A stretch of 64,000 bases of DNA from Candidatus Nitronauta litoralis (GTDB lineage: Bacteria > Nitrospinota > Nitrospinia > Nitrospinales > Nitrospinaceae), in the NCBI GenBank assembly GCA_015698285.1, contig CP048685.1, positions 558,001 through 622,000 on the forward strand, written 5' to 3'. A program made the position numbers and the translations under genes. Positions 1 to 64,000 of this stretch are shown one piece after another; the first letter of the stretch is position 1; the number at the start of each line of letters is the position of its first letter. The notes below the pieces were generated by a model. That model was not told where the DNA came from. It saw only the letters and a program-made list of their open reading frames with translations, and did not search any database.

Positions 1-50
1 TGGAGCTGATGTACCTTAAGAAAATTGATTTGAAGAATTAAGCGGAGGGG

Positions 51-182
51 TTATTTACGGTCGATGACACCGCCAAGGGTGTTCGTCGTGGGATCGGTTT
101 TTTCACAACCTGAAAGCACCAGGATGCAAAACACCCCGACCACAACGGCAATCAGTTTCAACGAAAACAGATTTCGCAACAT
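51..182 (-). CDS. Small lipoprotein, 43 aa, unknown function
   Basis: This short frame runs ATG to TAA on the minus strand. It starts with a basic residue and a hydrophobic stretch, then a lipobox L-V-L-S-G-C with Cys26 as the likely lipidated residue, followed by a short polar tail ending in V-I-D-R-K. That is a textbook signal-peptidase II substrate, so the product is probably a tiny membrane-anchored lipoprotein of the kind often found as an entericidin-like or uncharacterised small lipoprotein. No specific family is recognised. It is divergent from the secreted protein that starts at 470, with an AT-rich 287-base gap between them that could hold both promoters. Confidence 0.6.
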   Translation of the reverse strand: MLRNLFSLKLIAVVVGVFCILVLSGCEKTDPTTNTLGGVIDRK

Positions 183-469
183 GATTTAATTCAGCAAAAA
201 GTAAGAATTGCGCCTCTAACGGCTGTAAAAACAAGGATATCCAATTATATAAAATTTAACTTTACTTTTAAAGAAAAAATATTAAATTTAAACAAATTAT
301 AGGTATTCCAACTTATCGCCCTTGCCCTGACGAAACCATATAAACGCATTTCCCTGGTCTTTCTCACCCCAAAAACCAAAGGCCAGACAGAGAACCGGGT
401 TCCTTGACTTGTTCGCCTCCATTAATTAGCCTGAACCTATCTAAAAAACTGAACCCAATAGGATTCTCC

Positions 470-868
470 ATGAGAAAGCTTATTCTGGTTTTTGCTATCG
501 TCAGCCTGTTCCCATCAACTGCAGCAGCCAATTCAGCCGTTCGACTTTACAAAAAGTCCCATTACCAAATTGAATGGTGCCGGGACAAAAACGGAGTGGC
601 GGGATACCCATTACCAGAAGGAAGCCGCGTAGACTGCCTATTGGAAGATTATGCCGTCGAATTCGGATATGCCGACGAGTGGGCCCAGTGTATCGGGTTG
701 GCCCTGTACCATGCCCAGGTTACCGGGAGAGATCCGGCCTGCGGATTGATCATGGAACATGGCGAACCAGACGAAAAGTTCCTGAAACGCCTCCTCATTT
801 CCATAAAAGACAGCTCACACAGATGGAGAGTCTGGAAAGTAGAACCCGATATCATTGATGGAGAGTAA
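470..868 (+). CDS. Secreted protein of unknown function, 132 aa
   Basis: The longer open frame begins at 404, but the ATG at 470 is preferred because it directly begins a signal peptide (M-R-K-L-I-L-V-F-A-I-V-S-L-F) with a likely cleavage after A-A-A-N or A-N-S. The mature part is about 110 residues and contains four cysteines, consistent with disulfides in the periplasm. I do not recognise a family. It is followed by 141 bases of AT-rich sequence and then the small membrane protein at 1010. Function cannot be inferred. Confidence 0.65.
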   Translation: MRKLILVFAIVSLFPSTAAANSAVRLYKKSHYQIEWCRDKNGVAGYPLPEGSRVDCLLEDYAVEFGYADEWAQCIGLALYHAQVTGRDPACGLIMEHGEPDEKFLKRLLISIKDSSHRWRVWKVEPDIIDGE

Positions 869-1009
869 AAATTGTAAAATATTATTTTTTAGCCGGTATC
901 GAAAAAAAAACCAGCCAAATGAATTTATCTGAAGTGTAAAAAGTCTTTTCCACAACATTGTAAGAACAAATATCTTGCTAAAAACCTTTTAATATTCAGA
1001 TAATAAAAT

Positions 1010-1198
1010 ATGTCCCAAAAGAAAAAAATTAATTGGAACGCAATCGCAGCAATTGCAGGAATCATTTCTGTTTTAGTTGCAGTAGGATTTGGGGTAAATC
1101 AAATTCTATCGGAAGAAAAAACATCCCCCAGCATCCAAACTTCTGGAGATAATAGTCCTGTCATATATGGGAACAAGGGAAATGTTGACGTTGATTAG
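1010..1198 (+). CDS. Small single-pass membrane protein, 62 aa
   Basis: Residues 9-33 form one hydrophobic segment after a K-K-K-I-N-W start, and the remaining 30 residues are polar. The tail contains T-S-G-D-N-S-P-V-I, a motif that recurs in altered form (T-R-G-D-C-S-P-A-I) just after the signal peptide of the next gene, which overlaps this one. Many bacterial small membrane proteins carry a similar G-D-N-S-P tail, but I know of no function for them. A weak -10-like GATAAT lies five bases before the ATG. The overlap and shared motif suggest the two genes act together. Confidence 0.55.
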   Translation: MSQKKKINWNAIAAIAGIISVLVAVGFGVNQILSEEKTSPSIQTSGDNSPVIYGNKGNVDVD

Positions 1199-2351
1199 AG
1201 TAATAATATTTATTGTTTTGTTTACCACTCCTATCCTTGCACAAGAAATTAAAACCAGGGGCGATTGCAGTCCTGCCATTTTTGAGGCCGAAGGAGCAGG
1301 AGCTGTCAGCCTTAGACTAAATTGCTATATTAATGATCTCCCACTCGATTCAATAGTACGACAAGGAAAAGCCAAAGAACTTCTTAAAGCTTTAAAAAAA
1401 GGAGTCTCTGCTGAAACTATCATTCAGGGATTCGCCCTTGGTAATACAAACAACCTTTCTGGAGTAGGTTTCTTTAAGAAAGTAATAATAACTGATCTAT
1501 CCAAATTCCTAAGGGAAATTTCAAAACATATAAACATTAACAACCGTATCTATTTAAAAAACGACGCTTATACAACTTTGTTTTGGCTTGCAGCAGAAGC
1601 CCAAAGAAAAGATATAATTTCTATTATCACAGCGTTCGGGATGGCAATTCACATTGATGACCACAGATTCGGGGGACATCACGATACATTCTTGAGGAAA
1701 GAATTTTTTCCCATCATCAGTTTAATTCGTAATGGAGTAATCACAGTAAAGGATACCGAAGTATTAGAAAAGCTACTTGAAAACTCATTCATTTTCCCTG
1801 AATTCAATTCCAGTTTTCCAGTTTCAACCGATGTATCTTACAATTTTGAAAAAAAAACAGATCTCAGAAATAAAATTATTGCGGGGTTACCAAATGCAAA
1901 ATCCAGAAAACCCTTCGATATGGCTAATATCCCTAATTTATGCCAACTAGCGAGTAAATCAGGTGATTTTGATTGGTGTGAAAGGTTAAAGTCTGTGAGT
2001 TCATTTTATCTATCTGATGATAAAACAGGAACACATTGGCCCTATTCGGTAAAATTGCTTGGCTTATTAAATATCAGGTCAGATTATGCCGTTTTCTTAA
2101 TGCACCATACGCGTGGCCGGGGAAGCTTGGGGTTATTTTATGTTCCGCGGAAGGGAACGAAATACAAGATGAGCTTTTGGAACACCGCCGGATCAAACTC
2201 TCCTCCTTGCTGGAATAAAAAATTGAATGGATATAAAACAGATTGCTGGAGACTTTATAGTCTGGAACAAGATTTTTTTGACAAAAAAAAGTTCACTGGA
2301 AAACGCGGGTTCCCCATATATACAGCAAGCGATAAAAATATCTCCTGGTAG
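1182..2351 (+). CDS. Exported protein of unknown function, about 389 aa
   Basis: The open frame starts at 1167, but the ATG at 1182 begins directly with a signal peptide (M-L-T-L-I-R-V-I-I-F-I-V-L-F) that ends near T-P-I-L-A-Q, and AAGGGA lies just upstream. TTG codons at 1185 or 1191 are further options with better spacing to that AAGGGA. It overlaps the previous gene by 17 bases. The mature protein has a G-D-C-S-P-A-I motif near its N terminus, a long helical middle and an aromatic C-terminal part with several cysteines. No known domain is recognised. Base composition is more AT-rich than the neighbouring conserved genes, so it may be a lineage-specific or acquired gene. Confidence 0.55.
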   Translation: MLTLIRVIIFIVLFTTPILAQEIKTRGDCSPAIFEAEGAGAVSLRLNCYINDLPLDSIVRQGKAKELLKALKKGVSAETIIQGFALGNTNNLSGVGFFKKVIITDLSKFLREISKHININNRIYLKNDAYTTLFWLAAEAQRKDIISIITAFGMAIHIDDHRFGGHHDTFLRKEFFPIISLIRNGVITVKDTEVLEKLLENSFIFPEFNSSFPVSTDVSYNFEKKTDLRNKIIAGLPNAKSRKPFDMANIPNLCQLASKSGDFDWCERLKSVSSFYLSDDKTGTHWPYSVKLLGLLNIRSDYAVFLMHHTRGRGSLGLFYVPRKGTKYKMSFWNTAGSNSPPCWNKKLNGYKTDCWRLYSLEQDFFDKKKFTGKRGFPIYTASDKNISW

Positions 2352-2572
2352 CATCCAGATTCACGAAGTCTCCGGGAGAAGAGGGATTCCACATCATCCC
2401 CTTGAGCAGTACAAATCCCCTAAAGTTCCTGAAACAGATTTTAACACCAGCAAGTGGTAATGAGTTTTGAGAGGATCACTAATCTAGGCCACAACAGGGG
2501 AGTATGATAAAAAGATATAGTCAATTTAATTTCGTTTTTCTCCAATAAACATTTTGCATCCCCTGATTCTAA

Positions 2573-3244
2573 ATGATTCCAGGAATTAAATTTTCTGCAC
2601 GTCAACTTTTTATAGCTTTGATTCTGGCTGGCCCCTTACTCTTCAGCCTGGGCGATCGGGCACAAGCAGAGGACTTCGGCTATTGGAATGAATTTGTTTT
2701 AAAGCATAAAATCGATGAAAACCTGAGTGTCCATTTCAAAAGTGAAGAATGGTTCCTGGGGGATGTGAGCCGGTTGGGCCTCTACAACTTCACCTCCGGC
2801 CTCACCTTTCATGAATCCAAATATTTCGATCTCGAGTTTAATTACCGCTACCAGAAGCTCAAGTTATTCACCGCCTGGACTGAGGAAAATCGATTCGAAA
2901 TAATTCCCCATCTCAAAGCTGATTTGTTCGGATTCCAATTCGCGCTACGAAACAGACTCGAGTTCCGTAGCATTGATGGAAATGACAGCCTCCGCCTTAG
3001 AGAACGGATCACCATAAAAAAAGATTTTAAACTCAATCAAATGGCTTTCGATGTCTACATCTCCAACGAGTTTTTCTATGACACCAATGTGGACGATTAC
3101 AATCAAAACCGGGCAAAGGCAGGAATAATAAAGGAAATTTTCCCCGGTGTGAAAATGGGTTTGTACTATATGTACTGGACCCTTCAAGCGAAAACTTTAT
3201 ACGAAGCAAATGTTATTGGAACAACTTTTACGATTTCCTTTTAA
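2573..3244 (+). CDS. DUF2490-type outer-membrane beta-barrel protein
   Basis: The 223-residue product has a signal peptide ending at A-Q-A before E-D-F-G-Y-W-N-E. The rest alternates polar and aromatic residues in the pattern of outer-membrane beta strands and ends in phenylalanine (T-F-T-I-S-F), as most barrel proteins do for recognition by the Bam machinery. The W-N-E-F start of the mature part, the R-x-R-x-R-E-R-I strand and the length match the DUF2490 family. The family has no established substrate. The gene stands alone, with about 220 noncoding bases before it and 440 after it. Confidence 0.7.
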   Translation: MIPGIKFSARQLFIALILAGPLLFSLGDRAQAEDFGYWNEFVLKHKIDENLSVHFKSEEWFLGDVSRLGLYNFTSGLTFHESKYFDLEFNYRYQKLKLFTAWTEENRFEIIPHLKADLFGFQFALRNRLEFRSIDGNDSLRLRERITIKKDFKLNQMAFDVYISNEFFYDTNVDDYNQNRAKAGIIKEIFPGVKMGLYYMYWTLQAKTLYEANVIGTTFTISF

Positions 3245-3685
3245 TCAATATTAAACAACAAGCTTTTCGGACAAATACTGTGAACTGGCAACCCACTTCA
3301 AATGGAGACATTTGAATAACTCCAGAAGAGGCCCCGGTTTACTCGCAATACTTTCCCCTTCAAGAACTGCTATTCGCGTTCTTGAATAAAAAAAGAGGGG
3401 ATACCGGCAAAGTTGTATTTATGCCCCCTCCCATACCCTCCCCTTTCAAGGAGAGGGAATAAATAGCCACCCTAAAATTACCATTTAAAAAAATTTATGG
3501 GTTATGAAGTTGTGGTTTAACGATATAGAAGACGGCTTCAATCGTTCAAAGTACTCTGACTTTGGCAAGATTGATGAATATTGGTGTAACCAGGACCGTT
3601 TAGAAATAGCAATTTAAAGCATAGTTTATGAAATAAATTATCAACAGGGCCCTACTGAATAAAAGGCTGTCAAAATTTTAATTAT
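3245..3685. other. Noncoding stretch with two inverted repeats
   Basis: This gap separates two convergent genes. It contains a perfect 9-base inverted repeat, TTCAAGAAC at 3359-3367 and GTTCTTGAA at 3378-3386, with a 10-base loop and an A-rich run after it. A second, G/C-rich imperfect palindrome of the CCCTCCCCTTTCAAGGAGAGGG type lies at 3436-3457; palindromes of this sort are often dispersed repeats in bacterial genomes. A 37-codon frame (3504-3617) starts with ATG but has no ribosome-binding site and no recognisable homology, so I do not call it a gene. Confidence 0.4.
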
Positions 3686-4255
3686 TCACTCATGAACAAG
3701 CGCTGTTTTTAAATCATCTGATATCGGCTCTTCCCCGACCCATTGATCCAGCAGAGAATACATCAACCCCGCCCCCGGATCAGAAAACACTTTCTCCCGG
3801 TTCAGATAAAGAAGGGTCGCCTGGCCAGGCGTATAGGAAAATAGAAGCTCATCTCCTTCTTCAAGTTTTTTGAAATTTTTTTTGAATCGCCTATAGACTT
3901 TATCCGACACTTCGGGTTTGATAGTTTCTTTCCAGGCATCGGGAACCTGCCCCGGAAGTTCGGAAGTTAAAATCTTGATCCGGATCGTCACGGGTTGCTT
4001 TTGCTCCAGAATCGTTTTCCGGACTTTCCCAGGTTCCTTCAAATAAAGCGCGCACTGGTAGACATCAATAAATGCGTACGTCCTGACTCCTGAAGATGCC
4101 AGCATCCATTCGACCCCTTCAAGTTTCATCTTTGACGGCGGATTGTCCTCTGCCATTGCGTAAGCACCTGAACCACCCAAAGCAAACAACAGGATGGACG
4201 CAGCAAAAAGATAACCTGTTTTGATTGTAAAACCTTTTTTAAAAGGAGTTTTCAT
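3686..4255 (-). CDS. Chalcone-isomerase-like periplasmic protein
   Basis: The 189-residue product has an N-terminal hydrophobic export signal. It then shows the chalcone-isomerase-like (Chalcone_3) pattern: a first strand L-E-G-V-E-W, then Y-A-F-I-D-V-Y-Q-C-A-L-Y-L, a conserved region around I-R-I-K-I-L-T-S-E-L, and helices containing F-K-K-N-F-K. Bacterial members are exported proteins of unknown ligand; they are not expected to make flavonoids and may bind fatty acids or similar small molecules. It is transcribed toward the DUF2490 gene and diverges from the gene at 4406. Confidence 0.7.
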   Translation of the reverse strand: MKTPFKKGFTIKTGYLFAASILLFALGGSGAYAMAEDNPPSKMKLEGVEWMLASSGVRTYAFIDVYQCALYLKEPGKVRKTILEQKQPVTIRIKILTSELPGQVPDAWKETIKPEVSDKVYRRFKKNFKKLEEGDELLFSYTPGQATLLYLNREKVFSDPGAGLMYSLLDQWVGEEPISDDLKTALVHE

Positions 4256-4308
4256 AGGATTTGTTTACCTGAACACCTGCACACCAAAAAGAAAAACAGG
4301 ATGGTTTA

Positions 4309-4336
4309 TTGGAGTCCTTCAAGAAGCAGTTATAAT
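4309..4336 (+). promoter_or_regulatory. Sigma-70 type promoter for the gene at 4406
   Basis: TTGGAG at 4309-4314 and a perfect TATAAT at 4331-4336 are separated by 16 bases. Transcription would start near 4343, giving a leader of about 60 bases that includes the short upstream frame at 4368. Confidence 0.6.
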
Positions 4337-4360
4337 GCCCACTTCAAAAAACAACCATAG

Positions 4361-5464
<1,104 letters not shown>

Positions 5465-5546
5465 ACAGTCGAAGTGAAGTAAGATGTGTTGAGGCTTTAG
5501 TTAGCCGAAGTCATTGCCAAAATTAATTTTACCGATCACCATCCTC

Positions 5547-6923
5547 ATGCCTGATACCATCGCCGCAATTGCCACACCTCCTGGAGAAGGAGGGCTGCAC
5601 ATCATCCGCTTGAGCGGACCCGATTCATTGAAAATTCTCAAGCAGGTTTTCAAACCTGCAACGGGCAAAAGTGTAGAGACGATCACGGGTCGCCGCGCCA
5701 CCATGGGAACTTTCAACAACCCCGACTCGGGCGACCTGCTCGATACCGGGCTCGTCACCTGGTTCCCCGGTCCGCGCAGTTTCACCGGCGAAGACGTGGT
5801 CGAAATTTCCTGCCACGGTGGTGTGCTGGTCTCACAGGGGATATTGCAGGTCCTGCTCCATTGCGGATCAAGGCTTGCGGATCCAGGGGAGTTCACCCGT
5901 CGCGCTTTTGTCAACGGCAAACTGGACCTCACCCAGGCAGAAGCGGTGACCGACCTCATCCACGCCGCATCCGAGAGAGCCCGCACCAATGCCCTCTCCC
6001 ACCTGCAGGGCCGCCTGTCAAAAAAGCTGGAAGGATTTTACGACCGCTTGCTGGGTGTGTTGTCTCATCTGGAAACGGCCATCGATTTTCCGGAAGAAGG
6101 ACTTGAGTTCAATCAGAAAAATAAAATGCGTTGCGATGTCCAGCAGGTGTCCGATGAAATCACAAGGTTAGCCGACACTTTCAAACAGGGACGAATCGTT
6201 CGCGACGGCCTAAAGGTTGTTCTCGTTGGAAAACCCAATGTTGGGAAATCGAGTCTTCTCAACGCGCTACTGGATGAAGACCGCGCGATTGTCACCCCGC
6301 ATCCCGGCACCACGCGCGACGTGCTGGAAGAACGGATCAAGTTGAAAGACCTGCACCTGACGATACTCGACACAGCCGGGATCCGCGAACATCCTGAATC
6401 CATTGAAGAAGTAGGCATCGCCCGAACCCGGCGTGCGCTGGAACAGGCCGACCTTGCGCTGGTCATTCTCGATGGCTCACAGACACTCGACGACGATGAC
6501 CGGCGCTTGATTGAGGAAACGAAGGAAATCAACCGTTGCGCTATCATCAATAAAAGTGACCTTCCACAGACTTTAAAAACAGACAATCTGTCCGCTTCCC
6601 TTAAAACGGAAAAACAAATCTCTCTTTCAGCCAAAATTGGAGAGGGGTTGGATAGACTGAAAGATCATCTTTACGGTATCGCCGCAGGAGGAAACCTGGC
6701 GCGCGAGTCCCTCATCATCACACGGGAACGGCACCACCAGGCACTCACCCGATCCCTGGAAAGTCTGAAGCAGGTCTGCCAATCGCTGGAAGAGGACCAG
6801 TCAGAGGACCTCATTGCGGTAGATATGAACTCGGCTCTGGAAATCCTTGGAAGCCTCACCGGCAAGGACTACGCCACCGACCTTCTAGATCAGATTTTTG
6901 ACGATTTTTGTATTGGCAAATAA
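5547..6923 (+). CDS. mnmE: tRNA modification GTPase MnmE
   Basis: MnmE works with MnmG to add carboxymethylaminomethyl or related groups to uridine 34 of certain tRNAs. The product shows the N-terminal folate-binding domain (D-T-I-A-A-I-A-T-P-P-G-E-G-G), the G domain with G-K-P-N-V-G-K-S-S at about residue 228, D-T-A-G near 274 and N-K-S-D near 334, and the C-terminal F-C-I-G-K signature whose cysteine is a family hallmark. The ATG at 5547 is chosen over an upstream TTG at 5514 because it matches the usual MnmE N terminus. Length is 458 residues, normal for the family. Confidence in the identity is very high. Confidence 0.97.
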   Translation: MPDTIAAIATPPGEGGLHIIRLSGPDSLKILKQVFKPATGKSVETITGRRATMGTFNNPDSGDLLDTGLVTWFPGPRSFTGEDVVEISCHGGVLVSQGILQVLLHCGSRLADPGEFTRRAFVNGKLDLTQAEAVTDLIHAASERARTNALSHLQGRLSKKLEGFYDRLLGVLSHLETAIDFPEEGLEFNQKNKMRCDVQQVSDEITRLADTFKQGRIVRDGLKVVLVGKPNVGKSSLLNALLDEDRAIVTPHPGTTRDVLEERIKLKDLHLTILDTAGIREHPESIEEVGIARTRRALEQADLALVILDGSQTLDDDDRRLIEETKEINRCAIINKSDLPQTLKTDNLSASLKTEKQISLSAKIGEGLDRLKDHLYGIAAGGNLARESLIITRERHHQALTRSLESLKQVCQSLEEDQSEDLIAVDMNSALEILGSLTGKDYATDLLDQIFDDFCIGK

Positions 6924-6949
6924 AATCAACTAGTTAAATCATATATTTT

Positions 6950-6977
6950 TTGACATTTCCTGCTTCGGCATTATAAT
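6950..6977 (+). promoter_or_regulatory. Near-perfect sigma-70 promoter, leaderless for the FleQ-like gene
   Basis: TTGACA at 6950-6955 and TATAAT at 6972-6977 match the consensus exactly with a 16-base spacer. Only eight bases separate the -10 element from the ATG at 6986, so the expected start of transcription falls at or next to the start codon, and no Shine-Dalgarno sequence is present. Confidence 0.75.
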
Positions 6978-6985
6978 AAATCACT

Positions 6986-8041
6986 ATGTCGATCAAGCTC
7001 AAAACCGGGAAATATCACCTCATCGGGCAAAGTCCTGCCATCCAGAAAGTGTTTGATATGGTGGAGCGGGCCGCCGATTCGGACAGCACCGTGCTGATCT
7101 GCGGTGAATCCGGAACTGGCAAGGAGCTCATTGCAAGGGCTTTGCACCACAATAGCGGCCGGGCAACACAATCCTTTATGCCGGTAAACTGCGGTGCTAT
7201 TCCGGGTGAGTTACTGGAATCTGAACTGTTCGGTCATGAAAAAGGATCCTTCACCGGCGCGATCAACCAGCGCATCGGACGTCTGGAACTGGCGCACGAT
7301 GGCACCGTGTTTCTGGATGAAATAGGAGACATGCCCCCCACGCTTCAGGTCAAACTGTTGCGGGTGCTGGCGGAAGGTGAAATCGACCGGGTGGGCGGCA
7401 CCCGCCCTATTCCCATCGACGTCCGTGTCATTGCCGCGACCCATCGCGACCTGGAGGCGTCCATTGAAAACGAAAAATTCCGCGAAGACTTGTATTACCG
7501 TTTGAATGTTATTCCGATTCACCTGCCTCCATTACGCGAACGGCAGGAAGACATCCCTCATCTCGTAAACCACTACCTCAAGGTGTTCAACGAATCCAAG
7601 GGAAAGAATGTAACCGGGGTCGATCCCCAGGCATTGAAGATTCTCTGCAACTATCCCTGGCCGGGCAACATTCGCGAACTCGCCAATTTTGTAGAGCGGA
7701 TGGTGGTCCTCAGTCGGTCGGGCACCCTCACCCCGCGCGACCTTCCGGCGAAAGTTCTCGGTGACACGCCACAGGAAAACTGGGCACCTCATGAAGAAGA
7801 GGTTCCGGGAGATTCCCCCGCGGAATTTTTACGGAACAATCGGCAGCAACCCTACTTTTCGGGTTTACCTGAAGAAGGCATCAGTCTGAAACAGGTGGTG
7901 GAGGAATTCGAAAAGGAATTGATCGTGGAAGCGTTGGACAGGACCGATTGGGTCAAGAACAAAGCCGCACAGGTTCTTGGACTGAACCGCACGACCCTGG
8001 TAGAGAAGCTCAAAAAAATGAAAATCACCCGTCCCGGTTAA
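6986..8041 (+). CDS. FleQ/FlrA-like sigma-54 activator without an N-terminal receiver domain
   Basis: The 351-residue protein begins almost at once with the sigma-54 AAA+ domain. It has the Walker A motif G-E-S-G-T-G-K-E at residues 40-47, the sigma-54 contact loop as G-S-F-T-G-A at 87-92, Walker [10 protein letters not shown] at 107-115 and R-x-D-L-Y-Y-R-L-N-V. The C terminus holds a Fis-type helix-turn-helix containing [10 protein letters not shown], close to that of the flagellar regulator FleQ. The family opens sigma-54 promoters by ATP hydrolysis. Flagellin and FliD-like genes follow, so a master flagellar role is likely. With no sensory domain it may be controlled by a partner or by its level. 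The second residue of the usual G-A-F-T-G-A loop is serine here. Confidence 0.85.
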
Positions 8042-8065
8042 CCACTGGGCTAACCTGCGGGTGAT
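8024..8065. terminator. Bidirectional hairpin, intrinsic terminator for the minus-strand gene
   Basis: ATCACCCG at 8024-8031 pairs perfectly with CGGGTGAT at 8058-8065, and inside it GGTTA (8036-8040) pairs with TAACC (8051-8055). Read on the minus strand, the stem is followed by a T-rich run, as expected for termination of the small gene at 8094-8315. On the plus strand it overlaps the stop codon of the FleQ-like gene and lacks a strong T run. Confidence 0.6.
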
Positions 8066-8093
8066 TCGTTAAACTATATAAAAATAATCCGGA

Positions 8094-8315
8094 TTAAACT
8101 TCTTCCATCTTGTGGCCTTCAAGAGGCGCTTCTGCCAGCTCTTTAGACACACGGATGATTTCTTCGACAAACTTCTGGTATGCCCGGTCGATGTCCTTGT
8201 GCTGGGTCTGTTTGATGATTTTTTCCCCGTTGGCATCGATGTGCAAATCCAGCACATTAACACCCGGGGTCACATGATGTTTCCGAATTTCAACCTTGAT
8301 AGTATTGACTTCCAT
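8094..8315 (-). CDS. Small soluble protein of unknown function, 73 aa
   Basis: The product is a 73-residue acidic/basic mixed protein with two strand-like segments (T-I-K-V-E-I-R and V-L-D-L-H-I-D) followed by a long helix. A clear ribosome-binding site, GGAGAG, precedes the ATG. No family is recognised. It sits downstream of flagellin on the same strand and converges with the FleQ-like gene, so a link to the flagellum is possible but unproven. An intrinsic terminator follows it, and its leader contains nested inverted repeats (8335-8414). Confidence 0.6.
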   Translation of the reverse strand: MEVNTIKVEIRKHHVTPGVNVLDLHIDANGEKIIKQTQHKDIDRAYQKFVEEIIRVSKELAEAPLEGHKMEEV

Positions 8316-8334
8316 TGAACACTCTCCGGTTTAG

Positions 8335-8414
8335 GCAGCTTTCAGGATGTATTTCTGGGAACTTATAAAAACTGTTTCCGGCCTCGTGCAGATTCGTGGT
8401 TTCCAGAAAGCTGC
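8335..8414 (-). promoter_or_regulatory. Nested, mutually exclusive inverted repeats in the leader of the small gene
   Basis: The outer arms are GCAGCTTTC (8335-8343) and GAAAGCTGC (8406-8414), a perfect 9-base repeat. The inner arms are TTTCTGGGAAC (8352-8362) and GTTTCCAGAAA (8399-8409), 10 of 11 paired. The right arms share bases 8406-8409, so both stems cannot form fully at once. That is the layout of a switching or attenuating leader for the gene at 8094-8315, but no known riboswitch class is recognised. Confidence 0.35.
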
Positions 8415-8594
8415 AGGTGGCCCAGACAGAATAAATCAAACTATTTAAGACCTTCTTAATTATCATTTAGAGGCAGATGGGTCAAGCCCAAACTCCACGG
8501 CAATTATTTGAAGCTATGATGGGAGTATAGGATAGCAAAATAAGGGGAATTCTTGCCCATGAAGGATGCAGCCCGCTGCCCGTCAGGCGAGGAC

Positions 8595-9446
8595 TCAGGT
8601 GTTAATGTTGAGCAGGCGGCCGATGTTGCTTTCGTTCGATTGAGTCTGGAGGGCCAATGCACGCACGGAAGATTCTATACGCAGCAGGGAGTTGTTCAAT
8701 TCTGAAATACCTGCAGCGATGTCGGTTCCAGCGATTTCATTGCGGCTCGATTCCAGATTGACCAGCGTGTTGCGCGTGTTGCGTGAGGTGATTTCGAGAC
8801 GATTGGACAAAGCGCCTACCTCCCCCCGGGTGTTGATCACCGTCTGCTGGGCCTGGCCCAGTTGATCAAATGCCTGCAAGGCGTTTTGCGAAGTCAATAC
8901 GTCGAGGTTGTCAATACCCAGACTTTGGGTACTGGTTTCATCAATCACATTCAGGTTGATCTGGTTTTCCGGCCCGCTCTCTATACCCACCTGGATGTCG
9001 ACCTGGTTGGGAGAGTTCGGCGCCAGGTTCCCGTCGAGAATATTTTGCCCGTTAAATTCCTGAGTTCCCGATACCCGGTCGATCTCTGTCAATATCTGGG
9101 AAAACTCGGCGTTGATGGTCTCCCGTTCCGCATCACCCAGCGTTCCGTTGGCCGCTTGAATAGCAAGTTCCCTACCTCGGCCGATCAAATCGGAAATTGT
9201 CGACAGTCCCCCTTCAGCGACGCGAATAAAATTTCCTCCGGTTTCGATGTTTCGCACTGACTGGCTCAAGGCGGCGATATCTGACCGCAGTCCTTCGGAA
9301 ATGGCAAGACCCGCAGCATCTACACTGGCATTGACCAGGCGATTGCCTGATGCCAGTTGTGAAAGGCGAGTGAGAAGCCCCTCCTGATTTCGGTTGATAG
9401 TGTTCAGGATCCGGGTGGTGGATCCGGAATCAATGATCCCTGCCAT
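8595..9446 (-). CDS. fliC: Flagellin
   Basis: The 283-residue product has the conserved N-terminal flagellin core (R-L-S-Q-L-A-S-G-N-R-L-V-N-A-S-V-D-A-A-G), the R-E-L-A-I-Q-A-A-N-G motif and the C-terminal helical core with R-N-E-I-A-G-T-D-I-A. These ends pack together in the filament core. The variable middle domain is short, giving a compact flagellin similar in size to those of other environmental bacteria. It has a strong ribosome-binding site (AAGGTG) and a consensus promoter at 9481-9508. No FliS or FlaG chaperone gene is obvious next to it, although unknown genes flank it. Confidence 0.93.
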   Translation of the reverse strand: MAGIIDSGSTTRILNTINRNQEGLLTRLSQLASGNRLVNASVDAAGLAISEGLRSDIAALSQSVRNIETGGNFIRVAEGGLSTISDLIGRGRELAIQAANGTLGDAERETINAEFSQILTEIDRVSGTQEFNGQNILDGNLAPNSPNQVDIQVGIESGPENQINLNVIDETSTQSLGIDNLDVLTSQNALQAFDQLGQAQQTVINTRGEVGALSNRLEITSRNTRNTLVNLESSRNEIAGTDIAAGISELNNSLLRIESSVRALALQTQSNESNIGRLLNINT

Positions 9447-9480
9447 AGCGTCACCTTCTGATGAAATAGGTTTCTAATAA

Positions 9481-9508
9481 ATTATAGGCTGACCTGATTT
9501 ATTGTCAA
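9481..9508 (-). promoter_or_regulatory. Flagellin promoter, consensus sigma-70 overlapping a sigma-28-like -10
   Basis: On the minus strand TTGACA (9508-9503) and TATAAT (9486-9481) are separated by 16 bases, a perfect sigma-70 match. The same site reads GCCTATAA, one base from the sigma-28 -10 GCCGATAA, with TTGA 15 bases upstream where TAAA would be expected. The promoter may be read by either or both sigma factors. Confidence 0.6.
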
Positions 9509-9584
9509 ACTCCCCGCACGCCAGCTCCTCTATAAGGGTTTGGCAACCTGTAATGTGTCAGACTTATCTTCCATAAGGTGTAGA

Positions 9585-9613
9585 TTGCAAACGCGCGGTT
9601 TGCCCGATACAAT
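9585..9613 (+). promoter_or_regulatory. Promoter with an operator-like palindrome in its spacer
   Basis: TTGCAA (9585-9590) and TACAAT (9608-9613) are 17 bases apart and would drive the gene at 9648. The palindrome GCAAAC-GCGCG-GTTTGC at 9587-9603 lies over the -35 element and spacer, a typical position for a repressor site. Confidence 0.45.
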
Positions 9614-9647
9614 AGCCTGTGTTTTCAATCATTTTCGATAGGTTCGT

Positions 9648-10259
9648 ATGAAACTTTTTATTAATGGTGAAGAAATCTCTGACACGGTTGCCGAGTCCGA
9701 ATTGGGCCCTCTATTAGAGAGGCTCTTACAGGAACGACAATCCCTCGGCCTCCATATTATGGGTCTCAGATTGAACGGTGAAGAAATTGCTATTGACAGT
9801 GAAGGAGTTTTTAAATTACCCCTCAATCTTGAAGATCGAATTGAAGTCGAATTCGCACCTATTGAGGCGCTCATTGCCCGTAATATAGAGAATGCCAGTG
9901 AATACCTTGAGCGTCTTTTACCGGGTTTTGAAAAAGCCGCCGAACTGTTTCGTATGGGCAACGAACAGGAAGCCAACGAATTTTTCCTCGAAATTATTGA
10001 CGGCATTGAATGGTTTTCCGAAGTAGTCGATTCGATAATAGACGCCACTGGCCAGGAACCAGCCGCACTGAATTTGGGCAAAGAAACACTCCAGGGCCGA
10101 AAAGAACGCCTGCTTGGCTACACCACCCAGATGGTGGAAGCCAACCAGAATAGAGACTGGGTCCTTTTAGCAGACCTTCTGGAATATGAATTGACTCCCT
10201 TTTACGAAGAATGGCAAACCCTGCTCCCAAAACTTCTACCCCCAACCCAGCCCAACTAA
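9648..10259 (+). CDS. Acidic protein of the flagellar locus, unknown function, 203 aa
   Basis: Residues 1-70 look like a small beta-rich fold (M-K-L-F-I-N-G-E-E-I-S and R-L-N-G-E-E-I-A-I-D). They are followed by a long helical domain of about 120 residues and a proline-rich end. The composition is acidic and lacks a signal peptide, which fits a cytoplasmic chaperone or regulator. I do not recognise a family. It diverges from flagellin and sits upstream of two sigma-28 promoters, so a role in flagellar assembly is the best guess. A transcript from the minus-strand sigma-28 promoter at 10470 could run antisense into it. Confidence 0.65.
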   Translation: MKLFINGEEISDTVAESELGPLLERLLQERQSLGLHIMGLRLNGEEIAIDSEGVFKLPLNLEDRIEVEFAPIEALIARNIENASEYLERLLPGFEKAAELFRMGNEQEANEFFLEIIDGIEWFSEVVDSIIDATGQEPAALNLGKETLQGRKERLLGYTTQMVEANQNRDWVLLADLLEYELTPFYEEWQTLLPKLLPPTQPN

Positions 10260-10321
10260 TTGTTTTTTAATTAGTTTCTAGCGTTCAAGAAAAAAACACC
10301 CAAAAAATCATCATCCCACCC

Positions 10322-10348
10322 TAAAGTTTTCATTATTTTTGCCGATAA
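10322..10348 (+). promoter_or_regulatory. Perfect sigma-28 (FliA) flagellar promoter, plus strand
   Basis: TAAA at 10322-10325, a 15-base spacer and GCCGATAA at 10341-10348 match the flagellar sigma-28 consensus exactly. Transcription would start near 10355 and continue through a leader of about 270 bases into the acidic protein gene at 10625. Confidence 0.8.
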
Positions 10349-10353
10349 GAACG

Positions 10354-10455
10354 TCAGGAGACCGTGTAACCTAGTTTGACGGCTTGTATGTGTCCCTGTA
10401 TTTCAACCTTTACCTTTTTATTTTTTTGAGGTGAGGGAGGGAAAAAGGATTCCAT
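10354..10455 (-). CDS. Candidate 33-residue microprotein under sigma-28 control
   Basis: The frame begins with ATG at 10455, preceded by AGGG, and ends with TGA at 10354. It encodes a basic peptide with P-P-S-P-Q-K-N-K-K near the start and G-H-I-Q-A-V-K-L-G-Y near the end, which reads like a folded strand-helix sequence rather than random translation. A perfect sigma-28 promoter on the same strand (10496-10470) would start about eight bases before the ATG. The stop codon lies just downstream of the opposing plus-strand sigma-28 promoter. No homologue is recognised and expression is inferred only from the promoter. Confidence 0.45.
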   Translation of the reverse strand: MESFFPPSPQKNKKVKVEIQGHIQAVKLGYTVS

Positions 10456-10469
10456 TCGCCCTGAACAAC

Positions 10470-10496
10470 TTATCGGCGCATGAAGAAAAGACTTTA
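10470..10496 (-). promoter_or_regulatory. Perfect sigma-28 (FliA) flagellar promoter, minus strand
   Basis: Read on the minus strand, TAAA (10496-10493), 15 bases and GCCGATAA (10477-10470) give an exact sigma-28 consensus. It faces the plus-strand sigma-28 promoter at 10322. The two sites also share flanking bases (TAAAGT, GATAAG and a downstream TCAGG), so they may derive from one ancestral element. Confidence 0.8.
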
Positions 10497-10624
10497 ATGC
10501 TGTCTTGAAAAAAATAGAAGAAATACCCATAAATCAAGGATTTTAAAAACGGTTTTTATAAAGTTAAAGAAACTGCCCCCGGGGTCATAGAGTACTTCGA
10601 GGCAATATCTGGGGAGACAAGATC

Positions 10625-11401
10625 ATGGCTGAAACAGGTGATTTATCGGTTCAAAACCAAAATATCAATATTCCGGGACTTGAGAACGCTCGGCAGGTTC
10701 GGGAAGAAGATGTCCAGAATGAAGAGATTGAAAACGATCGTGCGGAAGAAGCTCGACAAGCAGAAATTAGGCAGGAAGATATCGTCTCGGTCAATGAAAA
10801 TGGACCCGGCGCCATTGAACAGCAGGAAATCAGGGTGGAAGGGGAAACCCTTAACGTGCCCTCTCAGGATATCCAGGATAACCTTGGACAAAATATTGAT
10901 GATCGTTTCGAATTCAGCCAATCGGTTGCGGACCTGACTAACGCCGTTTCCCCAGTAAATGACAGGGCTGCAGTTGGTCAGAATGGACCGGAAAATGTCA
11001 ACGAGGCCTTTGAGCAGGCCGCTCCCGATCCGGATTCAGAAAACGTTGGCGGCAGCGGAGCGCAGATCGAAGCGGCAGCCGAAGCAAGTGTTCAACAACA
11101 GGCGGGGGCCCAGGGTTCCCTCGAAGTTCTGGAACCCGCTGCCTCTCAACCTGTTGACGAGGTAGATACCGGACCGGCCAATAACCCGGTCCAGGGTGGA
11201 AGCGCCGAAGGCCTCACAGAATCTGATGCCGGACTTGCTGCAACAAATACTGGCCGACCCAATGCAAACAATGAAATTTTAAGACAGTCAGTGGAAGAAG
11301 ACGCTGAGCAAAGGGCTGATCAGGAAAGTCAGGAAAACAGTCAGCGCGAGCCGGAAAGTGAAGTGACTAACCGCGGACAGAACGTTGACCGTCTGGTCTA
11401 A
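10625..11401 (+). CDS. Acidic low-complexity protein, sigma-28 regulated, unknown function
   Basis: The 258-residue product is rich in Glu, Gln, Asn, Asp and Ala, has almost no hydrophobic core, and ends in N-V-D-R-L-V. The ribosome-binding site GGGGAGA is strong. There is no signal peptide or known domain; the sequence looks intrinsically disordered. The sigma-28 promoter at 10322 places it among late flagellar genes, so it might be an exported flagellar component, a cap- or hook-associated protein, or a regulator. It lies between flagellin and the FliD-like gene. Function cannot be assigned from sequence. Confidence 0.7.
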   Translation: MAETGDLSVQNQNINIPGLENARQVREEDVQNEEIENDRAEEARQAEIRQEDIVSVNENGPGAIEQQEIRVEGETLNVPSQDIQDNLGQNIDDRFEFSQSVADLTNAVSPVNDRAAVGQNGPENVNEAFEQAAPDPDSENVGGSGAQIEAAAEASVQQQAGAQGSLEVLEPAASQPVDEVDTGPANNPVQGGSAEGLTESDAGLAATNTGRPNANNEILRQSVEEDAEQRADQESQENSQREPESEVTNRGQNVDRLV

Positions 11402-11803
11402 TGAAAGGATCAAGTTACGAATTGAAGAAAAGGACCGCTTAAGTTTAATAAATTGAGGACTGTTTTATAGAAAAGGAAATGGGAAAGCAGTAACTTGAAA
11501 ATTGAAAGGCAGTTTTTTTGAGGTTCAACTGACACGTTGGTAGTTGAGCCGAAGTAAAGACGTGCCAGCGTGCTCCGGTACTGGGGAGGAAAGAGCACGC
11601 CGGCATACGGTGCGCATAGCATTGTCCAAACACCGACCGTCTTATATAGGCATTGGAATGTTTATTCCTGGGTCGTTTGGGTGATGAACCGTTCTTCGGC
11701 TTGAAGTCGCGGGCGTGTCCATCACCCTCTCAGGGTCTATATCGGCTGTGGCGAGAAAAATCTTTACGCCCAATCGATTACAAGCCCTGGGATTTTTCGG
11801 CCC
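11402..11803. other. Noncoding gap with two strong consecutive hairpins
   Basis: No convincing gene lies in this gap. Hairpin 1 pairs GGTTCAACT (11522-11530) with AGTTGAGCC (11542-11550). Hairpin 2 pairs TGCCAGCGTGCTC (11563-11575) with GAGCACGCCGGCA (11593-11605) around a 17-base loop, with one mismatch. Neither is followed by a T run. The pair could be a structured leader for the FliD-like gene, a processed small RNA, or a weak terminator of the previous gene. A weak minus-strand sigma-28-like site (TAAA, 16 bases, GCCGATAT) lies at 11766-11739. Confidence 0.45.
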
Positions 11804-13579
11804 ATGCAAATACCCAGCGTCACCGGTCTGCCCTTATCCCGGCTGAAGGCTCCCATATCTCGTGAACGTAATACGGGAGATGCCGAAACGGCTGGATTCG
11901 GTCAGGTAACAACCCGCACAACTCCTGCACCGCGATCAACTGATCGCCCGGGTGTCAGTCTCCCTGCGCTCCCGTTTTATTCTAATTCCTCCGGAAACCC
12001 CAATACCTTAGTCGTTTCCGCTACCCTCAATCCGCAGCGGGTGGAGTCCGCCCAAAACGGATTCAGGCAATCCATACGCAACCGTCTGGAAGACCTGAGT
12101 GAAAGGGTCGGCGCTCTGCTGGGTGAAGGAGATTTCACCACAAGAAATACCCGAATTTCCATTCCCGAAGTTTTAAACGTCACTCCCGGCAATCAGACTC
12201 CCCTCGATCAATTCAATTTCAGCTCGACTCGTTTGTCCAGCGGACAAGTGCTGGCTTCCGACCGGTTCACTTCAGGTTCTGCGCTGAACTTAAACGGCAG
12301 TTTTGGAATCAATGGGGTGACCGTAACCGTGGAATCCATGGATGGGCTGTCCAACATCCGCGACAAAATCAATCGAGGTGAAGACACCAACGGCAACGGA
12401 ATCCTCGATGGGCCGGAAGATCTCAATGCCAACAATCAGATCGATATTATCGATGTTGAAGGCAGTGAACAGGGTCCAGGAAAGTTCATTGTCGAGGATA
12501 TAAACGGCAACGGGGTGCTCGACCCGGATGAAGACAGGAACAATAATGACCGGCTTGATGGGGGCACAGAGGAAAACCGGGTGGTGGCTGGCCTCACCAA
12601 CGACCGCCTGATTCTCAGCAGTGAAACCGGAGGTACTTCGGCTATTGCTCTCAGTGATCCGGACGGTGTGTTACTGGCGCTGGGTTTTTTCGAGCTCAAC
12701 GCCAAGGGACGCCCCATCCAGAAGGAAGCGCAATTTGATTTCGACCGGCAAACACCCACCAATCTCAACACTACACCACAGACCGCGAGTCTTGAGATCA
12801 ATGGAGTCACTCAGGAAAGTGATACTGATGATTTCACCGAATCTATTGAAGACGCGGTGGTGGAATTAAAGAAAACTTCCGATAACGACATAGAAGTGCG
12901 TGTGGTATTCGACTCTGAAAATGCCGTAGAGCAAATCATCAGTATCGCGGATGATTTCAACAGGGTTATCCGGGAAACCCGCCGTGTTGAAGAGGGCAAT
13001 CCTCCTGTTGTAGACGACCCGGAAATTACCAGGGTACAAAATACCCTGACTCAGGGCACGGACGAGGGATCTGATTCTAAAGATGCCTCTGCTCCCGAAG
13101 ACATCCTGAACACATTCGACCGCATCACGCCCCCGGTTTCCGGTCAACCATTGAAGGATGCAGGTGTCCTCAAATTCGGAGAGTTTTTTATCTCTGATTC
13201 TGCGCAATCGATTGAAGACGGCATCCGCACCGAGCCGCCTGAAAACACCAGCCTTCTGCCAGATCTATTTAAAAAAATAGGCATCCGGTTTCTGGAAGAT
13301 GAAACCCTGGAAATTGAGAAACCTGTTCTCGAGGAGGCATTCCAAAACGACTTTGATCAGGTGCGGGATCTGTTTTTTAATGAGGCCACGGGCCTTTTAC
13401 CTCAGATTCAGGAAAAGCTGGAAGGACTTCTCAACACCGACTTCGGACCACTGGCCTTATCCAGTGATCCGGCCGAATCAACGACACAACCCCCTACAAA
13501 CCAATTCAACCAGTTAAGGGCAGTAATCGATTCTCTGGATCAACTAAACCAGGAACGCAATCTGCTCGCAATCGTGTGA
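11804..13579 (+). CDS. fliD: FliD-like flagellar cap protein with calcium-loop insertion
   Basis: The 591-residue protein shows FliD features. There is an N-terminal segment followed by G-L-S-N-I-R-D-K-I-N (residues 181-190), a strand region with N-D-R-L-I-L-S-S-E-T-G-G, a V-E-L-K-K-T-S segment and a helical C terminus with N-Q-L-R-A-V-I-D-S-L-D-Q-L. FliD caps the growing flagellar filament and helps flagellin polymerise. The unusual part is residues 194-255, where four EF-hand-type loops occur: D-T-N-G-N-G-I-L-D-G-P-E, D-L-N-A-N-N-Q-I-D, D-I-N-G-N-G-V-L-D-P-D-E and D-R-N-N-N-D-R-L-D. They split the normal FliD N-terminal region and probably bind calcium. A FlgN-like chaperone gene follows. 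Confidence 0.75.
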   Translation: MQIPSVTGLPLSRLKAPISRERNTGDAETAGFGQVTTRTTPAPRSTDRPGVSLPALPFYSNSSGNPNTLVVSATLNPQRVESAQNGFRQSIRNRLEDLSERVGALLGEGDFTTRNTRISIPEVLNVTPGNQTPLDQFNFSSTRLSSGQVLASDRFTSGSALNLNGSFGINGVTVTVESMDGLSNIRDKINRGEDTNGNGILDGPEDLNANNQIDIIDVEGSEQGPGKFIVEDINGNGVLDPDEDRNNNDRLDGGTEENRVVAGLTNDRLILSSETGGTSAIALSDPDGVLLALGFFELNAKGRPIQKEAQFDFDRQTPTNLNTTPQTASLEINGVTQESDTDDFTESIEDAVVELKKTSDNDIEVRVVFDSENAVEQIISIADDFNRVIRETRRVEEGNPPVVDDPEITRVQNTLTQGTDEGSDSKDASAPEDILNTFDRITPPVSGQPLKDAGVLKFGEFFISDSAQSIEDGIRTEPPENTSLLPDLFKKIGIRFLEDETLEIEKPVLEEAFQNDFDQVRDLFFNEATGLLPQIQEKLEGLLNTDFGPLALSSDPAESTTQPPTNQFNQLRAVIDSLDQLNQERNLLAIV

Positions 13580-13595
13580 TTTAACAGAGGACTCA

Positions 13596-14021
13596 ATGGA
13601 AATCATTTTTGAAAATTTAAAACAACAAAAAAACTGCTACCAGCAATTACTGATCCACCTCGGAGAACAGCAGGAGGCGGTCGCAAATCAGGATGATGAA
13701 GGGCTGATGAATGCCATTAAGAAAAAGAACGAATACGTCCAGGCTCTCCATAAGCTTGAGCAGGAAATGAATACTCGACTGGACCAGATGGGGGATAGCG
13801 AGCGCGAAAAGGTAGCACGGGAAACAGAAACTTTGCGAGGAGAAATTGTCCTTTCCATTGAAAAGCTCATCGCCGGTGAGGAGGAATCCCGAAAAGCCAT
13901 CGCGCAACAACGAGACGAACTGGAAGACCAGATTAAACAGTTCAAAAAAACGAAGAACCTGTTCAAAGGTTATCAGGATCCATCCTCGTCAAAGGGTGGC
14001 GGATTTAAAGGCAATGCGTAA
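13596..14021 (+). CDS. FlgN-like flagellar export chaperone
   Basis: The 141-residue protein is almost wholly helical with heptad-like spacing (residues 1-125) and a flexible glycine/serine tail. The pattern of repeated L and K at the start, Y-x-x-L-L near residue 17, and a middle with L-E-Q-E-M-N-T-R-L-D-Q-M fits the FlgN/FliT class of chaperones, which bind hook-associated proteins before export. The position 17 bases after the FliD-like gene and the AGAGGA ribosome-binding site support one operon. Sequence similarity in this family is low, so FliT is an alternative. Confidence 0.6.
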   Translation: MEIIFENLKQQKNCYQQLLIHLGEQQEAVANQDDEGLMNAIKKKNEYVQALHKLEQEMNTRLDQMGDSEREKVARETETLRGEIVLSIEKLIAGEEESRKAIAQQRDELEDQIKQFKKTKNLFKGYQDPSSSKGGGFKGNA

Positions 14022-14059
14022 ATCAAACAAAATGAACAATTTCAAGAAGGCGGACTGAC

Positions 14060-14248
14060 ATGGATCTTTCAATACAGAAAGTATCACAGATATTCAGAAC
14101 CTATCGAAAGCAGGAAAGGATTGCCGAGCTCAATCGACAGTCCAGCCTGAAAACTGTTCAGCAGCAGCAGGATCAGGTGAGTATCTCCACTAAGGCCCGT
14201 GAACAATTACAAGCAGGTAAAACCGAGGGTACAGAAAAAAGCATTTAA
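14060..14248 (+). CDS. Small flagellar-locus protein with a DQVSIS-T-K-A-R motif
   Basis: The 62-residue protein has a basic helical N terminus and a Q-V-S-I-S-T-K-A-R-E-Q-L segment. The pattern V-S-I-S-x-x-A recurs in FlgM and in small FlgM-associated proteins of deltaproteobacteria. The protein lacks the C-terminal anti-sigma helix of FlgM, so it is probably not a complete FlgM. It is the last gene of the FliD/FlgN cluster and is likely co-transcribed. Its role may be in flagellar regulation, but this is a guess from context. Confidence 0.5.
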   Translation: MDLSIQKVSQIFRTYRKQERIAELNRQSSLKTVQQQQDQVSISTKAREQLQAGKTEGTEKSI

Positions 14249-14279
14249 TCCCGATCAAATTCAAGCGAAAGTTTATGTT

Positions 14280-14288
14280 TGATATAAT
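14280..14288 (+). promoter_or_regulatory. Extended -10 promoter, leaderless for the DUF3095 gene
   Basis: TGATATAAT is a perfect extended -10 element. Six bases separate it from the ATG at 14295, so the transcript would start at or next to the start codon. No Shine-Dalgarno sequence is visible and the -35 region is weak, as is usual for extended -10 promoters. Confidence 0.6.
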
Positions 14289-14294
14289 CGACTC

Positions 14295-15482
14295 ATGTCA
14301 TCAGATAATTTTTATCGCGACCTCCCGACTTTAGATAATTTCAACGACCTGACCCACGCTGAAGATTTTCAGATCGTTCCCAATGACTGGCACATTGCCT
14401 TCGCTGATATCCGCGGTTCAACCCAGGCTATAGAAAAGGGGCGCTACAAGGATGTCAATAACATCGGCGCCTCATCGATCATGGCTGTGATCAATGCGGT
14501 GAAACCGTTGCAGATTCCATATGTGTTTGGAGGTGATGGTGCAATCCTGTGTGTTCCGGAAAGTGTTTTGCCCCAGGTGCAACGTGCGTTATGCGCGGCC
14601 CAACAAATGGCAATGGACGCGTTTTCTCTGGAACTGCGTGTGGGAACACTGCCTGTTTCAACACTGAGCAATACAGAGTTCTCAGTTCAGGTCGCAAAAG
14701 TCCGCGTTTCACCCATTGTCACTCAAGCGGTATTTTCCGGTGGTGGTCTCACTTACGCCGAAACAATACTCAAGGATCCTCAACGCGGAAGAGAGTTTCT
14801 GTTAAATCCGGACTCGGTCGGGGTCGAGGGAGATTTTACTGGCCTCGAATGTCGCTGGGAAATGATTCCCAGCCCGCATGAAGAAACCATCACTTTAATG
14901 GTGCAGGCCACATCCAAAGATCCAAAGGAAAATGCAGATGTGTATTCAGAAACACTTTCAAAAATTGCCGAACTTTTTGGAGATGAAGCGGAACATCACC
15001 CTATCCGCCCCCAACTGATGAACCTGACACGATCAAATCGCCAGCTTGGAAACGAATTCCGCATTCGAACCTGGGGACATAATTTTTTCTCATCTGTTAG
15101 CTACTGGTTCGATCTGTGGATCCAACAGATAATCGGCTGGTTTGTTGTCGACAGCAAGTCACAGTTTGCAGGAGTAGACTGGAGTCGTTACAAATCGGAT
15201 TTCGTTGCCAACAGTGATTTTAGAAAATTTGATGACGTGCTGCGTTATGTATTATCTGGCAAAATAAAAAACAGAAAATCCCTTGAAACTTATCTTGAAT
15301 CACGCTACCAGAAAGGGGAACTGGTTTACGGCATCCATGTGGCGCCCGGAGCCCTGGTCACCTGCATGATCTTCAATTACAACCAGGAGCATCTGCATTT
15401 TGTCGATGGGGGCAATGGAGGCTACGCTCTTGCCGCCAGGCAAATGAAACAGAAAATAAATGCCAGGCAAATATCTTCATGA
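14295..15482 (+). CDS. DUF3095 family protein, cyclase-like
   Basis: The 395-residue protein matches the DUF3095 family. The N-terminal part contains A-F-A-D-I-R-G-S-T-Q-A-I, similar to the metal-binding D-I-x-G-S-T segment of class III nucleotide cyclases, followed by Y-V-F-G-G-D-G-A, the second aspartate-bearing loop. The family is often described as adenylate-cyclase-like. The C-terminal part carries a conserved D-G-G-N-G-G-Y-A-L-A-A-R-Q-M-K motif. Cyclase activity has not been shown for the family as far as I know. It has a leaderless-type promoter and stands apart from the flagellar genes. Confidence 0.8.
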   Translation: MSSDNFYRDLPTLDNFNDLTHAEDFQIVPNDWHIAFADIRGSTQAIEKGRYKDVNNIGASSIMAVINAVKPLQIPYVFGGDGAILCVPESVLPQVQRALCAAQQMAMDAFSLELRVGTLPVSTLSNTEFSVQVAKVRVSPIVTQAVFSGGGLTYAETILKDPQRGREFLLNPDSVGVEGDFTGLECRWEMIPSPHEETITLMVQATSKDPKENADVYSETLSKIAELFGDEAEHHPIRPQLMNLTRSNRQLGNEFRIRTWGHNFFSSVSYWFDLWIQQIIGWFVVDSKSQFAGVDWSRYKSDFVANSDFRKFDDVLRYVLSGKIKNRKSLETYLESRYQKGELVYGIHVAPGALVTCMIFNYNQEHLHFVDGGNGGYALAARQMKQKINARQISS

Positions 15483-15722
15483 TCCTTTTGATTTTTTAAA
15501 AACATGAACAATTTCTTCAATAAAAACTACTAAACTTTTCCTTCCCTCTCGGGAGGTAGTTGTTGGTCCTTCCCAAAGTAGTTGTTTGTAATAATCAGTT
15601 TTCATAAATCTTTTTTGCGGTTTCGTGAGGTGATCGTTGACCCACCGGCCGGCAAGAATTTTATCGTCTTCCAAAAAGATCGGGAATGCATTGTCCCCGA
15701 GCCTGCTCTTTTTATCACCCAC
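15477..15722 (-). CDS. Possible small protein, 81 aa, unknown
   Basis: This frame uses a GTG start at 15722; an internal ATG at 15605 would give 42 residues. The predicted sequence looks protein-like (charged helices, then S-L-V-V-F-I-E-E-I-V-H-V-F) but has no recognised family and no clear ribosome-binding site. It fills the otherwise empty 294 bases between the DUF3095 stop, which it overlaps by six bases, and the SUMF1 gene, and it would be convergent with the former. The plus-strand extension of the SUMF1 frame through the same bases is much less likely. Confidence 0.35.
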   Translation of the reverse strand: MGDKKSRLGDNAFPIFLEDDKILAGRWVNDHLTKPQKRFMKTDYYKQLLWEGPTTTSREGRKSLVVFIEEIVHVFKKSKGS

Positions 15723-15741
15723 TGTAAGGCAGTGGTTTTCA

Positions 15742-15769
15742 TTGGCCCCGCGCTTAGCGGTGGTATACT
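15742..15769 (+). promoter_or_regulatory. Extended -10 promoter, leaderless for the SUMF1 gene
   Basis: TTGGCC (15742-15747), 16 bases and TATACT (15764-15769), with TG one base upstream of the -10. Only seven bases separate the -10 from the ATG at 15777, and no Shine-Dalgarno sequence is present. Confidence 0.55.
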
Positions 15770-15776
15770 GAGTGCT

Positions 15777-16412
15777 ATGAAGAGAGTAGTGGTTCTGCTA
15801 TTTCTTTTTGCTCAGCCTGCCATTGCAATTGCATCGGAGCAGGTGACTGTCCCTCCGGGCCCTTTCACCATGGGGCACCCCGAAGACCTGCTGGCAAAAC
15901 CAGAGCGTCGTTACATGCTCGGTGGATTTTCCATCGACATGTTTGAAGTGACGAACAACGAATACGCCGCTGTGGTTCCTAATCACAATATTCCTCCTGG
16001 CGCGGGCAATCATCCAGTTTCCCATGTGACATGGGAAGAAGCAAAATCCTTTTGCGAGGCTGCGGGCAACCGCCTGCCCACTGATGCCGAATGGGAAAAA
16101 GCCGCACGAGGCAATGACGGCCGCAGCTTTCCCTGGGGCGACAAGGTTAGAAAGCGCATGCCCCACCCGAAATTCAGTGGCGTGGTGAAGCGCCAGCCGG
16201 GCACGGACAAAAAAGACGTTTCCCCCTTTGGTGTGCACGATATGGCGGGTTCGTTATGGGAATGGACCGCAGATGAAGGCGAGGGTGGCAAAATTGTGCG
16301 TGGGGGATTATGGAACCTGCACCTCAACTTTGAATTCAGCAAGACCTGGCAGAAAAATATCATCCCTCCAGAAGAACGTTTCAGTTTCCTTGGCTTCCGA
16401 TGCGCAAAATAA
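15777..16412 (+). CDS. SUMF1/FGE-domain exported protein
   Basis: The start at 15777 is chosen because it begins a signal peptide (M-K-R-V-V-V-L-L-F-L-F) ending near I-A-S-E; the open frame extends 195 bases upstream with no support. The 211-residue product has the formylglycine-generating-enzyme fold motifs: P-P-G-P-F-T-M-G, F-E-V-T-N-N-E-Y, H-P-V-S-H-V-T-W-E-E-A, N-R-L-P-T-D-A-E-W-E-K-A-A-R-G and D-M-A-G-S-L-W-E-W-T. The pair of active-site cysteines of true FGE is absent, so it probably does not make formylglycine. It overlaps the MsrP-like gene by 13 bases and may serve that enzyme. Confidence 0.85.
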   Translation: MKRVVVLLFLFAQPAIAIASEQVTVPPGPFTMGHPEDLLAKPERRYMLGGFSIDMFEVTNNEYAAVVPNHNIPPGAGNHPVSHVTWEEAKSFCEAAGNRLPTDAEWEKAARGNDGRSFPWGDKVRKRMPHPKFSGVVKRQPGTDKKDVSPFGVHDMAGSLWEWTADEGEGGKIVRGGLWNLHLNFEFSKTWQKNIIPPEERFSFLGFRCAK

Positions 16413-17143
16413 TTTCGTTCGCAAGAAGGACATGGCTGATACGCACGGGACAGATCTTTCTGGCTTCGGTTCTGGCACTGGTCGTCACGCCTCGGTTGGG
16501 ACGTGGAGCGGACATCGATTATTTTACCGGGACCGATTTTGTCGGAAAAAATCGTACCGGAATTTTTAAAACTTTCTATATCAACTACTGGAAGCCCCAT
16601 CGACGAATAGATGCCAGCAAATGGTCGCTTGAGGTAACCGGACTGTGCCAACGACCCGGACGCTTCTCACTTGAAGAGTTGCTTGAGATTCCGGATCGCG
16701 ACCAGGAGTCGCGTCTTAAATGCGTCGAGTGCTGGTCAGCGCGTGCCAGGTGGTCCGGGTTTTCCTTTGCCGAGATTGAGCGACGTGTCCAGCCCATGGA
16801 AGATGCAATCGGGGTAACCTTTCACTGCGCAGATGAATATGTCGAACACCTGTCCCTTGAAACCCTGCGTCATCCGCGCACGATGATGGTGACTCACATG
16901 AACGGTGTCCCGCTAACGGATGAACACGGATTTCCCTTGCGGGTGATCGCCCCAATGAAGTACGGTTATAAAAATCCGAAAGCGATTTTGAAAATTGAAT
17001 TTGTTTCGCAGGAAGTCTGGGGCACATGGAGCAAGATCGGCCCGTATTCAACCGACGGCACGATTCTTCCCGGCACCGACCATCCCCTGGAGTATGATAA
17101 GCAACCGCATCGAATCGCTGGCGGTGAGATCACAGAATATTAA
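16400..17143 (+). CDS. MsrP/YedY-like molybdopterin-dependent oxidoreductase
   Basis: The 247-residue protein belongs to the sulfite-oxidase fold family. The N terminus R-R-T-W-L-I-R-T-G-Q-I-F-L resembles a twin-arginine signal. The molybdenum-ligating cysteine is Cys108 in L-K-C-V-E-C-W-S, and M-N-G-V-P-L-T-D-E-H-G-F-P-L-R and G-Y-K-N-P-K are family motifs. MsrP repairs oxidised methionine residues of periplasmic proteins using electrons from MsrQ. No msrQ gene is present beside it, so the electron donor is unknown, and sulfite oxidation is another possibility. It is translated in overlap with the SUMF1 protein gene. Confidence 0.82.
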   Translation: MRKIISFARRTWLIRTGQIFLASVLALVVTPRLGRGADIDYFTGTDFVGKNRTGIFKTFYINYWKPHRRIDASKWSLEVTGLCQRPGRFSLEELLEIPDRDQESRLKCVECWSARARWSGFSFAEIERRVQPMEDAIGVTFHCADEYVEHLSLETLRHPRTMMVTHMNGVPLTDEHGFPLRVIAPMKYGYKNPKAILKIEFVSQEVWGTWSKIGPYSTDGTILPGTDHPLEYDKQPHRIAGGEITEY

Positions 17144-17167
17144 ATTTCAATTTTTTCTCCAGAATTC

Positions 17168-19345
17168 ATGAGCGACATTCGACCTTTTGACGAAAATGAA
17201 TGGAACCGTTTTAAAGAAGAGCGGCAGGCTTACATGGCTGCAGGTGGAACAGGTTCCGGCCTGCCCAAACCTTCGATCACCACGATGGACCTCACCGGAA
17301 AGTTTTCGAAGGGAGAAGACTGGTCTTTTTCAATTTTCGAAGGCTGTGATTTGACCGGAGCAGATCTGGAATTGGCAAACCTCCAGCATTGCCACTTTAA
17401 AGGAGCAAACCTTTCAGGAAGCAACCTGAAAGAGGCCGATCTTACCGGCACTGTTCTGACGCAGGCAACTTTAGCAGGATCCGACTGTTCCCAGGTTTCC
17501 CTTTCAAAGGCAACTTTAATGGCCACTGATGCCAGCGAGTGCAAGTTCGACAGTGCTGACTTAGAAAGCACAACTCTGTTTAATGCGGATTTTTCTAACT
17601 CCAGTTTTGTTGACGCCGACTTAAGCAAAGCCCAGGCGGAAGGGGCCAATTTCACACAAACCGATTTAACCCGGGCCGATCTAGGCTCTGCGGGCATGCC
17701 TTCTACCGATTTCACTGATGCCAATCTTGAAAGAGCCAATCTTTCGGGAACCAACCTGAAAAACGCACAGCTCACACAAGCAAATTTTTTTGAAGCCGAT
17801 TTGATCAAAACCGACATGACCGGAGCCGTCACGCTTGGCATGAACATCGGTGGGGCGAACCTTACCAATGCAAAGCTACCCGATGAAGTGGAAGATTTCT
17901 CCGGACTGAAAATTATAGAAGAATCCTCCAAATTGTTACGCACCTTGTTCCTGATGATGGTATCAGTGGTTGCCTTTTCCTTACTGACCATTGCTTCGAC
18001 CACCGACGTGCAGTTGCTAACCAATTCCACCAGTTTTCCACTTCCCATCATCGGAACCCCGGTTTCGATTCAGCAGTTTTATTTGATCGCTCCGTTTGGC
18101 ATTGCCGGATTGTTTTTGTATTTCCATTTATATCTAATGAAACACTATCGCCTGATCGCCAAGCTCCCGGCTGTTTTTCCTGATGGAACCCCATTCGACG
18201 AACGTCTTTTTCCGTGGATGTTCAACACCTGGGTAAAGGTTTTTTACCGAAAACTGAGGTCCCAGGACAAAGTGGCAGACACCTTGACGTATGGCATCGT
18301 TGTCTTTCTAGGTTGGATGCTGGTCCCGACCTTGCTTCTCATATTTATGGGCCGCTACGCAGTCAACCAAAACTCTACGCTATCCCAATATCAATTCTGG
18401 CTTACCCTTTCAACCTTGACCTTGGCCTATTACCAGTTGGTAATCCTGGAGGAAAAAATATTTCGAGTCCGCCTCGGATTACAAAGCAAAGCCTTCCGGC
18501 TACTATGGGGATTTGTCGTTTTCGTATCCTCGGCGTATCTTATTGTGATTCCTGAATACAATGGGAAACTCATCAACCCTTCCCTTTCCCATTCACTTTT
18601 TACCGCGGACTTTAGTCGACAGGACGTGTCTTCTCGTCCAGACAACTGGGACCCCCAGCACCCACTGGTCGGCGTCAAGGGAGCCAACCTCGAAGGAACT
18701 ACTTTGAAAGGAGCGTTTGGAACAGGTGCTTTTTTGGCAAAAGCTAACCTGGAAAATGCGGATTTATCAGAATCAGACTTTTCCGATTCTGATTTTCGTG
18801 CGGCAAATTTAAAAAATGCTCGAATGGTTTCGGGAAATTTTAGTTTGAGCAATTTTGACGGAGCCACTTTGGAAAAAGCAGAAATGACTTTAATGACATG
18901 TTTTTATTGCAGTTGGAAAAATGTGATATTGATGAATGCTGATCTAACCGGCGTGCGCCTGAATGATGCCATTTTAGATGGAACTGATATATGGCACGCT
19001 AATTTACAGGATTTGGATTTGACTGCGGCTAGCCTGGTTGGTGTCGATTTTCAAAGTTCAAATATGCAAGGCACCAGGTTGAAAAATGCAGACGTCAAAT
19101 TTGCCTACTTTGCAAATGTGAAGGGTTTAAATCCGGAACAAGTAAAATCATCCCGTAACTGGAGGTGGGCACTTTACGATGATGCCATGCGGAAAAGTCT
19201 CGGTATCTCGAATAAATATCTAACCGAAAGTCTGGGAGAAATCGTCAAAGGACATCATCCAGAGTTTTCCGATGAGGAAGTGCGGACCAAAGCATTTGAA
19301 TGGTACAAACTTTACGGATTAACGAAACCCCTTTCCATTCATTAA
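17168..19345 (+). CDS. Large pentapeptide-repeat membrane protein
   Basis: The 725-residue protein has three parts. Residues about 35-240 are pentapeptide repeats of the A(D/N)Lxx kind. Residues about 255-462 contain five hydrophobic segments that should cross the membrane. Residues about 504-647 form a second pentapeptide block. Pentapeptide repeats fold as a right-handed quadrilateral beta-helix and usually mediate binding. The arrangement of two such helices flanking a membrane domain is unusual, and a role as a membrane-bound scaffold or sensor is only inferred. It follows the MsrP-like gene by 24 bases and may share its transcript. Confidence 0.8.
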   Translation: MSDIRPFDENEWNRFKEERQAYMAAGGTGSGLPKPSITTMDLTGKFSKGEDWSFSIFEGCDLTGADLELANLQHCHFKGANLSGSNLKEADLTGTVLTQATLAGSDCSQVSLSKATLMATDASECKFDSADLESTTLFNADFSNSSFVDADLSKAQAEGANFTQTDLTRADLGSAGMPSTDFTDANLERANLSGTNLKNAQLTQANFFEADLIKTDMTGAVTLGMNIGGANLTNAKLPDEVEDFSGLKIIEESSKLLRTLFLMMVSVVAFSLLTIASTTDVQLLTNSTSFPLPIIGTPVSIQQFYLIAPFGIAGLFLYFHLYLMKHYRLIAKLPAVFPDGTPFDERLFPWMFNTWVKVFYRKLRSQDKVADTLTYGIVVFLGWMLVPTLLLIFMGRYAVNQNSTLSQYQFWLTLSTLTLAYYQLVILEEKIFRVRLGLQSKAFRLLWGFVVFVSSAYLIVIPEYNGKLINPSLSHSLFTADFSRQDVSSRPDNWDPQHPLVGVKGANLEGTTLKGAFGTGAFLAKANLENADLSESDFSDSDFRAANLKNARMVSGNFSLSNFDGATLEKAEMTLMTCFYCSWKNVILMNADLTGVRLNDAILDGTDIWHANLQDLDLTAASLVGVDFQSSNMQGTRLKNADVKFAYFANVKGLNPEQVKSSRNWRWALYDDAMRKSLGISNKYLTESLGEIVKGHHPEFSDEEVRTKAFEWYKLYGLTKPLSIH

Positions 19346-19685
19346 ATCTGGACTAAAAACTTGAATAACTTCGCTCCTCCCCGGTATCCTTTCCAAAGAA
19401 CCTGATAGCCCCGGAAATTAATTTTAAAAATTTAATAATTTCCTCTTTTCTTATCTATAAAAACGAATAAAATAGAATTTACATTCAAAATTACTTGCAT
19501 GAACTTAAAATTCATAAAAAATTAATTTGAACTTGACGCTAAAATTTATAAAAAATGAGTTAAACCTCTCTTAAATAAAACGAAAAACCCAAAATACTCA
19601 CTAAAACAAAACACATATTCTTTCATTTGAAAAGTCAGGCTAAAGCTGACTATTAGTTCAATAAAATCAATCAAAGAGGCTCTTC
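19346..19685. other. AT-rich noncoding region upstream of the LysR gene
   Basis: No gene is seen here. Two imperfect direct repeats, AAAATTCATAAAAAAT and AAAATTTATAAAAAAT, occur at about 19506-19560, each preceded by GAACTT or a similar sequence. They could be regulator-binding sites for the LysR-type protein encoded next. An AGAGG ribosome-binding sequence lies before its ATG. Confidence 0.35.
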
Positions 19686-20573
19686 ATGTCCTGGTTAAAT
19701 TATCACCACTTGTACCTGTTTCAAACGATTGCCAATGAGGGCAGCATTTCAAAGGCCTCCAAAACCCTTCGACTGGGCCAGCCCACTTTGAGCACTCAAC
19801 TCAAAAGCCTTGAAGAGTATCTTAATATTAAATTGTTTGAACGCAAAAATAAAAAGCTGATATTGACTGAGGAAGGAAAAATTGTGCTGGAGTATGCAAA
19901 TGAGATTTTTGCGATGGGGGATGAACTTCAGGAAGTGGTTCGTAATGGAACATTTAACAAGCGGACCCATTTACGGATTGGAGTACTGGAAAGTCTGCCC
20001 AAACGTCTGATCCATCAACTGGTCAGTTTTGCCAGATCAAATCGGAATTGCGCCACCACCGTTCTGGAAGGTGATGGAAATTATCTTCTTCGGGAGCTGT
20101 CTGCGCACCGGATCGATTTGCTCCTGACCAACTATTCGCCCACTGTAGATTTGAGCGAACAATTCGATGCCCAGTTATTAGCCAGTGTTCCCATTTCGAT
20201 TTTCGGGACGGGCAATTACCGCCACCTGAAAACCAATTTTCCCCAATCCCTAATCAATCAGCCTTTTATTCTGCCAACCCTTCACAGCAAGCTGCGCCAT
20301 GACCTTGATCACTTTTTCCGAGCCAATAAAGTTTCCATCGATATCACCATCGAAACCCAGGACACGAGTGTTCAAAAGCTGCTGGGAACAGAGGGGATGG
20401 GGTTGGTGCCTCTTCCGGATTTTGCAGGAAAAGAACTGGTAGACGAAAAAAAGCTGATCAAAATCGGCACCCTTCCGGAAATCCAGGAAAATTTCTGGCT
20501 TATTGCAGGAATTCGAAAAATACCCAACCCCGTAGCCCTCGATATCATGGAAAACTTTTCACTTTCCATTTAA
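19686..20573 (+). CDS. LysR-family regulator, NhaR-like
   Basis: The 295-residue protein begins M-S-W-L-N-Y-H-H-L-Y-L-F-Q, the typical start of NhaR-type regulators. It has the winged helix-turn-helix with G-S-I-S-K-A-S-K-T-L and L-S-T-Q-L-K-S-L-E, followed by a periplasmic-binding-like effector domain. NhaR in enterics responds to sodium and pH and activates nhaA; related proteins in other phyla regulate various genes. No antiporter gene is next to it, so its target is not evident. It converges with the SIR2-TPR gene. Confidence 0.85.
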   Translation: MSWLNYHHLYLFQTIANEGSISKASKTLRLGQPTLSTQLKSLEEYLNIKLFERKNKKLILTEEGKIVLEYANEIFAMGDELQEVVRNGTFNKRTHLRIGVLESLPKRLIHQLVSFARSNRNCATTVLEGDGNYLLRELSAHRIDLLLTNYSPTVDLSEQFDAQLLASVPISIFGTGNYRHLKTNFPQSLINQPFILPTLHSKLRHDLDHFFRANKVSIDITIETQDTSVQKLLGTEGMGLVPLPDFAGKELVDEKKLIKIGTLPEIQENFWLIAGIRKIPNPVALDIMENFSLSI

Positions 20574-20640
20574 AGTATGGTGGGTTTAATTCAGGATTCA
20601 ACACCCGATGATCAAAAGGGAGGGGTCTTGAATATTGCGT

Positions 20641-23547
20641 TTACTTGGGCTTTTCAGCCTTGGAATTTTTCTCTTTCCCAGCCGTGCCTTCGTCTCCTTC
20701 TTTGGGCTCAGCTTCCCTGGCTGAGGCGGGGAGCCACAACCCTTTAAACCACTTGGACTGGGCCATGTTAGCGAAGGCCGGTTCATTATCGAGTTCTTCC
20801 TGAGGCGGAAGGTTTTCGTTGGTTTTGCATTTCTGCAACCATTCGCGGCAGCCCGATTCATTTGCCAGTTGCCCCATGAGCTTGGCCATGGTGTAGGTCG
20901 CAACACCGGGTTGGAGTTCTTCCGCTTTTTGTAATTTTGCTTTAGCCTCAGCCAATAAGGGGTGAGCGTTAATACCCTTTTTGGATTTGGCCTGCTCCAT
21001 CAGCACTTCGCTCATATAGGTAAGCGCATCCGGGTTGTCCTCATTGTATTCAAGTGCCTGCTTGAGGTAATCCTGTGCCTTCTCAATCATCAAATCCGCA
21101 TCGCCCCCCTCAGCCTTACGCGCTTTTTTAAGGAGGATGCCTCCGAAATTAGTGAGGGCTAACGGATCATCCGGTTTGATCTTGATGGCTGCTTCATATT
21201 TTCCTTCCGCCTGCGAAAGCAGCAACATGCCTTCCTCGCCCCCCTTGGATTTTCCAAGCTTGAACAGAGCATTACCCCAGTTGCTGATCGCCTTCAGATA
21301 ATCCGCCCGGATCTTGATCGCTTCCTGGAATTTTTCAATTGCCTTGTAAAGAAAAGCTTCAGCCTCAATACCCTGCTTGCCATCCGCGAGTTGATAGAAC
21401 ACGTTGCCCCAAAGAGTGAAGGCTTCCGGGTTATTCGGCTGGATTTTGATCGCCTGTTCATAATTTTCCACCGCATTGGAGAGCAGCGCATCGGCAGAAG
21501 GTCCTGATTTGCCTTGTGCAAGTTGGGAATAGACGCTACCCAGCTTGGTGAAAGCTTCGTGATTGGTCGGCACAATACGGATCGCATTCTGAAATTTTTC
21601 TGCTGCCTGGTTAAGCAGCTTGCTTGCTGCATCGCCGCTTTTTCGTCGTGCCATTCTTAAAAGGCCGACCCCCCAGCGGAAATTCACACGAGGCATATCC
21701 GGCTTAAGCGCCAGTACCGTCTGGAATTTTTCCATCGCAAGCGAACAATATTCCTCGCCCTGGCCATCATCGCGCGCCAGCCCACGTTCAAGAAGGGCAT
21801 CGGCCCAACCAAAGAACGCTTCAGGAGAATTGGGTCGCAGCTTGACGCAGGACTGAAATTTTTCCGCAGTAGCGGCCAGCATGCGATCCTGCTCTTCACC
21901 TTTTTTCGATTTAGAAAATACCAGCAGGGATTGCCCCATGTGCAACAAGGCATCAGCGTTATGTGGATCCACCTTGAGTGCAGTGTTTAGCTTTTCTGCA
22001 GCCTGACCATAAAGACGCAGTGCTTCCGCACCTTTTTTCTTGCGAGCCTGACTGAACAGGGCAAACCCACAACCATATGCCGCCCCTCCGTGTTCCGGCT
22101 CAGCCTTCAAAACCGCTTGAAATTTCTCTGTCGCTTGCGCAAAAAACTGATCTACCGTTTCGTCGGTTCTGGAAGCCGCCTGCTCGAGCAGGGCAAATCC
22201 CCAACCATAATTTGCTTCATGCAGATCCGGTTTCAGTTCCAGCGCTTTCTGGTATTTTTCCGCTGCCTGACCAAACAGGTTTTCCGCATCAGCTCCGGAT
22301 TTCAGTTTAGCCTGCTCGACCAGCAGTTTGCCCAGCTTGAATAAAACCTCATGATTGTCGGGTGTGATTTCCAGCGCACCGGAGTATTGCTCCCCTGCTT
22401 GCGATAACAGGTCGAAAGAGGCATCGCCCCCTTTTTCCTGAGCCTGCTCCAACAAGGCGTCTCCATGGGAGAGATAAGCCAGGGACAACAAATCCCCAAG
22501 GGCCGAGTTCGGGTTTTGATCGTATTCCGGGCGGTAATCCAGGATCTTTTTGAGGTCGCCTTCGACAAGTGCAGTACGTGCAGCTTTTACAGCCTGAATT
22601 TTTTCAGGACTGTCGAGACTCTCAAGGCTGGGGGCACCAACATCCTGCCCGCGATTTTCTCCCTCAAACTGTTGAATGGCTTGACGGGTTTGGAACAGGG
22701 GGATGTCTGTTATTTGAATTCCGGCATCAATACCCTCAACAGGAAACGGAGCAATCGATTTAAGCATCCCGCCAAGATGTGTAAAGGGGAAATTCAGAAA
22801 GTTGGGTGATAAAGCGTCCAGCTGCTGGGCCAGGGCAATCATAAAAGTATCCGGGTCAGGGCTTTCTACACAATCCCCATTATCATCTTCGAGTAATTCA
22901 TCAATAGATTCCGGCACCCCACCCTGTCCGTGTTTCACCCATAGAAACCCTTTTGAAAATGGACCCGATTTAGATAAAAGCCCTGCCACCTCATCGTTGG
23001 CCTCGGCCTTGTGCCCGATGACAACAACCTGATGATCACTTAACCCTGCCAAAGCGGCATCCATGTTTCCTGTCGCCTGCCCCAGGCTCCGCCCATTCAG
23101 GAAAAAAACTGCATTCTCTGGAATCCTGGGGGAAGAGGAAACAGTTGAAAGCGTACAATCGAACACGTGTGGAAAAACTCCAACCAGCGAACAGGCCTTA
23201 AGCAACAAGGAATCGGGATTCAAGGTAAGAACACGGGACACAAGGCCCTTTTTCATCAACAAGGCAACAGCGAGATGAGCCCAGTTAATCTTCGCCTTTT
23301 TTTCCTGCTTGGCCAGCAAATCATCGCGGTCACTATCGGGTAACTCAGAACAACATCCAATCAGATCTTTGGTGGTGGCTTTTTCATGGGCATCCGGATA
23401 GGTCGCCTTGATTATCTCCAGAAACTCATCGCTGGACGGAAGCCCCGAAAGCTCTGAGCATGCCTCCCCTAAAACAAGGATGGCACCTTGCCCATCGGAT
23501 TTATTTATTTTGGAAGCAGTATTCTGGGCGGCAGTATGAAGACTCAT
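20641..23547 (-). CDS. SIR2-like/TPR protein with degenerate SIR2 site
   Basis: The 968-residue protein has an N-terminal SIR2-type domain (residues about 20-290) and then about eleven TPR-like repeats with a period near 44 residues, each with the pattern A-x-E-K-(F/Y)-x-x-A-(L/I)-x-(L/I)-x-P. The SIR2 region keeps I-N-W-A-H-L-A-V-A-L-L-M-K. The NAD-site motifs are changed, however: G-E-A-C-S replaces G-A-G-x-S, T-L-N-P-D (108-112) replaces T-T-N-F-D, and F-L-N-G (149-152) replaces H-L-H-G, losing the catalytic histidine. So NAD hydrolysis is unlikely and a scaffold role is more plausible. Its ATG overlaps the stop of the CDP-alcohol phosphatidyltransferase gene, so the two are translationally coupled. 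Confidence 0.75.
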   Translation of the reverse strand: MSLHTAAQNTASKINKSDGQGAILVLGEACSELSGLPSSDEFLEIIKATYPDAHEKATTKDLIGCCSELPDSDRDDLLAKQEKKAKINWAHLAVALLMKKGLVSRVLTLNPDSLLLKACSLVGVFPHVFDCTLSTVSSSPRIPENAVFFLNGRSLGQATGNMDAALAGLSDHQVVVIGHKAEANDEVAGLLSKSGPFSKGFLWVKHGQGGVPESIDELLEDDNGDCVESPDPDTFMIALAQQLDALSPNFLNFPFTHLGGMLKSIAPFPVEGIDAGIQITDIPLFQTRQAIQQFEGENRGQDVGAPSLESLDSPEKIQAVKAARTALVEGDLKKILDYRPEYDQNPNSALGDLLSLAYLSHGDALLEQAQEKGGDASFDLLSQAGEQYSGALEITPDNHEVLFKLGKLLVEQAKLKSGADAENLFGQAAEKYQKALELKPDLHEANYGWGFALLEQAASRTDETVDQFFAQATEKFQAVLKAEPEHGGAAYGCGFALFSQARKKKGAEALRLYGQAAEKLNTALKVDPHNADALLHMGQSLLVFSKSKKGEEQDRMLAATAEKFQSCVKLRPNSPEAFFGWADALLERGLARDDGQGEEYCSLAMEKFQTVLALKPDMPRVNFRWGVGLLRMARRKSGDAASKLLNQAAEKFQNAIRIVPTNHEAFTKLGSVYSQLAQGKSGPSADALLSNAVENYEQAIKIQPNNPEAFTLWGNVFYQLADGKQGIEAEAFLYKAIEKFQEAIKIRADYLKAISNWGNALFKLGKSKGGEEGMLLLSQAEGKYEAAIKIKPDDPLALTNFGGILLKKARKAEGGDADLMIEKAQDYLKQALEYNEDNPDALTYMSEVLMEQAKSKKGINAHPLLAEAKAKLQKAEELQPGVATYTMAKLMGQLANESGCREWLQKCKTNENLPPQEELDNEPAFANMAQSKWFKGLWLPASAREAEPKEGDEGTAGKEKNSKAEKPK

Positions 23548-24821
23548 CGTTTAAGCTTTTCTGAGTTTTTGGAACACAAGTCGGTGGATGAAGACCACGC
23601 CCCGCGATAACGCAGGAACACCAGCCATAAAGCAAAAACATTAGACCCAATCGCAGTCAGGGCAAGAAAAATTCCCAATTGGTCAACCAGGGCCAGAGCA
23701 AACAGAAAGTAAATGAAGTCACGGTTGGCCATTTGATCGACCAGAGACGTGTCTTCTTTTTCCTTTTCGTTTTTCCCCGAAACCTCCTCAGTCGCCTTCA
23801 TTTTGCTTTCGATAAGACTTGATTGCAAAAGGGCGAACGCCATCAGCGTGCCAATGACCGCCAAAGTTCCGAGAATTTTATAAATACCGTTTTCGGTCGA
23901 GAAAAACAACCCCATCCCGATTGAAAAAAATACGGCGGAGTGAACAATGTTGTCCGCCCAGATATCGAGAATTCCTCCCAAGGGGGATTCCAGAAACTTC
24001 AGCCTCGCCACCTCTCCATCAGCACAATCGATCCAAGCCGAAACAAGAAGCAACACGGCCCCGGCAACTCCCCCTTCATACCCTCCAGACCAGAAACAGG
24101 CCGCCGCCATCAACCCTGTTATCATGGCGATGAAAGTGATCTGATTAGGCGTCAGAGGAGTCATGACTAAAAAACGGGTGAACTGCCGCGAAATCTGACG
24201 CGTGACCAGCCGGTCCATCAAGCTGTCATTGCTCAATCCACTTTCTGCCAGCAGAACTGCCGATTGCCGACGGAAATCCCGTCTTTGACTCAATTGCCTG
24301 TCTTTCGCGCCGGAAAAATATACCAGGGCCCCGGCATCCTCAATATCTTTCTCGCCGTCTCCTGACAGCGAGGTCTTTCTGAATTCTGTTAACGCTGGAA
24401 CTTCATCAATGTTTACTTGCTCGACCCATCCCTGGTCCGTTGCCCCAGAAAGAAGGACTGCAATTTCCTGTTTCCGGTGCAATGCCCCGCCATTAACTAC
24501 CCAAGGACTTTGTTCCAACGCTTTTTTAAGGCCGTCGCGGTCAGAAACGATGTTCAATTCCAACTTGCAACGCTTATCCTCTTTTACCCGTTCGACCCAG
24601 GAATCGCCGTTACCAGCCTTAAGGTTCGGGTGATAAAGGGTCAGATGCTCAACCCCGCCCCGCTGCAGATTCAGGATGTTCAATAATACAAACGGAACGC
24701 CCGTAATCGGCTTCAAATACCAGTCTTCCAGCTTGTACGGGGCCGGGGGATCTCTCAGGATCAATACAACTCGAGCGTTATCGGACCCGTTTTCTAAAGC
24801 TGATTCAATAAGGTTCGCCAT
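23544..24821 (-). CDS. CDP-alcohol phosphatidyltransferase with N-terminal nucleotidyltransferase-like domain
   Basis: The 425-residue protein has an N-terminal soluble domain of about 200 residues resembling a degenerate sugar-nucleotidyltransferase, and a membrane domain with the complete CDP-alcohol phosphotransferase signature near residue 264. In order, the signature reads D-C-A-D-G-E-V-A-R, a glycine and two spaced aspartates (D-I-W-A-D). The membrane domain joins an alcohol to a CDP-activated lipid or polyol. Fusions of this layout make inositol-phosphate-type compounds or membrane lipids in other organisms, but the alcohol used here is unknown. It is a paralogue of the next gene upstream (25029-26279) and overlaps the SIR2-TPR gene by four bases. 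Confidence 0.8.
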   Translation of the reverse strand: MANLIESALENGSDNARVVLILRDPPAPYKLEDWYLKPITGVPFVLLNILNLQRGGVEHLTLYHPNLKAGNGDSWVERVKEDKRCKLELNIVSDRDGLKKALEQSPWVVNGGALHRKQEIAVLLSGATDQGWVEQVNIDEVPALTEFRKTSLSGDGEKDIEDAGALVYFSGAKDRQLSQRRDFRRQSAVLLAESGLSNDSLMDRLVTRQISRQFTRFLVMTPLTPNQITFIAMITGLMAAACFWSGGYEGGVAGAVLLLVSAWIDCADGEVARLKFLESPLGGILDIWADNIVHSAVFFSIGMGLFFSTENGIYKILGTLAVIGTLMAFALLQSSLIESKMKATEEVSGKNEKEKEDTSLVDQMANRDFIYFLFALALVDQLGIFLALTAIGSNVFALWLVFLRYRGAWSSSTDLCSKNSEKLKR

Positions 24822-25028
24822 AAAAGCGGAAACCTGTTTTCCTATAAGGTCCTTGTGTTACGACAATCAAAAGGCCATAAATTCGAAGACCCTAAACAAA
24901 TCGAAAAAACCCCCTTCGATCTATCGTTACCAAGAATACCTTGAAAATGATGAAAAGATTGTCCGATGGTAGCAAAAACTGAAAAAAAATCAAGTGGTTA
25001 TATGGTTTACACGGGTTCAGGTAACCGG

Positions 25029-26279
25029 CTACGCGCGACCATTTTCCACGGGTTTTACCGACCGGGTTTTCTGAATCCTTTGTTTCTCATAAAACAGGAT
25101 CAGCGCAAAAATCAGCGACCCGAACCCAGCCAGCCAAAGAAACCAGTCCAGCCGACCAAACACTGAGAACCCAAGAATTATGTAAATAAAGTTGCGGCTT
25201 GCTAATAGCTCGATGACATCAAATATCTTTGTTCCTTTGAAAAAATCTCCTTTACCCCCTTCCGGAAAATAAATCAGGGCAAAAATGCTAAGTCCGCCCA
25301 AAGCCAACAGCGCGAAGGGTAACAGCGCATACCCCCAGCCGTGAACCTTGGCAACCCCGAAAGCCAGCCCTAAAAATATAAAAATATTGATGATGTTATC
25401 GCATGCTGTATCCAGGGTTTCACCGAAATCGGATTCCATGAATTTCATTCGCGCCACATCGCCATCACAGCAATCCCAGATAGCCGTGAAAGCCAGTAAA
25501 ACCCCTCCAACGAGACCGCTCATGTAATCACCGAGGGAAAACAGCCAGCCTGCTGCCGCCCCGATCACCAGGCCGAAAATAGTCACCTGATTCGGTGTCA
25601 CCGGAAGACGAATCAATAGGGAGGAGATCGGAAGTGAAAAATGGACATTGAAATAAACATCCAGTAATTGGCTGTAATGATGCCGATGCTGATGAATGAG
25701 GTCCGACTCCAATCGACGAAATTGGCGGTGGTCTTCTACCAGACGAAAAAAAGATTCGCCTTTGGCACCGGGTCGAGAAATAGCCGGGAGAGGCTCTTTC
25801 GAAAAAACCATCTTATCCGCCTTTACCCGCTTTAACTTTGAGGAAGCAATGAGGGCGGGCAAAGAGTATTCATCATCGCCCGAATTGCCATCTGGTTCGC
25901 TAAAAGAATTTTTACCTAGAAATTTCCGCAAACTAGCTGTGGTGGTTACCAGATTACCGGGTGCCAGAAGAATAGGAGCCGAGTCCATGGCCTCATCCAG
26001 TTGCAGAAATTCGCCCACCTCTCCTTCCTGATAGCGGTCCTGAATCAAAACCTCAGCCCTGCTTCTGGGATCGGCAGCAAAATTTTCCTGCAGCTTTAAT
26101 CGCCGGTGTGCATCCAGGTCTTCACTCAGGATCAAAATCTTTTCTATACCTGCCCGCCCCATAGTAAACACCAGGCGCTGCAAAGCCGGAACACCCGCTA
26201 GGGGTTTGTCCAGAAGCCAGCGCCAACCACCTTCGGGCGGGGTGAGTATGATAACTGCGCGGTCAACGTGGGAAGTCAT
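25029..26279 (-). CDS. CDP-alcohol phosphatidyltransferase with nucleotidyltransferase-like N terminus, paralogue
   Basis: The ATG at 26279 is chosen because it begins M-T-S-H-V-D-R-A-V-I-I-L, the strand of the nucleotidyltransferase-like domain; the open frame extends 78 bases further. The membrane domain carries the full signature D-C-C-D-G-D-V-A-R, a glycine and D-T-A-C-D near residue 268. The N-terminal domain has R-L-V-F-T-M-G-R-A-G-I-E-K-I-L-I-L, close to sugar-nucleotidyltransferase folds that make an activated alcohol. It shares its layout with the gene at 23544, so the pair probably arose by tandem duplication. Confidence 0.8.
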   Translation of the reverse strand: MTSHVDRAVIILTPPEGGWRWLLDKPLAGVPALQRLVFTMGRAGIEKILILSEDLDAHRRLKLQENFAADPRSRAEVLIQDRYQEGEVGEFLQLDEAMDSAPILLAPGNLVTTTASLRKFLGKNSFSEPDGNSGDDEYSLPALIASSKLKRVKADKMVFSKEPLPAISRPGAKGESFFRLVEDHRQFRRLESDLIHQHRHHYSQLLDVYFNVHFSLPISSLLIRLPVTPNQVTIFGLVIGAAAGWLFSLGDYMSGLVGGVLLAFTAIWDCCDGDVARMKFMESDFGETLDTACDNIINIFIFLGLAFGVAKVHGWGYALLPFALLALGGLSIFALIYFPEGGKGDFFKGTKIFDVIELLASRNFIYIILGFSVFGRLDWFLWLAGFGSLIFALILFYEKQRIQKTRSVKPVENGRA

Positions 26280-26364
26280 AGAAGTAAGTTGAGTGAGTTT
26301 CAATAAAATCGCGGCATTATGACAAAGCCTTGGAAAGGGAGCAACCGCCTTCGCCACAACCTCG

Positions 26365-26613
26365 CTATGCTATGGGAGAGAAAAATAAAACACTGGCAGC
26401 AAAAAACAGGTAGACGAGACCAAGCGCGATTAAGGACCCGGCTATCGCCCAAAATAAAATGGGATCCTCCTCGCGGCGCACCCAGGTCCTTCCATACAAA
26501 TAACGCTCACCAAAGCCAACATAGATTCTGCCTGTAACCAGATGCTTGATCCCGAACCCGATCAGGACCAGGCAAACAATAAATGGGGATGATTTTAGAA
26601 CCCAGTAGTCCAT
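26365..26613 (-). CDS. Small two-pass membrane protein, 82 aa
   Basis: Two hydrophobic segments (about residues 10-28 and 54-78) flank a charged loop containing G-R-T-W-V-R-R-E-E-D-P-I. No family is recognised. It lies upstream of the two phosphatidyltransferases on the same strand, 85 bases before the nearer one, and could be part of that cluster. Confidence 0.6.
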   Translation of the reverse strand: MDYWVLKSSPFIVCLVLIGFGIKHLVTGRIYVGFGERYLYGRTWVRREEDPILFWAIAGSLIALGLVYLFFAASVLFFSPIA

Positions 26614-26647
26614 GTTGATTTGAAAAATAATTTTTGAGTGCTATTCC

Positions 26648-26735
26648 CACTCTTGGAAGCCTTAACGTTGTCATCACCCTGAGCCCCTCGAAAGGAGACA
26701 GTAGATTTCATATCATAATCCAGGCTTCCAGAGTG
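26648..26735. repeat. Long inverted repeat enclosing a CCTGAGCCCCTCGAAAGG-type core
   Basis: CACTCTTGGAAGCCT (26648-26662) and AGGCTTCCAGAGTG (26722-26735) pair over 14 bases with one bulged base, about 60 bases apart. The core resembles dispersed intergenic repeats in many Gram-negative genomes. It may be a miniature mobile or REP-like element; no transposase or target duplication is evident. Confidence 0.35.
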
Positions 26736-26816
26736 ATTACATGCCAGGAAACTAAAATTGTTAGAAATGAAAGCCGATCGCCAGAATAAAAAAGTCTGCC
26801 AAACAACAGGAGTCAA

Positions 26817-27323
26817 TTATAGCGTTTCATCAATGCGGCGTTTGTTATCGCGGCAATCGAATTCGGTATCAGAACTCCAGACCAGTTTAATATATTCAGG
26901 GAGTTTTGTGCTGCGGTCAATCATGGCGGATTTTAATTGTTCGCAGGTGAGGTTGATCACTTCGGATAAATCCGCCTCACGCAAGTCGGTTTCCGTCATA
27001 TCGGCTTTGCTCACCGTGGCGCGATGCAACCTGGCACCAGCGAGCCGAGCACCGTTTAGGCGCGTACCGATTAATTCTGCGTGTGAAAGGTCGGCATCGG
27101 TGAGATCAGCGTCGGTGAGATCAGCCGTGCTGAGTGCTGCCGTGTTGAGGTCCGCGCCGCTTAAGTTTACCGACTGCAATTTGCTTTTCCGCAGGTTGGC
27201 ATGTTGGAGATTGGCCGAGCTCAAATCAGCTTCGCGAAGATCATGCCCCAGCAGGTTGGCTTTTTGCAGATTTGCTTTCCCAGCCTCCGCCGCTTCGCGC
27301 TGTGTCATATTTGATTCAGACAT
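26817..27323 (-). CDS. Pentapeptide-repeat protein
   Basis: The ATG at 27323 with an upstream AGGAAA is preferred over a TTG at 27380. The 168-residue protein starts M-S-E-S-N-M-T-Q-R-E and then has about twenty pentapeptides of the A(D/N)Lxx type through roughly residue 130, followed by a non-repeat tail with cysteines. It has no signal peptide, so it is probably cytoplasmic. Pentapeptide proteins can mimic DNA or bind partners; no specific function is visible. It is much shorter than the membrane-bound pentapeptide protein at 17168 and has no membrane segment. Confidence 0.8.
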   Translation of the reverse strand: MSESNMTQREAAEAGKANLQKANLLGHDLREADLSSANLQHANLRKSKLQSVNLSGADLNTAALSTADLTDADLTDADLSHAELIGTRLNGARLAGARLHRATVSKADMTETDLREADLSEVINLTCEQLKSAMIDRSTKLPEYIKLVWSSDTEFDCRDNKRRIDETL

Positions 27324-27423
27324 TTCGTCATTTCCTGTTTTCTTTAAATAATTTTCACTGATTTTGTTCTCAGAAAACAATATAAAGAGATCTACATTAA
27401 ACTGATCCCAAACATCATTTGAC

Positions 27424-28611
27424 TTAAAAACTCTCCCGTAAAGTTTTTGTAAGCTTTTCGACGCTTTTTAGAAACTGGTCTTCCGGGATGAGGCGGACTC
27501 GGTATGAGACTGCATTCGGGTGTCCGCCCCCGCCGAGCACGGCTCCGTCTTCAAAAGCAGAACGGATGTCGCTCTCGGTTTCTCTGAGGTCAATCGCCGA
27601 TTCCTGTGCCCGTCTCAACTTGATGAAATAACAATCTTCACCTTCCGCAGTCTTGTCGTGGAAATAAACCATGCCGACCCGACCGGCTACCTCCGGAATC
27701 GCATTGGCCATGGTCTCCAGGATTTGTGCCCAGGCTGCGGCGCTCAATTGCAGGGACGCTTCAACCCTGGAGCGTGTCGCGTCCAGAAGATTCAAAACAC
27801 CCACTCCATTTTCATGAACGATCTCCTCCTGGAGACGCTCAACGCCCTGCCTTTCCGAGTCAGATAATTTCACCAGAAACTCTTTAATATCTTCCGGGCT
27901 GGAAAAGTGGGGTACATCCTGATCCGTATCCACCCTGCCCCGTCTCGTTTTTTCCGTAAGACGGTCACCCAGCCGCTTCACCCAGAAATCATAATCCTCC
28001 GGCCGAATCGAAACGTTGCCGCCTCCGGTATCTGCAATCAAACCCGTCAGCAGACTGACCAGAATATTGCGTCGTTTAAAGGGGTCCGGGGCTTCGGAAT
28101 CTGCCTTTGCATAGGCTTCAAGAACCTCTGCCGCAATCTCTGTTGTTGAATTGGCCTCCCGGAACAAATGCAGACCATCAGGGTGGACCGGCTCACTGTC
28201 TGTTCCAAAATGATGATCGATCTCGAGTACTGGTGTTTCTTTCGCCAGAATGTGCTGTTTGAGTTCTTTATATAGAGGGACCAGTTTCCGGTTGGCGGTA
28301 TCGCAAACAACAAGCGCATCCACTTTTTCCGAGTATTCCCTGATACGCTCTGCCGTGCCCAACAAAGGCACGCGGTTGTGCCGCAGAATGTCTTCCAGGA
28401 AATCAGTCTTTCCGATCAGAGGTCCGGGCCAGACGATGTACACTCGCTTGCCCAATTCCTTTAAATAAAGGGCCAGCGACAACATTGACCCAAGAGCGTC
28501 GGCATCCGGGTACCCGCAAAACACGAACCCGGAATGGCCGCGCAAAAAGGACGCACTCTGGCTGAGGGCGGGTCCCCAGGCTTCGCTGGAAACCGCAAGT
28601 TTACTGATCAT
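27424..28611 (-). CDS. DHH-family phosphoesterase, NrnA-like
   Basis: The 395-residue protein has the DHH-domain motifs G-Y-P-D-A-D-A-L-G-S, V-V-C-D-T-A-N and I-D-H-H-F-G-T-D, and the C-terminal DHHA1 motif G-G-G-G-H-P-N-A. These bind two metal ions and cleave phosphodiester bonds. Relatives include oligoribonuclease NrnA, which removes nanoRNAs and can act on pAp or cyclic dinucleotide products. A strong ribosome-binding site (GGAGTGAGG) lies before the ATG. The exact substrate is not visible from the sequence. Confidence 0.85.
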   Translation of the reverse strand: MISKLAVSSEAWGPALSQSASFLRGHSGFVFCGYPDADALGSMLSLALYLKELGKRVYIVWPGPLIGKTDFLEDILRHNRVPLLGTAERIREYSEKVDALVVCDTANRKLVPLYKELKQHILAKETPVLEIDHHFGTDSEPVHPDGLHLFREANSTTEIAAEVLEAYAKADSEAPDPFKRRNILVSLLTGLIADTGGGNVSIRPEDYDFWVKRLGDRLTEKTRRGRVDTDQDVPHFSSPEDIKEFLVKLSDSERQGVERLQEEIVHENGVGVLNLLDATRSRVEASLQLSAAAWAQILETMANAIPEVAGRVGMVYFHDKTAEGEDCYFIKLRRAQESAIDLRETESDIRSAFEDGAVLGGGGHPNAVSYRVRLIPEDQFLKSVEKLTKTLRESF

Positions 28612-28670
28612 AAATGATTTACCTCACTCCTGATATAAATGGTGAGGCGATCAGGCAGGCAGGACGAGGG

Positions 28671-29093
28671 TCAATTGTGCCCCGGGTCCTGGTCAAACAA
28701 TTCATTGTAATCCGATTGACCCTGCTCCGGCTCGGATCGAAACCAGTCGAAGCCGGGATCAACATCAGAGGCATTGGATTCCTCAAGTTCTGTTGCACCT
28801 GCTTCTTCGGCATCTTGAGGAATGGTCGAAGGGTTGACCCGGCTGACTTTTAATCCACCACAGCGACAAGGGGTGTTCCCTTCATCAAACTTTGTGGACT
28901 GCTTCAGACAGATCGAGATCCCGCAATCCTGGCAGCGGTACTCGTGATGAGTCTCATTGAAGTTCGGCCAGATCTGCCGTTCCCGGCACTGGTTGCAAAC
29001 TGCAGGCATCGCCGGTGTGTAATCGGTGAACAAATTCTCGATTCCACAACCGCCGCATTCAATGAGTAAATCTCTTGGTTCCCGAAATGCCAT
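28671..29093 (-). CDS. Zinc-ribbon protein of unknown function, 140 aa
   Basis: The start at 29093 gives M-A-F-R-E-P-R-D-L-L-I-E-C-G-G-C-G, placing the first zinc-binding pair near the N terminus. Further pairs C-N-Q-C, C-Q-D-C and C-R-C-G follow in the next 60 residues, so two zinc ribbons are likely. The remaining part is acidic and probably disordered. No family beyond the zinc-binding pattern is recognised. It lies just upstream of the DHH phosphoesterase on the same strand. Confidence 0.65.
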   Translation of the reverse strand: MAFREPRDLLIECGGCGIENLFTDYTPAMPAVCNQCRERQIWPNFNETHHEYRCQDCGISICLKQSTKFDEGNTPCRCGGLKVSRVNPSTIPQDAEEAGATELEESNASDVDPGFDWFRSEPEQGQSDYNELFDQDPGHN

Positions 29094-29273
29094 AGTTTCC
29101 CATATTCCCGGAGGTTGTCGATCAACTAGAACTAAATTTACACGCAGGAATTCAAAGACCGTAGCTTTGAATACCCCCAAAGCCAAAAACAAAGACGGGA
29201 TTCTTCACTCCGCTACACTTCTTTCAAAAAAACATGAAAGTATTTTACTTTTATCCTTGCGTGCGCAAAGTAC

Positions 29274-29603
29274 CTAGTCGTGGCCTGGCATACCTTCAGG
29301 CTTGCCGCCCATTTTGGAAATATCGATTCCCATTTCAGCCAACTGACCGGTGAAGGGGCATTTGCCTGCAGGTTTGGCTTCTGCGATTTCTTCTTCAGTC
29401 ATCGCTTCCGGCTGTATTTCTCCGGATTCCGCCATGACCATCCAGGTCAGGGTGTCGATTTTTTGCTCTTTATCAGCAACATATTTCTCTAAAACGGATT
29501 TGGTTTGATCGTGCTTGGCAGATCCAATCGCGGTGCGGACCTTTTCCAGGGCCGTTTTTTCAAGTTCAACCGCTTCTTTCAGGGCTGCGATGGCAGTGGA
29601 CAT
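29274..29603 (-). CDS. Small helical protein with a KCPFTGQ motif, 109 aa
   Basis: Residues 1-60 form helices with E-A-V-E-L-E-K-T-A-L-E-K and a pattern loosely like small ferritin-like or rubrerythrin-related proteins. A glycine-, methionine- and proline-rich tail containing K-C-P-F-T-G-Q follows. The metal-binding glutamate/histidine pairs of ferritins are not evident, so I call it unknown. It has a good ribosome-binding site (GGAG). Confidence 0.6.
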   Translation of the reverse strand: MSTAIAALKEAVELEKTALEKVRTAIGSAKHDQTKSVLEKYVADKEQKIDTLTWMVMAESGEIQPEAMTEEEIAEAKPAGKCPFTGQLAEMGIDISKMGGKPEGMPGHD

Positions 29604-29719
29604 CTTGTGGTCTCCTACAGGTTAAAATTCGGGTCTTGAATCCAACGATATTATCAAAACCCCCCTGGCAACACAAGGTGCAGGAATTGGCAAATCAATG
29701 AGATTTGCGTAAACGGTTG

Positions 29720-29749
29720 TTGTCCCGGCAGGCAAATTCTCTATATAAT
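29720..29749 (+). promoter_or_regulatory. Promoter, leaderless for the protoporphyrinogen oxidase gene
   Basis: TTGTCC (29720-29725), 18 bases and TATAAT (29744-29749). Six bases lie between the -10 and the ATG at 29756, with no Shine-Dalgarno sequence. Confidence 0.55.
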
Positions 29750-29755
29750 GCCCTC

Positions 29756-31186
29756 ATGCGTCATTTGATCATCATTGGCGGGGGCATTGCAGGGTTAGCA
29801 GCAGCCCACCGCGTGCAGGAAGCTATTGGGCAAGGGGTCCCAGTAAAATGCACCGTTCTGGAAGCTTCCGACCGGTTTGGAGGGAAAATCAACACCCGCA
29901 GGGAAAACGGCTGCATTATCGAAAGCGGCCCCGATTCCTTCATTACCCAGAAACCCCAGGCGCTCGCTCTGTGCAAAAAACTGGGGCTGGGGGACCGCAT
30001 TGTCGGTACCCGCAAGAACAACAAAACATTCATTTACCTCAACCGTCGCATGTTGACTCTGCCGGATGGCCTCAGCCTGATGGTGCCGACCAAGTTCCTA
30101 CCATTTATCACCACATCACTGTTCACCTGGCCCGGGAAAATCCGTATGGGAATGGATCTGATACTTCCGAGGCGACGAAGCAAACGTGATGAAAGCCTGG
30201 CCAGTTTCGTAAGGCGTCGATTTGGACAGGAAGCGGTAGACCGCCTGGCACAACCCCTGCTCTCGGGCATTTATTCTTCAGACCCTGAAAAGATGAGCAT
30301 GAGGGCAACGTTCCCGCGGTTTCTTGAAACTGAAAAAAAATATGGCTCCCTGATCGTTGGCATGCTGGCGGCCAAAAAGGCCATGCTGCAAAGAAAACCG
30401 GAAAAGCCCGCTGGCTACCAGGCCTACACCATGTTTGTCACCCTGAAAAACGGGATGAGTGAACTGGTTGAAACGCTCATGGAGAAATGTCCGGATATCG
30501 AATTCAAAAGCAACGCACCCATAACCGGCCTGGAGAAATCCGGGGATGGAGTTGCCGTCACTCTGGAATCAGGGGAAGTGATGAACGCCGATGCAGTCCT
30601 GGTGGCCACGCCGGCCAACGTCACCGCACGCCTGACTCAAAAAATTGCACCAGAGGTCTCTGAAAAACTGAGCAGTATTCCCTTTGTTTCTACCGCCGGG
30701 GTGGTGCTGGGATTTAAACGGGATGGTTTTAAACATCCGTTGAAGGGCTTTGGGTTTGTCGTACCGGCAACAGAAAGCCGGAAAATCACCGCCTGCACCT
30801 GGGTGTCTTCCAAGTTCCCGTGTCGCGCTCCCGACGATACTATTCTGTTACGGGCATTTGTAGGAGGAGCTTTGAAGCAGGAACTGGCGGAACAAACACC
30901 GGAGCAGATACTAAAGGACGTTAAAGGTGAGCTTCGCTATATCATGGGAATAACCGAAACACCGGAGTTCGAGCATGTCTTTCAATATAAAAAAGGCAAT
31001 GTTCAATACCCGGTTCACCATCAGGAACTGGTGGTATCCATTGAAGAAGATTTGAAAAACCATCCGGGTTTGTTCATGGCGGGCAGTGCCTTTAAGGGTG
31101 TTGGCATTCCCGATTGCATCGCCCATGGAACTGAAGTGACCGAACAAATTCTGGACTATCTTTCCAGGGAACAATCCGACAACTGA
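29756..31186 (+). CDS. hemG: Protoporphyrinogen oxidase (HemY/HemG FAD type)
   Basis: The 476-residue protein has an N-terminal FAD-binding motif G-G-G-I-A-G-L-A-A-A, a second motif around A-S-D-R-F-G-G-K-I, and the C-terminal FAD-contact segment M-A-G-S-A-F-K-G-V-G-I-P-D-C-I. The length and G-P-D-S-F motif fit oxygen-dependent-type protoporphyrinogen IX oxidase or the related coproporphyrinogen oxidase, which act near the end of haem synthesis. The ATG at 29756 is chosen over an upstream start at 29705 because the FAD motif starts right after it. The gene is followed closely by a FIST protein gene. Confidence 0.88.
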   Translation: MRHLIIIGGGIAGLAAAHRVQEAIGQGVPVKCTVLEASDRFGGKINTRRENGCIIESGPDSFITQKPQALALCKKLGLGDRIVGTRKNNKTFIYLNRRMLTLPDGLSLMVPTKFLPFITTSLFTWPGKIRMGMDLILPRRRSKRDESLASFVRRRFGQEAVDRLAQPLLSGIYSSDPEKMSMRATFPRFLETEKKYGSLIVGMLAAKKAMLQRKPEKPAGYQAYTMFVTLKNGMSELVETLMEKCPDIEFKSNAPITGLEKSGDGVAVTLESGEVMNADAVLVATPANVTARLTQKIAPEVSEKLSSIPFVSTAGVVLGFKRDGFKHPLKGFGFVVPATESRKITACTWVSSKFPCRAPDDTILLRAFVGGALKQELAEQTPEQILKDVKGELRYIMGITETPEFEHVFQYKKGNVQYPVHHQELVVSIEEDLKNHPGLFMAGSAFKGVGIPDCIAHGTEVTEQILDYLSREQSDN

Positions 31187-31224
31187 GTTCTGGCCGCTGA
31201 CAGGCTGCCGGTTAGGAGAATAAT

Positions 31225-32409
31225 ATGAAATGGTCCTCAAGCATTTCCACTGAGACCACTATAGATAAAGCTGTAGAAGAAGTTACGGAAGCCATTAAAA
31301 AGGAAATGGGGGATCTGCCCATCCACCTTACAGTGCTGTTTGTCTCACCCCATTTTAAATCCCAATACGACCTGATACCCAACCTTATCAGGGAACAGCT
31401 GTCTCCCGGTATTTTGCTTGGTTGCAGTGGTGGCGGGATCATTGGCGGAGGCAATGAAGTCGAGCAGAAACACGCATTCAGCCTGACCTGTGCCCACCTT
31501 CCGGACGTTGAAATCCAGGAAATCCAATCAGACACCACTGCACTTCCCGGTGGAGACACGTCTCCAAGTGTCTGGCGCGATTGGGTCGGTGTGCCGGTCG
31601 AAAAAAATCCCCAGTTTATTTTTCTGGCCGACCCTTTCACCTTCAGGGGAGAAGAATTCCTGATGGGAATCGATTTCGCTTATCCGCAATCTGCAAAAGT
31701 TGGCGGGCTGGCCTCCGGTGCTCATTTCCAGGGAGGCAATGCTCTGTACCTCGGGGATAAAATCCACAATGCCGGTTTAATTGGGGTTGCGCTTTCTGGA
31801 AATATCGAACTCGATACCATCGTGGCGCAAGGTTGCCGACCGATTGGCGAACCCATGCCCATCACGAGGTGCGACCAGACCCTGCTGATGGAAGTCGGAA
31901 ACAAATCTCCACTGACTCTTCTGGAAGAAATGGTCGAAACCATGAGTGAATACGACCGCAAGCTGATGCAGACCTCACTGTTTCTTGGTATCGAAATGGA
32001 CCCGTTGAAAGACGATCCTGGGCAGGGAGACTTTTTAATACGCAATCTTATGGGCGTGGATCGGGATTCCGGCGCATTGTCGATTGGTGCCATTCTGCGC
32101 GAAGGTCAACTGGTTCAGTTCCATCTTCGAGACAAGGTCATGTCTGCCGAAGATTTGAGCATGATGTTGACCCGCTACACCGACAAAGCCCAGCCCACCC
32201 AGGCAGCGGGCGCTCTATTATTTTCCTGTCTGGGTCGCGGTGAATACCTTTATGGAAAACCCAACCACGATTCTGGCGTATTCAAGGACAAAATGGGGAC
32301 GGTTCCGCTCGGTGGATTCTTTTGTAACGGGGAAATCGGGCCTGTCGGAAACACAACCTTTTTACATGGCTATACCAGTTCGTTTGGTATCTTTCGGCCC
32401 GGCAAGTAA
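31225..32409 (+). CDS. FIST-domain signal transduction protein
   Basis: The 394-residue protein contains a FIST_N domain (T-V-L-F-V-S-P-H-F and L-L-G-C-S-G-G-G-I-I-G-G) and a FIST_C domain (G-A-L-L-F-S-C-L-G-R-G and F-C-N-G-E-I-G-P-V-G-N-T-T-F-L-H-G). FIST proteins are sensory input domains thought to bind small ligands such as amino acids. Here the protein consists only of FIST domains with no output domain, so it may signal through a partner. It follows the hemG-type gene by 38 bases and is probably co-transcribed. Confidence 0.85.
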   Translation: MKWSSSISTETTIDKAVEEVTEAIKKEMGDLPIHLTVLFVSPHFKSQYDLIPNLIREQLSPGILLGCSGGGIIGGGNEVEQKHAFSLTCAHLPDVEIQEIQSDTTALPGGDTSPSVWRDWVGVPVEKNPQFIFLADPFTFRGEEFLMGIDFAYPQSAKVGGLASGAHFQGGNALYLGDKIHNAGLIGVALSGNIELDTIVAQGCRPIGEPMPITRCDQTLLMEVGNKSPLTLLEEMVETMSEYDRKLMQTSLFLGIEMDPLKDDPGQGDFLIRNLMGVDRDSGALSIGAILREGQLVQFHLRDKVMSAEDLSMMLTRYTDKAQPTQAAGALLFSCLGRGEYLYGKPNHDSGVFKDKMGTVPLGGFFCNGEIGPVGNTTFLHGYTSSFGIFRPGK

Positions 32410-32424
32410 AAGCAAGTGGTGGGA

Positions 32425-32601
32425 ATGAAACCGATCCTGCAACAGGAAAAAACCGGGTGCGGTATTGCCTGTGTGGCTTCTTTGGCAGGGGTCAGTTATG
32501 CCAAAGCAAAAACGGAAGCTGAGGAACCTGGGATTACAGCAGACGACCAACGATTAAGGTCTGATACCAAACACATGCGAGCCCTGCTCGGACATTACTG
32601 A
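32425..32601 (+). pseudogene. Truncated papain-like (C39-type) peptidase gene
   Basis: The frame encodes M-K-P-I-L-Q-Q-E-K-T-G-C-G-I-A-C-V-A, the start of a small family of C39-like cysteine-peptidase-fold proteins with the nucleophile in G-C-G-I-A-C. Full-length members are normally 130-150 residues with a later W-H-W-V histidine motif. Here a TGA falls where the family has a glycine codon after L-L-G-H-Y, and the sequence after it matches for only a few residues (F-R-T). The catalytic histidine half is absent, so I call it broken. A short functional peptide cannot be ruled out. Confidence 0.55.
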
Positions 32602-32689
32602 TTTCGGACAAATCAAACCAAAATGGTTTATAAAAGTAAAACTATGAACAATTAATATCATCTGGCTCAAACAAGAGGAGGTTGTCAAT

Positions 32690-32962
32690 ATGGCAGCAGA
32701 AGTAGTAGTTGATACCAGCCCCAATGAAAATGCAATGAAGTACACGGTCGTTGGGAAGCAGGTCATTGAAAAAGGTCATAAAACCTACAGTAAAACCGAG
32801 GAAGCCAGCGACTGCCCGGTTGCGCAAGCCCTGTTTGGCATTGAAGGAGTCACCAGCGTTTTCCTGATGGCGGACTTTATTACAGTGACCAAATCACCGG
32901 AAGCTAAATGGGACGGAATCCTGGAAGCAGCGAAAAACGCCATTGCAGAAGCCTATGCCTGA
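32690..32962 (+). CDS. Nfu/NifU N-terminal-domain protein
   Basis: The 90-residue protein matches the N-terminal domain of Nfu scaffolds: S-P-N-E-N-A-M-K-Y-T-V, C-P-V-A-Q-A-L-F-G-I-E-G-V and D-F-I-T-V-T-K. The iron-sulfur-binding C-x-x-C domain of full Nfu proteins is missing. Stand-alone domains like this are common, and their role in iron-sulfur assembly is not settled. The ribosome-binding site GAGGAGG is strong. The gene overlaps the NHLRC2-like gene by eight bases, which suggests a linked redox function. Confidence 0.85.
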   Translation: MAAEVVVDTSPNENAMKYTVVGKQVIEKGHKTYSKTEEASDCPVAQALFGIEGVTSVFLMADFITVTKSPEAKWDGILEAAKNAIAEAYA

Positions 32963-34421
32963 TCAGGTCGTGCGGGCCCCCGCACTTGATGCTGCCGGGC
33001 TGCCCTGGTTCAATGTTCCGCGCCCACTGGACCTGGATGACCTTGCCGGCAAAATCGTCATTCTCGATTTCTGGACTTACTGTTGCATCAACTGCATTCA
33101 CATCATCCCGACCCTGAAACGGATCGAAGCCCTGTTCCCGGATGAACTGGTGGTGATCGGAGTGCACTCGCCCAAGTTCAGTGGCGAAAAAGAAACAGAC
33201 AACCTGGAACGTGCCATTCACCGTTACGAAATCGAGCACCCAATCGTGCACGATGTCGACTTTGGCATCTGGAAACGTTACGCGGTCAATGCCTGGCCCA
33301 CCTTGATGTTTGTTTCTCCGGATGGGTACATTCTGGGCCAACTTCCGGGTGAACCCGACCCAAAACTGCTGGAAGAAAGCCTGACCCATCTGGTTGCCGA
33401 GATGAAGAAAAACGGCACACTTTCGGGAGGCGCTGCGGAATTGATCGCTCCCATGAAGTCCACGGAAACAGGCGCACTTAGTTTTCCAGGGAAAATCGCT
33501 TACAGCAAAACCAATCGCGAATTCGCCATCGCTGATAGCAACCACAACCAGATCGTCACCACAGACTTGGAAGGCAACGTCACGCGGCGTATTGGGGCAG
33601 GAACAATCGGAAAATCCGATGGTAGTTTTGAAGAAGCAGAATTTTATCGTCCGCAGGGACTGTGTTTCGAAGACAACATCATCTGGGTTGCCGACACAGA
33701 AAACCACCTGCTGCGAAAAATCGATCTGGAAAACAAAATAGTCGAAACTGTCGCGGGCACAGGCGTTCAAGGCGCCTTTCTTAAAGGCACCGGGACGGCG
33801 TTGGAAATCGCCCTGTCCTCTCCATGGGATGTGTCTTTAAAAGACGGCTGGTTGTACTTCGCCAATGCCGGAACGCATCAGATCGGCGTCTACTATATCC
33901 AGGAAAAGGAAACCGCCCTGTTTGCGGGAACCGGACAGGAATCACTCACCGATGCCCCCCGACTGGTCGCCACCTTTGCGCAGCCCAGTGGACTTTCGGT
34001 CAACGGCGACAAGCTGTACCTGGCAGACAGTGAAACCAGTGCCATACGCTCCATTCGCCTGGATGATATCGGGCTCACAGCGACCTATGTCGGTACCGGG
34101 TTGTTTGACTTCGGTGACAAGGATGGCAAAGGCAAACAGGCGGTCCTGCAGCATCCACTGGGTGTTCATTACGCTGACGGAGCACTATTTATTGCGGACT
34201 CCTACAACCACAAAATAAAGGTGTTGGATTTGAATACGCAGGAGGTCCATACCGTAGAAGCTTCTGCGGACATCATCTGCGATGATGACAGTTGCACGCG
34301 CCTTTGGGAACCTGCGGGGGTACTGTGCCTTGAAAAAGATTTATACGTATCCGACACCAACAATCACCGTATCCTCAAGATCAATCTGGATACGGAAAAA
34401 ACCGAAATATTTTTGAAGTGA
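32955..34421 (+). CDS. Thioredoxin-fold/NHL-repeat protein, NHLRC2-like
   Basis: The 488-residue protein has an N-terminal thioredoxin-like domain with W-T-Y-C-C-I-N-C (residues 40-47; Cys44 and Cys47 form the CxxC) and a cis-proline region A-W-P-T-L. It is followed by about six NHL repeats, each with a D-T/S-x-N-H-x-(I/L) pattern, forming a beta-propeller. This is the NHLRC2 layout. No signal peptide is seen, so it is likely cytoplasmic. The function in bacteria is not established. The ATG at 32955 overlaps the Nfu-like gene. Confidence 0.85.
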   Translation: MPDQVVRAPALDAAGLPWFNVPRPLDLDDLAGKIVILDFWTYCCINCIHIIPTLKRIEALFPDELVVIGVHSPKFSGEKETDNLERAIHRYEIEHPIVHDVDFGIWKRYAVNAWPTLMFVSPDGYILGQLPGEPDPKLLEESLTHLVAEMKKNGTLSGGAAELIAPMKSTETGALSFPGKIAYSKTNREFAIADSNHNQIVTTDLEGNVTRRIGAGTIGKSDGSFEEAEFYRPQGLCFEDNIIWVADTENHLLRKIDLENKIVETVAGTGVQGAFLKGTGTALEIALSSPWDVSLKDGWLYFANAGTHQIGVYYIQEKETALFAGTGQESLTDAPRLVATFAQPSGLSVNGDKLYLADSETSAIRSIRLDDIGLTATYVGTGLFDFGDKDGKGKQAVLQHPLGVHYADGALFIADSYNHKIKVLDLNTQEVHTVEASADIICDDDSCTRLWEPAGVLCLEKDLYVSDTNNHRILKINLDTEKTEIFLK

Positions 34422-34439
34422 TCATGAAGAGGTTTTTTC

Positions 34440-34583
34440 GTGTTTGAAGACATAGGAAATTTTGTCACCAACCTGCCCCCACTTCTGCAACTGGTCGTTG
34501 GAGGAGTTATCGCCGTAGGAGTTTTAATTCTCGCGACCAAAATTGCCGACTGGAACGAGGGGAAAGAAGGAAAGAAAAAATAA
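34440..34583 (+). CDS. Small single-pass membrane protein, 47 aa
   Basis: A GTG start at 34440 is preceded by AGAGG seven bases upstream. The peptide has one hydrophobic segment (L-L-Q-L-V-V-G-G-V-I-A-V-G-V-L-I-L) followed by a highly charged lysine-rich tail. This layout is typical of small single-pass proteins. It lies 18 bases after the NHLRC2-like gene, so it is probably in the same operon. No family is recognised. Confidence 0.55.
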   Translation: MFEDIGNFVTNLPPLLQLVVGGVIAVGVLILATKIADWNEGKEGKKK

Positions 34584-34605
34584 TTTGATCTCATATTTTC
34601 TATAA

Positions 34606-34941
34606 TTTCGACATTGTCGATTTCAAATCCCTGTCTGCGTATTCTTTATTTCTTTTATTTCTGTCAATTTAAGCTGGGCACATCGTAATGGATGCCATCG
34701 TTGGCATAGCTGCCCATCTGATTCCGGAAGCTACGTTTATGGTGATAAGGTTAAATGCCGTCAATACTCCGACAACGATTATTGGTTGTGTGGTATTGCC
34801 AGAACTTTGGAATTGCCCACCGCACCATCTAATCCTCCACCTTCTTCACCGGTAGAAATTTCAGCCTGCAAGTCATTAAATCCACCCAAAGATGGACAAA
34901 ATAGCAAGCGATGGCTGCGCACTTGTAAAAATAACTTTTGA
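34606..34941 (+). pseudogene. Secreted CHRWHSCPSD-motif protein lacking a canonical start codon
   Basis: The frame from 34606 to the TGA at 34939 is open for 111 codons but contains no ATG, GTG, TTG or CTG. It starts with a hydrophobic, signal-peptide-like stretch (V-F-F-I-S-F-I-S-V-N-L-S-W-A) and then N-G-C-H-R-W-H-S-C-P-S-D-S-G-S-Y, a cysteine-histidine motif that I recognise from short secreted proteins of other bacteria. A proline-rich and lysine-rich tail follows. Either the start uses a rare codon such as ATT or ATC, or the first codons were lost by a small mutation. The conserved core argues that it is, or recently was, a real gene. Confidence 0.5.
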
Positions 34942-35074
34942 CGAAGAGACTTGTTCACAATGCCTTAGCCAAGGCAAATCAGCCCATTGACTCAGCCCTT
35001 TCATTCTCGATTCATTCAGCGGTACAATAGGCGAAAGGGAGCCTCAATAACAAATTTCCTGTCAGGGAAGCGCT
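34942..35074. other. Noncoding gap with a short hairpin and a -10-like element
   Basis: TGCCTT-AGCC-AAGGCA forms a six-base stem at 34961-34976, just after the CHRWH frame. TACAAT at about 35025 is a likely -10 for the Sel1 gene, with no convincing -35. AGGGA precedes its ATG. Confidence 0.35.
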
Positions 35075-35893
35075 ATGAAAAACTCTATCATTCCTCTGTT
35101 AATTTTATTCTTACTGATTCCATCAACTCATTTCGCTCAGGATCTAGGTGGCCTCGGAGAACTGGACGACGGCGGCGATCTCGAAATGGAGATCACTGGC
35201 AAGGTGGTCGATGTGAAAGTCGATTCGCTCAGGGTCAAACCTGAAGGCCAGTGGCGGCCTAAAGTTGGAGATCCGGTACGTATCGTGATCGGGTCTGGGG
35301 TGGTACGCGAGGTGACGGAGGATGGTGTCATTGTGGATCTCAAAAACGGCGGGGCCGCAGTGAACATGGTCGCTTCAATCCGTTCACCCAATGCGGAGCT
35401 TGGCAGCGGTTCGGCAATGGTGGAAACACATTTAACACCTGCGACACCCCCGGTAACCCCATCTGCCCCCCCTGCCCCTCCAAAACCCCAGGCACCCGAA
35501 CCGCCTAAATGGGCTTCCTTATCTGCCGAAGAAAATTATAATATGGGTGCAAAGTATTATCAGGGCGATAAGGTTGCGCAAGACTACGGAAAAGCTCTGG
35601 ACTGGTTTCAGCACGCAGCGGATAAGGGCCATGTTGGAGCCTTGAATGATATCGGTGTGATGTACGAACTTGGCCAGGGTGTCTCCAAAAACCCGGCAAA
35701 GGCAGTGGAATATTATCAGAAGGCCGTTGCCAAAAATTATGCGCTGGGCCATTACAATCTGGGGCGCGCTTATGAAACCGGAAATGGAATTGGAAAAAAT
35801 TATTCAGAAGCTCTCAAATCTTTCCGCAGGGCAGCGCGTATGGGAGAAAAAAACGCGCAAAATAAATTGAGCTCACGCGGGCAACGCTGGTAG
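35075..35893 (+). CDS. Exported Sel1-repeat protein
   Basis: The 272-residue protein has a signal peptide ending at F-A-Q-D. A small beta-rich domain of about 90 residues (V-V-D-V-K-V-D-S-L-R-V-K and V-G-D-P-V-R-I-V-I) follows, then a proline-rich linker and three Sel1 repeats of about 36 residues, such as A-L-N-D-I-G-V-M-Y-E-L-G-Q-G-V. Sel1 repeats are TPR-like and bind other proteins. The N-terminal domain may sense or bind an unknown ligand. The protein is likely periplasmic. It is followed by a DksA-like gene. Confidence 0.75.
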   Translation: MKNSIIPLLILFLLIPSTHFAQDLGGLGELDDGGDLEMEITGKVVDVKVDSLRVKPEGQWRPKVGDPVRIVIGSGVVREVTEDGVIVDLKNGGAAVNMVASIRSPNAELGSGSAMVETHLTPATPPVTPSAPPAPPKPQAPEPPKWASLSAEENYNMGAKYYQGDKVAQDYGKALDWFQHAADKGHVGALNDIGVMYELGQGVSKNPAKAVEYYQKAVAKNYALGHYNLGRAYETGNGIGKNYSEALKSFRRAARMGEKNAQNKLSSRGQRW

Positions 35894-35921
35894 ATACTTT
35901 TCATGTCACAGGGAGAACATA

Positions 35922-36266
35922 TTGAAACCGGATAACCGTCAGCAACTCAAGCAGAAAATTCTGGATGAAATCGAGGCACAGAAAACGCTTATCCAGAGCC
36001 TTACCGAAACCTCCAAGCCAGTTGCCCCAGACAACGCTATTGGGCGCCTCACCAGAATGGAAGCCATTGTCAGCAAGGGGGTCAGTGAAGCTTCTTTGAA
36101 TTCTGCGCAGATAAAGCTTTCGAAACTGGAAACCGCATTGGCCAAGGTGGAGGATCCGGATTTCGGCCTTTGTTTGCGTTGTGGAGAGCCCATCCCTCAC
36201 GGCAGAATCATGCTCATGCCGGAAAGTACCTGCTGTGTAGCCTGTGCCAGCGGAAATTCTCGATAA
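35922..36266 (+). CDS. DksA/TraR-like zinc-finger protein
   Basis: The 114-residue protein has a coiled-coil N-terminal part and a C4 zinc finger with Cys84, Cys87, Cys105 and Cys108, including F-G-L-C-L-R-C-G and G-R-I-M-L-M-P-E-S. The family binds the RNA polymerase secondary channel and modulates transcription, often with ppGpp. The start is a TTG at 35922, supported by GGGAG six bases upstream. It is shorter than E. coli DksA and resembles the short DksA/TraR-related proteins, so its regulatory effect may differ. Confidence 0.78.
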   Translation: MKPDNRQQLKQKILDEIEAQKTLIQSLTETSKPVAPDNAIGRLTRMEAIVSKGVSEASLNSAQIKLSKLETALAKVEDPDFGLCLRCGEPIPHGRIMLMPESTCCVACASGNSR

Positions 36267-36496
36267 ATTGCTGGTTCTTACATTCACGCAAAACCTTCCC
36301 TCAATTTACCCCAAAACCTTTAGAGTATTAAATTTCCCTCATTATTTTCTTGATTCCCCATCAGCACTACCTTCCAATAGAATTAAATCTAAGATTCAAA
36401 CAGTTAACGTTAGAATACCGTTTCCAGGAAGTTTAATCGCAGTTTTTTTCACCTGAGAGTTGAGTCGATTCGCTCGCGTTCGTTGCCACTTATCTC

Positions 36497-38668
36497 ATGG
36501 AAATCACTTCACACTCCCTTCGAAAAACTTCAATTAAAAGAAAAGTCATTACGAACTTCACCTGGATTTTTATGGCCATCTCCGTTTTCAACTTTATCTA
36601 TTTCCCGGCCATTTATAAAAACCAGGCGATAAAAAACCTGGAGAACCACGTCCGAAATACAGCAAATTTGTTAGCGCTTTCCACCGCCACCAGCCTGGAG
36701 TTAATCGAACTGGAAAGTATAGGCGTTGCAATCGACCTCGCAAAAGAAGATCCCCGTCTTGCTTACCTCGGAATATTTAATTCTAAAAATAAACCAATCG
36801 CTGAATTCAGCCCTGGAAATGAAAAACCCGATATCAAAAACCTTTTACAAAAACTGGGAACAGTTAATGATGGGAATTTCATTTTTTACTCCACGCCTAT
36901 TGAATATAAAAGCCATTACCATGGACGAATTTTACTGGGTTACTCACTCGAAAAACTATCTGAAAGCCTTTTAAACTACCAGCTCAAAACTTTTTACATC
37001 ACTTTATTTATTTTTGCATTGGGATTGATGGTTTCAATTATTTTTTGTAACAACAACACAAAACCTCTCGTCCAGTTGGCGCAAGCGACGGATGAAATTT
37101 CAAAAGGCAATCTGGAGGTCACCCTGCCTAAGATTAAATCCCATGATGAAATCGGCACCTTGGCGCAAAGCTTCAATACCATGGTAAGGAATCTCCAGCA
37201 ATCTATTGAAGAACGGGAAAAGACGCAGTTGGAACTGGAAAAAGCTCGAAAACTTGCGGAATCTTCCAGCAAAGCTAAAAGTGTCTTTCTAGCCAATATG
37301 AGCCATGAAATAAGGACACCGATGAATGCGATTCTGGGTTACTCACAACTCTTATTAATGAATAGGAATCTCGACAAGAAATCTCTTGAACCCATAAATG
37401 TTATCAATAGCAGTGCCAACAACCTACTTGAATTAATCAACGATATTCTCGATATTTCTAAAATTGAAGCTGGCCAATTGGAACTCCACAAAGTCGACTT
37501 TGACCTCAAGGAATTATTAAATGGGTTGTCCATGATGTTCAAAATTCGCTGCCAGGAAAAGAAAATTGAGTGGAATATTAAGGGAGTAGAGGGGACGGGT
37601 TTAATGGTCAATGGGGATGAAGGAAAAATACGTCAGGTCCTTACCAATCTCCTGGGCAATGCAGTCAAATTCACAGATTCCGGGGAAATATCCTTAACTC
37701 TGGAAAATCTGGGAAAAAACCGGTATCGGTTTGAAGTCACAGACACGGGCCAGGGGATTCCACAAGAAGCTCAGGAGGAGATATTCAAACCCTTCCGACA
37801 GGACCGCGAAGGCATTAAAAAAGGAGGGACAGGCCTCGGACTTGCTATATCGAAAAAGCAACTTGAAATGATGAACAGTCCACTTTTATTAAAATCAATT
37901 GTGGGCAAAGGCAGTGAATTTTCTTTTGCCCTCACTTTGCCTCCAGCCACAAAAAGAGTTCCCGCCAGACAAAAAAGATTCGATGGGTTTATGCGATTAC
38001 CGGAAGATTTAAAAATTACAGCTCTGGTTGTCGACGATATTCTGGCTAACCGAAGCCTACTTTCACAAATGCTTCAAAAAACTGGTGCAGAGGTAATAGA
38101 AGCAGAAAACGGGGAACAGGCGCTGGACCAGGTTAAAAAAACTAAACCGGACATCATTTACCTGGACATAAGAATGCCCGTCATGGGTGGGGAAGAATTC
38201 ATGAAAGAAGCTATTAATATTTTCGGCCCGGATCATTTGAAGATCGTGGTTGTTTCAGCTTCTGTCCTGGAGCATGAAAGAGAGCGTTACCGAAAACTGG
38301 GGTGCAATAATATAATTAAAAAACCGTTCCGGTACGGCGCAATCGTGGAAAGCTTGACTAAAGTTCTGGGGATAAACTTAGAACCAGTGCAGGAGAGTAA
38401 CAAAACTAAATTTTCGAAGCAAAACTCATCTTCCAGTGTCAATGGTGACTCCCATTCTCCATTCACCGGCTCCATTCCAAATAGTATTCACACCCGATTA
38501 CTGGAAATCGCACGCTCTCGAAATATCACTAAATTAAAAAAGGTTCTTCCCGAACTGAAAGACCTGGGAAGCGAATACAAACCCTTACATGACCAACTTA
38601 TGAAACTTGCGAGGAGCTACGACACAGAAGCCATTCTATCCTTGCTTGAAAAAACGGCAAAACATTGA
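36497..38668 (+). CDS. Hybrid sensor histidine kinase with receiver domain
   Basis: The 723-residue protein has two membrane segments (about residues 21-39 and 165-185) around a periplasmic sensor, then a HAMP domain and a HisKA domain with phosphorylated His270 in N-M-S-H-E-I-R-T-P. The ATPase domain shows N-L-L-G-N-A-V-K-F, D-T-G-Q-G-I-P and G-T-G-L-G-L-A-I, and a receiver domain has Asp557 in Y-L-D-I-R-M-P. A short C-terminal helical region follows. It is a phosphorelay protein, followed by an HD-GYP response regulator 59 bases downstream, which is its likely partner. The sensed signal is unknown. Confidence 0.9.
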   Translation: MEITSHSLRKTSIKRKVITNFTWIFMAISVFNFIYFPAIYKNQAIKNLENHVRNTANLLALSTATSLELIELESIGVAIDLAKEDPRLAYLGIFNSKNKPIAEFSPGNEKPDIKNLLQKLGTVNDGNFIFYSTPIEYKSHYHGRILLGYSLEKLSESLLNYQLKTFYITLFIFALGLMVSIIFCNNNTKPLVQLAQATDEISKGNLEVTLPKIKSHDEIGTLAQSFNTMVRNLQQSIEEREKTQLELEKARKLAESSSKAKSVFLANMSHEIRTPMNAILGYSQLLLMNRNLDKKSLEPINVINSSANNLLELINDILDISKIEAGQLELHKVDFDLKELLNGLSMMFKIRCQEKKIEWNIKGVEGTGLMVNGDEGKIRQVLTNLLGNAVKFTDSGEISLTLENLGKNRYRFEVTDTGQGIPQEAQEEIFKPFRQDREGIKKGGTGLGLAISKKQLEMMNSPLLLKSIVGKGSEFSFALTLPPATKRVPARQKRFDGFMRLPEDLKITALVVDDILANRSLLSQMLQKTGAEVIEAENGEQALDQVKKTKPDIIYLDIRMPVMGGEEFMKEAINIFGPDHLKIVVVSASVLEHERERYRKLGCNNIIKKPFRYGAIVESLTKVLGINLEPVQESNKTKFSKQNSSSSVNGDSHSPFTGSIPNSIHTRLLEIARSRNITKLKKVLPELKDLGSEYKPLHDQLMKLARSYDTEAILSLLEKTAKH

Positions 38669-38727
38669 CCACCATATATTCAGTATTTAACCTTAAAATT
38701 CAAACTAAAGGATCGAACTTTTAAATC

Positions 38728-39777
38728 ATGGATGTAAAAGCCCCAGGTAAAATTCTGATAGTGGACGATACTCCCGCGAACCTGGGGGTACTGGGAAATA
38801 CTCTGGAGTCAGAAGGTTATGAAATTTCAACCGCTCCCAGCGGAGAAATTGCTCTTGAAATAGCAAACAGTTTTTCACCTGAACTTATATTTCTGGACAT
38901 TATGATGCCGGGAATGGACGGCTTTCAAACCTGTGAAGCGCTTAAAAACAGTCTGGAAACGCAAGATATCCCTGTAATATTCATGTCCGCTTTAAATGAT
39001 GTCGATAGCATCTGCAAAGGATTTGATCATGGTGGTCTTGATTACATAGCCAAACCCTTTCGAAGGGAAGAGGTGCTATCCAGAGCAAAAACCCATATAC
39101 AGCTTTACAAATTAATCAATGAACGAAAAAATTACACCAGGACTCTTGAAGACACCGTAAAAAAAAGAACCAAGGAGCTTCATGACACCAGACTGGAAGT
39201 GATCAACTGTCTTGGCAGGGCAGGAGAGTTTCGAGACAATGAAACCGGAATGCATGTGGTGCGCATGAGCCACTTCGCAAGATTGCTAGGCGAAACGATT
39301 GGACTGTCAGAGGAAAAAAGCAGCCTGCTATTCCATGCCAGCCCCATGCATGACATTGGAAAAATAGGAATCCCGGACAATGTCCTGCTTAAACCAGGAA
39401 AACTTAATGAAGAAGAGTGGGAAATCATGAAATCCCACGTAACGATTGGGGCAACAATCCTGTCCAGGGATGATTCCCCTTTGATGAAAACGGCAAAAAT
39501 CGTTGCTCTCCATCACCATGAAAAATGGGACGGCTCGGGTTACCCGAATAACCTAAAAGGAGAAGCCATTTCTCTTGAAGGCAGGATCATTGCTATCTGC
39601 GATGTGTTTGACGCTTTGACATCCAAAAGATCTTACAAAGATCCCTGGCCAATCAACAAGACAATGGAATTGATTGAAAGTTCCAGTGGAAAACATTTTG
39701 AACCCGCGCTCGTCAATCGATTCAAAAAGATTGTTCCGGAAGTGTTAAAAATCAAAGAAGAATTCGCAGACGTCTGA
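38728..39777 (+). CDS. Response regulator with HD-GYP domain, RpfG-like
   Basis: The 349-residue protein has a receiver domain with the phosphorylated Asp57 (L-I-F-L-D-I-M-M-P-G), a linker coil, and an HD-GYP phosphodiesterase domain. The latter shows H-D at residues 208-209 (M-H-D-I-G-K-I-G-I-P-D) and H-H-E-K-W-D-G-S-G-Y-P at 262-272. HD-GYP enzymes degrade cyclic-di-GMP. Phosphorylation by the upstream kinase would control its activity, linking an external signal to motility or biofilm behaviour. Confidence 0.92.
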   Translation: MDVKAPGKILIVDDTPANLGVLGNTLESEGYEISTAPSGEIALEIANSFSPELIFLDIMMPGMDGFQTCEALKNSLETQDIPVIFMSALNDVDSICKGFDHGGLDYIAKPFRREEVLSRAKTHIQLYKLINERKNYTRTLEDTVKKRTKELHDTRLEVINCLGRAGEFRDNETGMHVVRMSHFARLLGETIGLSEEKSSLLFHASPMHDIGKIGIPDNVLLKPGKLNEEEWEIMKSHVTIGATILSRDDSPLMKTAKIVALHHHEKWDGSGYPNNLKGEAISLEGRIIAICDVFDALTSKRSYKDPWPINKTMELIESSSGKHFEPALVNRFKKIVPEVLKIKEEFADV

Positions 39778-39893
39778 TCTTCAATGTTAATCTAAAAAAA
39801 GATCGAGGGATTGAGTCCCTGCAAAGGAGTATCCGGGTTTGAAAAATTGACTATAGGAATGACTTCCGCTCTGATACTCAAGGAGAAGTGGAG

Positions 39894-40301
39894 ATGAAAA
39901 AGAAGTGCATTTATACACTTTTAATATTCTACACTTTTCTGGGTATCGTCCAATCGCAGGCTCAGGAAAGAAAGGTGACTATTATCAAACCTTTAAACGG
40001 GGACACGGTTGGGGCACCCGTTGAAGTTTGCATTAAAGTCGAAGGTCTGGAATTAGAACCCGCGAAAATGGGAGTCAACGAAGGGAAAGGCCACCATCAT
40101 ATTCTTTTTTCTTCTTTACCCAAAGACCTGAGCAAACCACTGGGGAAACAAGAAGTGATCCATATGGGTAGCGGAGTTGCTTGCCACACCTTAAACCTCG
40201 CGCCAGGAACCCATTCCTTACTGGCCCTCTTTGCCTATGGCAACCACGTTCCTTACAACCCGCCTATTTCAGACAAAATCTTGATTTCCGTGCACGAATA
40301 A
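39894..40301 (+). CDS. Exported DUF4399-type protein
   Basis: The ATG at 39894 is chosen because AGGAG lies eight bases upstream. A signal peptide ends near S-Q-A-Q-E. The 135-residue product has the DUF4399 signature G-K-G-H-H-H-I-L-F and I-I-K-P-L-N-G-D-T-V. The histidine cluster might bind metal, but the function of the family is unknown. It stands alone after the HD-GYP gene. Confidence 0.75.
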   Translation: MKKKCIYTLLIFYTFLGIVQSQAQERKVTIIKPLNGDTVGAPVEVCIKVEGLELEPAKMGVNEGKGHHHILFSSLPKDLSKPLGKQEVIHMGSGVACHTLNLAPGTHSLLALFAYGNHVPYNPPISDKILISVHE

Positions 40302-40358
40302 GCCTGCCAGCTTTATTTCCTTAATTATTGCACCGGATTTCAAACCAGCACGTCCTGG

Positions 40359-40952
40359 TCATTCCTGAAAAAAATCACCGTCCTTGATGGAATCCCGGTC
40401 AGTATCCCTTTTCGTTTTTTCCTCTGGCTTTAACAAGGGGATATTTTTGGAGCAATGGATATACGCTTCCTCCACATTCACCATAACCCAACGCTTCGGA
40501 ATCTTCCCTTTCCCCTCGTCATTTTCCGTAACACTCTGTAAAAAGGTTTCAAGCAGTTTTTCTACTTCTTTCCGGCTTTTGATCTCAGCCTTGCCGTTCA
40601 CATGGAGGCCCCGGGTGGTTTTAAAAAAATCGACGAAAACCATTCCCACGTGTGGATTCTCATGGATATTTCCCATGCTGGCATGAACCCCATTACCCGG
40701 GTATTCAGGATACAAAAGGGTCTTTTTATCCAGTACCCGGACAAAGCCTTGTCCCCCAGTACGAATGGAGCAATCGCATTCCCCTTTGGCATCCGCAGTG
40801 CCAATGAATACCATGGTCTGCACTGAAATGAACTCGATCATCTTCGGGTTGAGGTGATCCAGAACCTGCTGCTCATAAAACGCCAAAGCCCGTTCACGGG
40901 TATTGAACTTGTCTTGAAGAAAATGTTCTCCGTTTGACCCGGGTAGATTCAT
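40359..40952 (-). CDS. Pyridoxamine-phosphate-oxidase-fold protein
   Basis: The ATG at 40952 is preferred because an AGGA ribosome-binding site lies before it; the open frame extends 144 bases upstream with no support. The 197-residue product has the split-barrel fold motifs V-F-I-G-T-A-D-A-K-G, C-D-C-S-I-R-T-G-G and V-G-M-V-F-V-D. Relatives bind flavin or haem and include PNPOx-like and general-stress proteins. The substrate is unknown. Confidence 0.78.
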   Translation of the reverse strand: MNLPGSNGEHFLQDKFNTRERALAFYEQQVLDHLNPKMIEFISVQTMVFIGTADAKGECDCSIRTGGQGFVRVLDKKTLLYPEYPGNGVHASMGNIHENPHVGMVFVDFFKTTRGLHVNGKAEIKSRKEVEKLLETFLQSVTENDEGKGKIPKRWVMVNVEEAYIHCSKNIPLLKPEEKTKRDTDRDSIKDGDFFQE

Positions 40953-41190
40953 GTAAATCCTTTTCACGACAGATTTGCCAAAAAGCCTGTCAACTGGAAA
41001 ATTTTTTTGAAGGATTAGGCAATCGTACGCCTGACAGACCACTAAAGCAAGGCAAAGCCTGGACTTGATCCTCTTTAGAGTGGGGGTTCCCGGCAAATTT
41101 TTTTAAAATCTGGTTCTGGGTATAATAACAAAGCCTTTCCGGCCCCCGAAACAACCAAACTGCAAACTCCTTCATGAGGATGAACAAGCT

Positions 41191-41586
41191 ATGAAACTGA
41201 CTGCCATGCAACCTATGTTGAGCGTAGCCGATATAAATAAAAGCCTGGAGTTTTATCAGGCAGCACTCGGCTTCAAATGCATAAATTCAGATAAGGAATT
41301 GAAGGAATGGAAGTGGGCTCAATTACGCTCTGATAATGTAACCCTGATGCTGACGCAAAACGGTGGCCCGGTTCACCCGGAAGGCGAACACGATTTCAAT
41401 ACAGTCTTTTATTTTTACCCGGATGATGTGGTGTCGTTGTACGAAAAACTTAAACAGGAGGGTTACTCCGTCACCGACCTGATCGTGACGTTTTACCAGA
41501 TGAAGGAATTTTCGCTGAAAGACCCGGACGGTCACTTTTTATCATTTGGGCAGGATACAAATGAACCGCCAACTGTGTGTAAGTAA
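41191..41586 (+). CDS. VOC-superfamily (glyoxalase/bleomycin-resistance) protein
   Basis: The 131-residue product has the VOC fold: M-L-S-V-A-D-I-N-K-S-L-E-F-Y, the second half with F-Y-F-Y-P-D-D-V, and the C-terminal K-D-P-D-G-H-F-L-S-F with the family metal ligand region. VOC proteins include glyoxalase I, dioxygenases and antibiotic-binding proteins, so the substrate is unknown. A TATAAT element at 41121-41126 and a GAGG ribosome-binding site lie upstream. It converges with the CDF transporter gene. Confidence 0.83.
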   Translation: MKLTAMQPMLSVADINKSLEFYQAALGFKCINSDKELKEWKWAQLRSDNVTLMLTQNGGPVHPEGEHDFNTVFYFYPDDVVSLYEKLKQEGYSVTDLIVTFYQMKEFSLKDPDGHFLSFGQDTNEPPTVCK

Positions 41587-41589
41587 TTT

Positions 41590-42498
41590 TCAGGCCTTGT
41601 AGTCCGGTTCTACAAAGTGCCATTTGACTTCGGGATTCTGTTTTCTCACTTCGGCTTCCACCTTATTGATATCTTCGATCAGGCTGTTCACATCCCTCTC
41701 TTCACCCGGGTGGATTTTGTAGCTCAATAGTACCTCCCGGTCCCCAATGGAAAGTGCCAGAAACCGGAGCATTTTCGCTGACGGCATGCGTTCGCTTAAA
41801 ATTTTTTCAACATCGGGCCGGTAATTTCGGGAAGGCGCTTCACCAATGATGAGCGACTTGATCTCCACAGCAAGAAAACAGGCGAGAACAACGAGCAAAG
41901 CTCCAATCGCAATCGAGCCATAGGCATCCCACGCCGGGTTATCCAGCACTTTGGCCATGGTCACGCAGAAGGCTGCCATAGCCAGCCCGATAAGCGCTCC
42001 GGCATCTTCTGTAAAAATTACAAGCAGGCCGGCGGAAGTCGTTCTTCGAAACCAGGTACTGAGGCGGCCGAACCGGTTCTGCGCCCGAATCTCTTTCAAT
42101 GCCGAATAAAATGAATACCCCTCAAGGGCAATACCGGTCAAGAGAATACCGATCACCAGATTAAAATTACTGATCGGTTCCGGTTCGGACATTTTGTGCA
42201 CTCCCTCATAAATGGCAAACAATCCACCGAGGGAGAACAGGAGAATGGTGACGACAAAGGACCAGAAAAAGGATTCACGGCCATAGCCCAGAGGATGCTG
42301 GTCGGTCGGTTTCTTTCTGGCCGACTTTTCCCCAACCAGCAGCAGCACCTGGTTGGTTGTGTCGACCACACTGTGGATGCCTTCAGCCAGCATGGATGAG
42401 CTGCCCGAAACAAACGCACCAAAGAACTTGGCGATCGCAATGCCGAGATTGGCCACCATCGCGATGACGATGACCTTTGTCGAACCTCCAGCACTCAT
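41590..42498 (-). CDS. Cation diffusion facilitator (CDF) transporter
   Basis: The 302-residue protein has about six membrane segments and the CDF motifs M-L-A-E-G-I-H-S-V-V-D-T and, in the fifth segment, E-D-A-G-A-L-I-G. A C-terminal cytoplasmic domain of about 90 residues (Y-R-P-D-V-E-K-I-L and L-S-Y-K-I-H-P-G-E) is present. CDF proteins export divalent metals such as zinc, cobalt, iron or manganese in exchange for protons. The metal cannot be told from the sequence with confidence. It ends three bases before the convergent VOC gene. Confidence 0.87.
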   Translation of the reverse strand: MSAGGSTKVIVIAMVANLGIAIAKFFGAFVSGSSSMLAEGIHSVVDTTNQVLLLVGEKSARKKPTDQHPLGYGRESFFWSFVVTILLFSLGGLFAIYEGVHKMSEPEPISNFNLVIGILLTGIALEGYSFYSALKEIRAQNRFGRLSTWFRRTTSAGLLVIFTEDAGALIGLAMAAFCVTMAKVLDNPAWDAYGSIAIGALLVVLACFLAVEIKSLIIGEAPSRNYRPDVEKILSERMPSAKMLRFLALSIGDREVLLSYKIHPGEERDVNSLIEDINKVEAEVRKQNPEVKWHFVEPDYKA

Positions 42499-42651
42499 GA
42501 GTTCTCCTCCAACTCCTGCGTAAATTTTTATTTAAACGGGACTAAATAAGTGTCGTCTACTTACCAAATCTTTCACTCCGTGGCGGAGCAAATCAAATGA
42601 CACTTTCAGGCGATATATAATTGTGGATGACTTTACCTGCGCTAATGGCAA

Positions 42652-43647
42652 CTATCGTACGTTGGGGCCACCAGCCCGACGCGAAGCTCCATAGCTTGGA
42701 CTGTAAATAAAAGTGGCCAGTATCGAAATTTTATTTTTTTCAATCGTCACGGGGAAAGGATAAAACGGTGCTGCGCTTTTGATCGCACGAAGGGCCGCAA
42801 AATCCAGCAACTCGGACCCTGACCCTTCTATCAGCCGAACATCCATCAAATCTCCATCTCTCTGGATTTGAAACCTGAGTGTCAATTCACCTGAAATTCC
42901 GCGTCTCGCCGCTTCTTCAGGATAGGCCCACACCCGTTCAATTTGATGCTTTATCCGAGCAAAATAAGATGCATATTTGGTTTCTTTGGTGTCGAGGGAA
43001 ATAGGTTCGTCGTCATCTTCGTCCACTGAGGAACCTGTATCAAGCGAAGCGTATTTTGAAGGGTCGAATCCATCCAGAAGCGACATCGCACTGCCCGGTT
43101 TGGTTTGCTGCTGAGGCGTGGGTGGCGCGGGTACTGACCTGGTTTTTTCCTGGGTAATAAACCCCCGGTCCGACAATGGATAGTTTGGCGTTTTTTCGAT
43201 GTACTTTTTTTTCGGCTTTGGCTGGGGTACCGGTTTGGATACCGGAGTCTTCACCGGATTCCGTCTAGCCATGCGTTGACCATCCAGTTTGGGAACCAGA
43301 GTTTTCTTGGCCTGATACTTTTCAGCCTTTTTGGTCTGGTTATTGGAGTGGGCACGGCTGTTCTGGCTTGCCAGCAATTCCGAAGATCGTGGCGCTTCTA
43401 CTTTTGCAGGCTCGGGTGCATCAATGAGAGTGCTACGCTTTTTGACTGATTCAGGCTTTTTTTCCGGCTGGATGTACTTCACCTTGATCGGTGGTTTCAC
43501 TTCCGGGTCGGCCATCTTGGCAGGCATAATACCCTGCATGATGATGGCAATTGCATGGATTATGGCCGATATGATTATGAAACGGGTCAGATCATTTTTA
43601 CGATGGAAATTCTCCGACAACATGTATGGGGTTGCAGCTCGTGCCAT
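42652..43647 (-). CDS. TonB-family energy transducer
   Basis: The 331-residue protein has one N-terminal membrane helix (F-I-I-S-A-I-I-H-A-I-A-I-I-M), a long proline/lysine-rich periplasmic segment (V-K-P-P-I-K-V and P-V-P-Q-P-K-P-K-K), and a C-terminal TonB domain (R-R-G-I-S-G-E-L-T-L-R-F and D-V-R-L-I-E-G-S-G). TonB couples inner-membrane energy to outer-membrane transporters. ExbB and ExbD genes are not next to it, so they must lie elsewhere or it works with another motor. The extra residues after the domain (ending G-G-P-N-V-R) are unusual. Confidence 0.83.
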   Translation of the reverse strand: MARAATPYMLSENFHRKNDLTRFIIISAIIHAIAIIMQGIMPAKMADPEVKPPIKVKYIQPEKKPESVKKRSTLIDAPEPAKVEAPRSSELLASQNSRAHSNNQTKKAEKYQAKKTLVPKLDGQRMARRNPVKTPVSKPVPQPKPKKKYIEKTPNYPLSDRGFITQEKTRSVPAPPTPQQQTKPGSAMSLLDGFDPSKYASLDTGSSVDEDDDEPISLDTKETKYASYFARIKHQIERVWAYPEEAARRGISGELTLRFQIQRDGDLMDVRLIEGSGSELLDFAALRAIKSAAPFYPFPVTIEKNKISILATFIYSPSYGASRRAGGPNVR

Positions 43648-43676
43648 GCTTTGATGTTACCTTTTAACCGATCAAT

Positions 43677-43793
43677 ATGAAAATTGCTAAATCAGATTCC
43701 CCTTTTAAATCAAGGGAATTAACCATTCATGGTACCGCTGGAACCCGCATCGGGCAAGACTTTTCCCCGGAAGTGCTGGCGCGTTTCGGCTAG
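43677..43793 (+). pseudogene. Possible remnant of a phosphohexomutase N terminus, 38 codons
   Basis: The plus-strand frame starts at an ATG and ends at TAG. Its core I-H-G-T-A-G-T-R-I-G-Q-D-F-S-P-E-V-L-A resembles the start of phosphoglucosamine/phosphomannomutases (F-G-T-x-G-I-R-G, then T-P-E-V-A). Only this first piece exists; nothing downstream continues the family. It lies between two minus-strand genes and overlaps the SUMF1 stop codon. It may be a decayed fragment or a chance similarity. Confidence 0.25.
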
Positions 43794-44431
43794 CTGCCTT
43801 GATCGTCCCTGGCACACCGGAACCCCACATAGTGGTATTTAAAGTGGGGAAGGCTGGTGATTCTGTGATGTGAACGCAAACTGCGGGACTTGTTTCGCCA
43901 GGAACCCCCACGCATGATCTTCCCCAACCCCTCCGCATTACTGGAAGTCCATTCCCACACATTTCCGGCCATGTCGAACAGACCCAAAGCATTCGGCTTT
44001 TTTGATCCAACCGGATGAGTCCGCTTTTTCGCATTTTTTTTATACCAGGCATACTCGGGATTCACCTCATCGCCCCAGAAAAACCGGGTAGTGCTGCCAG
44101 CCTTCGCAGCTTTCTCCCATTCCCACTCAGTGGGCAGTCTTTTGCCAACAGCAAGACAATAGTCCCGGGCATCAAACCAGGTCACTTTTTCTACCGGGAG
44201 ATTTTCCCCTTTAAAGAACGATGGATTGGATCCTACCACTTTCAGGTAATCTTTCTGAGTCACCTCAGTGCGATCAATATAAAAGAAAGGCAAGCTTTTG
44301 GTCTTTCCATTCCCCGGTGGTCCCGCAGAAAACTCTCCAGATGGAATTTGAACCTCATTTGAATTTTTTGAAAAAACGAGTGAAGGGAACAAAAGAAAAG
44401 TCAGAATGAAAATCAAAGTGGTAAGTTTCAT
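43790..44431 (-). CDS. SUMF1/FGE-domain exported protein
   Basis: The ATG at 44431 is chosen over a TTG at 44449. A signal peptide ends near S-K-N-S. The 213-residue product has the fold motifs I-P-S-G-E-F-S-A-G, R-T-E-V-T-Q-K-D-Y, V-E-K-V-T-W-F-D-A-R-D-Y, R-L-P-T-E-W-E-W-E-K-A, D-M-A-G-N-V-W-E-W-T and F-R-C-A-R at the C terminus. The active-site cysteine pair of true formylglycine-generating enzymes is not seen. The role may be structural or binding. Confidence 0.83.
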   Translation of the reverse strand: MKLTTLIFILTFLLFPSLVFSKNSNEVQIPSGEFSAGPPGNGKTKSLPFFYIDRTEVTQKDYLKVVGSNPSFFKGENLPVEKVTWFDARDYCLAVGKRLPTEWEWEKAAKAGSTTRFFWGDEVNPEYAWYKKNAKKRTHPVGSKKPNALGLFDMAGNVWEWTSSNAEGLGKIMRGGSWRNKSRSLRSHHRITSLPHFKYHYVGFRCARDDQGS

Positions 44432-44452
44432 TAATGTTTTTTTTTCCAACTA

Positions 44453-45730
44453 CTAGGGTAAAAAAACAGATGCCCGTGAGCTATACCATCTATAAGCCTC
44501 TTCCACCATGGGGGTGTGCAGGTTAGGGGTATCGTACCGACCTTCCTTGTCATAAGGCATGTAACCCATTTCCTGGGTGCGGTAAATTTCGTTTATGTAC
44601 CCATAAAAATCGGTGTACATAGGCAGTTTCAATTTCAGACGCGGCATCGCTTTTTCGCGAAAAGCTAAAAGTTCCCGGCCAAATGGATGAATTTTGACCA
44701 GACCTTCATCTCCATGTTTCATCCCTGCCATGTGTACCAACGATTCGTAATCTTCCCAATCCTCAAGTGCATCGACATCCGCAACGAACGCCGGGTCGTT
44801 GTGAAACTTTGATGTGGCCTGGGTATTGAGCAACGTTGACATGCCTCGGTTAAAATTTTTGAGATGCATGCCAAACTTGAAATCGTCTTCCTGCCTGAAC
44901 TTTTTAAGATCCTTGTCAAACTTTCGAAAATGCATTGCTACAACCGGTAGCATCTTGAGCATCCGTTTCGGTTCGCGCAGAGCTTTACTCAAAAACGCGT
45001 TCAAAATTTTTCCATCCTTTCGCGTTTCGTGTAGCAGCTCTATGATGTCCCCTTCGATCGCAGTCAGGTTGATTGGGTAAACATTGGGTTCCTTAACATC
45101 GTGCAGGCGATTTTCCTTTTCCTCTATACAGCGGTAATGATAATTGCGCTGGACAAATTCCGACTCCGGGTGGCGCAGGTAATCTCCAAACATCGCTTCT
45201 CGTGAATTGAGCCACATGATGAGGTTGTTGGAACGGACGTCCTTGTCTTTTACAACCTTTTCCAGCTCATAGAGAAATGGCAGGTCTCCCGGCTGGAATA
45301 ATACCAGTTCGTTTTTCTCTAACGTCAGGGCATCTCGACCACGAAGCAGGGTACTGATCAGCATCAGGTTGTCCGGATCTTCGGGGACGTAATGAATCGT
45401 CTTGCCGCGACAGTCAATTGTTTCCTTGAACAGATCCAGCACCGCTTTGACTTCCGGCGAACCCACCACCGCTATTTCCCGTACGCTAGACAGGAGCACA
45501 TTGCCCAGGGCGTAGCACATCAACGGAATACCATTTATCAAAAAAAGAAATTTGAGACGATCAATCCTGTCATCCTCCGCCCTGAGGATCAGGTGACTTA
45601 TACCGCGCTTGCCTTGAGCAATTTCCCGCCGTGCCTTGCCAAGGCCAATTCGGTCGGCTTCCCGCCTGGATTCATACCGGTTGTGGCTGAAACTTAGAAT
45701 GCATTTTTCGATTGTGGGGCGATTGCGCAC
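44453..45730 (-). CDS. Nucleotidyltransferase-like protein, unknown substrate
   Basis: A GTG start at 45730 is supported by GAGAAGG nine bases upstream; the open frame begins with TTG at 45748. The 425-residue protein has a Rossmann-like region (I-N-G-I-P-L-M-C-Y-A-L and I-A-V-V-G-S-P-E-V) and Y-V-P-E-D-P-D-N-L. This resembles the MobA-like NTP transferase fold, though the classical G-G-x-G-T/S-R motif is missing. The C-terminal half is helical with many aromatic residues. The gene is divergent from the proteasome operon across a 266-base region, so a shared regulatory region is likely, but a functional link is unproven. Confidence 0.65.
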   Translation of the reverse strand: MRNRPTIEKCILSFSHNRYESRREADRIGLGKARREIAQGKRGISHLILRAEDDRIDRLKFLFLINGIPLMCYALGNVLLSSVREIAVVGSPEVKAVLDLFKETIDCRGKTIHYVPEDPDNLMLISTLLRGRDALTLEKNELVLFQPGDLPFLYELEKVVKDKDVRSNNLIMWLNSREAMFGDYLRHPESEFVQRNYHYRCIEEKENRLHDVKEPNVYPINLTAIEGDIIELLHETRKDGKILNAFLSKALREPKRMLKMLPVVAMHFRKFDKDLKKFRQEDDFKFGMHLKNFNRGMSTLLNTQATSKFHNDPAFVADVDALEDWEDYESLVHMAGMKHGDEGLVKIHPFGRELLAFREKAMPRLKLKLPMYTDFYGYINEIYRTQEMGYMPYDKEGRYDTPNLHTPMVEEAYRWYSSRASVFLP

Positions 45731-45894
45731 GGAAATGGACCTTCTCAATGAAATTCTTACGAGATTTTGTATAATTTCCTGGAAACGTATAGAATATTAT
45801 AGACTTATCGTCGTAAAGGGCAAGACTTGCCGTGCGCTTGCACTGGTAAAAAAACCATCGTTTTAACCACTGTCACCCGAATGCGCGAAAAGGG

Positions 45895-45922
45895 TTGAAA
45901 TACTCAGTTTTTCCAACATAAT
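45895..45922 (+). promoter_or_regulatory. Promoter of the proteasome operon
   Basis: TTGAAA (45895-45900), 16 bases and CATAAT (45917-45922). Transcription would start near 45929, placing the hairpin at 45944-45974 in the leader. Confidence 0.5.
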
Positions 45923-45943
45923 AAATTTATACGATTGTAGATT

Positions 45944-45974
45944 GAGTTCCCTTTCCATAAAGAAAAGGGAACTC
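45944..45974 (+). promoter_or_regulatory. Leader hairpin of the proteasome operon
   Basis: GAGTTCCCTTT (45944-45954) and AAAGGGAACTC (45964-45974) form a perfect 11-base stem with a 9-base loop. A small second stem GTCA-agacc-TGAC follows at 45975-45987, and the ribosome-binding site GGAG is at 45988-45991. The stem is too close to the ATG to be a terminator of an upstream gene and could control translation or RNA stability, or be an operator. Confidence 0.5.
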
Positions 45975-45996
45975 GTCAAGACCTGACGGAGCCACA

Positions 45997-47625
45997 ATGG
46001 GAGACCCCAGCCACATAACAGAACTGATTGATCAGATTCTGGAAGAAACCACGGATCAACCGGAACTGCAGCAAAAGGTTTTTGACTTACGCGATGCCTT
46101 GTTGCAAGCCCAGCAGACAGCCCAGCAATATGCGCTGAAGATTCGAACACTGGAAGAAACCATCCAGAAACTCAAACAACCCGCACATCGTATCGGCACG
46201 ATCATTGGAGAAGGTCTCGACGATTTATATCGTCTCAATGTAGGCGGCACTGAATACCAGGCGGCAGCATCCCCGGAAATTCTGGAAGAAGGCCCTCTTA
46301 AAGTAGGGGATATTGTTGCAGTCAATGAAGCATTTGTCGCCATCCAGAAACTGCCGAAGCCGGAGATGGGACCCGTCGGGCGTATCGCATCGCGATTAGC
46401 CGATGGCCAATGGATGATCGCAGGTGGCACCGGCAACGCCGAGAGCATGGTCAAGCCAGCTGACGATTTTGATACGGAAGGCTTGCGCGAAGGCGATGAA
46501 GTTATCCTCGATCCCACGCAAAAAGTGATGGTCGCCCGACTTCCAAAACGCAAATCCAAAAACGCGATCGATGACGATTTCGTCCCCGTTACCTGGAGCC
46601 AGGTTGGCGGACAGGAGCACGTTGTTGAAGAAGTCCGCAAAGTCATCGAATACCCCATCCTCCACTCAGAAATTTTAAAGAAGATGGAATACAAAATGCC
46701 AAAGGGTTTCCTTTTTTATGGCCCTCCCGGCTGCGGCAAAACCCTCATCGGCAAAGCCATCCTTTCAGACATCATCGAAAAACTGAAAGGTGAAATGGGT
46801 GAGGAAGAAAACGGCAGAGAACTCGAAGGCCGATTCATCCACGTGAAAGGTCCGGAAATTCTCAACATGTGGCTCGGAGAATCCGAACGCAAGGTACGGG
46901 AGGTCTTCCAGAAAGCTCGGGACTATAAAGAAAAAGGACAGTTCCCCTTCATTTTTATCGACGAAGCCGAATCGGTACTCGGCACCCGGCAGGCCTGGCG
47001 CGGACACAATATTTCAAACACGCTGGTGCCGATGTTCTGCGCAGAAATGGACGGCATTCAATCCGTGCGCGACATGGTCGTGATTCTCGCCACCAACCGG
47101 CCTGACCTCATCGACCCCGCCATTTTGCGACCGGGCCGTATTGATAAAAAAATAAAAGTCAGTCGTCCCAATCGCGATGACTGTGAAGCAATCCTGAAAG
47201 TTTATCTGAAACCAAACCTTCCACTGGAAGACAGCCTCGAAAACGTTACAGGACCGTTCCTCGATAAGCTGTTCGCCCGTAAATCAGAACAGGTTGCCCT
47301 GGTCCTGACGCTTCGAAGCGGTGATTTCAAAAAGCTCTATTGGAAAGACTTTATTTCCGGTGCCATCCTTGAGGGCATAGTCAGCCGCGCCAAGGAAACC
47401 GCTATCGAACGTGCGATCAAGGGAGAAGACCTGAAAATCAAAGTCGATGACCTGACAGATGCCCTCCGGGTCGAATTCAAGGACAACAGTGTCCTGCCGG
47501 CCGACTCCAACATGGAGGACTGGCTCCAATTACTCGACTTCGATCCGAAACATGTGGCCCGCGTTCGGCGACCGGATGACTCTGATCAAGCCACACACAA
47601 GACCATGCGTCGTTCCATTATATGA
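45997..47625 (+). CDS. arc: Proteasome-associated AAA+ ATPase (ARC/Mpa)
   Basis: The 542-residue protein has an N-terminal coiled coil (about residues 20-60), which in mycobacteria binds the modifier, then OB-fold segments. An AAA+ domain follows with Walker A G-P-P-G-C-G-K-T at 242-249 and Walker B F-I-F-I-D-E-A-E near 317. Arginine-finger motifs such as A-T-N-R-P-D and L-R-P-G-R follow. It unfolds tagged proteins and feeds them to the 20S core. The C terminus ends R-R-S-I-I and lacks the Q-Y-L or hydrophobic-tyrosine-x tail that docks Mpa to the core. Its stop overlaps the start of Dop (ATGA). Confidence 0.93.
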   Translation: MGDPSHITELIDQILEETTDQPELQQKVFDLRDALLQAQQTAQQYALKIRTLEETIQKLKQPAHRIGTIIGEGLDDLYRLNVGGTEYQAAASPEILEEGPLKVGDIVAVNEAFVAIQKLPKPEMGPVGRIASRLADGQWMIAGGTGNAESMVKPADDFDTEGLREGDEVILDPTQKVMVARLPKRKSKNAIDDDFVPVTWSQVGGQEHVVEEVRKVIEYPILHSEILKKMEYKMPKGFLFYGPPGCGKTLIGKAILSDIIEKLKGEMGEEENGRELEGRFIHVKGPEILNMWLGESERKVREVFQKARDYKEKGQFPFIFIDEAESVLGTRQAWRGHNISNTLVPMFCAEMDGIQSVRDMVVILATNRPDLIDPAILRPGRIDKKIKVSRPNRDDCEAILKVYLKPNLPLEDSLENVTGPFLDKLFARKSEQVALVLTLRSGDFKKLYWKDFISGAILEGIVSRAKETAIERAIKGEDLKIKVDDLTDALRVEFKDNSVLPADSNMEDWLQLLDFDPKHVARVRRPDDSDQATHKTMRRSII

Positions 47626-49115
47626 GTCAGCAAGTTCCACTGCTTGGTATTGAAACCGAGTACGGCATTATCCGCGAGGACCTCGAGACTTCTGATCCTG
47701 TTGAAGAATCGATGGAGTTGCTGCGAGTCTGCAAGCAACCGGGAGTTTTCCAAAAGTGGGATTACCGCAAAGAGCGAACGCACCTCGACATGCGTGGCTT
47801 CACGGTGGACCGTCTCGCGCAGGATGAAGAAGAGGATGAGTTCTGCGAGGAAGACCGCAAGCGTCCCTACACCTACCTCGATATGAAAAGCGACCGGGTC
47901 CTGACTAACGGTGCCCGCTTCTACAACGACCACACGCACCCTGAATACGGAACACCCGAATGTGCCAGCCTGTTTGATCTTGTAGCTCACGATATGGCTG
48001 GCGAAGACATTGTCCGAGATTGTGTCCGGTTGAGAAACGAAGAAATTGGAACTGACGGTTTACAGGTGTTCAAAAACAATACCGACTACAGTGGGCACAG
48101 TTACGGCACCCACGACAATTACCTCATCCAACGTTCGCTTCCATTTGAAACCTGGGCCAATGCTCTGCTGGCTTTTCTTGTGACTCGCCAGCTTTACGCA
48201 GGGGCCGGCAAGATTGGAGCTGAAGGGGCTCATGCTGACGGGTTCACTGGATTGCAGCTTGCTCAACGTTCCGATTTCATGGAAGCGATCATGAACATTG
48301 AAACGATGACCAAACGGCCTATCATCAACACACGCGACGAGCCTCATGCAAACTCCTCTCTCTACCGCAGGCTTCATCTTATACTGGGAGATGCCAACAT
48401 GTCTTCCTATGCAACCGCGCTTAAAGTAGGCTCTACCCGCCAGGTGCTCCGCCTGATCGGGGAAGAAAAATTGAAAGATTTTCCGGAACTTAAAAACCCG
48501 GTAAACGACTGCCGAACAGTTTCTCGGGATCTTTCGGGGAAAGTGCTGCTCAATAGAAAACAATCCGGCACAATTACACCAATCGAAATCCAGCGAGCTT
48601 ATCTTGAACAGGTTGCAGAACACCCACCCGGAGAGGATGAAAACGAACACGTTGAATACGAATGGGTCGTACGCGAATGGACGCGTACTTTAGATGATCT
48701 TGAAAAAGACCCGGACCAGTTGGACGACCGAATAGACTGGGCCATTAAGCGCAGCCTGTTCCGTGACTTCATGGCGTCCGAAAATATAAGCTGGGATGAT
48801 CCCGTAATGCAAAGCCTGGACCTGGAATACCACAACCTGGACCCGGAACGTGGCCTGTATACTGCGTTGCAAACGCAGGAAGGAATAACAAATCTGATTC
48901 CCCGGGATCGGGTGGAAAGCGCCATCAATTGCCCGCCGGAGGATACCCGTGCCGCAATCCGCGGACAAATGGTACAATTATATAAAGATAGAATACGTAA
49001 AGTTCACTGGACCGGCATAGAATTAATCGATGGAGAAGTGCTGGACTTGACGGACATCATCACGCAAAATGACGTGGAACTTGAACTGCAATCACGCAAG
49101 GAGCAGTTAGCATGA
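47622..49115 (+). CDS. dop: Deamidase/depupylase Dop
   Basis: The 497-residue protein belongs to the carboxylate-amine ligase-like family with G-I-E-T-E-Y-G at residues 9-15. The Dop-type features are W-D-Y-R-K-E-R, R-G-F-T-V-D, N-G-A-R-F-Y-N-D-H-T-H-P-E-Y and Y-G-T-H-D-N-Y-L. Dop converts the C-terminal glutamine of the modifier to glutamate and also removes the modifier from substrates. The modifier gene that follows (49112) ends in glutamine, so the deamidation step is needed. The assignment relative to PafA rests on these motifs and is fairly secure. Confidence 0.88.
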   Translation: MSQQVPLLGIETEYGIIREDLETSDPVEESMELLRVCKQPGVFQKWDYRKERTHLDMRGFTVDRLAQDEEEDEFCEEDRKRPYTYLDMKSDRVLTNGARFYNDHTHPEYGTPECASLFDLVAHDMAGEDIVRDCVRLRNEEIGTDGLQVFKNNTDYSGHSYGTHDNYLIQRSLPFETWANALLAFLVTRQLYAGAGKIGAEGAHADGFTGLQLAQRSDFMEAIMNIETMTKRPIINTRDEPHANSSLYRRLHLILGDANMSSYATALKVGSTRQVLRLIGEEKLKDFPELKNPVNDCRTVSRDLSGKVLLNRKQSGTITPIEIQRAYLEQVAEHPPGEDENEHVEYEWVVREWTRTLDDLEKDPDQLDDRIDWAIKRSLFRDFMASENISWDDPVMQSLDLEYHNLDPERGLYTALQTQEGITNLIPRDRVESAINCPPEDTRAAIRGQMVQLYKDRIRKVHWTGIELIDGEVLDLTDIITQNDVELELQSRKEQLA

Positions 49116-49303
49116 CGATTCAATCAATTGAAATGAGCGATCCGCTTCGCCGTGAGGAGAAAAAGGATCCTTCACCAGATCATAAGGATGCCGGACCCAG
49201 TCGTCCGGATGTATCCCGCCCGGGTCGGGATGATCTCCTCAAACGAATGAAGAAAGTCGACCCAAAGCAATCTGAAAAATACAAGCAGCGCACGGGTCAA
49301 TGA
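49112..49303 (+). CDS. ubact: Prokaryotic ubiquitin-like modifier UBact
   Basis: The 63-residue protein is disordered-looking, rich in Asp, Lys, Arg and Pro, and ends Y-K-Q-R-T-G-Q. Classical Pup of actinobacteria ends G-G-Q or G-G-E; the R-(T/S)-G-(E/Q) ending is the signature described for UBact in Nitrospinae, Nitrospirae and other Gram-negative phyla. The protein is attached through its C-terminal residue to lysines of target proteins by PafA after Dop deamidates Gln63. It overlaps dop and prcB by four bases each (ATGA), so the operon is translationally coupled. Confidence 0.9.
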   Translation: MTIQSIEMSDPLRREEKKDPSPDHKDAGPSRPDVSRPGRDDLLKRMKKVDPKQSEKYKQRTGQ

Positions 49304-50097
49304 ACCTATTGAACCCGGAAAATCAGCAGCAGGGTGATTTCATAGATCTTCTCAATCGTTCAGGCTATGCCTGGCCGGATGCCACTGGAATGCCGGCAAT
49401 CGACAAGGCCAGTCTGACCCAGGGCACCACTGTACTCGCCTTCCACTATAAAGATGGCGTTCTGGTTGCAGGTGACCGACGGGCCACAGCAGGCAACGCG
49501 ATCATGTACGAACGCTGCGACAAGGTCATCCCTATCGATGATTATTCGCTCATGGCAATCGCTGGGGTACCGGCTACCGCCTTTGAAATGGCGCGCGTGC
49601 TGTCGCACAACTTTGAATATTACCGACGTTCCCAGTTACAATCGCTTTCCACAGAAGGTAAAGTCCGTGCTTTGTCGCGTCTTCTTAAGGACAACATGGG
49701 GTTGGCCATGCAGGGTGTTGGCGCGGTGAGCCCCATTTTTGCCACTTACAATTTAAAAAGTGATGCCCCGATGATTTATTTTTACGATCTGCTTGGGGCA
49801 CAGTTTGAAATTCGGACTCACACAGCTACAGGGTCTGGTTCACCTGTTATACGCGGCGTTTTGGAGCACGAAGATCTTTGGGGTCAGAATCCTCTGAACC
49901 AGCGTTCCCAGGAAGAAGCATCGCTATTGGCAATCCGCCTGTTGCAAACAGCAGGGCGATTTGATTCCGCAACCGGGCAAGCCCGGCCGGACGACAACAT
50001 TTTCCCCATCATCGCCTGTATTACGGCCAAGGGTTATCGCTTCCTTCCCGAAGAAGAAGTGGCGTCGCTTTTCCAACAGGCTATTCAGCGCACTTAA
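49300..50097 (+). CDS. prcB: 20S proteasome beta subunit
   Basis: The 265-residue protein has a 42-residue propeptide ending S-L-T-Q-G, and cleavage exposes Thr43 as the N-terminal nucleophile. The other catalytic residues sit at the expected spacing: Asp59 in G-D-R-R-A-T corresponds to Asp17, and Lys75 in C-D-K-V-I-P corresponds to Lys33. The later S-G-S motif (T-G-S-G-S-P) and D-D-N also fit. It forms the proteolytic rings of the core. It overlaps the UBact gene by four bases. Confidence 0.95.
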   Translation: MNLLNPENQQQGDFIDLLNRSGYAWPDATGMPAIDKASLTQGTTVLAFHYKDGVLVAGDRRATAGNAIMYERCDKVIPIDDYSLMAIAGVPATAFEMARVLSHNFEYYRRSQLQSLSTEGKVRALSRLLKDNMGLAMQGVGAVSPIFATYNLKSDAPMIYFYDLLGAQFEIRTHTATGSGSPVIRGVLEHEDLWGQNPLNQRSQEEASLLAIRLLQTAGRFDSATGQARPDDNIFPIIACITAKGYRFLPEEEVASLFQQAIQRT

Positions 50098-50111
50098 ATC
50101 AAGAGACAATT

Positions 50112-50855
50112 ATGTTTGAAGAACCATTTCGCTGGCTGGAGGCCATTTCAACCAGACACAGTTACGTCCAGGAAAAGCTGAAAAAGGGACAGCCGGTCAT
50201 TGCGGTGCCTTATCAGTACGGCACCCTTATGCTGGGCTTTTCGCCGCAACCTGGAAAGATTTTTGAACTCTATGACCGCATCGCCCTCGGGGGATTGGGA
50301 CATCCCGCAGATGTCGAACGGCTGCGCATGACCCTGCTCGATATGGCTCACCTGGAAGGTTTCAACCGATCAGAAAAAGATGTGACGATCGCCCGGCTTC
50401 TCCAATTCGGTATTGCCCCGTCACTCAAACAGAATTTTGAAGAAGTCGTACGCGCTCCCTATCTGATTCAACTTCTTTTAATGGAAATTGATTTCAACAA
50501 CCAGGCCTCGTTCTTTCGAGTCAACTACGATGGACATTGGGAAACCTTTAAAAAAGGTGCCGTGATCGCGGGAGATACCCAGCTATCAGATGCCCTCGAA
50601 GAAAAAATAGAATCAACAGATTTTACCTCGCTTTCACTAGATGATGCACTTCTGAAAGCCTGTCGCATCTGGGAGGAAGCCAAGAAGGATATTGCCGATG
50701 AGGAGTCGGACGATCCAGCCCTGACTTTAAAGGAAGCATTCGAAAAATGGACACTGGAGGCGGCCGTCCTATCTACTGATACTGAACGCCGGGCCCTCTA
50801 TCGTTCTCTTTCTCCTGATGAAATCGAAAAACTTAAAATGGCCTGCCTGTCATGA
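50112..50855 (+). CDS. prcA: 20S proteasome alpha subunit
   Basis: The 247-residue protein is the outer-ring subunit. It has the alpha-type strand Y-G-T-L-M-L-G-F-S and I-F-E-L-Y-D-R-I-A-L-G-G-L-G-H-P-A-D, which matches bacterial PrcA. It lacks catalytic threonine, as expected. Its C terminus overlaps the PafA start (ATGA at 50852). Together with PrcB it forms the 28-subunit core. Confidence 0.92.
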   Translation: MFEEPFRWLEAISTRHSYVQEKLKKGQPVIAVPYQYGTLMLGFSPQPGKIFELYDRIALGGLGHPADVERLRMTLLDMAHLEGFNRSEKDVTIARLLQFGIAPSLKQNFEEVVRAPYLIQLLLMEIDFNNQASFFRVNYDGHWETFKKGAVIAGDTQLSDALEEKIESTDFTSLSLDDALLKACRIWEEAKKDIADEESDDPALTLKEAFEKWTLEAAVLSTDTERRALYRSLSPDEIEKLKMACLS

Positions 50856-52309
50856 AAAAAAGAATTTACGGTATCGAAACAGAATACGGCCTTTTAATAA
50901 AAGGAGAGGACTTCAAGTACGGTTCTGTTGATGTGGCAGTGCGTGTCAAGAATCACATTTTTGAAAAAAAGACCGGTGTGCTGGACCTGCACTATCGCGC
51001 CAACGACGAACCCCCGGGAAATGGCGGGTTTCTGATAAACGGCGGTCGGGTCTATCTCGACATGGGCCACCTCGAATACGCGTCTCCGGAATGCTCCAAT
51101 CTAATGGATCTTGTCACCTATGATCGTGCCGGCGATATGGTGGTGCAGGACGCTGTCGAGGAAATGGGGTGGAGCGATCAGGTATCGATTATCAAAAATA
51201 ATGTCGACCTTGAAACCAATGCGACCTTCGGTTGCCACGAAAACTATCTGGTCAGCCGTGCATTCCAGTTCGATAACCGTGAAAATCTGCGTATGCTGGC
51301 TTCCTTTCTGGTCACACGGCAGATTTACGCCGGAGCCGGACGAACGGGCGCCTGCAACCCCCAACCCTTTCGCGACTGGGACGAGGTAAGCCCTCAACGC
51401 AAGGATCAGGAGGAAGTCGATTTCCAGATTTCCCAACGTGCCGACCATATTCCCAACGAGTTTTATCGGTGGGTCCAGTACAACCGCGCTATCGTCAATA
51501 CGCGTGATGAACCCCTTTCCGACCCAAGCAAGTACCGTCGAATTCACCTGCTGGTAGGTGACTCCAATATGAGTGAATTCGCCACCGCTCTTAAAATGGG
51601 ATCGACTGCTGTGTTGATGGAACTGATCGAAATGGGTGTCGCCAACCCGGACTGGATCCTGGCAGATTCTGTTTCAACTATGCGGGACATTTCGCGTGAC
51701 CCTGAATTTAAATGGGAAATCACACTTCGGGACGGCAAAAAATCGACTGCATTGGAATTGCAATGGGAAATGTTGAAATGCGCAAAGGAACATCTCACTG
51801 GTAGTTCTACCGATACAGATTGGGTGATCGAAGCCTGGGAGTCGGTGTTGGAAGACATCCCCAAAGGTCCGGAAGCTTTGCTGGGACGGGTCGACTGGGC
51901 CAGTAAATACTGGATGCTGACGGAATTCATGAAAGCGCAGGACCTTTCCTGGCAGGACCCCTGGGTCAAAAGTCTGGACCTGGAATACCACAACCTGAAC
52001 CGTCAAAAAGGTTTATACTGGGGATTAGAGGAAACAGGCGATGCTTGGCGAAGGACCACGGACTCTGCGGTCGAACATGCCAAGAGCACAGCACCTAAAG
52101 GCACCCGGGCCGATGGTCGTGGCGAACTGGTCAAAACACTTGCACAGAGCCAGACGGGCTACTTGATAGACTGGATTGGTTTCCGGCTTAACAAAGAGGA
52201 ACCTTTTTTGATGCTTGACCCGTTCATTTCCTATAAGAAGGAAATTCGCAATTACCTGAACAACCTCGACCTGCAACAACCTTATGACCGCGACTCCTTC
52301 TTCCGTTAA
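50852..52309 (+). CDS. pafA: Modifier ligase PafA
   Basis: The 485-residue protein shares the G-I-E-T-E-Y-G motif (residues 7-13) with Dop but has the PafA-type elements N-G-G-R-V-Y-L-D-M-G-H-L-E-Y, F-G-C-H-E-N-Y-L, N-T-R-D-E-P and V-G-D-S-N-M-S-E. PafA uses ATP to activate the modifier's C-terminal glutamate and join it to substrate lysines. It is the last gene of the proteasome operon. Dop and PafA are paralogues; the split here follows known motif differences. Confidence 0.88.
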   Translation: MKKRIYGIETEYGLLIKGEDFKYGSVDVAVRVKNHIFEKKTGVLDLHYRANDEPPGNGGFLINGGRVYLDMGHLEYASPECSNLMDLVTYDRAGDMVVQDAVEEMGWSDQVSIIKNNVDLETNATFGCHENYLVSRAFQFDNRENLRMLASFLVTRQIYAGAGRTGACNPQPFRDWDEVSPQRKDQEEVDFQISQRADHIPNEFYRWVQYNRAIVNTRDEPLSDPSKYRRIHLLVGDSNMSEFATALKMGSTAVLMELIEMGVANPDWILADSVSTMRDISRDPEFKWEITLRDGKKSTALELQWEMLKCAKEHLTGSSTDTDWVIEAWESVLEDIPKGPEALLGRVDWASKYWMLTEFMKAQDLSWQDPWVKSLDLEYHNLNRQKGLYWGLEETGDAWRRTTDSAVEHAKSTAPKGTRADGRGELVKTLAQSQTGYLIDWIGFRLNKEEPFLMLDPFISYKKEIRNYLNNLDLQQPYDRDSFFR

Positions 52310-52326
52310 ATCCCGGGCGGATGGAA

Positions 52327-52377
52327 AACAAAAAACGTTTTGTTATGCCCTCGTTATCCCCGGGATAAAAGGGATAA
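52327..52377 (+). terminator. Hairpins after the proteasome operon
   Basis: AACAAAA-AACG-TTTTGTT forms a seven-base stem at 52327-52344. A second stem TTATCCC (52354-52360) can pair with either of two direct repeats GGGATAA at 52362-52368 and 52371-52377. They probably end or attenuate the proteasome transcript before the HIT gene. Confidence 0.45.
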
Positions 52378-52412
52378 GCAAATAGATTTTTTACTTTTGA
52401 AAAACCAGGAAC

Positions 52413-52757
52413 ATGACAGACTGCATTTTCTGCAAAATTGATAAGGGTGAAATTCCCTCGAAAAAAGTTTTTGAGGACGAGGGTTTATTCGTCATCAAGG
52501 ATGTTAATCCCCAGGCACCAACCCATCTGCTCATCATTCCTAAACGCCACATCCCCACTCTGTTGGATCTGGAAGAGCAGGACCGGGAAGTGATGAGTCA
52601 GGTGCCCGAGTTGGCAGGAAAGCTTGCACGGGAAAACGGTTTTGATAAATCCGGATTTCGTTTGGTAGTCAATTGCGGGGCAGGAGCAGGGCAATCGGTG
52701 TTCCATATTCATTTTCATTTACTGGCGGGGCGGGCTATGCAATGGCCTCCCGGATGA
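52413..52757 (+). CDS. HIT-family (HINT-type) nucleotide-binding protein
   Basis: The 114-residue protein starts C-I-F-C-K-I and has the HIT motif H-I-H-F-H-L-L (His98, His100, His102), where His100 is the nucleophile. K-R-H-I-P-T and G-x-G-A-G-Q-S-V are family motifs. HINT enzymes hydrolyse aminoacyl- or phosphoramidate-linked AMP; the real substrate here is unknown. It is followed three bases later by nadA. Confidence 0.9.
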   Translation: MTDCIFCKIDKGEIPSKKVFEDEGLFVIKDVNPQAPTHLLIIPKRHIPTLLDLEEQDREVMSQVPELAGKLARENGFDKSGFRLVVNCGAGAGQSVFHIHFHLLAGRAMQWPPG

Positions 52758-52760
52758 GTC

Positions 52761-53780
52761 ATGACAGTCACGGCAGAATCCCTCTACGAAAAGCTGCGGC
52801 ATTACCGCGTCGGCAGTCCCCTTTGTGAATTTACCGTGGAGCATTGCGCCCGCATGCTCCCCTACATCGAAAAAATAGAACGCCTCAAGCAGGAAAAGAA
52901 CGCGATTATTCTGGCACACAATTATGTCGCGCCGGAAGTCTTGTTCAGTGTTGCCGATTACACGGGTGATTCCTACGGCCTTTCCAAAAAGGCGCGGGGA
53001 TCAGATGCGGATATGATCGTGTTCGTTGCGGTCCGCTTCATGGCGGAAACAGCAAAAGTTCTGAACCCTGATAAGACGGTGCTGGATCCAAACCCCAATG
53101 GGGGCTGTTCCCTTGCCGACAGCGTCAATGCAGGTATCGTGAAGCAATTGCGACGTGAATTTCCTGACCATACATTTGTTTGCTACATCAACACAACGGC
53201 AGAAGTCAAAGCAGAATGTGACGTGTGCGTCACCTCGTCCAATGTCTATAAAATTGTCGAAGCGATAGAGAACGATAAAATATATTTCCTCCCGGACAAA
53301 TTGATGGCGCAGAATGTCATCGAATATTTAAAAGAAAAAGGATCGTCCAAGCAGGTCGATTTTTATGACGGCACCTGTTATGTCCATGAGGAGTATGAAC
53401 CAGGGTCCATTGATTTTATCCGGCAGAACAATGAGGGAGTCGAAATCCTGGTCCATCCTGAATGCACACCGCCTGTTGTGGGAAAAGCAGATTATGTCGG
53501 CAGCACAACAGGCATGATGGAGCATGTCCGGCAGTCGGAAAAGGACTCATTTTTCCTATTGACTGAGTGTGGACTCACAGGAATCCTGCAAACGGAGTTT
53601 CCTGAAAAACAATTTGTCGGTACCTGCACAATGTGCCGATACATGAAATCGAATTGTCTGACTCACATTGCCAGCACTCTTGAGAATCCGCTGCCCGAAA
53701 GCATCATTCATATAGAAGCTCCAGTACAGAAACGTGCTCTCGCCTGCGTGGAGCGTATGTTTCATTATGCTGGCAACTGA
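52761..53780 (+). CDS. nadA: Quinolinate synthase A
   Basis: The 339-residue protein has the NadA signatures A-I-I-L-A-H-N-Y, D-S-Y-G-L-S-K-K-A, N-P-N-G-G-C-S-L-A-D and V-H-P-E-C, plus cysteines that bind the [4Fe-4S] cluster (including C-T-M-C-R-Y-M). NadA condenses dihydroxyacetone phosphate with iminoaspartate in NAD synthesis. NadB and NadC are not adjacent. The short distance to the HIT gene suggests one transcript. Confidence 0.93.
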   Translation: MTVTAESLYEKLRHYRVGSPLCEFTVEHCARMLPYIEKIERLKQEKNAIILAHNYVAPEVLFSVADYTGDSYGLSKKARGSDADMIVFVAVRFMAETAKVLNPDKTVLDPNPNGGCSLADSVNAGIVKQLRREFPDHTFVCYINTTAEVKAECDVCVTSSNVYKIVEAIENDKIYFLPDKLMAQNVIEYLKEKGSSKQVDFYDGTCYVHEEYEPGSIDFIRQNNEGVEILVHPECTPPVVGKADYVGSTTGMMEHVRQSEKDSFFLLTECGLTGILQTEFPEKQFVGTCTMCRYMKSNCLTHIASTLENPLPESIIHIEAPVQKRALACVERMFHYAGN

Positions 53781-53834
53781 TTTTTTCCTTCTGTTTCACT
53801 CCTTAAAAAAGATTCCTGACCCAGCCGGTCGCTC

Positions 53835-54578
53835 ATGGCCTCATTGTTAAATGTAAATAATCTCTCGGTTGTACAGGGCAGGTCCATTCTAAGTTCCATA
53901 TCATTTGAATTAAAGGTCGGAGACATGTTGCTGGTACTGGGACCCTCCGGTGCCGGGAAATCAACATTGCTACGCTGTTTAAATCGATTCCAACCCCTGA
54001 ATACAGGAACAATCGAATTTCAAGGAACCAACGTTGACCAGTTCGACGTGTCCAACCTGCGACGTCGTATTGGCATGGTGTTTCAAACTCCGACTTTATT
54101 CCGCGGGACTGTTCAAGATAATATTGCCAAGGGTCCAGCCTTGAGAGGCGAAGTGGTTTCCAAAAATGACCTGGAGCAATTAGCTACGAATGTGGGACTC
54201 GACCAGGAAGTGCTGCTCCGAGATGCAGAAACACTTTCAGTTGGAGAGAAACAACGCGTGTCGTTTGCACAAACCCTGGCAAATCATCCGGAAGTGTTAT
54301 TGCTTGATGAGCCGACCTCGGCCCTGGATCCAAGTGCGGTATTCACCATTGAGAAACTGATTCAAAAAATTCATCGTGAAATGAATAGAACCATCGTGAT
54401 GGTCACACACAATGTTGAGCAGGCTCTGCGGTTGAATACCCGGACACTTATCCTGCTTGAAGGTAAAGTGATCGCGAATGGACCGATTAAGGAATTGATC
54501 GCGGATCAAACCAGCGAAACACTGATGCGTTTTTTTGAAGGTCGGTTAAACGGAGAAGGAGAATCAAGTGGGATTTGA
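53835..54578 (+). CDS. fetA: ABC transporter ATP-binding protein, FetA/YbbL-like
   Basis: The 247-residue protein has Walker A G-P-S-G-A-G-K-S-T, the signature L-S-V-G-E-K-Q-R (a variant of LSGGQ) and Walker B V-L-L-L-D-E-P-T-S-A-L-D. It overlaps the UPF0014 membrane gene by 11 bases, an arrangement typical of the FetAB iron-export system, which helps resist oxidative stress. The identification rests on the pairing with FetB. Confidence 0.82.
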   Translation: MASLLNVNNLSVVQGRSILSSISFELKVGDMLLVLGPSGAGKSTLLRCLNRFQPLNTGTIEFQGTNVDQFDVSNLRRRIGMVFQTPTLFRGTVQDNIAKGPALRGEVVSKNDLEQLATNVGLDQEVLLRDAETLSVGEKQRVSFAQTLANHPEVLLLDEPTSALDPSAVFTIEKLIQKIHREMNRTIVMVTHNVEQALRLNTRTLILLEGKVIANGPIKELIADQTSETLMRFFEGRLNGEGESSGI

Positions 54579-55329
54579 AGTTCTTCTATGGGTGTACGCG
54601 CTTGTCGCCCTAACCATCGGCTTGTCCTATTCCAATAAGCTTGGCATTGAACGCGATTTGTTTTTAAGTTCTCTACGCGCAACAGCCCAGTTGATTTTGA
54701 TGGGTTTTTTATTGAAATGGGTGTTTGCGCTTGAAAAACCACAATGGTTTTTCCTGGTCTTGTTATTCATGACAGGTGTGGCTGCGATTATAAGTGGGAA
54801 CCGTGGCCGTGCGATACCCAACGCCAAAGGAATAGCATTTTTGGGAATCGGCCTGGGATCAATAGTTACCTTTCTGGTCCTTTACGCAACGGGTGTTATC
54901 CGGAATGAAGCACACTATGTCATTCCTATTGGAGGCATGATCATTGGCAATGCAATGAATGCTACCTCACTTGGAATGAACCGTTTGCTTGGCGAACTGG
55001 AACATCAACGAAAACGGATCGAATTATTACTGGCACTTGGCGGCAATTCCCGCCAGGCGGGAGAGGAGGCAGCCAGACAGGCTGTGAAAACCGCGTTGAT
55101 TCCCACCATCGATTCGATGAAAACCATCGGGTTGGTCCACTTACCTGGAATCATGACCGGTTTTTTAATTGCAGGAGGATCTCCGCTGGAAGCGGTGAAA
55201 TTCCAGATTGCGATTGTCTACATGATCGCCGGAACCGCCGGGATTTCCTGCTCCACCGTGGTGCTTCTGGGCGTACGCCAATGTTTTGAGGGAAACCTCA
55301 GATTACGGCTTGCTCACCCAAAGTCTTGA
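54568..55329 (+). CDS. fetB: Membrane permease of the UPF0014/FetB family
   Basis: The 253-residue protein has about seven membrane segments and the family motifs G-M-I-I-G-N-A-M-N-A-T-S, P-T-I-D-S-M-K-T-I-G-L-V-H-L-P-G and M-T-G-F-L-I-A-G-G. It partners the ATPase above to export iron or possibly another metal. It is convergent with the SUMF1 lipoprotein gene, with only a T-rich 38-base gap. Confidence 0.85.
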   Translation: MGFEVLLWVYALVALTIGLSYSNKLGIERDLFLSSLRATAQLILMGFLLKWVFALEKPQWFFLVLLFMTGVAAIISGNRGRAIPNAKGIAFLGIGLGSIVTFLVLYATGVIRNEAHYVIPIGGMIIGNAMNATSLGMNRLLGELEHQRKRIELLLALGGNSRQAGEEAARQAVKTALIPTIDSMKTIGLVHLPGIMTGFLIAGGSPLEAVKFQIAIVYMIAGTAGISCSTVVLLGVRQCFEGNLRLRLAHPKS

Positions 55330-55367
55330 GGAATTTTTTTTAAAACAGAATTGGCTTCTGAAGGGGC

Positions 55368-56210
55368 TCAATCTCCTGCTGATTTTGCACAGCGGACCCC
55401 CTGCCAGACTTTGAATGTTTCAGGAGGATCGTTGAACCGGTAAGTCGTGCGCATGTAGTAGGCCTTGTAATACCAGTTCCCTCCACGCATCACCTTGTGA
55501 TCGCCAGTCTCGGGTCCTTGAGGATTTTTCTCAGGCGAGTGTTCGTAATAAATATCTTCGTACCAGTCGCTGACCCATTCCCAAATATTCCCCGCCATAT
55601 GATGGGCGCCGTATGGAGAAGCTCCCTGCGGCATGGAATCAACCGGTTCCATGGCTTGGAATCCATGCTTGGCAAACGGGCGGCGATAGGTAGCCAATGT
55701 GTTGTCGGGATGTTTGTTCCCCCAGGGAAACGTCCTTCCATCAGAACCGCGAGCGGCCTTTTCCCATTCTGCTTCCGTGGGCAGACGCTTGCCCATCCAA
55801 CGGCAATAGGCGTCAGCACCATACCAGGAGATCCGGTTTGCAGGATACCTTTCCAGACCTTCACGGGGTTTGTAAACCCCGTCTTTCAGTTCAATGGTCA
55901 CCGCAGGCCCGGTCTCGATAAACGCCTGGGCATAATGAGGGTTATCATTTAAAAACCGGGAGAACTCGCCAGCAGTCGCTTCAAATTTATCAATGTAAAA
56001 CCTATCGAGATAAACCTCGTGCACCGGTTCTTCGTCCGTATCTCCCCATTCATTTGGGTTATCGATTATCGCTCCCATCGAAAAAAGACCGGCAGGAACT
56101 TCGACCATCGTCGTGAAATATTCTTTGGATGTTTTTATTGAAACACATCCGGATAAAAAGAAAACAAACGAAAGAAAAGTTATCAACCCTGAAAAAAAAA
56201 TTTTTACCAT
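55368..56210 (-). CDS. SUMF1/FGE-domain lipoprotein
   Basis: The ATG at 56210 is preferred because it gives a signal peptide with lipobox F-L-S-G-C; an upstream ATG at 56255 would overlap the CDGSH gene. The 280-residue product has V-P-A-G-L-F-S-M-G, N-R-I-S-W-Y-G-A-D-A-Y, R-L-P-T-E-A-E-W-E-K-A-A-R-G, M-A-G-N-I-W-E-W-V and M-R-G-G-N-W. The FGE active-site cysteines are absent. It is anchored to a membrane and probably binds or modifies an envelope partner. Confidence 0.84.
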   Translation of the reverse strand: MVKIFFSGLITFLSFVFFLSGCVSIKTSKEYFTTMVEVPAGLFSMGAIIDNPNEWGDTDEEPVHEVYLDRFYIDKFEATAGEFSRFLNDNPHYAQAFIETGPAVTIELKDGVYKPREGLERYPANRISWYGADAYCRWMGKRLPTEAEWEKAARGSDGRTFPWGNKHPDNTLATYRRPFAKHGFQAMEPVDSMPQGASPYGAHHMAGNIWEWVSDWYEDIYYEHSPEKNPQGPETGDHKVMRGGNWYYKAYYMRTTYRFNDPPETFKVWQGVRCAKSAGD

Positions 56211-56232
56211 TTTGCCACTTCGGAAAAAGTGT

Positions 56233-56457
56233 TTACATTGAGTTGTGGGATCCATCGCAATAAGGAGGGTTTTTAGTGCGATGGCACTGGCACAACAAGT
56301 AGGTTTTCTCTTTATCCAGAGAAATTAGTTCGGGACCTGCCCCGCCCAGACTGTGGTGCGAAGCATCACAAAGAGGCCAATGCCCGCTTTGACCGCAGGT
56401 ACAAATAGCCAGCTCTTCCTCTTCTTTTATAACCAACGGTTCTTTTTTTGGCTTCAT
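56233..56457 (-). CDS. Double CDGSH iron-sulfur protein
   Basis: The 74-residue protein has two CDGSH-type iron-sulfur motifs: Cys19, Cys21, Cys30 and His34 (C-T-C-G-Q-S-G-H-W-P-L-C-D-A-S-H), and Cys56, Cys58, Cys67 and His71 (C-Q-C-H-R-T-K-N-P-P-Y-C-D-G-S-H). Each binds a [2Fe-2S] cluster through three cysteines and one histidine. The first has alanine in place of the usual glycine. Such small proteins act in electron transfer or cluster storage; the partner is unknown. Confidence 0.85.
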   Translation of the reverse strand: MKPKKEPLVIKEEEELAICTCGQSGHWPLCDASHHSLGGAGPELISLDKEKTYLLCQCHRTKNPPYCDGSHNSM

Positions 56458-56472
56458 TTAAATCTGATTGGA

Positions 56473-58215
56473 TCAGGAAGCGGCTGTTTGCCGCATTTCC
56501 TTGTCTGGTTTGGTGGTATTGATAAGCGAACGTTCCTGTGGCAAAAAGACTTCGAATACCGTGCCCTGCCCTTTTCGACTGGTAAGTCCAATTTTCCCTC
56601 CCAGTTGCTCCACAATTTTTTTCACGGTCGCAAGCCCCAGCCCTACGCCTTCTTCCCTTGTAGTAAAAAAGGGATCAAATATCAAATTGATTTCCTCTTC
56701 ATCTATTCCACGCCCTTCATCCTGAACCCTGAGCACAAGTCCTTTCCGAACGGTATTGAACATAGGGTGTTGAAATCCTTTCACCTCTTTTAAGGAAATA
56801 GTGAGAGTGCCTTCTTCATCCATCGCCTGGATCCCATTGATACAAAGATTCCAGATCATTTGCTTCAATTGTTCCTCATCACTTTCAATCAACACCCTGT
56901 CCTGAGGAAGCTTTAATTTTATCTGAATTGAGGAATGGTATTCGTTGCTGTTTTTCATAAGGATTACGCAGTCTTCAAGCAACTTTGTCAGGTCCACTAC
57001 CACCAAATTCTTTTTCTTTGGTAAAGAAAAGTTTAAAAATCCACTGACAATTTCATTCAATCTCTCAGTTTCGTTGAGGACAATATCCATCAACCGCTGG
57101 TGAGTGCCATCCAGTTCCAAGCCTTCTTTAAGGAACTGTATAGAACCACTGAGCGAGGCAAGTGGATTGCGGATTTCGTGTGCCAGGCCGGCTGAAAAGC
57201 GGCCCACGGCGGCCAACTGTTCGGATTGCATGACTTTTTCTTCCATTTTTCTCATTTCGGTCAGGTCTTCAAATACACAGATGTAACCCTGATACCCACT
57301 ATCCGATCGACTGAGACCGCTGATCTTTACACTTAGCCGAAGCGGCTCCCCATTACGGTCCCGGCATTCTCCTTCAATATGATAGGGAAGCGTCTGTTCT
57401 TTTGCTGTCCGGAAAAACTCCCGAAGCATATCAATATTGAGGACATCATAACAAAACCGGTTCTGCAATTCTTCCTCACTGTTTCCACATATCTTTTCAA
57501 ACGCGGTATTTGCGGAAGTAATACGGCCCTGGGAATCGGTCGTCATCAACCCGTTTCCCATTTGTTGAATAACCCGGTGATGAAATGCTTCAAGAATTTC
57601 CATCTGGATATTTTTCGCTTCGAGCTCTTCTTTAATTAAACGCAGGCGGTGAGTGAGAATACTACTTAAAAATGCCACTCCAAAATAAGACGCCAGGTTC
57701 ATCACCACTGTGTAAAAAAGGTAGGCACCCTGGTAGGAAACTTCAGTTTTTGGGAAAAAATATACAGGCTGGATCAGGTTAAAATACTCCAGATCAACCA
57801 AAAGGCCGTAAATTATACTGGCGCCCGCCGCAGCTTTGTAACACGCGGACCTTGGAAGAATAACGCTGGTTTCAATAACAACAAAAATAAACAGGAAGGA
57901 AAGAGGGCTATCGATCCCACCTGTGGTGAAAATGAGCCCGCCCACGACAAGCAGGTCTCCAACCACTTGTATCCAGGCAAGATCGCCCAGACTCATTCCG
58001 ATACGGAACAGTAAGGCATAACTTAAAGCAAAAAAATAGGCTGTACAGAGGACAATACTGACAGGAACAACGGGGGTTGGACGAACCGCGTTTTGCTCAA
58101 AGGTGATGAGCAGGATCACGAACCCGGTGAGGAAAATCATCCGCAACACCATCAGTGTTTTTATGCGGAGAAAAAGCTCGGAATCCTGTCTTTTTTTTTC
58201 TGGCGGCGTGATCAA
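56473..58215 (-). CDS. pilS: PilS-like sensor histidine kinase
   Basis: The 580-residue protein has about six membrane segments in residues 20-195, a PAS domain (about 225-340), HisKA with G-L-A-H-E-I-R-N-P, and an ATPase domain with N-L-C-I-N-G-I-Q-A-M, D-E-G-R-G-I-D and G-V-G-L-G-L-A. The layout is that of PilS, which controls pilin transcription with PilR. No pilR gene is adjacent, unlike many genomes. The pil genes follow upstream on the same strand, so the assignment as PilS is likely but not certain. Confidence 0.72.
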   Translation of the reverse strand: MITPPEKKRQDSELFLRIKTLMVLRMIFLTGFVILLITFEQNAVRPTPVVPVSIVLCTAYFFALSYALLFRIGMSLGDLAWIQVVGDLLVVGGLIFTTGGIDSPLSFLFIFVVIETSVILPRSACYKAAAGASIIYGLLVDLEYFNLIQPVYFFPKTEVSYQGAYLFYTVVMNLASYFGVAFLSSILTHRLRLIKEELEAKNIQMEILEAFHHRVIQQMGNGLMTTDSQGRITSANTAFEKICGNSEEELQNRFCYDVLNIDMLREFFRTAKEQTLPYHIEGECRDRNGEPLRLSVKISGLSRSDSGYQGYICVFEDLTEMRKMEEKVMQSEQLAAVGRFSAGLAHEIRNPLASLSGSIQFLKEGLELDGTHQRLMDIVLNETERLNEIVSGFLNFSLPKKKNLVVVDLTKLLEDCVILMKNSNEYHSSIQIKLKLPQDRVLIESDEEQLKQMIWNLCINGIQAMDEEGTLTISLKEVKGFQHPMFNTVRKGLVLRVQDEGRGIDEEEINLIFDPFFTTREEGVGLGLATVKKIVEQLGGKIGLTSRKGQGTVFEVFLPQERSLINTTKPDKEMRQTAAS

Positions 58216-58403
58216 TGGCCGCTCCCCGGGAAACCCCGGTTCAAAGTGGTAATGGAAGTGGGGCGAATCCGTTCAAAAACAGATCCGCCCCGGACCGGAA
58301 ATTATTCCGGAGTAAAGTACAAAAAACTTATTCAGGTATCTTATGGAACCAATATAAAGATCTTTTGAAATACCTAAACAAGACCTTTCGTTTCCTGGTT
58401 TCT

Positions 58404-59600
58404 TTAAATTGTTTCGCCCATCTTGAATATGGGTAAATACATGGCCACCACGATGAAACCAACGATCACACCCAGGAATACCATCAACATGGGTTCCAGC
58501 AGCGAGGTCAGCCCCGCGACGGCTGTATCGACTTCTTCGTCATAAAAGTCGGCAATTTTAATCAACATGCTATCCAACGAGCCTGATGATTCACCGACAT
58601 CAATCATCTGGATTACCATTGGAGGGAAAACCCCTTCTCTTCCAAGCGGCGCTGCAATGGTTTCACCTTCTTTGATCGACTCAATTGTATTCAGGATAGC
58701 GAATTCCATGATCTTGTTACCCGAGGTTCTGGCGCAGATATCCATTCCTTCAATAAGAGGCACCCCACTGGAAAGCAGAGTCCCGAGTGTTCGGGTAAAT
58801 TTGGCGACAGACACTTTACGAATCAAAATGCCAACCACTGGAAATTTTAGAGCAAACCGGTCAACCTCGACTCGTCCTTTTTCAGTGGCATACACTTTTT
58901 TAAAAAGGAAAAAGAAAGCAACAGGGCCACCAATGATGAAATACCATTTCTCCCTGAAGAAATCACTGATGCCCATAACAATTGCGGTGGGTAGAGGGAG
59001 TTCTACACCGGGACCGCTGAACATTTCTGCGAAGGTCGGGATAACAAACACCATCAAAAACCAAACAACTAAAAACGCAACCGTAACGATAGCCCCTGGA
59101 TACACCATCGCCGACTTGACCTTTTTCTTCAGGGCAAGAGCTTTCTCGATGTAAGCCGCCAGTCTTTGCAGAATGACATCCAGAATACCGCCGGCTTCCC
59201 CTGCTTCAACCAGGTTGCAGTAAAGGGAGTCAAAAACCTTCGGGTGTTTGCGCATGGAATCAGAAAGGTTGCCACCGACTTCGATACCGTTTTTAACATC
59301 GAGAATAATGATGGAGAACGACTTTTTGTCAGCCTGTTTACCCAGAATATCGAGGCATTGGACAAGAGGGAGGCCCGCATCCACCATAGTGGAAAACTGA
59401 CGGGTGAAAATCACGATATCCCGTTCGTCGATTTTTTCTTTCCCCTCCTTACTGAAGGGTCGGGGTTGCTTTTTCTTTATGGAATCGACATTGATTTTCT
59501 TTTGTTTGAGTTTCGCCAACGCACCTTCTTCAGTCTCAGCGTCGACTTCGCCCTTGGTGGTCCTGCCATTAATTGTTGTCTTATAGGTATAAGTTGTCAT
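58404..59600 (-). CDS. pilC: Type IV pilus inner-membrane platform protein
   Basis: The 398-residue protein has the type II secretion/pilus F-domain motifs, including F-T-R-Q-F-S-T-M-V-D-A-G-L-P-L and, in the second half, the repeated F-T-R-T-L-G-T-L-L-S-S-G-V-P-L, with three membrane helices. PilC anchors the pilus assembly machine in the inner membrane. It lies in the pilT/pilU cluster. Its length and two repeated halves match the family. Confidence 0.92.
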   Translation of the reverse strand: MTTYTYKTTINGRTTKGEVDAETEEGALAKLKQKKINVDSIKKKQPRPFSKEGKEKIDERDIVIFTRQFSTMVDAGLPLVQCLDILGKQADKKSFSIIILDVKNGIEVGGNLSDSMRKHPKVFDSLYCNLVEAGEAGGILDVILQRLAAYIEKALALKKKVKSAMVYPGAIVTVAFLVVWFLMVFVIPTFAEMFSGPGVELPLPTAIVMGISDFFREKWYFIIGGPVAFFFLFKKVYATEKGRVEVDRFALKFPVVGILIRKVSVAKFTRTLGTLLSSGVPLIEGMDICARTSGNKIMEFAILNTIESIKEGETIAAPLGREGVFPPMVIQMIDVGESSGSLDSMLIKIADFYDEEVDTAVAGLTSLLEPMLMVFLGVIVGFIVVAMYLPIFKMGETI

Positions 59601-59799
59601 GACTCATTTCCCGATATGAAAAGTGTCTTCCTGGTTTTTTTTCGGCCAAAAATTTTCCGATGGCCAAAAGGATCAACTTTAAAAAAGTCCAGACCGCAAG
59701 CTGCAGCCTTTTTACCTGATCCTTGAAATCTGTTAAAGCAAAAGCATTAGGGCATTTTTATTAAACCGCAAAACCCCTCAAGACCTAGAAAACTTTTTA

Positions 59800-60225
59800 T
59801 CAGGTATCAATGTCTATCGAAAATGCCGATAGCACAGCGCGGGTTTTGTCCAGCTCAGTCCCGATCCTGGAAAGCTGTTCCGTAGTGAATCTCAGCCGGT
59901 TCACTAACGCCCTGACTACCGCCTGCAAGTCTTCCGGCAGATTATCAATGAGTTCAGCAAACTTTTCCTTGTCAATCACTCCAATGGTAACGTTGCCTAC
60001 AGCGGTGCAGTTTGCACTGCGTACTTTTCCGGAGATCAGGCCCATTTCTCCAAAAACATCACCTTCTTTAAGTTGGGCAACAAGAACATTTTTTTTGTCA
60101 CTTTTCTTGGTGATGTTGACCTTCCCCTCGAGAATTATAAAAACATTGTTACTCACAATGCCCTCGGAAATAATCACATCACCATCAGAAAACCGCTGAA
60201 CAATTGGAGTATCACTGAATTTCAT
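59800..60225 (-). CDS. Cyclic-nucleotide-binding-domain protein
   Basis: The 141-residue protein is one cNMP-binding fold domain (F-S-D-G-D-V-I-I-S-E-G, V-F-I-I-L-E-G-K-V-N-I and G-D-V-F-G-E-M-G-L-I-S-G-K-V-R-S). The phosphate-binding segment is similar to CRP-type domains. There is no DNA-binding or output domain, so it may bind a nucleotide and act on a partner, perhaps the pilus machinery. A short helical C terminus follows. Confidence 0.8.
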   Translation of the reverse strand: MKFSDTPIVQRFSDGDVIISEGIVSNNVFIILEGKVNITKKSDKKNVLVAQLKEGDVFGEMGLISGKVRSANCTAVGNVTIGVIDKEKFAELIDNLPEDLQAVVRALVNRLRFTTEQLSRIGTELDKTRAVLSAFSIDIDT

Positions 60226-60245
60226 AAATTACCTTTTTATTACAG

Positions 60246-60890
60246 TTAAACTTTTCCGTGAGCATTCAGGGACTCGCGAAACACCTTATAAAACTGGTCA
60301 TTGTCTGACATTGATTTTTTCAGTATAACTTTTGCCTTGTCAAAATCGTTTTCATTGATGAGCACATTGGCACTCAGCGCAAACGCCTCCATATTGTTCA
60401 TGGATTTGAATTCTTTCCCGGTCAATACAAAAAATATGTGCCGTCGCATGTTCATTGGAAGATTGATCAGGTATTTATATACCGGGCTGTCGCGGAAAGG
60501 AGTTCCCTGAAAATTTTCATGCAAAATGATTAAATCAAATTCGGTAAATTTTATTTTATGGATCGCATGGTCTTCTGAGTTGGCTGTTTGCAGCTTGAAA
60601 TGCATTTCGTTGAGGGTGTTGACCCAGAAATCTCCATTCTCCTGATCCAGAACCAGCGCAACCTTGTCATCTTCATCGTATATTTCAAGGACCTCTTCTT
60701 CTTCAAAATCATCAGAGGTCGCAAAACTGAAAGCATCAATCGTTTCTTCCGGCTCATCCGACTTTAAATGCTGGTCAACCCGGACTTTTTCCTTACAACT
60801 GGGACACGTCAGATTAAACGCCTGGCCTTCAGGCACCTTATCGTCAGGGATATTGATCTCATGCTGACAAGCGCTGCAGTTGATTTTCAT
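60246..60890 (-). CDS. Zinc-ribbon protein (MJ0042-type) of the pilus cluster
   Basis: The 214-residue protein starts with a zinc ribbon: C-S-A-C and C-P-S-C about 23 residues apart. This is the MJ0042-type finger often fused to other domains. An acidic linker and a second folded region of about 120 residues follow, ending in A-H-G-K-V. No catalytic motif is visible. It lies between the cNMP-binding gene and pilU. Confidence 0.75.
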   Translation of the reverse strand: MKINCSACQHEINIPDDKVPEGQAFNLTCPSCKEKVRVDQHLKSDEPEETIDAFSFATSDDFEEEEVLEIYDEDDKVALVLDQENGDFWVNTLNEMHFKLQTANSEDHAIHKIKFTEFDLIILHENFQGTPFRDSPVYKYLINLPMNMRRHIFFVLTGKEFKSMNNMEAFALSANVLINENDFDKAKVILKKSMSDNDQFYKVFRESLNAHGKV

Positions 60891-60911
60891 AATTGAATCC
60901 CGGTTCTTCTT

Positions 60912-62105
60912 TTAACGTCTCTTTTTTCGGGCGAAAGGCGATCCCACATCCTGAAATGAATCGTCCATGTCCAGGCCTTCGATATCTGTCGTGGTCTCTC
61001 CACGTCCCGACTTAATGGTATCGATTCCGCGACCCACCACAGCCTTGCGTGAAGCATAATTCATGGCAGTTTCTTCCGAAATTTTCTTTTCTGTGAACAA
61101 TTTCAAAATATGCTGGTCAAATGTCCACATGCCATAAGCATCCCCTTCGGTAATGATTTCATAAAAGGTTTTACCCTCTTCTTCACCATTGATGATGGCA
61201 TCCTTGACTCGCATATTGTTATTCATGATTTCGAGCAGGGCGATACGACCTCCGCCTTCTTTTGGCACCAGCCGCTGACTGATGATCCAGCGCAGTGTAT
61301 CTGCCAAACGGAGGCGGATCTGCATTTCCTCATCCTTAGGAAACATACCCAGAATACGGTTGATCGTCTGTCCTGCATCCACGGTGTGAAGCGTACTCAT
61401 CACCATGTGACCGGTTTCGGAGGCCGACATCCCAATTTCCACTGTTTCCTGGTCGCGCATTTCCCCCACCAGAATAACCTTGGGAGCCTGACGCAAGGCG
61501 GCTCGAAGGCCGGTGGAGAACTTGTCAAAATCCTGACCGAGTTCACGCTGGTTAAATGTGGCCTTACGGTGCGGATGGACGAATTCCACCGGGTCTTCCA
61601 GTGTGATGATGTGGATTGACTTTTCATCATTGATCTTACTGAGAAGCGCAGCCAGCGTTGTGGTTTTACCACTACCCGTTGACCCTGTTACCAGCACCAG
61701 CCCGTTTTTTTCCTCCGCAGCCTTTGCAAACTGCGGTGGCAGTTTCAACTCTTCAATAGTTGGAATACGGGTTTCCAGTTTCCTGAGGACAATGCTGTAG
61801 TTGGCGCGCTGCGAAAATATATTCACCCTGAAACGCGCTTTCCCGGGCACAAAATAGGAACAGTCACAGGATCCTTGAGTGATCAGGATATCTGTCAAGC
61901 GACGATCCATATTGATCAGATTCATCGCGAAGATTTCTGACTGAAAGGGTGTGATCTCCTTCATGGGAGGCACCATTTCCACCCCGCTCAATTTACCTGA
62001 ACTTTCGACTTGAAAAGGACGACCGACAGTGATGTTCAAATCGGAAATATTTCCGTGAGCCTCCAGCATGCTTGTCAGAATGTGGTCGATCTCAGCTTTT
62101 CGCAT
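60912..62105 (-). CDS. pilU: PilT/PilU-like pilus retraction ATPase
   Basis: The 397-residue protein has the secretion ATPase motifs: Walker A G-S-T-G-S-G-K-T-T, Asp box I-I-T-L-E-D-P-V-E-F-V-H, Walker B K-V-I-L-V-G-E-M-R-D and the His box M-V-M-S-T-L-H-T. It is a second copy beside pilT and diverges at the C terminus, as PilU does. PilU works with PilT in pilus retraction. The C-terminal tail is longer and more charged than that of PilT. Confidence 0.85.
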   Translation of the reverse strand: MRKAEIDHILTSMLEAHGNISDLNITVGRPFQVESSGKLSGVEMVPPMKEITPFQSEIFAMNLINMDRRLTDILITQGSCDCSYFVPGKARFRVNIFSQRANYSIVLRKLETRIPTIEELKLPPQFAKAAEEKNGLVLVTGSTGSGKTTTLAALLSKINDEKSIHIITLEDPVEFVHPHRKATFNQRELGQDFDKFSTGLRAALRQAPKVILVGEMRDQETVEIGMSASETGHMVMSTLHTVDAGQTINRILGMFPKDEEMQIRLRLADTLRWIISQRLVPKEGGGRIALLEIMNNNMRVKDAIINGEEEGKTFYEIITEGDAYGMWTFDQHILKLFTEKKISEETAMNYASRKAVVGRGIDTIKSGRGETTTDIEGLDMDDSFQDVGSPFARKKRR

Positions 62106-62158
62106 TCTTGTCTGGTCCTGTTATCGTGCCCATTTCTATTCCTGAAAACTGAATCAGC

Positions 62159-63232
62159 CTAGATGAACTCCGGCGGCGTTTTCAGATACTGAACAAACCG
62201 TTCCTTGACGATAGACTTGTCATAAGCATCTTCCGGACTGATCTTCTTGGCCTGCAAGGCCTCAAGAATGGCATCATCCAGAGATTGCATCCCGTATTTT
62301 TTCCCCGTCTGGATCACCGACGGAATCTGGAAAGTTTTTCCCTCGCGAATGAGATTCGATGTCGCCGGGGTCACGACCAGAACCTCGAGAACAGCCATTC
62401 GGCCCTTTTTATCGATCCGCTTGAAAAGGTTCTGCGCAACAACACCTTTCAAACTTTCAGAAAGAGTTGTTCGAATCTGGGCTTGCTGGTTTGCCGGGAA
62501 AACGTCGATCACGCGATCCACGGTTTTGGCTGCACTCTGCGTATGCAAGGTACCAAACACCAGATGCCCCGTAGACGCTGCTTCAAGGGCGAGCTCAATG
62601 GTTTCCAGGTCACGCATCTCACCCACCAGAATGATGTCAGGATCTTCACGTAACGCCCCACGCAAGGCAGCCTTAAAACTTTTAGTGTGAATTCCAACCT
62701 CACGATGGTTGACGACGCAGCTTTGGCTTTTGTGAACAAATTCCACCGGATCTTCAACGGTGATGATATGACTCTTTTTATTTTTATTCACATAATCCAT
62801 CATCGCAGCAAGAGTAGTGGACTTACCGGAACCTGTTGGGCCGGTCACCAATACCATTCCCTTGTGCAACATGGAAAGCTTGGTTAAGACTGGCGGCAGA
62901 CCTAATTGCTCTGCTGTTAGAATTTCACTGGGAATTTCACGAAAGACTGCGCCCACTCCCCACTTCTGCATGAAATAGTTTGCGCGATAACGGGCAAGAC
63001 CGGGTATCTCATAGGCAAAATCGATGTCACCACATTCTTCAAAAACTTTGATTTTATCTTCCGGCGCAATTTCATACAACATGGCCTTCAATTCGTCATT
63101 CTCAAGAACTTTGAACTTTACGCGCTCCATATCACCGTGAACCCGGAGCACCGGCTGGGATCCCGATACAAGATGCAAGTCGGAAGCCCCCTGTTCATTC
63201 ATTAACTTAAAAAAGGCATCAATTTTGGCCAT
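62159..63232 (-). CDS. pilT: Pilus retraction ATPase PilT
   Basis: The 357-residue protein has Walker A T-G-P-T-G-S-G-K-S-T, the Asp box H-I-I-T-V-E-D-P-V-E-F, Walker B D-I-I-L-V-G-E-M-R-D-L-E-T and the His box F-G-T-L-H-T. Length and motifs fit PilT, the ATPase that retracts type IV pili for twitching motility. It lies 4 bases after the RodZ-like gene on the same strand and just before pilU. Confidence 0.93.
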   Translation of the reverse strand: MAKIDAFFKLMNEQGASDLHLVSGSQPVLRVHGDMERVKFKVLENDELKAMLYEIAPEDKIKVFEECGDIDFAYEIPGLARYRANYFMQKWGVGAVFREIPSEILTAEQLGLPPVLTKLSMLHKGMVLVTGPTGSGKSTTLAAMMDYVNKNKKSHIITVEDPVEFVHKSQSCVVNHREVGIHTKSFKAALRGALREDPDIILVGEMRDLETIELALEAASTGHLVFGTLHTQSAAKTVDRVIDVFPANQQAQIRTTLSESLKGVVAQNLFKRIDKKGRMAVLEVLVVTPATSNLIREGKTFQIPSVIQTGKKYGMQSLDDAILEALQAKKISPEDAYDKSIVKERFVQYLKTPPEFI

Positions 63233-63236
63233 GAGT

Positions 63237-64000
63237 TCACTCGATCAGTTTTAAGTTCACCTTAAAGTTCCGCACCACATTGTCTGGAGTGGTGGGTAGC
63301 GCCACTTCTTTTCCATTGAGTTTCAGTTCAGTCCCTCGACGGTTACCAATAGTTATCACCATTTCTTCATTCCCCTCAAATTCCTTTACCTCGCCAGCAG
63401 GCAAAATGAAATCGCGTTCAGCGTTTCCATCTACCGCCATGTTAAACCAGGCGTTTTCCGAAACACGGATTTTCAACCTGAGTTTGGCTTCCTTTTCCTG
63501 AGGGGCTGGCGATGAACCGCTATCCCCCTGAACTTGTTGGGCTTTTTGGTTTTCTATTATAGCACTATTTTCTTTTTCGGCTACCGGTTTTTGAGAATCG
63601 TCTTCAGTCTGTGCGGGTTTCGGTTTGTTGGAAACCGAATCTGATGTTCCTCTTTCCGGTTTTACTTCGGCAGGTTTTTCCGTTTTTTCACCTTCCCCGG
63701 CTTCCACTGGCTTCTTTGATTGAAGGGAACCCGACTCACTTGAGCCCGGTTTCGCTGATACCGTCTTTTCCGAAGACCCGGGTTCTTTCTCTTTTTTCAA
63801 AGTTCCCGCAGGTGGAGCCGCAGGCCTGTCTTTAGATTTCGAGGACCGCGTTGTCTGTTGGATACTGCTGGTTTTTTTGGGAGCTTCTTTTGGAGGATTT
63901 TTAAAAAGATACCAGACAGCAAACAGGATGAACAGAACCAGAAAACCACCGACGATTGTATTAACCAGAAATACCTGTTTGTGGTTTTCGCTATTGTTTT
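63237..64000 (-). CDS. RodZ-like protein, C-terminal part (runs off the window)
   Basis: The frame stays open to the edge at 64000, so the N terminus is missing. The visible part has one membrane helix (T-I-V-G-G-F-L-V-L-F-I-L-F-A), a long proline-, serine-, lysine- and glutamate-rich linker of about 120 residues, and a C-terminal domain with E-N-A-W-F-N-M-A-V-D and D-F-I-L-P-A-G-E. This is the DUF4115/RodZ C-terminal layout; full RodZ also has an N-terminal helix-turn-helix that would lie beyond the window. RodZ organises cell shape proteins. Its place right before pilT is a common neighbourhood. Confidence 0.7.
   Translation of the reverse strand, partial: NNSENHKQVFLVNTIVGGFLVLFILFAVWYLFKNPPKEAPKKTSSIQQTTRSSKSKDRPAAPPAGTLKKEKEPGSSEKTVSAKPGSSESGSLQSKKPVEAGEGEKTEKPAEVKPERGTSDSVSNKPKPAQTEDDSQKPVAEKENSAIIENQKAQQVQGDSGSSPAPQEKEAKLRLKIRVSENAWFNMAVDGNAERDFILPAGEVKEFEGNEEMVITIGNRRGTELKLNGKEVALPTTPDNVVRNFKVNLKLIE

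Follow-up and report, generated by a model that had tools for sequence, protein, structure and literature searches.

The window, a stretch of 64,000 nucleotides from Candidatus Nitronauta litoralis, contains a flagellar operon whose leader carries two predicted sigma-28 promoters that face each other. The operon's first gene, Y (10625-11401, plus strand), encodes an acidic, low-complexity and fast-evolving protein of 258 residues with no family match. It is followed on the same strand by fliD2 (11804-13579), which encodes a second FliD-like filament-cap protein (FliD_C, 49.9 bits with a cut-off of 25.4), and by the gene of a FlgN/FliT-like flagellar chaperone (13596-14021; FlgN, 34.5 bits with a cut-off of 30.5). 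In most genomes of the order FliD_C is matched twice, strongly by the canonical gene at another locus and more weakly by the one that corresponds to fliD2. A 62-residue gene at 14060-14248 is also conserved in the operon and has a weak match to an FlgM-associated family (E 0.034, below the cut-off). The leader itself spans 10350-10624 on the plus strand. To the left of the promoters lies X (9648-10259, plus strand), a conserved protein without a family match. Its structural model (mean pLDDT 87.4) has a four-helix bundle after a beta-grasp domain, and its fold has no match in the PDB at E <= 0.001, the best being a ThiS at E 0.014. Left of X and divergent from it is a flagellin-like gene with Flagellin_N and Flagellin_C domains (8595-9446, minus strand), and further left a small gene (8094-8315). 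Both X and the flagellin-like gene are preceded by sigma-70-type promoters, at 9585-9613 on the plus strand and at 9508-9481 on the minus strand (12/12), respectively. The latter is a perfect TTGACA-N16-TATAAT site, and the gene lacks a promoter of the sigma-28 type.

The two leader promoters are exact matches to TAAA-N15-GCCGATAA, P1 (TAAAGTTTTCATTATTTTTGCCGATAA) at 10322-10348 on the plus strand and P2 (TAAAGTCTTTTCTTCATGCGCCGATAA) at 10470-10496 on the minus strand. The initial annotation had described them as two perfect sites, each pointing into the interval, with 121 bases between the -10 elements; both are exact, and the -10 elements end at 10348 and 10470, in agreement with that distance. 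Compared with the longer motif TAAAGTT-N12-GCCGATAAG, P1 (10322-10349) matches at 16 of 16 positions and P2 (10469-10496) at 15, and both have the -35 and -10 elements of sigma-28 promoters at the proper spacing. Measured between these 28-mers, the interval is 119 bases here and 62-225 bases across relatives. From the usual distance between -10 and +1, transcription from P1 is inferred to begin at about 10355-10357, and the predicted start of P2 is at about 10461-10463; the P2 site itself lies about 130 bases before the start codon of Y. A region of about 107 bases (10356-10462, by the same estimate) would thus be transcribed on both strands and give the two RNAs complementary 5' ends; its sequence is not conserved between genera. 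The overlapping transcripts proposed initially are supported by this facing geometry of the predicted promoters.

With up to one mismatch allowed, P1 and P2 are the sole matches in the window, where 0.29 would be expected; two matches were reached in only 2 of 100 shuffles. The whole genome (3.92 Mb, one contig) contains three exact matches to TAAA-N15-GCCGATAA and none to the reversed control pattern. The third precedes the main flagellin gene (285 residues) by about 200 bases, and the genome has a FliA-type sigma factor gene that scores above the curated cut-off, so the motif can be taken as the sigma-28 motif of this organism. Sites with two mismatches are found upstream of a second flagellin gene and before a 61-residue frame (locus L039, 1586-1771), which may be akin to the small YjfB-type motility proteins.

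Conservation of the facing pair

The pair was scored as present when a plus-strand and a minus-strand site each matched TAAAGTT-N12-GCCGATAAG at 12 or more of the 16 positions. Altogether it is found in the leader of the Y-fliD2-flgN-like operon in 44 of the 47 genomes of the order that have the stretch in one piece, representing 11 genera and three families (all four totals are a hand tally). The relatives are metagenome-assembled genomes or other assemblies, nearly all named Nitrospina, Nitrospinaceae, Nitrospinae or Nitrospinota, and one Nitrospirae. The 47 leave out 12 genomes of the order with neither a FliD2 match nor the pair, four in which a contig ends within the stretch (G006, G011, G031 and G051) and one with P1 and P2 on separate contigs (G023). 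X is found in 45 of 64 genomes of the order, adjoining flagellar genes. At 33 of these 45 loci (the window included) both sites lie within 600 bases past X, and their orientation is always facing. A further nine genomes, in which X is absent or elsewhere, have the facing pair upstream of fliD2, five of them in the sister genus, which is without X; in another two the pair is present but with a spacer of 14 or 16 bases. P1 heads the Y operon in the relatives too, which supports its assignment in the initial annotation as the probable promoter of the acidic gene at 10625.

The three exceptions differ in kind. G012 has lost Y together with the pair, and has no FliA above the cut-off. G013, the sole member of a fourth family, has a short leader with no P2, and a facing site of 14/16 lies instead between Y and fliD2. 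In G034 fliD2 was not found and Y is directly followed by the chaperone-like gene; here P1 still scores 14, but P2 reaches no more than 11 through decay, with a -10 that reads GCCCAAAAG, while four congeners score 14-15. Two genomes with an intact pair, G016 and G018, carry an extra minus-strand sigma-28-like site just before fliD2, besides P2. These single or few cases point the same way, to an opposed sigma-28 promoter placed between P1 and fliD2. The minus-strand sites before fliD2 in G016, G018 and G013 (L120, L121 and L200) score 14-15 of 16, and the one in G013 overlaps a strong palindrome followed by a run of T.

P1 is usually the better match of the two. Mean scores are 14.6 for P1 and 13.6 for P2, and among 42 units P1 is stronger in 28, equal in five and weaker in nine; in genus g4 the -10 of P2 departs from the consensus in several members (TTCGTTAAG). 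Mean anchored identity across the 42 units is 0.79 for the P2 core (a value inflated by the choice of sites by score), 0.50 for the spacer and 0.36 for the 40 bases downstream. Between genera the inter-promoter sequence is near random. By chance, a minus-strand site of at least 12 occurs in 1.4% of composition-matched 250-base stretches (143/9900), and the remaining parts of the loci have 51 such sites in 841,344 positions. The genomes are related and the counts are not independent, so they describe one old arrangement that has been maintained rather than 44 events. The strength of the argument lies in the fact that everything around the promoters has changed and the promoters have been kept, which suggests that selection acts to preserve a pair of opposed promoters that share one sigma factor.

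The arrangement is largely confined to this operon. Among 29 flagellin loci with enough upstream sequence (one of 30 had too little and was dropped), a sigma-28-like site is present in 21, and a facing partner within 350 bases in only one of these, or in one of 18 when three sites that overlap the ribosome-binding sequence are omitted (L227, L228 and L229). Canonical fliD loci have the facing pair in none of 20. Three more distant genomes of the class have a FliD2 match, and all three have a P1-like site before it; none has a facing site of at least 12 (best 11, 9 and 9 of 16). Because these distant genomes have a P1-like site without P2, it is probable that P2 arose in the order's common ancestor.

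Possible products and roles of P2

One possibility is that P2 matches the motif by chance or is inert, or that it is one arm of an invertible element. The motif is short, yet we consider this very unlikely, as the pair is present in 44 of 47 genomes, far above the 1.4% expected by chance. Nor do the two promoters behave as arms of one element: P1 and P2 are no more alike within a genome than between genomes (spacer identity 0.425 and 0.44, respectively; flanks 0.31 and 0.324), and this argues against an invertible switch. The two promoters of one genome resemble each other at promoter positions only, near-identical inverted repeats are lacking, and the interior of the interval keeps one orientation throughout the aligned genus g4. 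The initial annotation had P2 drive a 33-residue basic microprotein (10354-10455, minus strand). The frame exists, with an ATG, 13 bases past the promoter 28-mer, and AGGG nearby, but it is most likely not a gene, and of all the readings considered this one has by far the smallest chance of being correct. The AGGG would fall at about the first transcribed base, which puts the ribosome-binding sequence at the very 5' end of the RNA. The frame is also the 3' part of a longer one (10354-10530) with an in-frame upstream ATG. On the minus strand of the 42 units there is no shared open reading frame: the closest relative has 12 codons, the next has none at that place, and the frame is conserved in no unit. 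Of what that proposal joined, the two promoters are kept in relatives (44 of 47 genomes) and the small frame is not. A role further to the left is improbable as well. In the window P2 points antisense at X, as the initial annotation noted, with the minus-strand flagellin-like gene further along in the same direction, and a consensus scan of 8400-11900 found no intrinsic terminator; in genus g2 the left neighbor is on the minus strand. P2 could then act antisense to X in the manner of an excludon, or as a distant promoter of the genes at 8595-9446 or 8094-8315. However, the pair is retained where X, the flagellin-like gene or the small gene is absent or elsewhere. Antisense control of X is not what has been conserved, as the nine genomes with X absent or elsewhere still have the pair at Y-fliD2. 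The same applies to P2 as promoter of the flagellin-like gene, which has its own perfect sigma-70 promoter here and was not found near the pair in, for example, L022, five g16 units and five g9 units. The pair is thus tied to the Y-fliD2 operon, and of the earlier proposal it is the general idea of antisense control, moved inside the leader, that survives.

Two further readings place the function in the RNA made from P2. Sigma-28-dependent small RNAs are described in Campylobacter (PMC4626219) and E. coli (PMC10578931), and within genera the predicted P2 RNA is fairly well conserved over its initial ~25 bases, as with AAGTATCCTTTT in g4 and g16. Against a trans-acting small RNA, these sequences are not alignable between genera (downstream identity 0.36), a folding-based scan of the 42 units gave no consistent terminator, and no Rfam family was matched, the best matches lying far below the gathering score. 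The marks of a discrete RNA, namely a terminator and a sequence or structure that is kept, are thus not seen for the P2 product. Since none of these is conserved across genera, the flagellum-linked RNA suggested initially loses ground in its trans-acting form, which we consider improbable. RNAalifold with column shuffles, applied to seven groups on both strands, revealed no shared fold. Most z-scores are within about -2.5, and the 11 sequences of genus g4 give -1.6 and -0.05; the exceptions are g16 on the plus strand (-4.6, n=5), g2 on the minus strand (-3.3, n=5) and g11 on the minus strand (-3.0, n=4), and in such genera a structured RNA may be formed. In the g16 leader fold (plus strand; L090, L091, L101, L104 and L106; z -4.6), the -10 of P2 pairs with a downstream ATCGATAAG. 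A cis-acting antisense RNA is somewhat easier to reconcile with the data, although still unlikely. It would base-pair with the ~110 nt at the 5' end of the Y-fliD2 mRNA and act after transcription, through RNase III cleavage, altered stability, or the exposing or hiding of leader structure. In every one of the 42 units the facing geometry makes the 5' ends of the two predicted RNAs complementary, and regulation by overlapping 5' UTRs is known (PMC7154746). However, the ribosome-binding site of Y is well outside the overlap, on its downstream side (P2 is ~130 bases before the Y start), neither strand has a shared fold, and there is no shared terminator that would define a discrete antisense RNA.

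A candidate brake on the cap operon

Conservation covers the two promoters and their facing orientation but not the intervening sequence, so that any effect would most likely arise from the process of transcription. The reading that we favor, with a probability of roughly one half, is that P2 damps or shapes the output of P1 by transcriptional interference, perhaps helped by the complementary 5' leaders. The facing pair would then probably be a built-in brake or tuner of the Y-fliD2 operon. Polymerases that start at P2 would collide with those from P1, dislodge them or occlude them, either in the interval of 62-225 bases (119 here) or by crossing P1 itself. A rising level of sigma-28 would raise drive and brake together, and because both promoters share one sigma factor the brake would scale with the drive. 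The output of the cap protein, which is needed in few copies, would be limited or delayed, and the flagellin promoters, without a facing partner, would run freely. The higher match score usual for P1 fits damping better than shut-off. Single genomes lend some support to the proposed interference: G034, where P2 has decayed alongside the loss of fliD2, and G013, where a facing site before fliD2 takes the place of the leader P2. A more specific and more tentative proposal, to which we give about one chance in three, is that the leader is a self-limiting module with sigma-28 as its sole input, which drives the cap operon and, through the facing promoter of that leader, its own brake as well, and that this module has persisted since the order's ancestor. 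If this is true, a capped or pulse-like response to sigma-28 would set the dose of cap protein relative to flagellin without a regulator protein or a specific RNA sequence. It offers a possible answer to how few cap proteins and thousands of flagellins are made from the same sigma factor.

The closest known arrangement is that of B. subtilis helD and pps: convergent promoters precede these genes, and the stronger, antisense one represses the sense one (PMC12802891). An antisense RNA of ~90 nt is made, and similar arrangements are described upstream of 18,798 genes (PMC12802891). The likeness is that a single gene has two facing promoters in its leader, here in 44 of 47 genomes, and that the arrangement recurs in many genomes; the repression by transcriptional interference reported there, along with a short antisense RNA (PMC12802891), is of the kind proposed here. 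The promoters of helD and pps are, in that account, of the housekeeping type and linked to a rifampicin signal, whereas both promoters here are sigma-28 promoters of a flagellar operon (PMC12802891). The search pattern used there places 45-55 bases between the -10 elements (PMC12802891), a range outside which the present pairs fall, with 62-225 bases between 28-mers. The antisense promoter is the stronger one in helD and pps (PMC12802891), while by match score P1 is the stronger in 28 of 42 units here. P2 is on average weaker than P1, unlike the helD antisense promoter, and the interference may therefore be mild. What appears to be new is the conserved, convergent module that uses sigma-28 only; control by convergent promoters as such is already known, as in helD and pps.

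Other systems share single features. In the excludon, as described for Listeria mogR, opposed transcripts also overlap at their 5' ends near flagellar genes (PMC7154746). The antisense RNA of an excludon doubles as the mRNA of a neighbor, whereas the left neighbor here varies and is mostly in antisense (PMC7154746). This doubling is not a conserved feature of the present loci, where in most cases X is the left neighbor and lies in antisense, and several genomes with the pair lack the gene beyond it. The mogR promoters are under different regulators, with SigB on one side, unlike the pair here (PMC7154746). E. coli FliA has intragenic and antisense promoters, including one that gives an antisense RNA at hypD (PMC4183435). 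Like P2, as predicted, these are sigma-28 promoters that give antisense RNAs (PMC4183435). In the part of that report which describes them they are intragenic and not reported to face a second FliA promoter, whereas P2 is intergenic, opposed and kept across the order (PMC4183435). In the open-licence PMC literature we found no description of facing sigma-28 promoters. The pR and pL promoters of phage 186 stand face to face and interfere with each other in a lysis-lysogeny switch with protein regulators. They are likewise facing and interfering, but belong to a phage switch; here the setting is a chromosomal flagellar operon and the interference is proposed. The face-to-face promoters of phage 186 are also named in the discussion of the helD work (PMC12802891). 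Antisense promoters of sigma factors are often treated as noise; P2 has been kept order-wide while its surroundings changed. In every case it faces a promoter read by the same sigma factor and belongs to a single operon, and it provides a clean test case for transcriptional interference as a conserved form of regulation.

Both promoters share TCAGG a few bases past the -10, in the form GATAAG-N3-4-TCAGG (10341-10360 and 10455-10477 in the window). Many P1 and P2 starts of the relatives have a similar TCAGG or TTAGG, which perhaps reflects an initiator preference.

Follow-up and report, generated by a model that had tools for sequence, protein, structure and literature searches.

Conjugation-proteasome systems built around the modifier UBact were reportedly described in Gram-negative bacteria by Lehmann et al. 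in 2017, in Biochem Biophys Res Commun 483:946. The locus analysed here shows no categorical difference from that system, sharing its modifier family, its R[TS]G[QE] tail, its ARC-Dop-UBact-PrcB-PrcA-PafA gene set and its occurrence in Nitrospinota and other Gram-negative phyla; what it adds is an example from the closed genome of an organism in culture. The Pup-proteasome of Mycobacterium tuberculosis (Pup, Dop, PafA, Mpa and PrcBA) has the same enzyme families and catalytic residues, a beta-grasp ATPase and alpha-subunit Lys52 and Asp144, for which the locus has equivalents. In the locus, however, UBact replaces Pup, Thr-Gly-Gln replaces Gly-Gly-Gln and an Ile-Ile tail replaces GQYL, and Arg26 and Glu119 of PrcA are not kept. 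Proteasome and Dop/PafA genes of the same lineage, in Nitrospirae and Nitrospinae, were recorded in earlier surveys (De Mot 2007, cited in PMC5666114; PMC7947786), the accessible parts of which do not treat ARC tails or alpha-subunit pockets.

The organism, ‘Ca. Nitronauta litoralis’ EB, is a marine nitrite oxidizer that grows together with an alphaproteobacterium in a binary co-culture, and its genome is a single chromosome of 3,921,641 bp (PMC8026999). The window analysed is a 64,000-nucleotide stretch of this chromosome, to which all unprefixed coordinates refer. The word “proteasome” is absent from the papers searched on this genome and on the phylum. Knowledge of UBact systems from sequence dates back to 2017, and the literature searched gave only passing mentions and citations, with no experimental conjugation, proteolysis or complex for any of them. 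An earlier reading of the window, made from the sequence only, had called the targets and physiology of UBact largely unstudied.

Gene content of the operon

That sequence-only reading had recognised a complete proteasome operon of the UBact type in what was probably a Nitrospinota genome, with six genes in the order ARC, Dop, UBact, PrcB, PrcA and PafA at 45997-52309 that overlap by four bases at all but one of the five junctions. The open reading frames match these coordinates, and the identification was right on all points tested. The features of the locus are:

45997..47625, + strand: ARC, Mpa-like proteasomal AAA+ ATPase, 542 aa (TIGR03689 369.9 bits, E 2e-110)
47617..47622, + strand: final two ARC codons, encoding the C-terminal Ile-Ile that is proposed as a docking tail without Tyr
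47622..49115, + strand: Dop, deamidase/depupylase homologue, 497 aa (PF03136 499.6 bits)
49112..49303, + strand: UBact modifier, 63 aa (NF033388 75.3 bits, PF20513 74 bits)
49300..50097, + strand: PrcB, 20S beta subunit, 265 aa (PF00227 102.9 bits, TIGR03690 163.7 bits)
50112..50855, + strand: PrcA, 20S alpha subunit, 247 aa (TIGR03691 54.6 bits and AlphaFold2 model)
50852..52309, + strand: PafA, ligase homologue, 485 aa (PF03136 438.3 bits)
52413-52757, + strand: HIT protein (Pfam), downstream neighbour
52761-53780, + strand: NadA (Pfam), downstream neighbour

By their ORF coordinates, ARC/Dop, Dop/UBact, UBact/PrcB and PrcA/PafA each overlap by 4 bp (ATGA), and the sole non-overlapping junction, PrcB/PrcA, is a gap of 14 bp. 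Reading frames, profiles and the PrcA model place the full gene set of a UBact system (Dop and PafA homologues, 20S alpha and beta subunits and ARC) within the operon. The family matches of ARC, Dop, PafA, PrcB and PrcA range from strong to weak, and all five lie below the NCBI equivalog cut-offs (504.75 for Mpa/ARC TIGR03689, 191.9 for PrcB TIGR03690 and 139 for PrcA TIGR03691), a shortfall that would make sense if the cut-offs had been set with Pup systems in mind. Though its sequence match is weak, PrcA is a 20S alpha fold according to its AlphaFold2 model (pLDDT 87.9; target-normalised TM ∼0.84 against M. tuberculosis PrcA). ARC aligns with M. tuberculosis Mpa over residues 26-516, spanning the coiled coil, AAA domain and beta-grasp and ending before the tail; it carries a Walker A motif GPPGCGKT (242-249), a Walker B region IDEAE (321-325) and a beta-grasp region at ∼425-450.

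In the UBact and Pup HMM searches that the earlier reading had suggested as a check, the modifier scored above both family cut-offs (75.3 against 35 bits for NF033388 and 74 against 27.8 bits for PF20513), and the Pup profile (PF05639) had no match up to E 10 in the whole genome, with Corynebacterium glutamicum among the positive control genomes. Sequence searches found no solved structure resembling UBact and no UBact in viral contigs. The protein ends in KYKQRTGQ, with Gln63 as the last residue. An R-T-G-Q end had been read correctly from the sequence, but its contrast with G-G-Q as a peculiarity fails, RTGQ being the norm of a family in which every fetched UBact that reaches its stop ends in R[TS]G[QE]. 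Tails were RTGQ in 52 and RTGE in one of the 53 complete UBacts from Nitrospinota, RTGQ in one and RTGE in three from Nitrospira, RSGQ in eight and RSGE in seven from Armatimonadetes, and RTGQ in three and RTGE in two from Verrucomicrobia. The lysine-linked RTGE remnant suggested earlier for mass spectrometry needs correction: since trypsin cleaves after the Arg, the remnant should be TGE, that is Lys plus Thr-Gly-Glu, a shift of +287.112 Da computed from residue masses.

The single RTGE tail among the 53 complete Nitrospinota UBacts belongs to a Nitrospinia MAG, OFTM166 (L101:10001-10177); with that ending, its UBact would need no deamidation by Dop. The N-terminal motif DPLRREEKK and a further segment, LKRMKxVDPKQ, are near-invariant in UBacts of the order. 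Relatives outside the genus start ∼5 residues later (MxM-DPLRREEK), and the first five residues of the window UBact may be either a genus-level extension or a matter of start-site choice. An apparent second UBact in another MAG (G041) was rejected: the two matches, one of them cut off, each lie at a contig end, and we take them as a single gene that assembly has split or duplicated.

The whole genome holds exactly two genes of the Pup_ligase fold, both inside the operon. Dop scored 407.6 bits with TIGR03688, above that model's score for PafA, and PafA scored 342.9 bits with TIGR03686, above that model's score for Dop. The Dop-loop, the mark that distinguishes Dop (PMC7947786), is present and aligned in the former and missing from the latter. 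Asp103 of Dop, equivalent to Asp94 of the A. cellulolyticus enzyme, is invariant in a 67-sequence alignment, and Asp70 of PafA aligns at a site where 4b0t has Asp and the 4bjr construct has Asn. Both proteins are conserved across the UBact clade in our alignments. Alignment with the Rhodococcus beta subunit gives PrcB a propeptide of 42 residues and makes Thr43, Asp59 and Lys75, which the sequence-only reading had rightly taken as intact, the mature T1, D17 and K33; all three are invariant in the 75 PrcB sequences aligned. All three enzymes, Dop, PafA and PrcB, have their catalytic residues intact. One other PrcB-like match in the genome is weak (E 5e-4) and is probably HslV.

Downstream, the genes for the HIT protein and NadA adjoin PafA in most members of the order and probably lie outside the proteasome machinery. 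No forward terminator-like site was found in the 103-bp gap between PafA and HIT; promoter and terminator scans gave signals no commoner than in shuffles and yielded no operon boundary. An Rfam scan of the whole 64-kb window gave no match. The gene upstream of and divergent from ARC (44453-45748, - strand) has a weak MobA-like NTP-transferase match and adjoins the operon across the order.

Distribution and gene order in relatives

UBact was found in 58 of 77 Nitrospinota genomes, all of them among the 64 inside the order (0/13 outside), and the distribution of PrcB follows it. This occurrence, together with the same neighbouring genes in mostly the same order in the loci read, places the operon far beyond chance as judged by sequence comparison. 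UBact relatives occur in Nitrospina, other Nitrospinaceae, Nitrospira, Armatimonadetes, Verrucomicrobia, Latescibacterota and one MAG labelled Gemmatimonadetes; the MAGs OFTM7 and HKST-UBA01 are the two nearest relatives. Nitrospira, Latescibacterota and Armatimonadetes have the same gene content, and Verrucomicrobia have it in part. Because the complete set is usual in the order, the window locus is typical. Its earlier description as a good model locus stands only in part: the genome is closed and the organism can be grown, but only as a binary co-culture and with no genetics reported in the accessible part of the published account.

A set of Nitrospinota (L041, L044, L046, L062, L066 and others) has the alternative order ARC-Dop-PrcA-UBact-PrcB-PafA, in which UBact still adjoins PrcB, usually with an overlap. 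Among Nitrospinota loci the 4-bp overlap was present at UBact-PrcB in 52 of 53 and at ARC-Dop in 43 of 46, counts for which start codons were picked nearest the expected length, a choice that may favour 4-bp overlaps.

The Armatimonadetes MAG JAFAZD01 has UBact loci on two contigs (L111:9496-9633 and L114:251-385), so that either it holds two systems or its bin is mixed. In a MAG that bears the name Akkermansia muciniphila (L129:10001-10189) there is a UBact-PrcB locus whose UBact has exactly the tail seen in a Verrucomicrobiales MAG (L130); the former MAG is possibly mislabelled or a mixed bin. The UBact loci of a Latescibacterota MAG and of the MAG named Gemmatimonadetes (L117 and L119) are nearly identical, and one of the two names is probably wrong.

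The window operon has a single PrcB. In six of nine genomes of one Nitrospinota sister genus, a second copy, PrcB2, ∼50% identical to PrcB, lies between Dop and PrcA (for example L088:8364-9104, L078:8357-9112 and L082:4677-5432). It keeps Thr1, Asp17 and Lys33 and differs at positions 20 (Ala to Ile), 21 (Thr to Met) and 45 (Ile to Val), which we take to lie near the 20S S1 pocket; because of these changes, its cleavage preference is likely to differ from that of PrcB. PrcB2 is broken or truncated in some MAGs (L068, L090), and its place in the tree is on a long branch with a support of 0.46.

Proposed mechanism and docking of ARC

The analysis shows the gene content and order, the catalytic residues, the modelled PrcA fold and the conservation, and we are highly confident that an intact conjugation-and-degradation operon of the UBact type lies here, for which we infer the reactions, the targets and the mode of docking. 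Dop would deamidate the C-terminal Gln63 of UBact to Glu, and PafA with ATP would phosphorylate the UBact gamma-carboxylate and then join UBact to a lysine of the target protein, a conjugation that Dop would be able to reverse. ARC would act as a hexamer whose coiled coil holds UBact; it would unfold the conjugate and thread it past the PrcA gate to the PrcB chamber, for cleavage by Thr1. ARC probably docks by its beta-grasp domain together with its C-terminal -Ile-Ile-COO(-) tail. The tail carboxylate would meet Lys49 of PrcA, and the penultimate aliphatic side chain would meet the hydrophobic environment of Leu118, replacing the mycobacterial Tyr contacts.

In M. tuberculosis, the GQYL tail of Mpa opens the 20S gate (PMC8142254), with Tyr608 of Mpa contacting PrcA Arg26 or Glu119 and, in one of two modes, the Leu609 carboxylate contacting PrcA Lys52 (PMC9599533). 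The window ARC ends in RRSII, and the GQYL (HbYX-like) tail is absent. Two aliphatic residues, [IVM][IVL], end all 60 UBact-clade ARCs compared (from Nitrospinota, Nitrospira, Armatimonadetes, Verrucomicrobia and Latescibacterota), and the residues before them vary between phyla. The lack of a Tyr in the tail seems to characterise the UBact clade as a whole. In two agreeing alignments, Lys25 of the window PrcA takes the site of M. tuberculosis Arg26, Leu118 that of Glu119, Lys49 that of Lys52 and Asp140 that of Asp144. Across 61 PrcA sequences, the Arg26 site holds Lys, Met, Leu, Gln, Asp and others and never Arg (0/61), and the Glu119 site holds Leu, Ile or Val in every case; the Lys52 and Asp144 sites are Lys and Asp, respectively, in 61/61. 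The Tyr-binding sites would appear to have been lost where the Tyr was lost, and the carboxylate and main-chain sites to have been kept.

We see an even chance that UBact proteasomes use a Tyr-less docking code, in which an aliphatic ARC tail is matched to a PrcA pocket that has no Tyr-binding residues and has the carboxylate Lys; the residue equivalences behind this are drawn at ∼25% identity for PrcA and from one structural reference, M. tuberculosis. To our knowledge, such a code would differ from that of the characterised ATPase-20S pairs, and no description of the tail-pocket pattern was found in the literature searched, which is partial. An aliphatic tail could work, since in archaeal 20S the hydrophobic HbYX residue drives gate opening: filling of the Hb pocket suffices, and the Tyr and the last residue support binding (PMC12352868).

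Tail docking competes with a reading in which ARC engages the 20S mainly by its beta-grasp or an adaptor and the aliphatic tail is kept for hexamer packing or some other reason. The beta-grasp region is conserved in the window ARC, and in M. tuberculosis the contacts of the beta-grasp hairpin are essential, with GQYL docking weak and variable (PMC9599533). Yet the last two ARC residues are kept in every tail compared despite a linker that varies by phylum, and the carboxylate-binding Lys of PrcA is invariant where the Tyr-binding sites have changed. On balance a tail without a docking role is a possibility, though a rather doubtful one.

The alternatives to a conjugation-and-degradation operon find less room. 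A mainly regulatory, reversible tag with degradation as a side function would parallel Actinobacteria that have pupylation but no 20S; Dop and PafA are both intact, and Corynebacterium glutamicum, which is not known to have a 20S proteasome, shows the ligases in the control search. With PrcA and PrcB in the same operon and the near-universal four-base overlap of UBact with PrcB (52/53 loci), however, we consider this unlikely. The homology of the operon's enzymes to Pup-type enzymes, and the ancient transfer from Actinobacteria that has been proposed (PMC7947786, PMC5666114), might suggest a recently acquired actinobacterial Pup-proteasome operon. That origin is highly improbable for a locus whose modifier is UBact and not Pup, whose ARC has no GQYL tail, whose system is present order-wide and whose closest sequences come from Nitrospinota as well, with identities reaching 86-95% for the nearest MAG. 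It is just as improbable that the locus is a decaying remnant without function, for the only signs of decay are the broken PrcB2 copies of the sister genus, and within the window the six frames are open, the catalytic residues intact and the system conserved throughout the order.

The window locus is a real, intact and ordinary UBact-type operon in a growable organism, UBact itself having been known since 2017. The closed genome and the growable organism make it possible to search by mass spectrometry for conjugates, whose mass shift is defined. The tail-pocket pattern offers a concrete and cheap test of gate opening without the HbYX tyrosine and, if the proposed docking code is true, the motors and cores of UBact and Pup systems would not be interchangeable.
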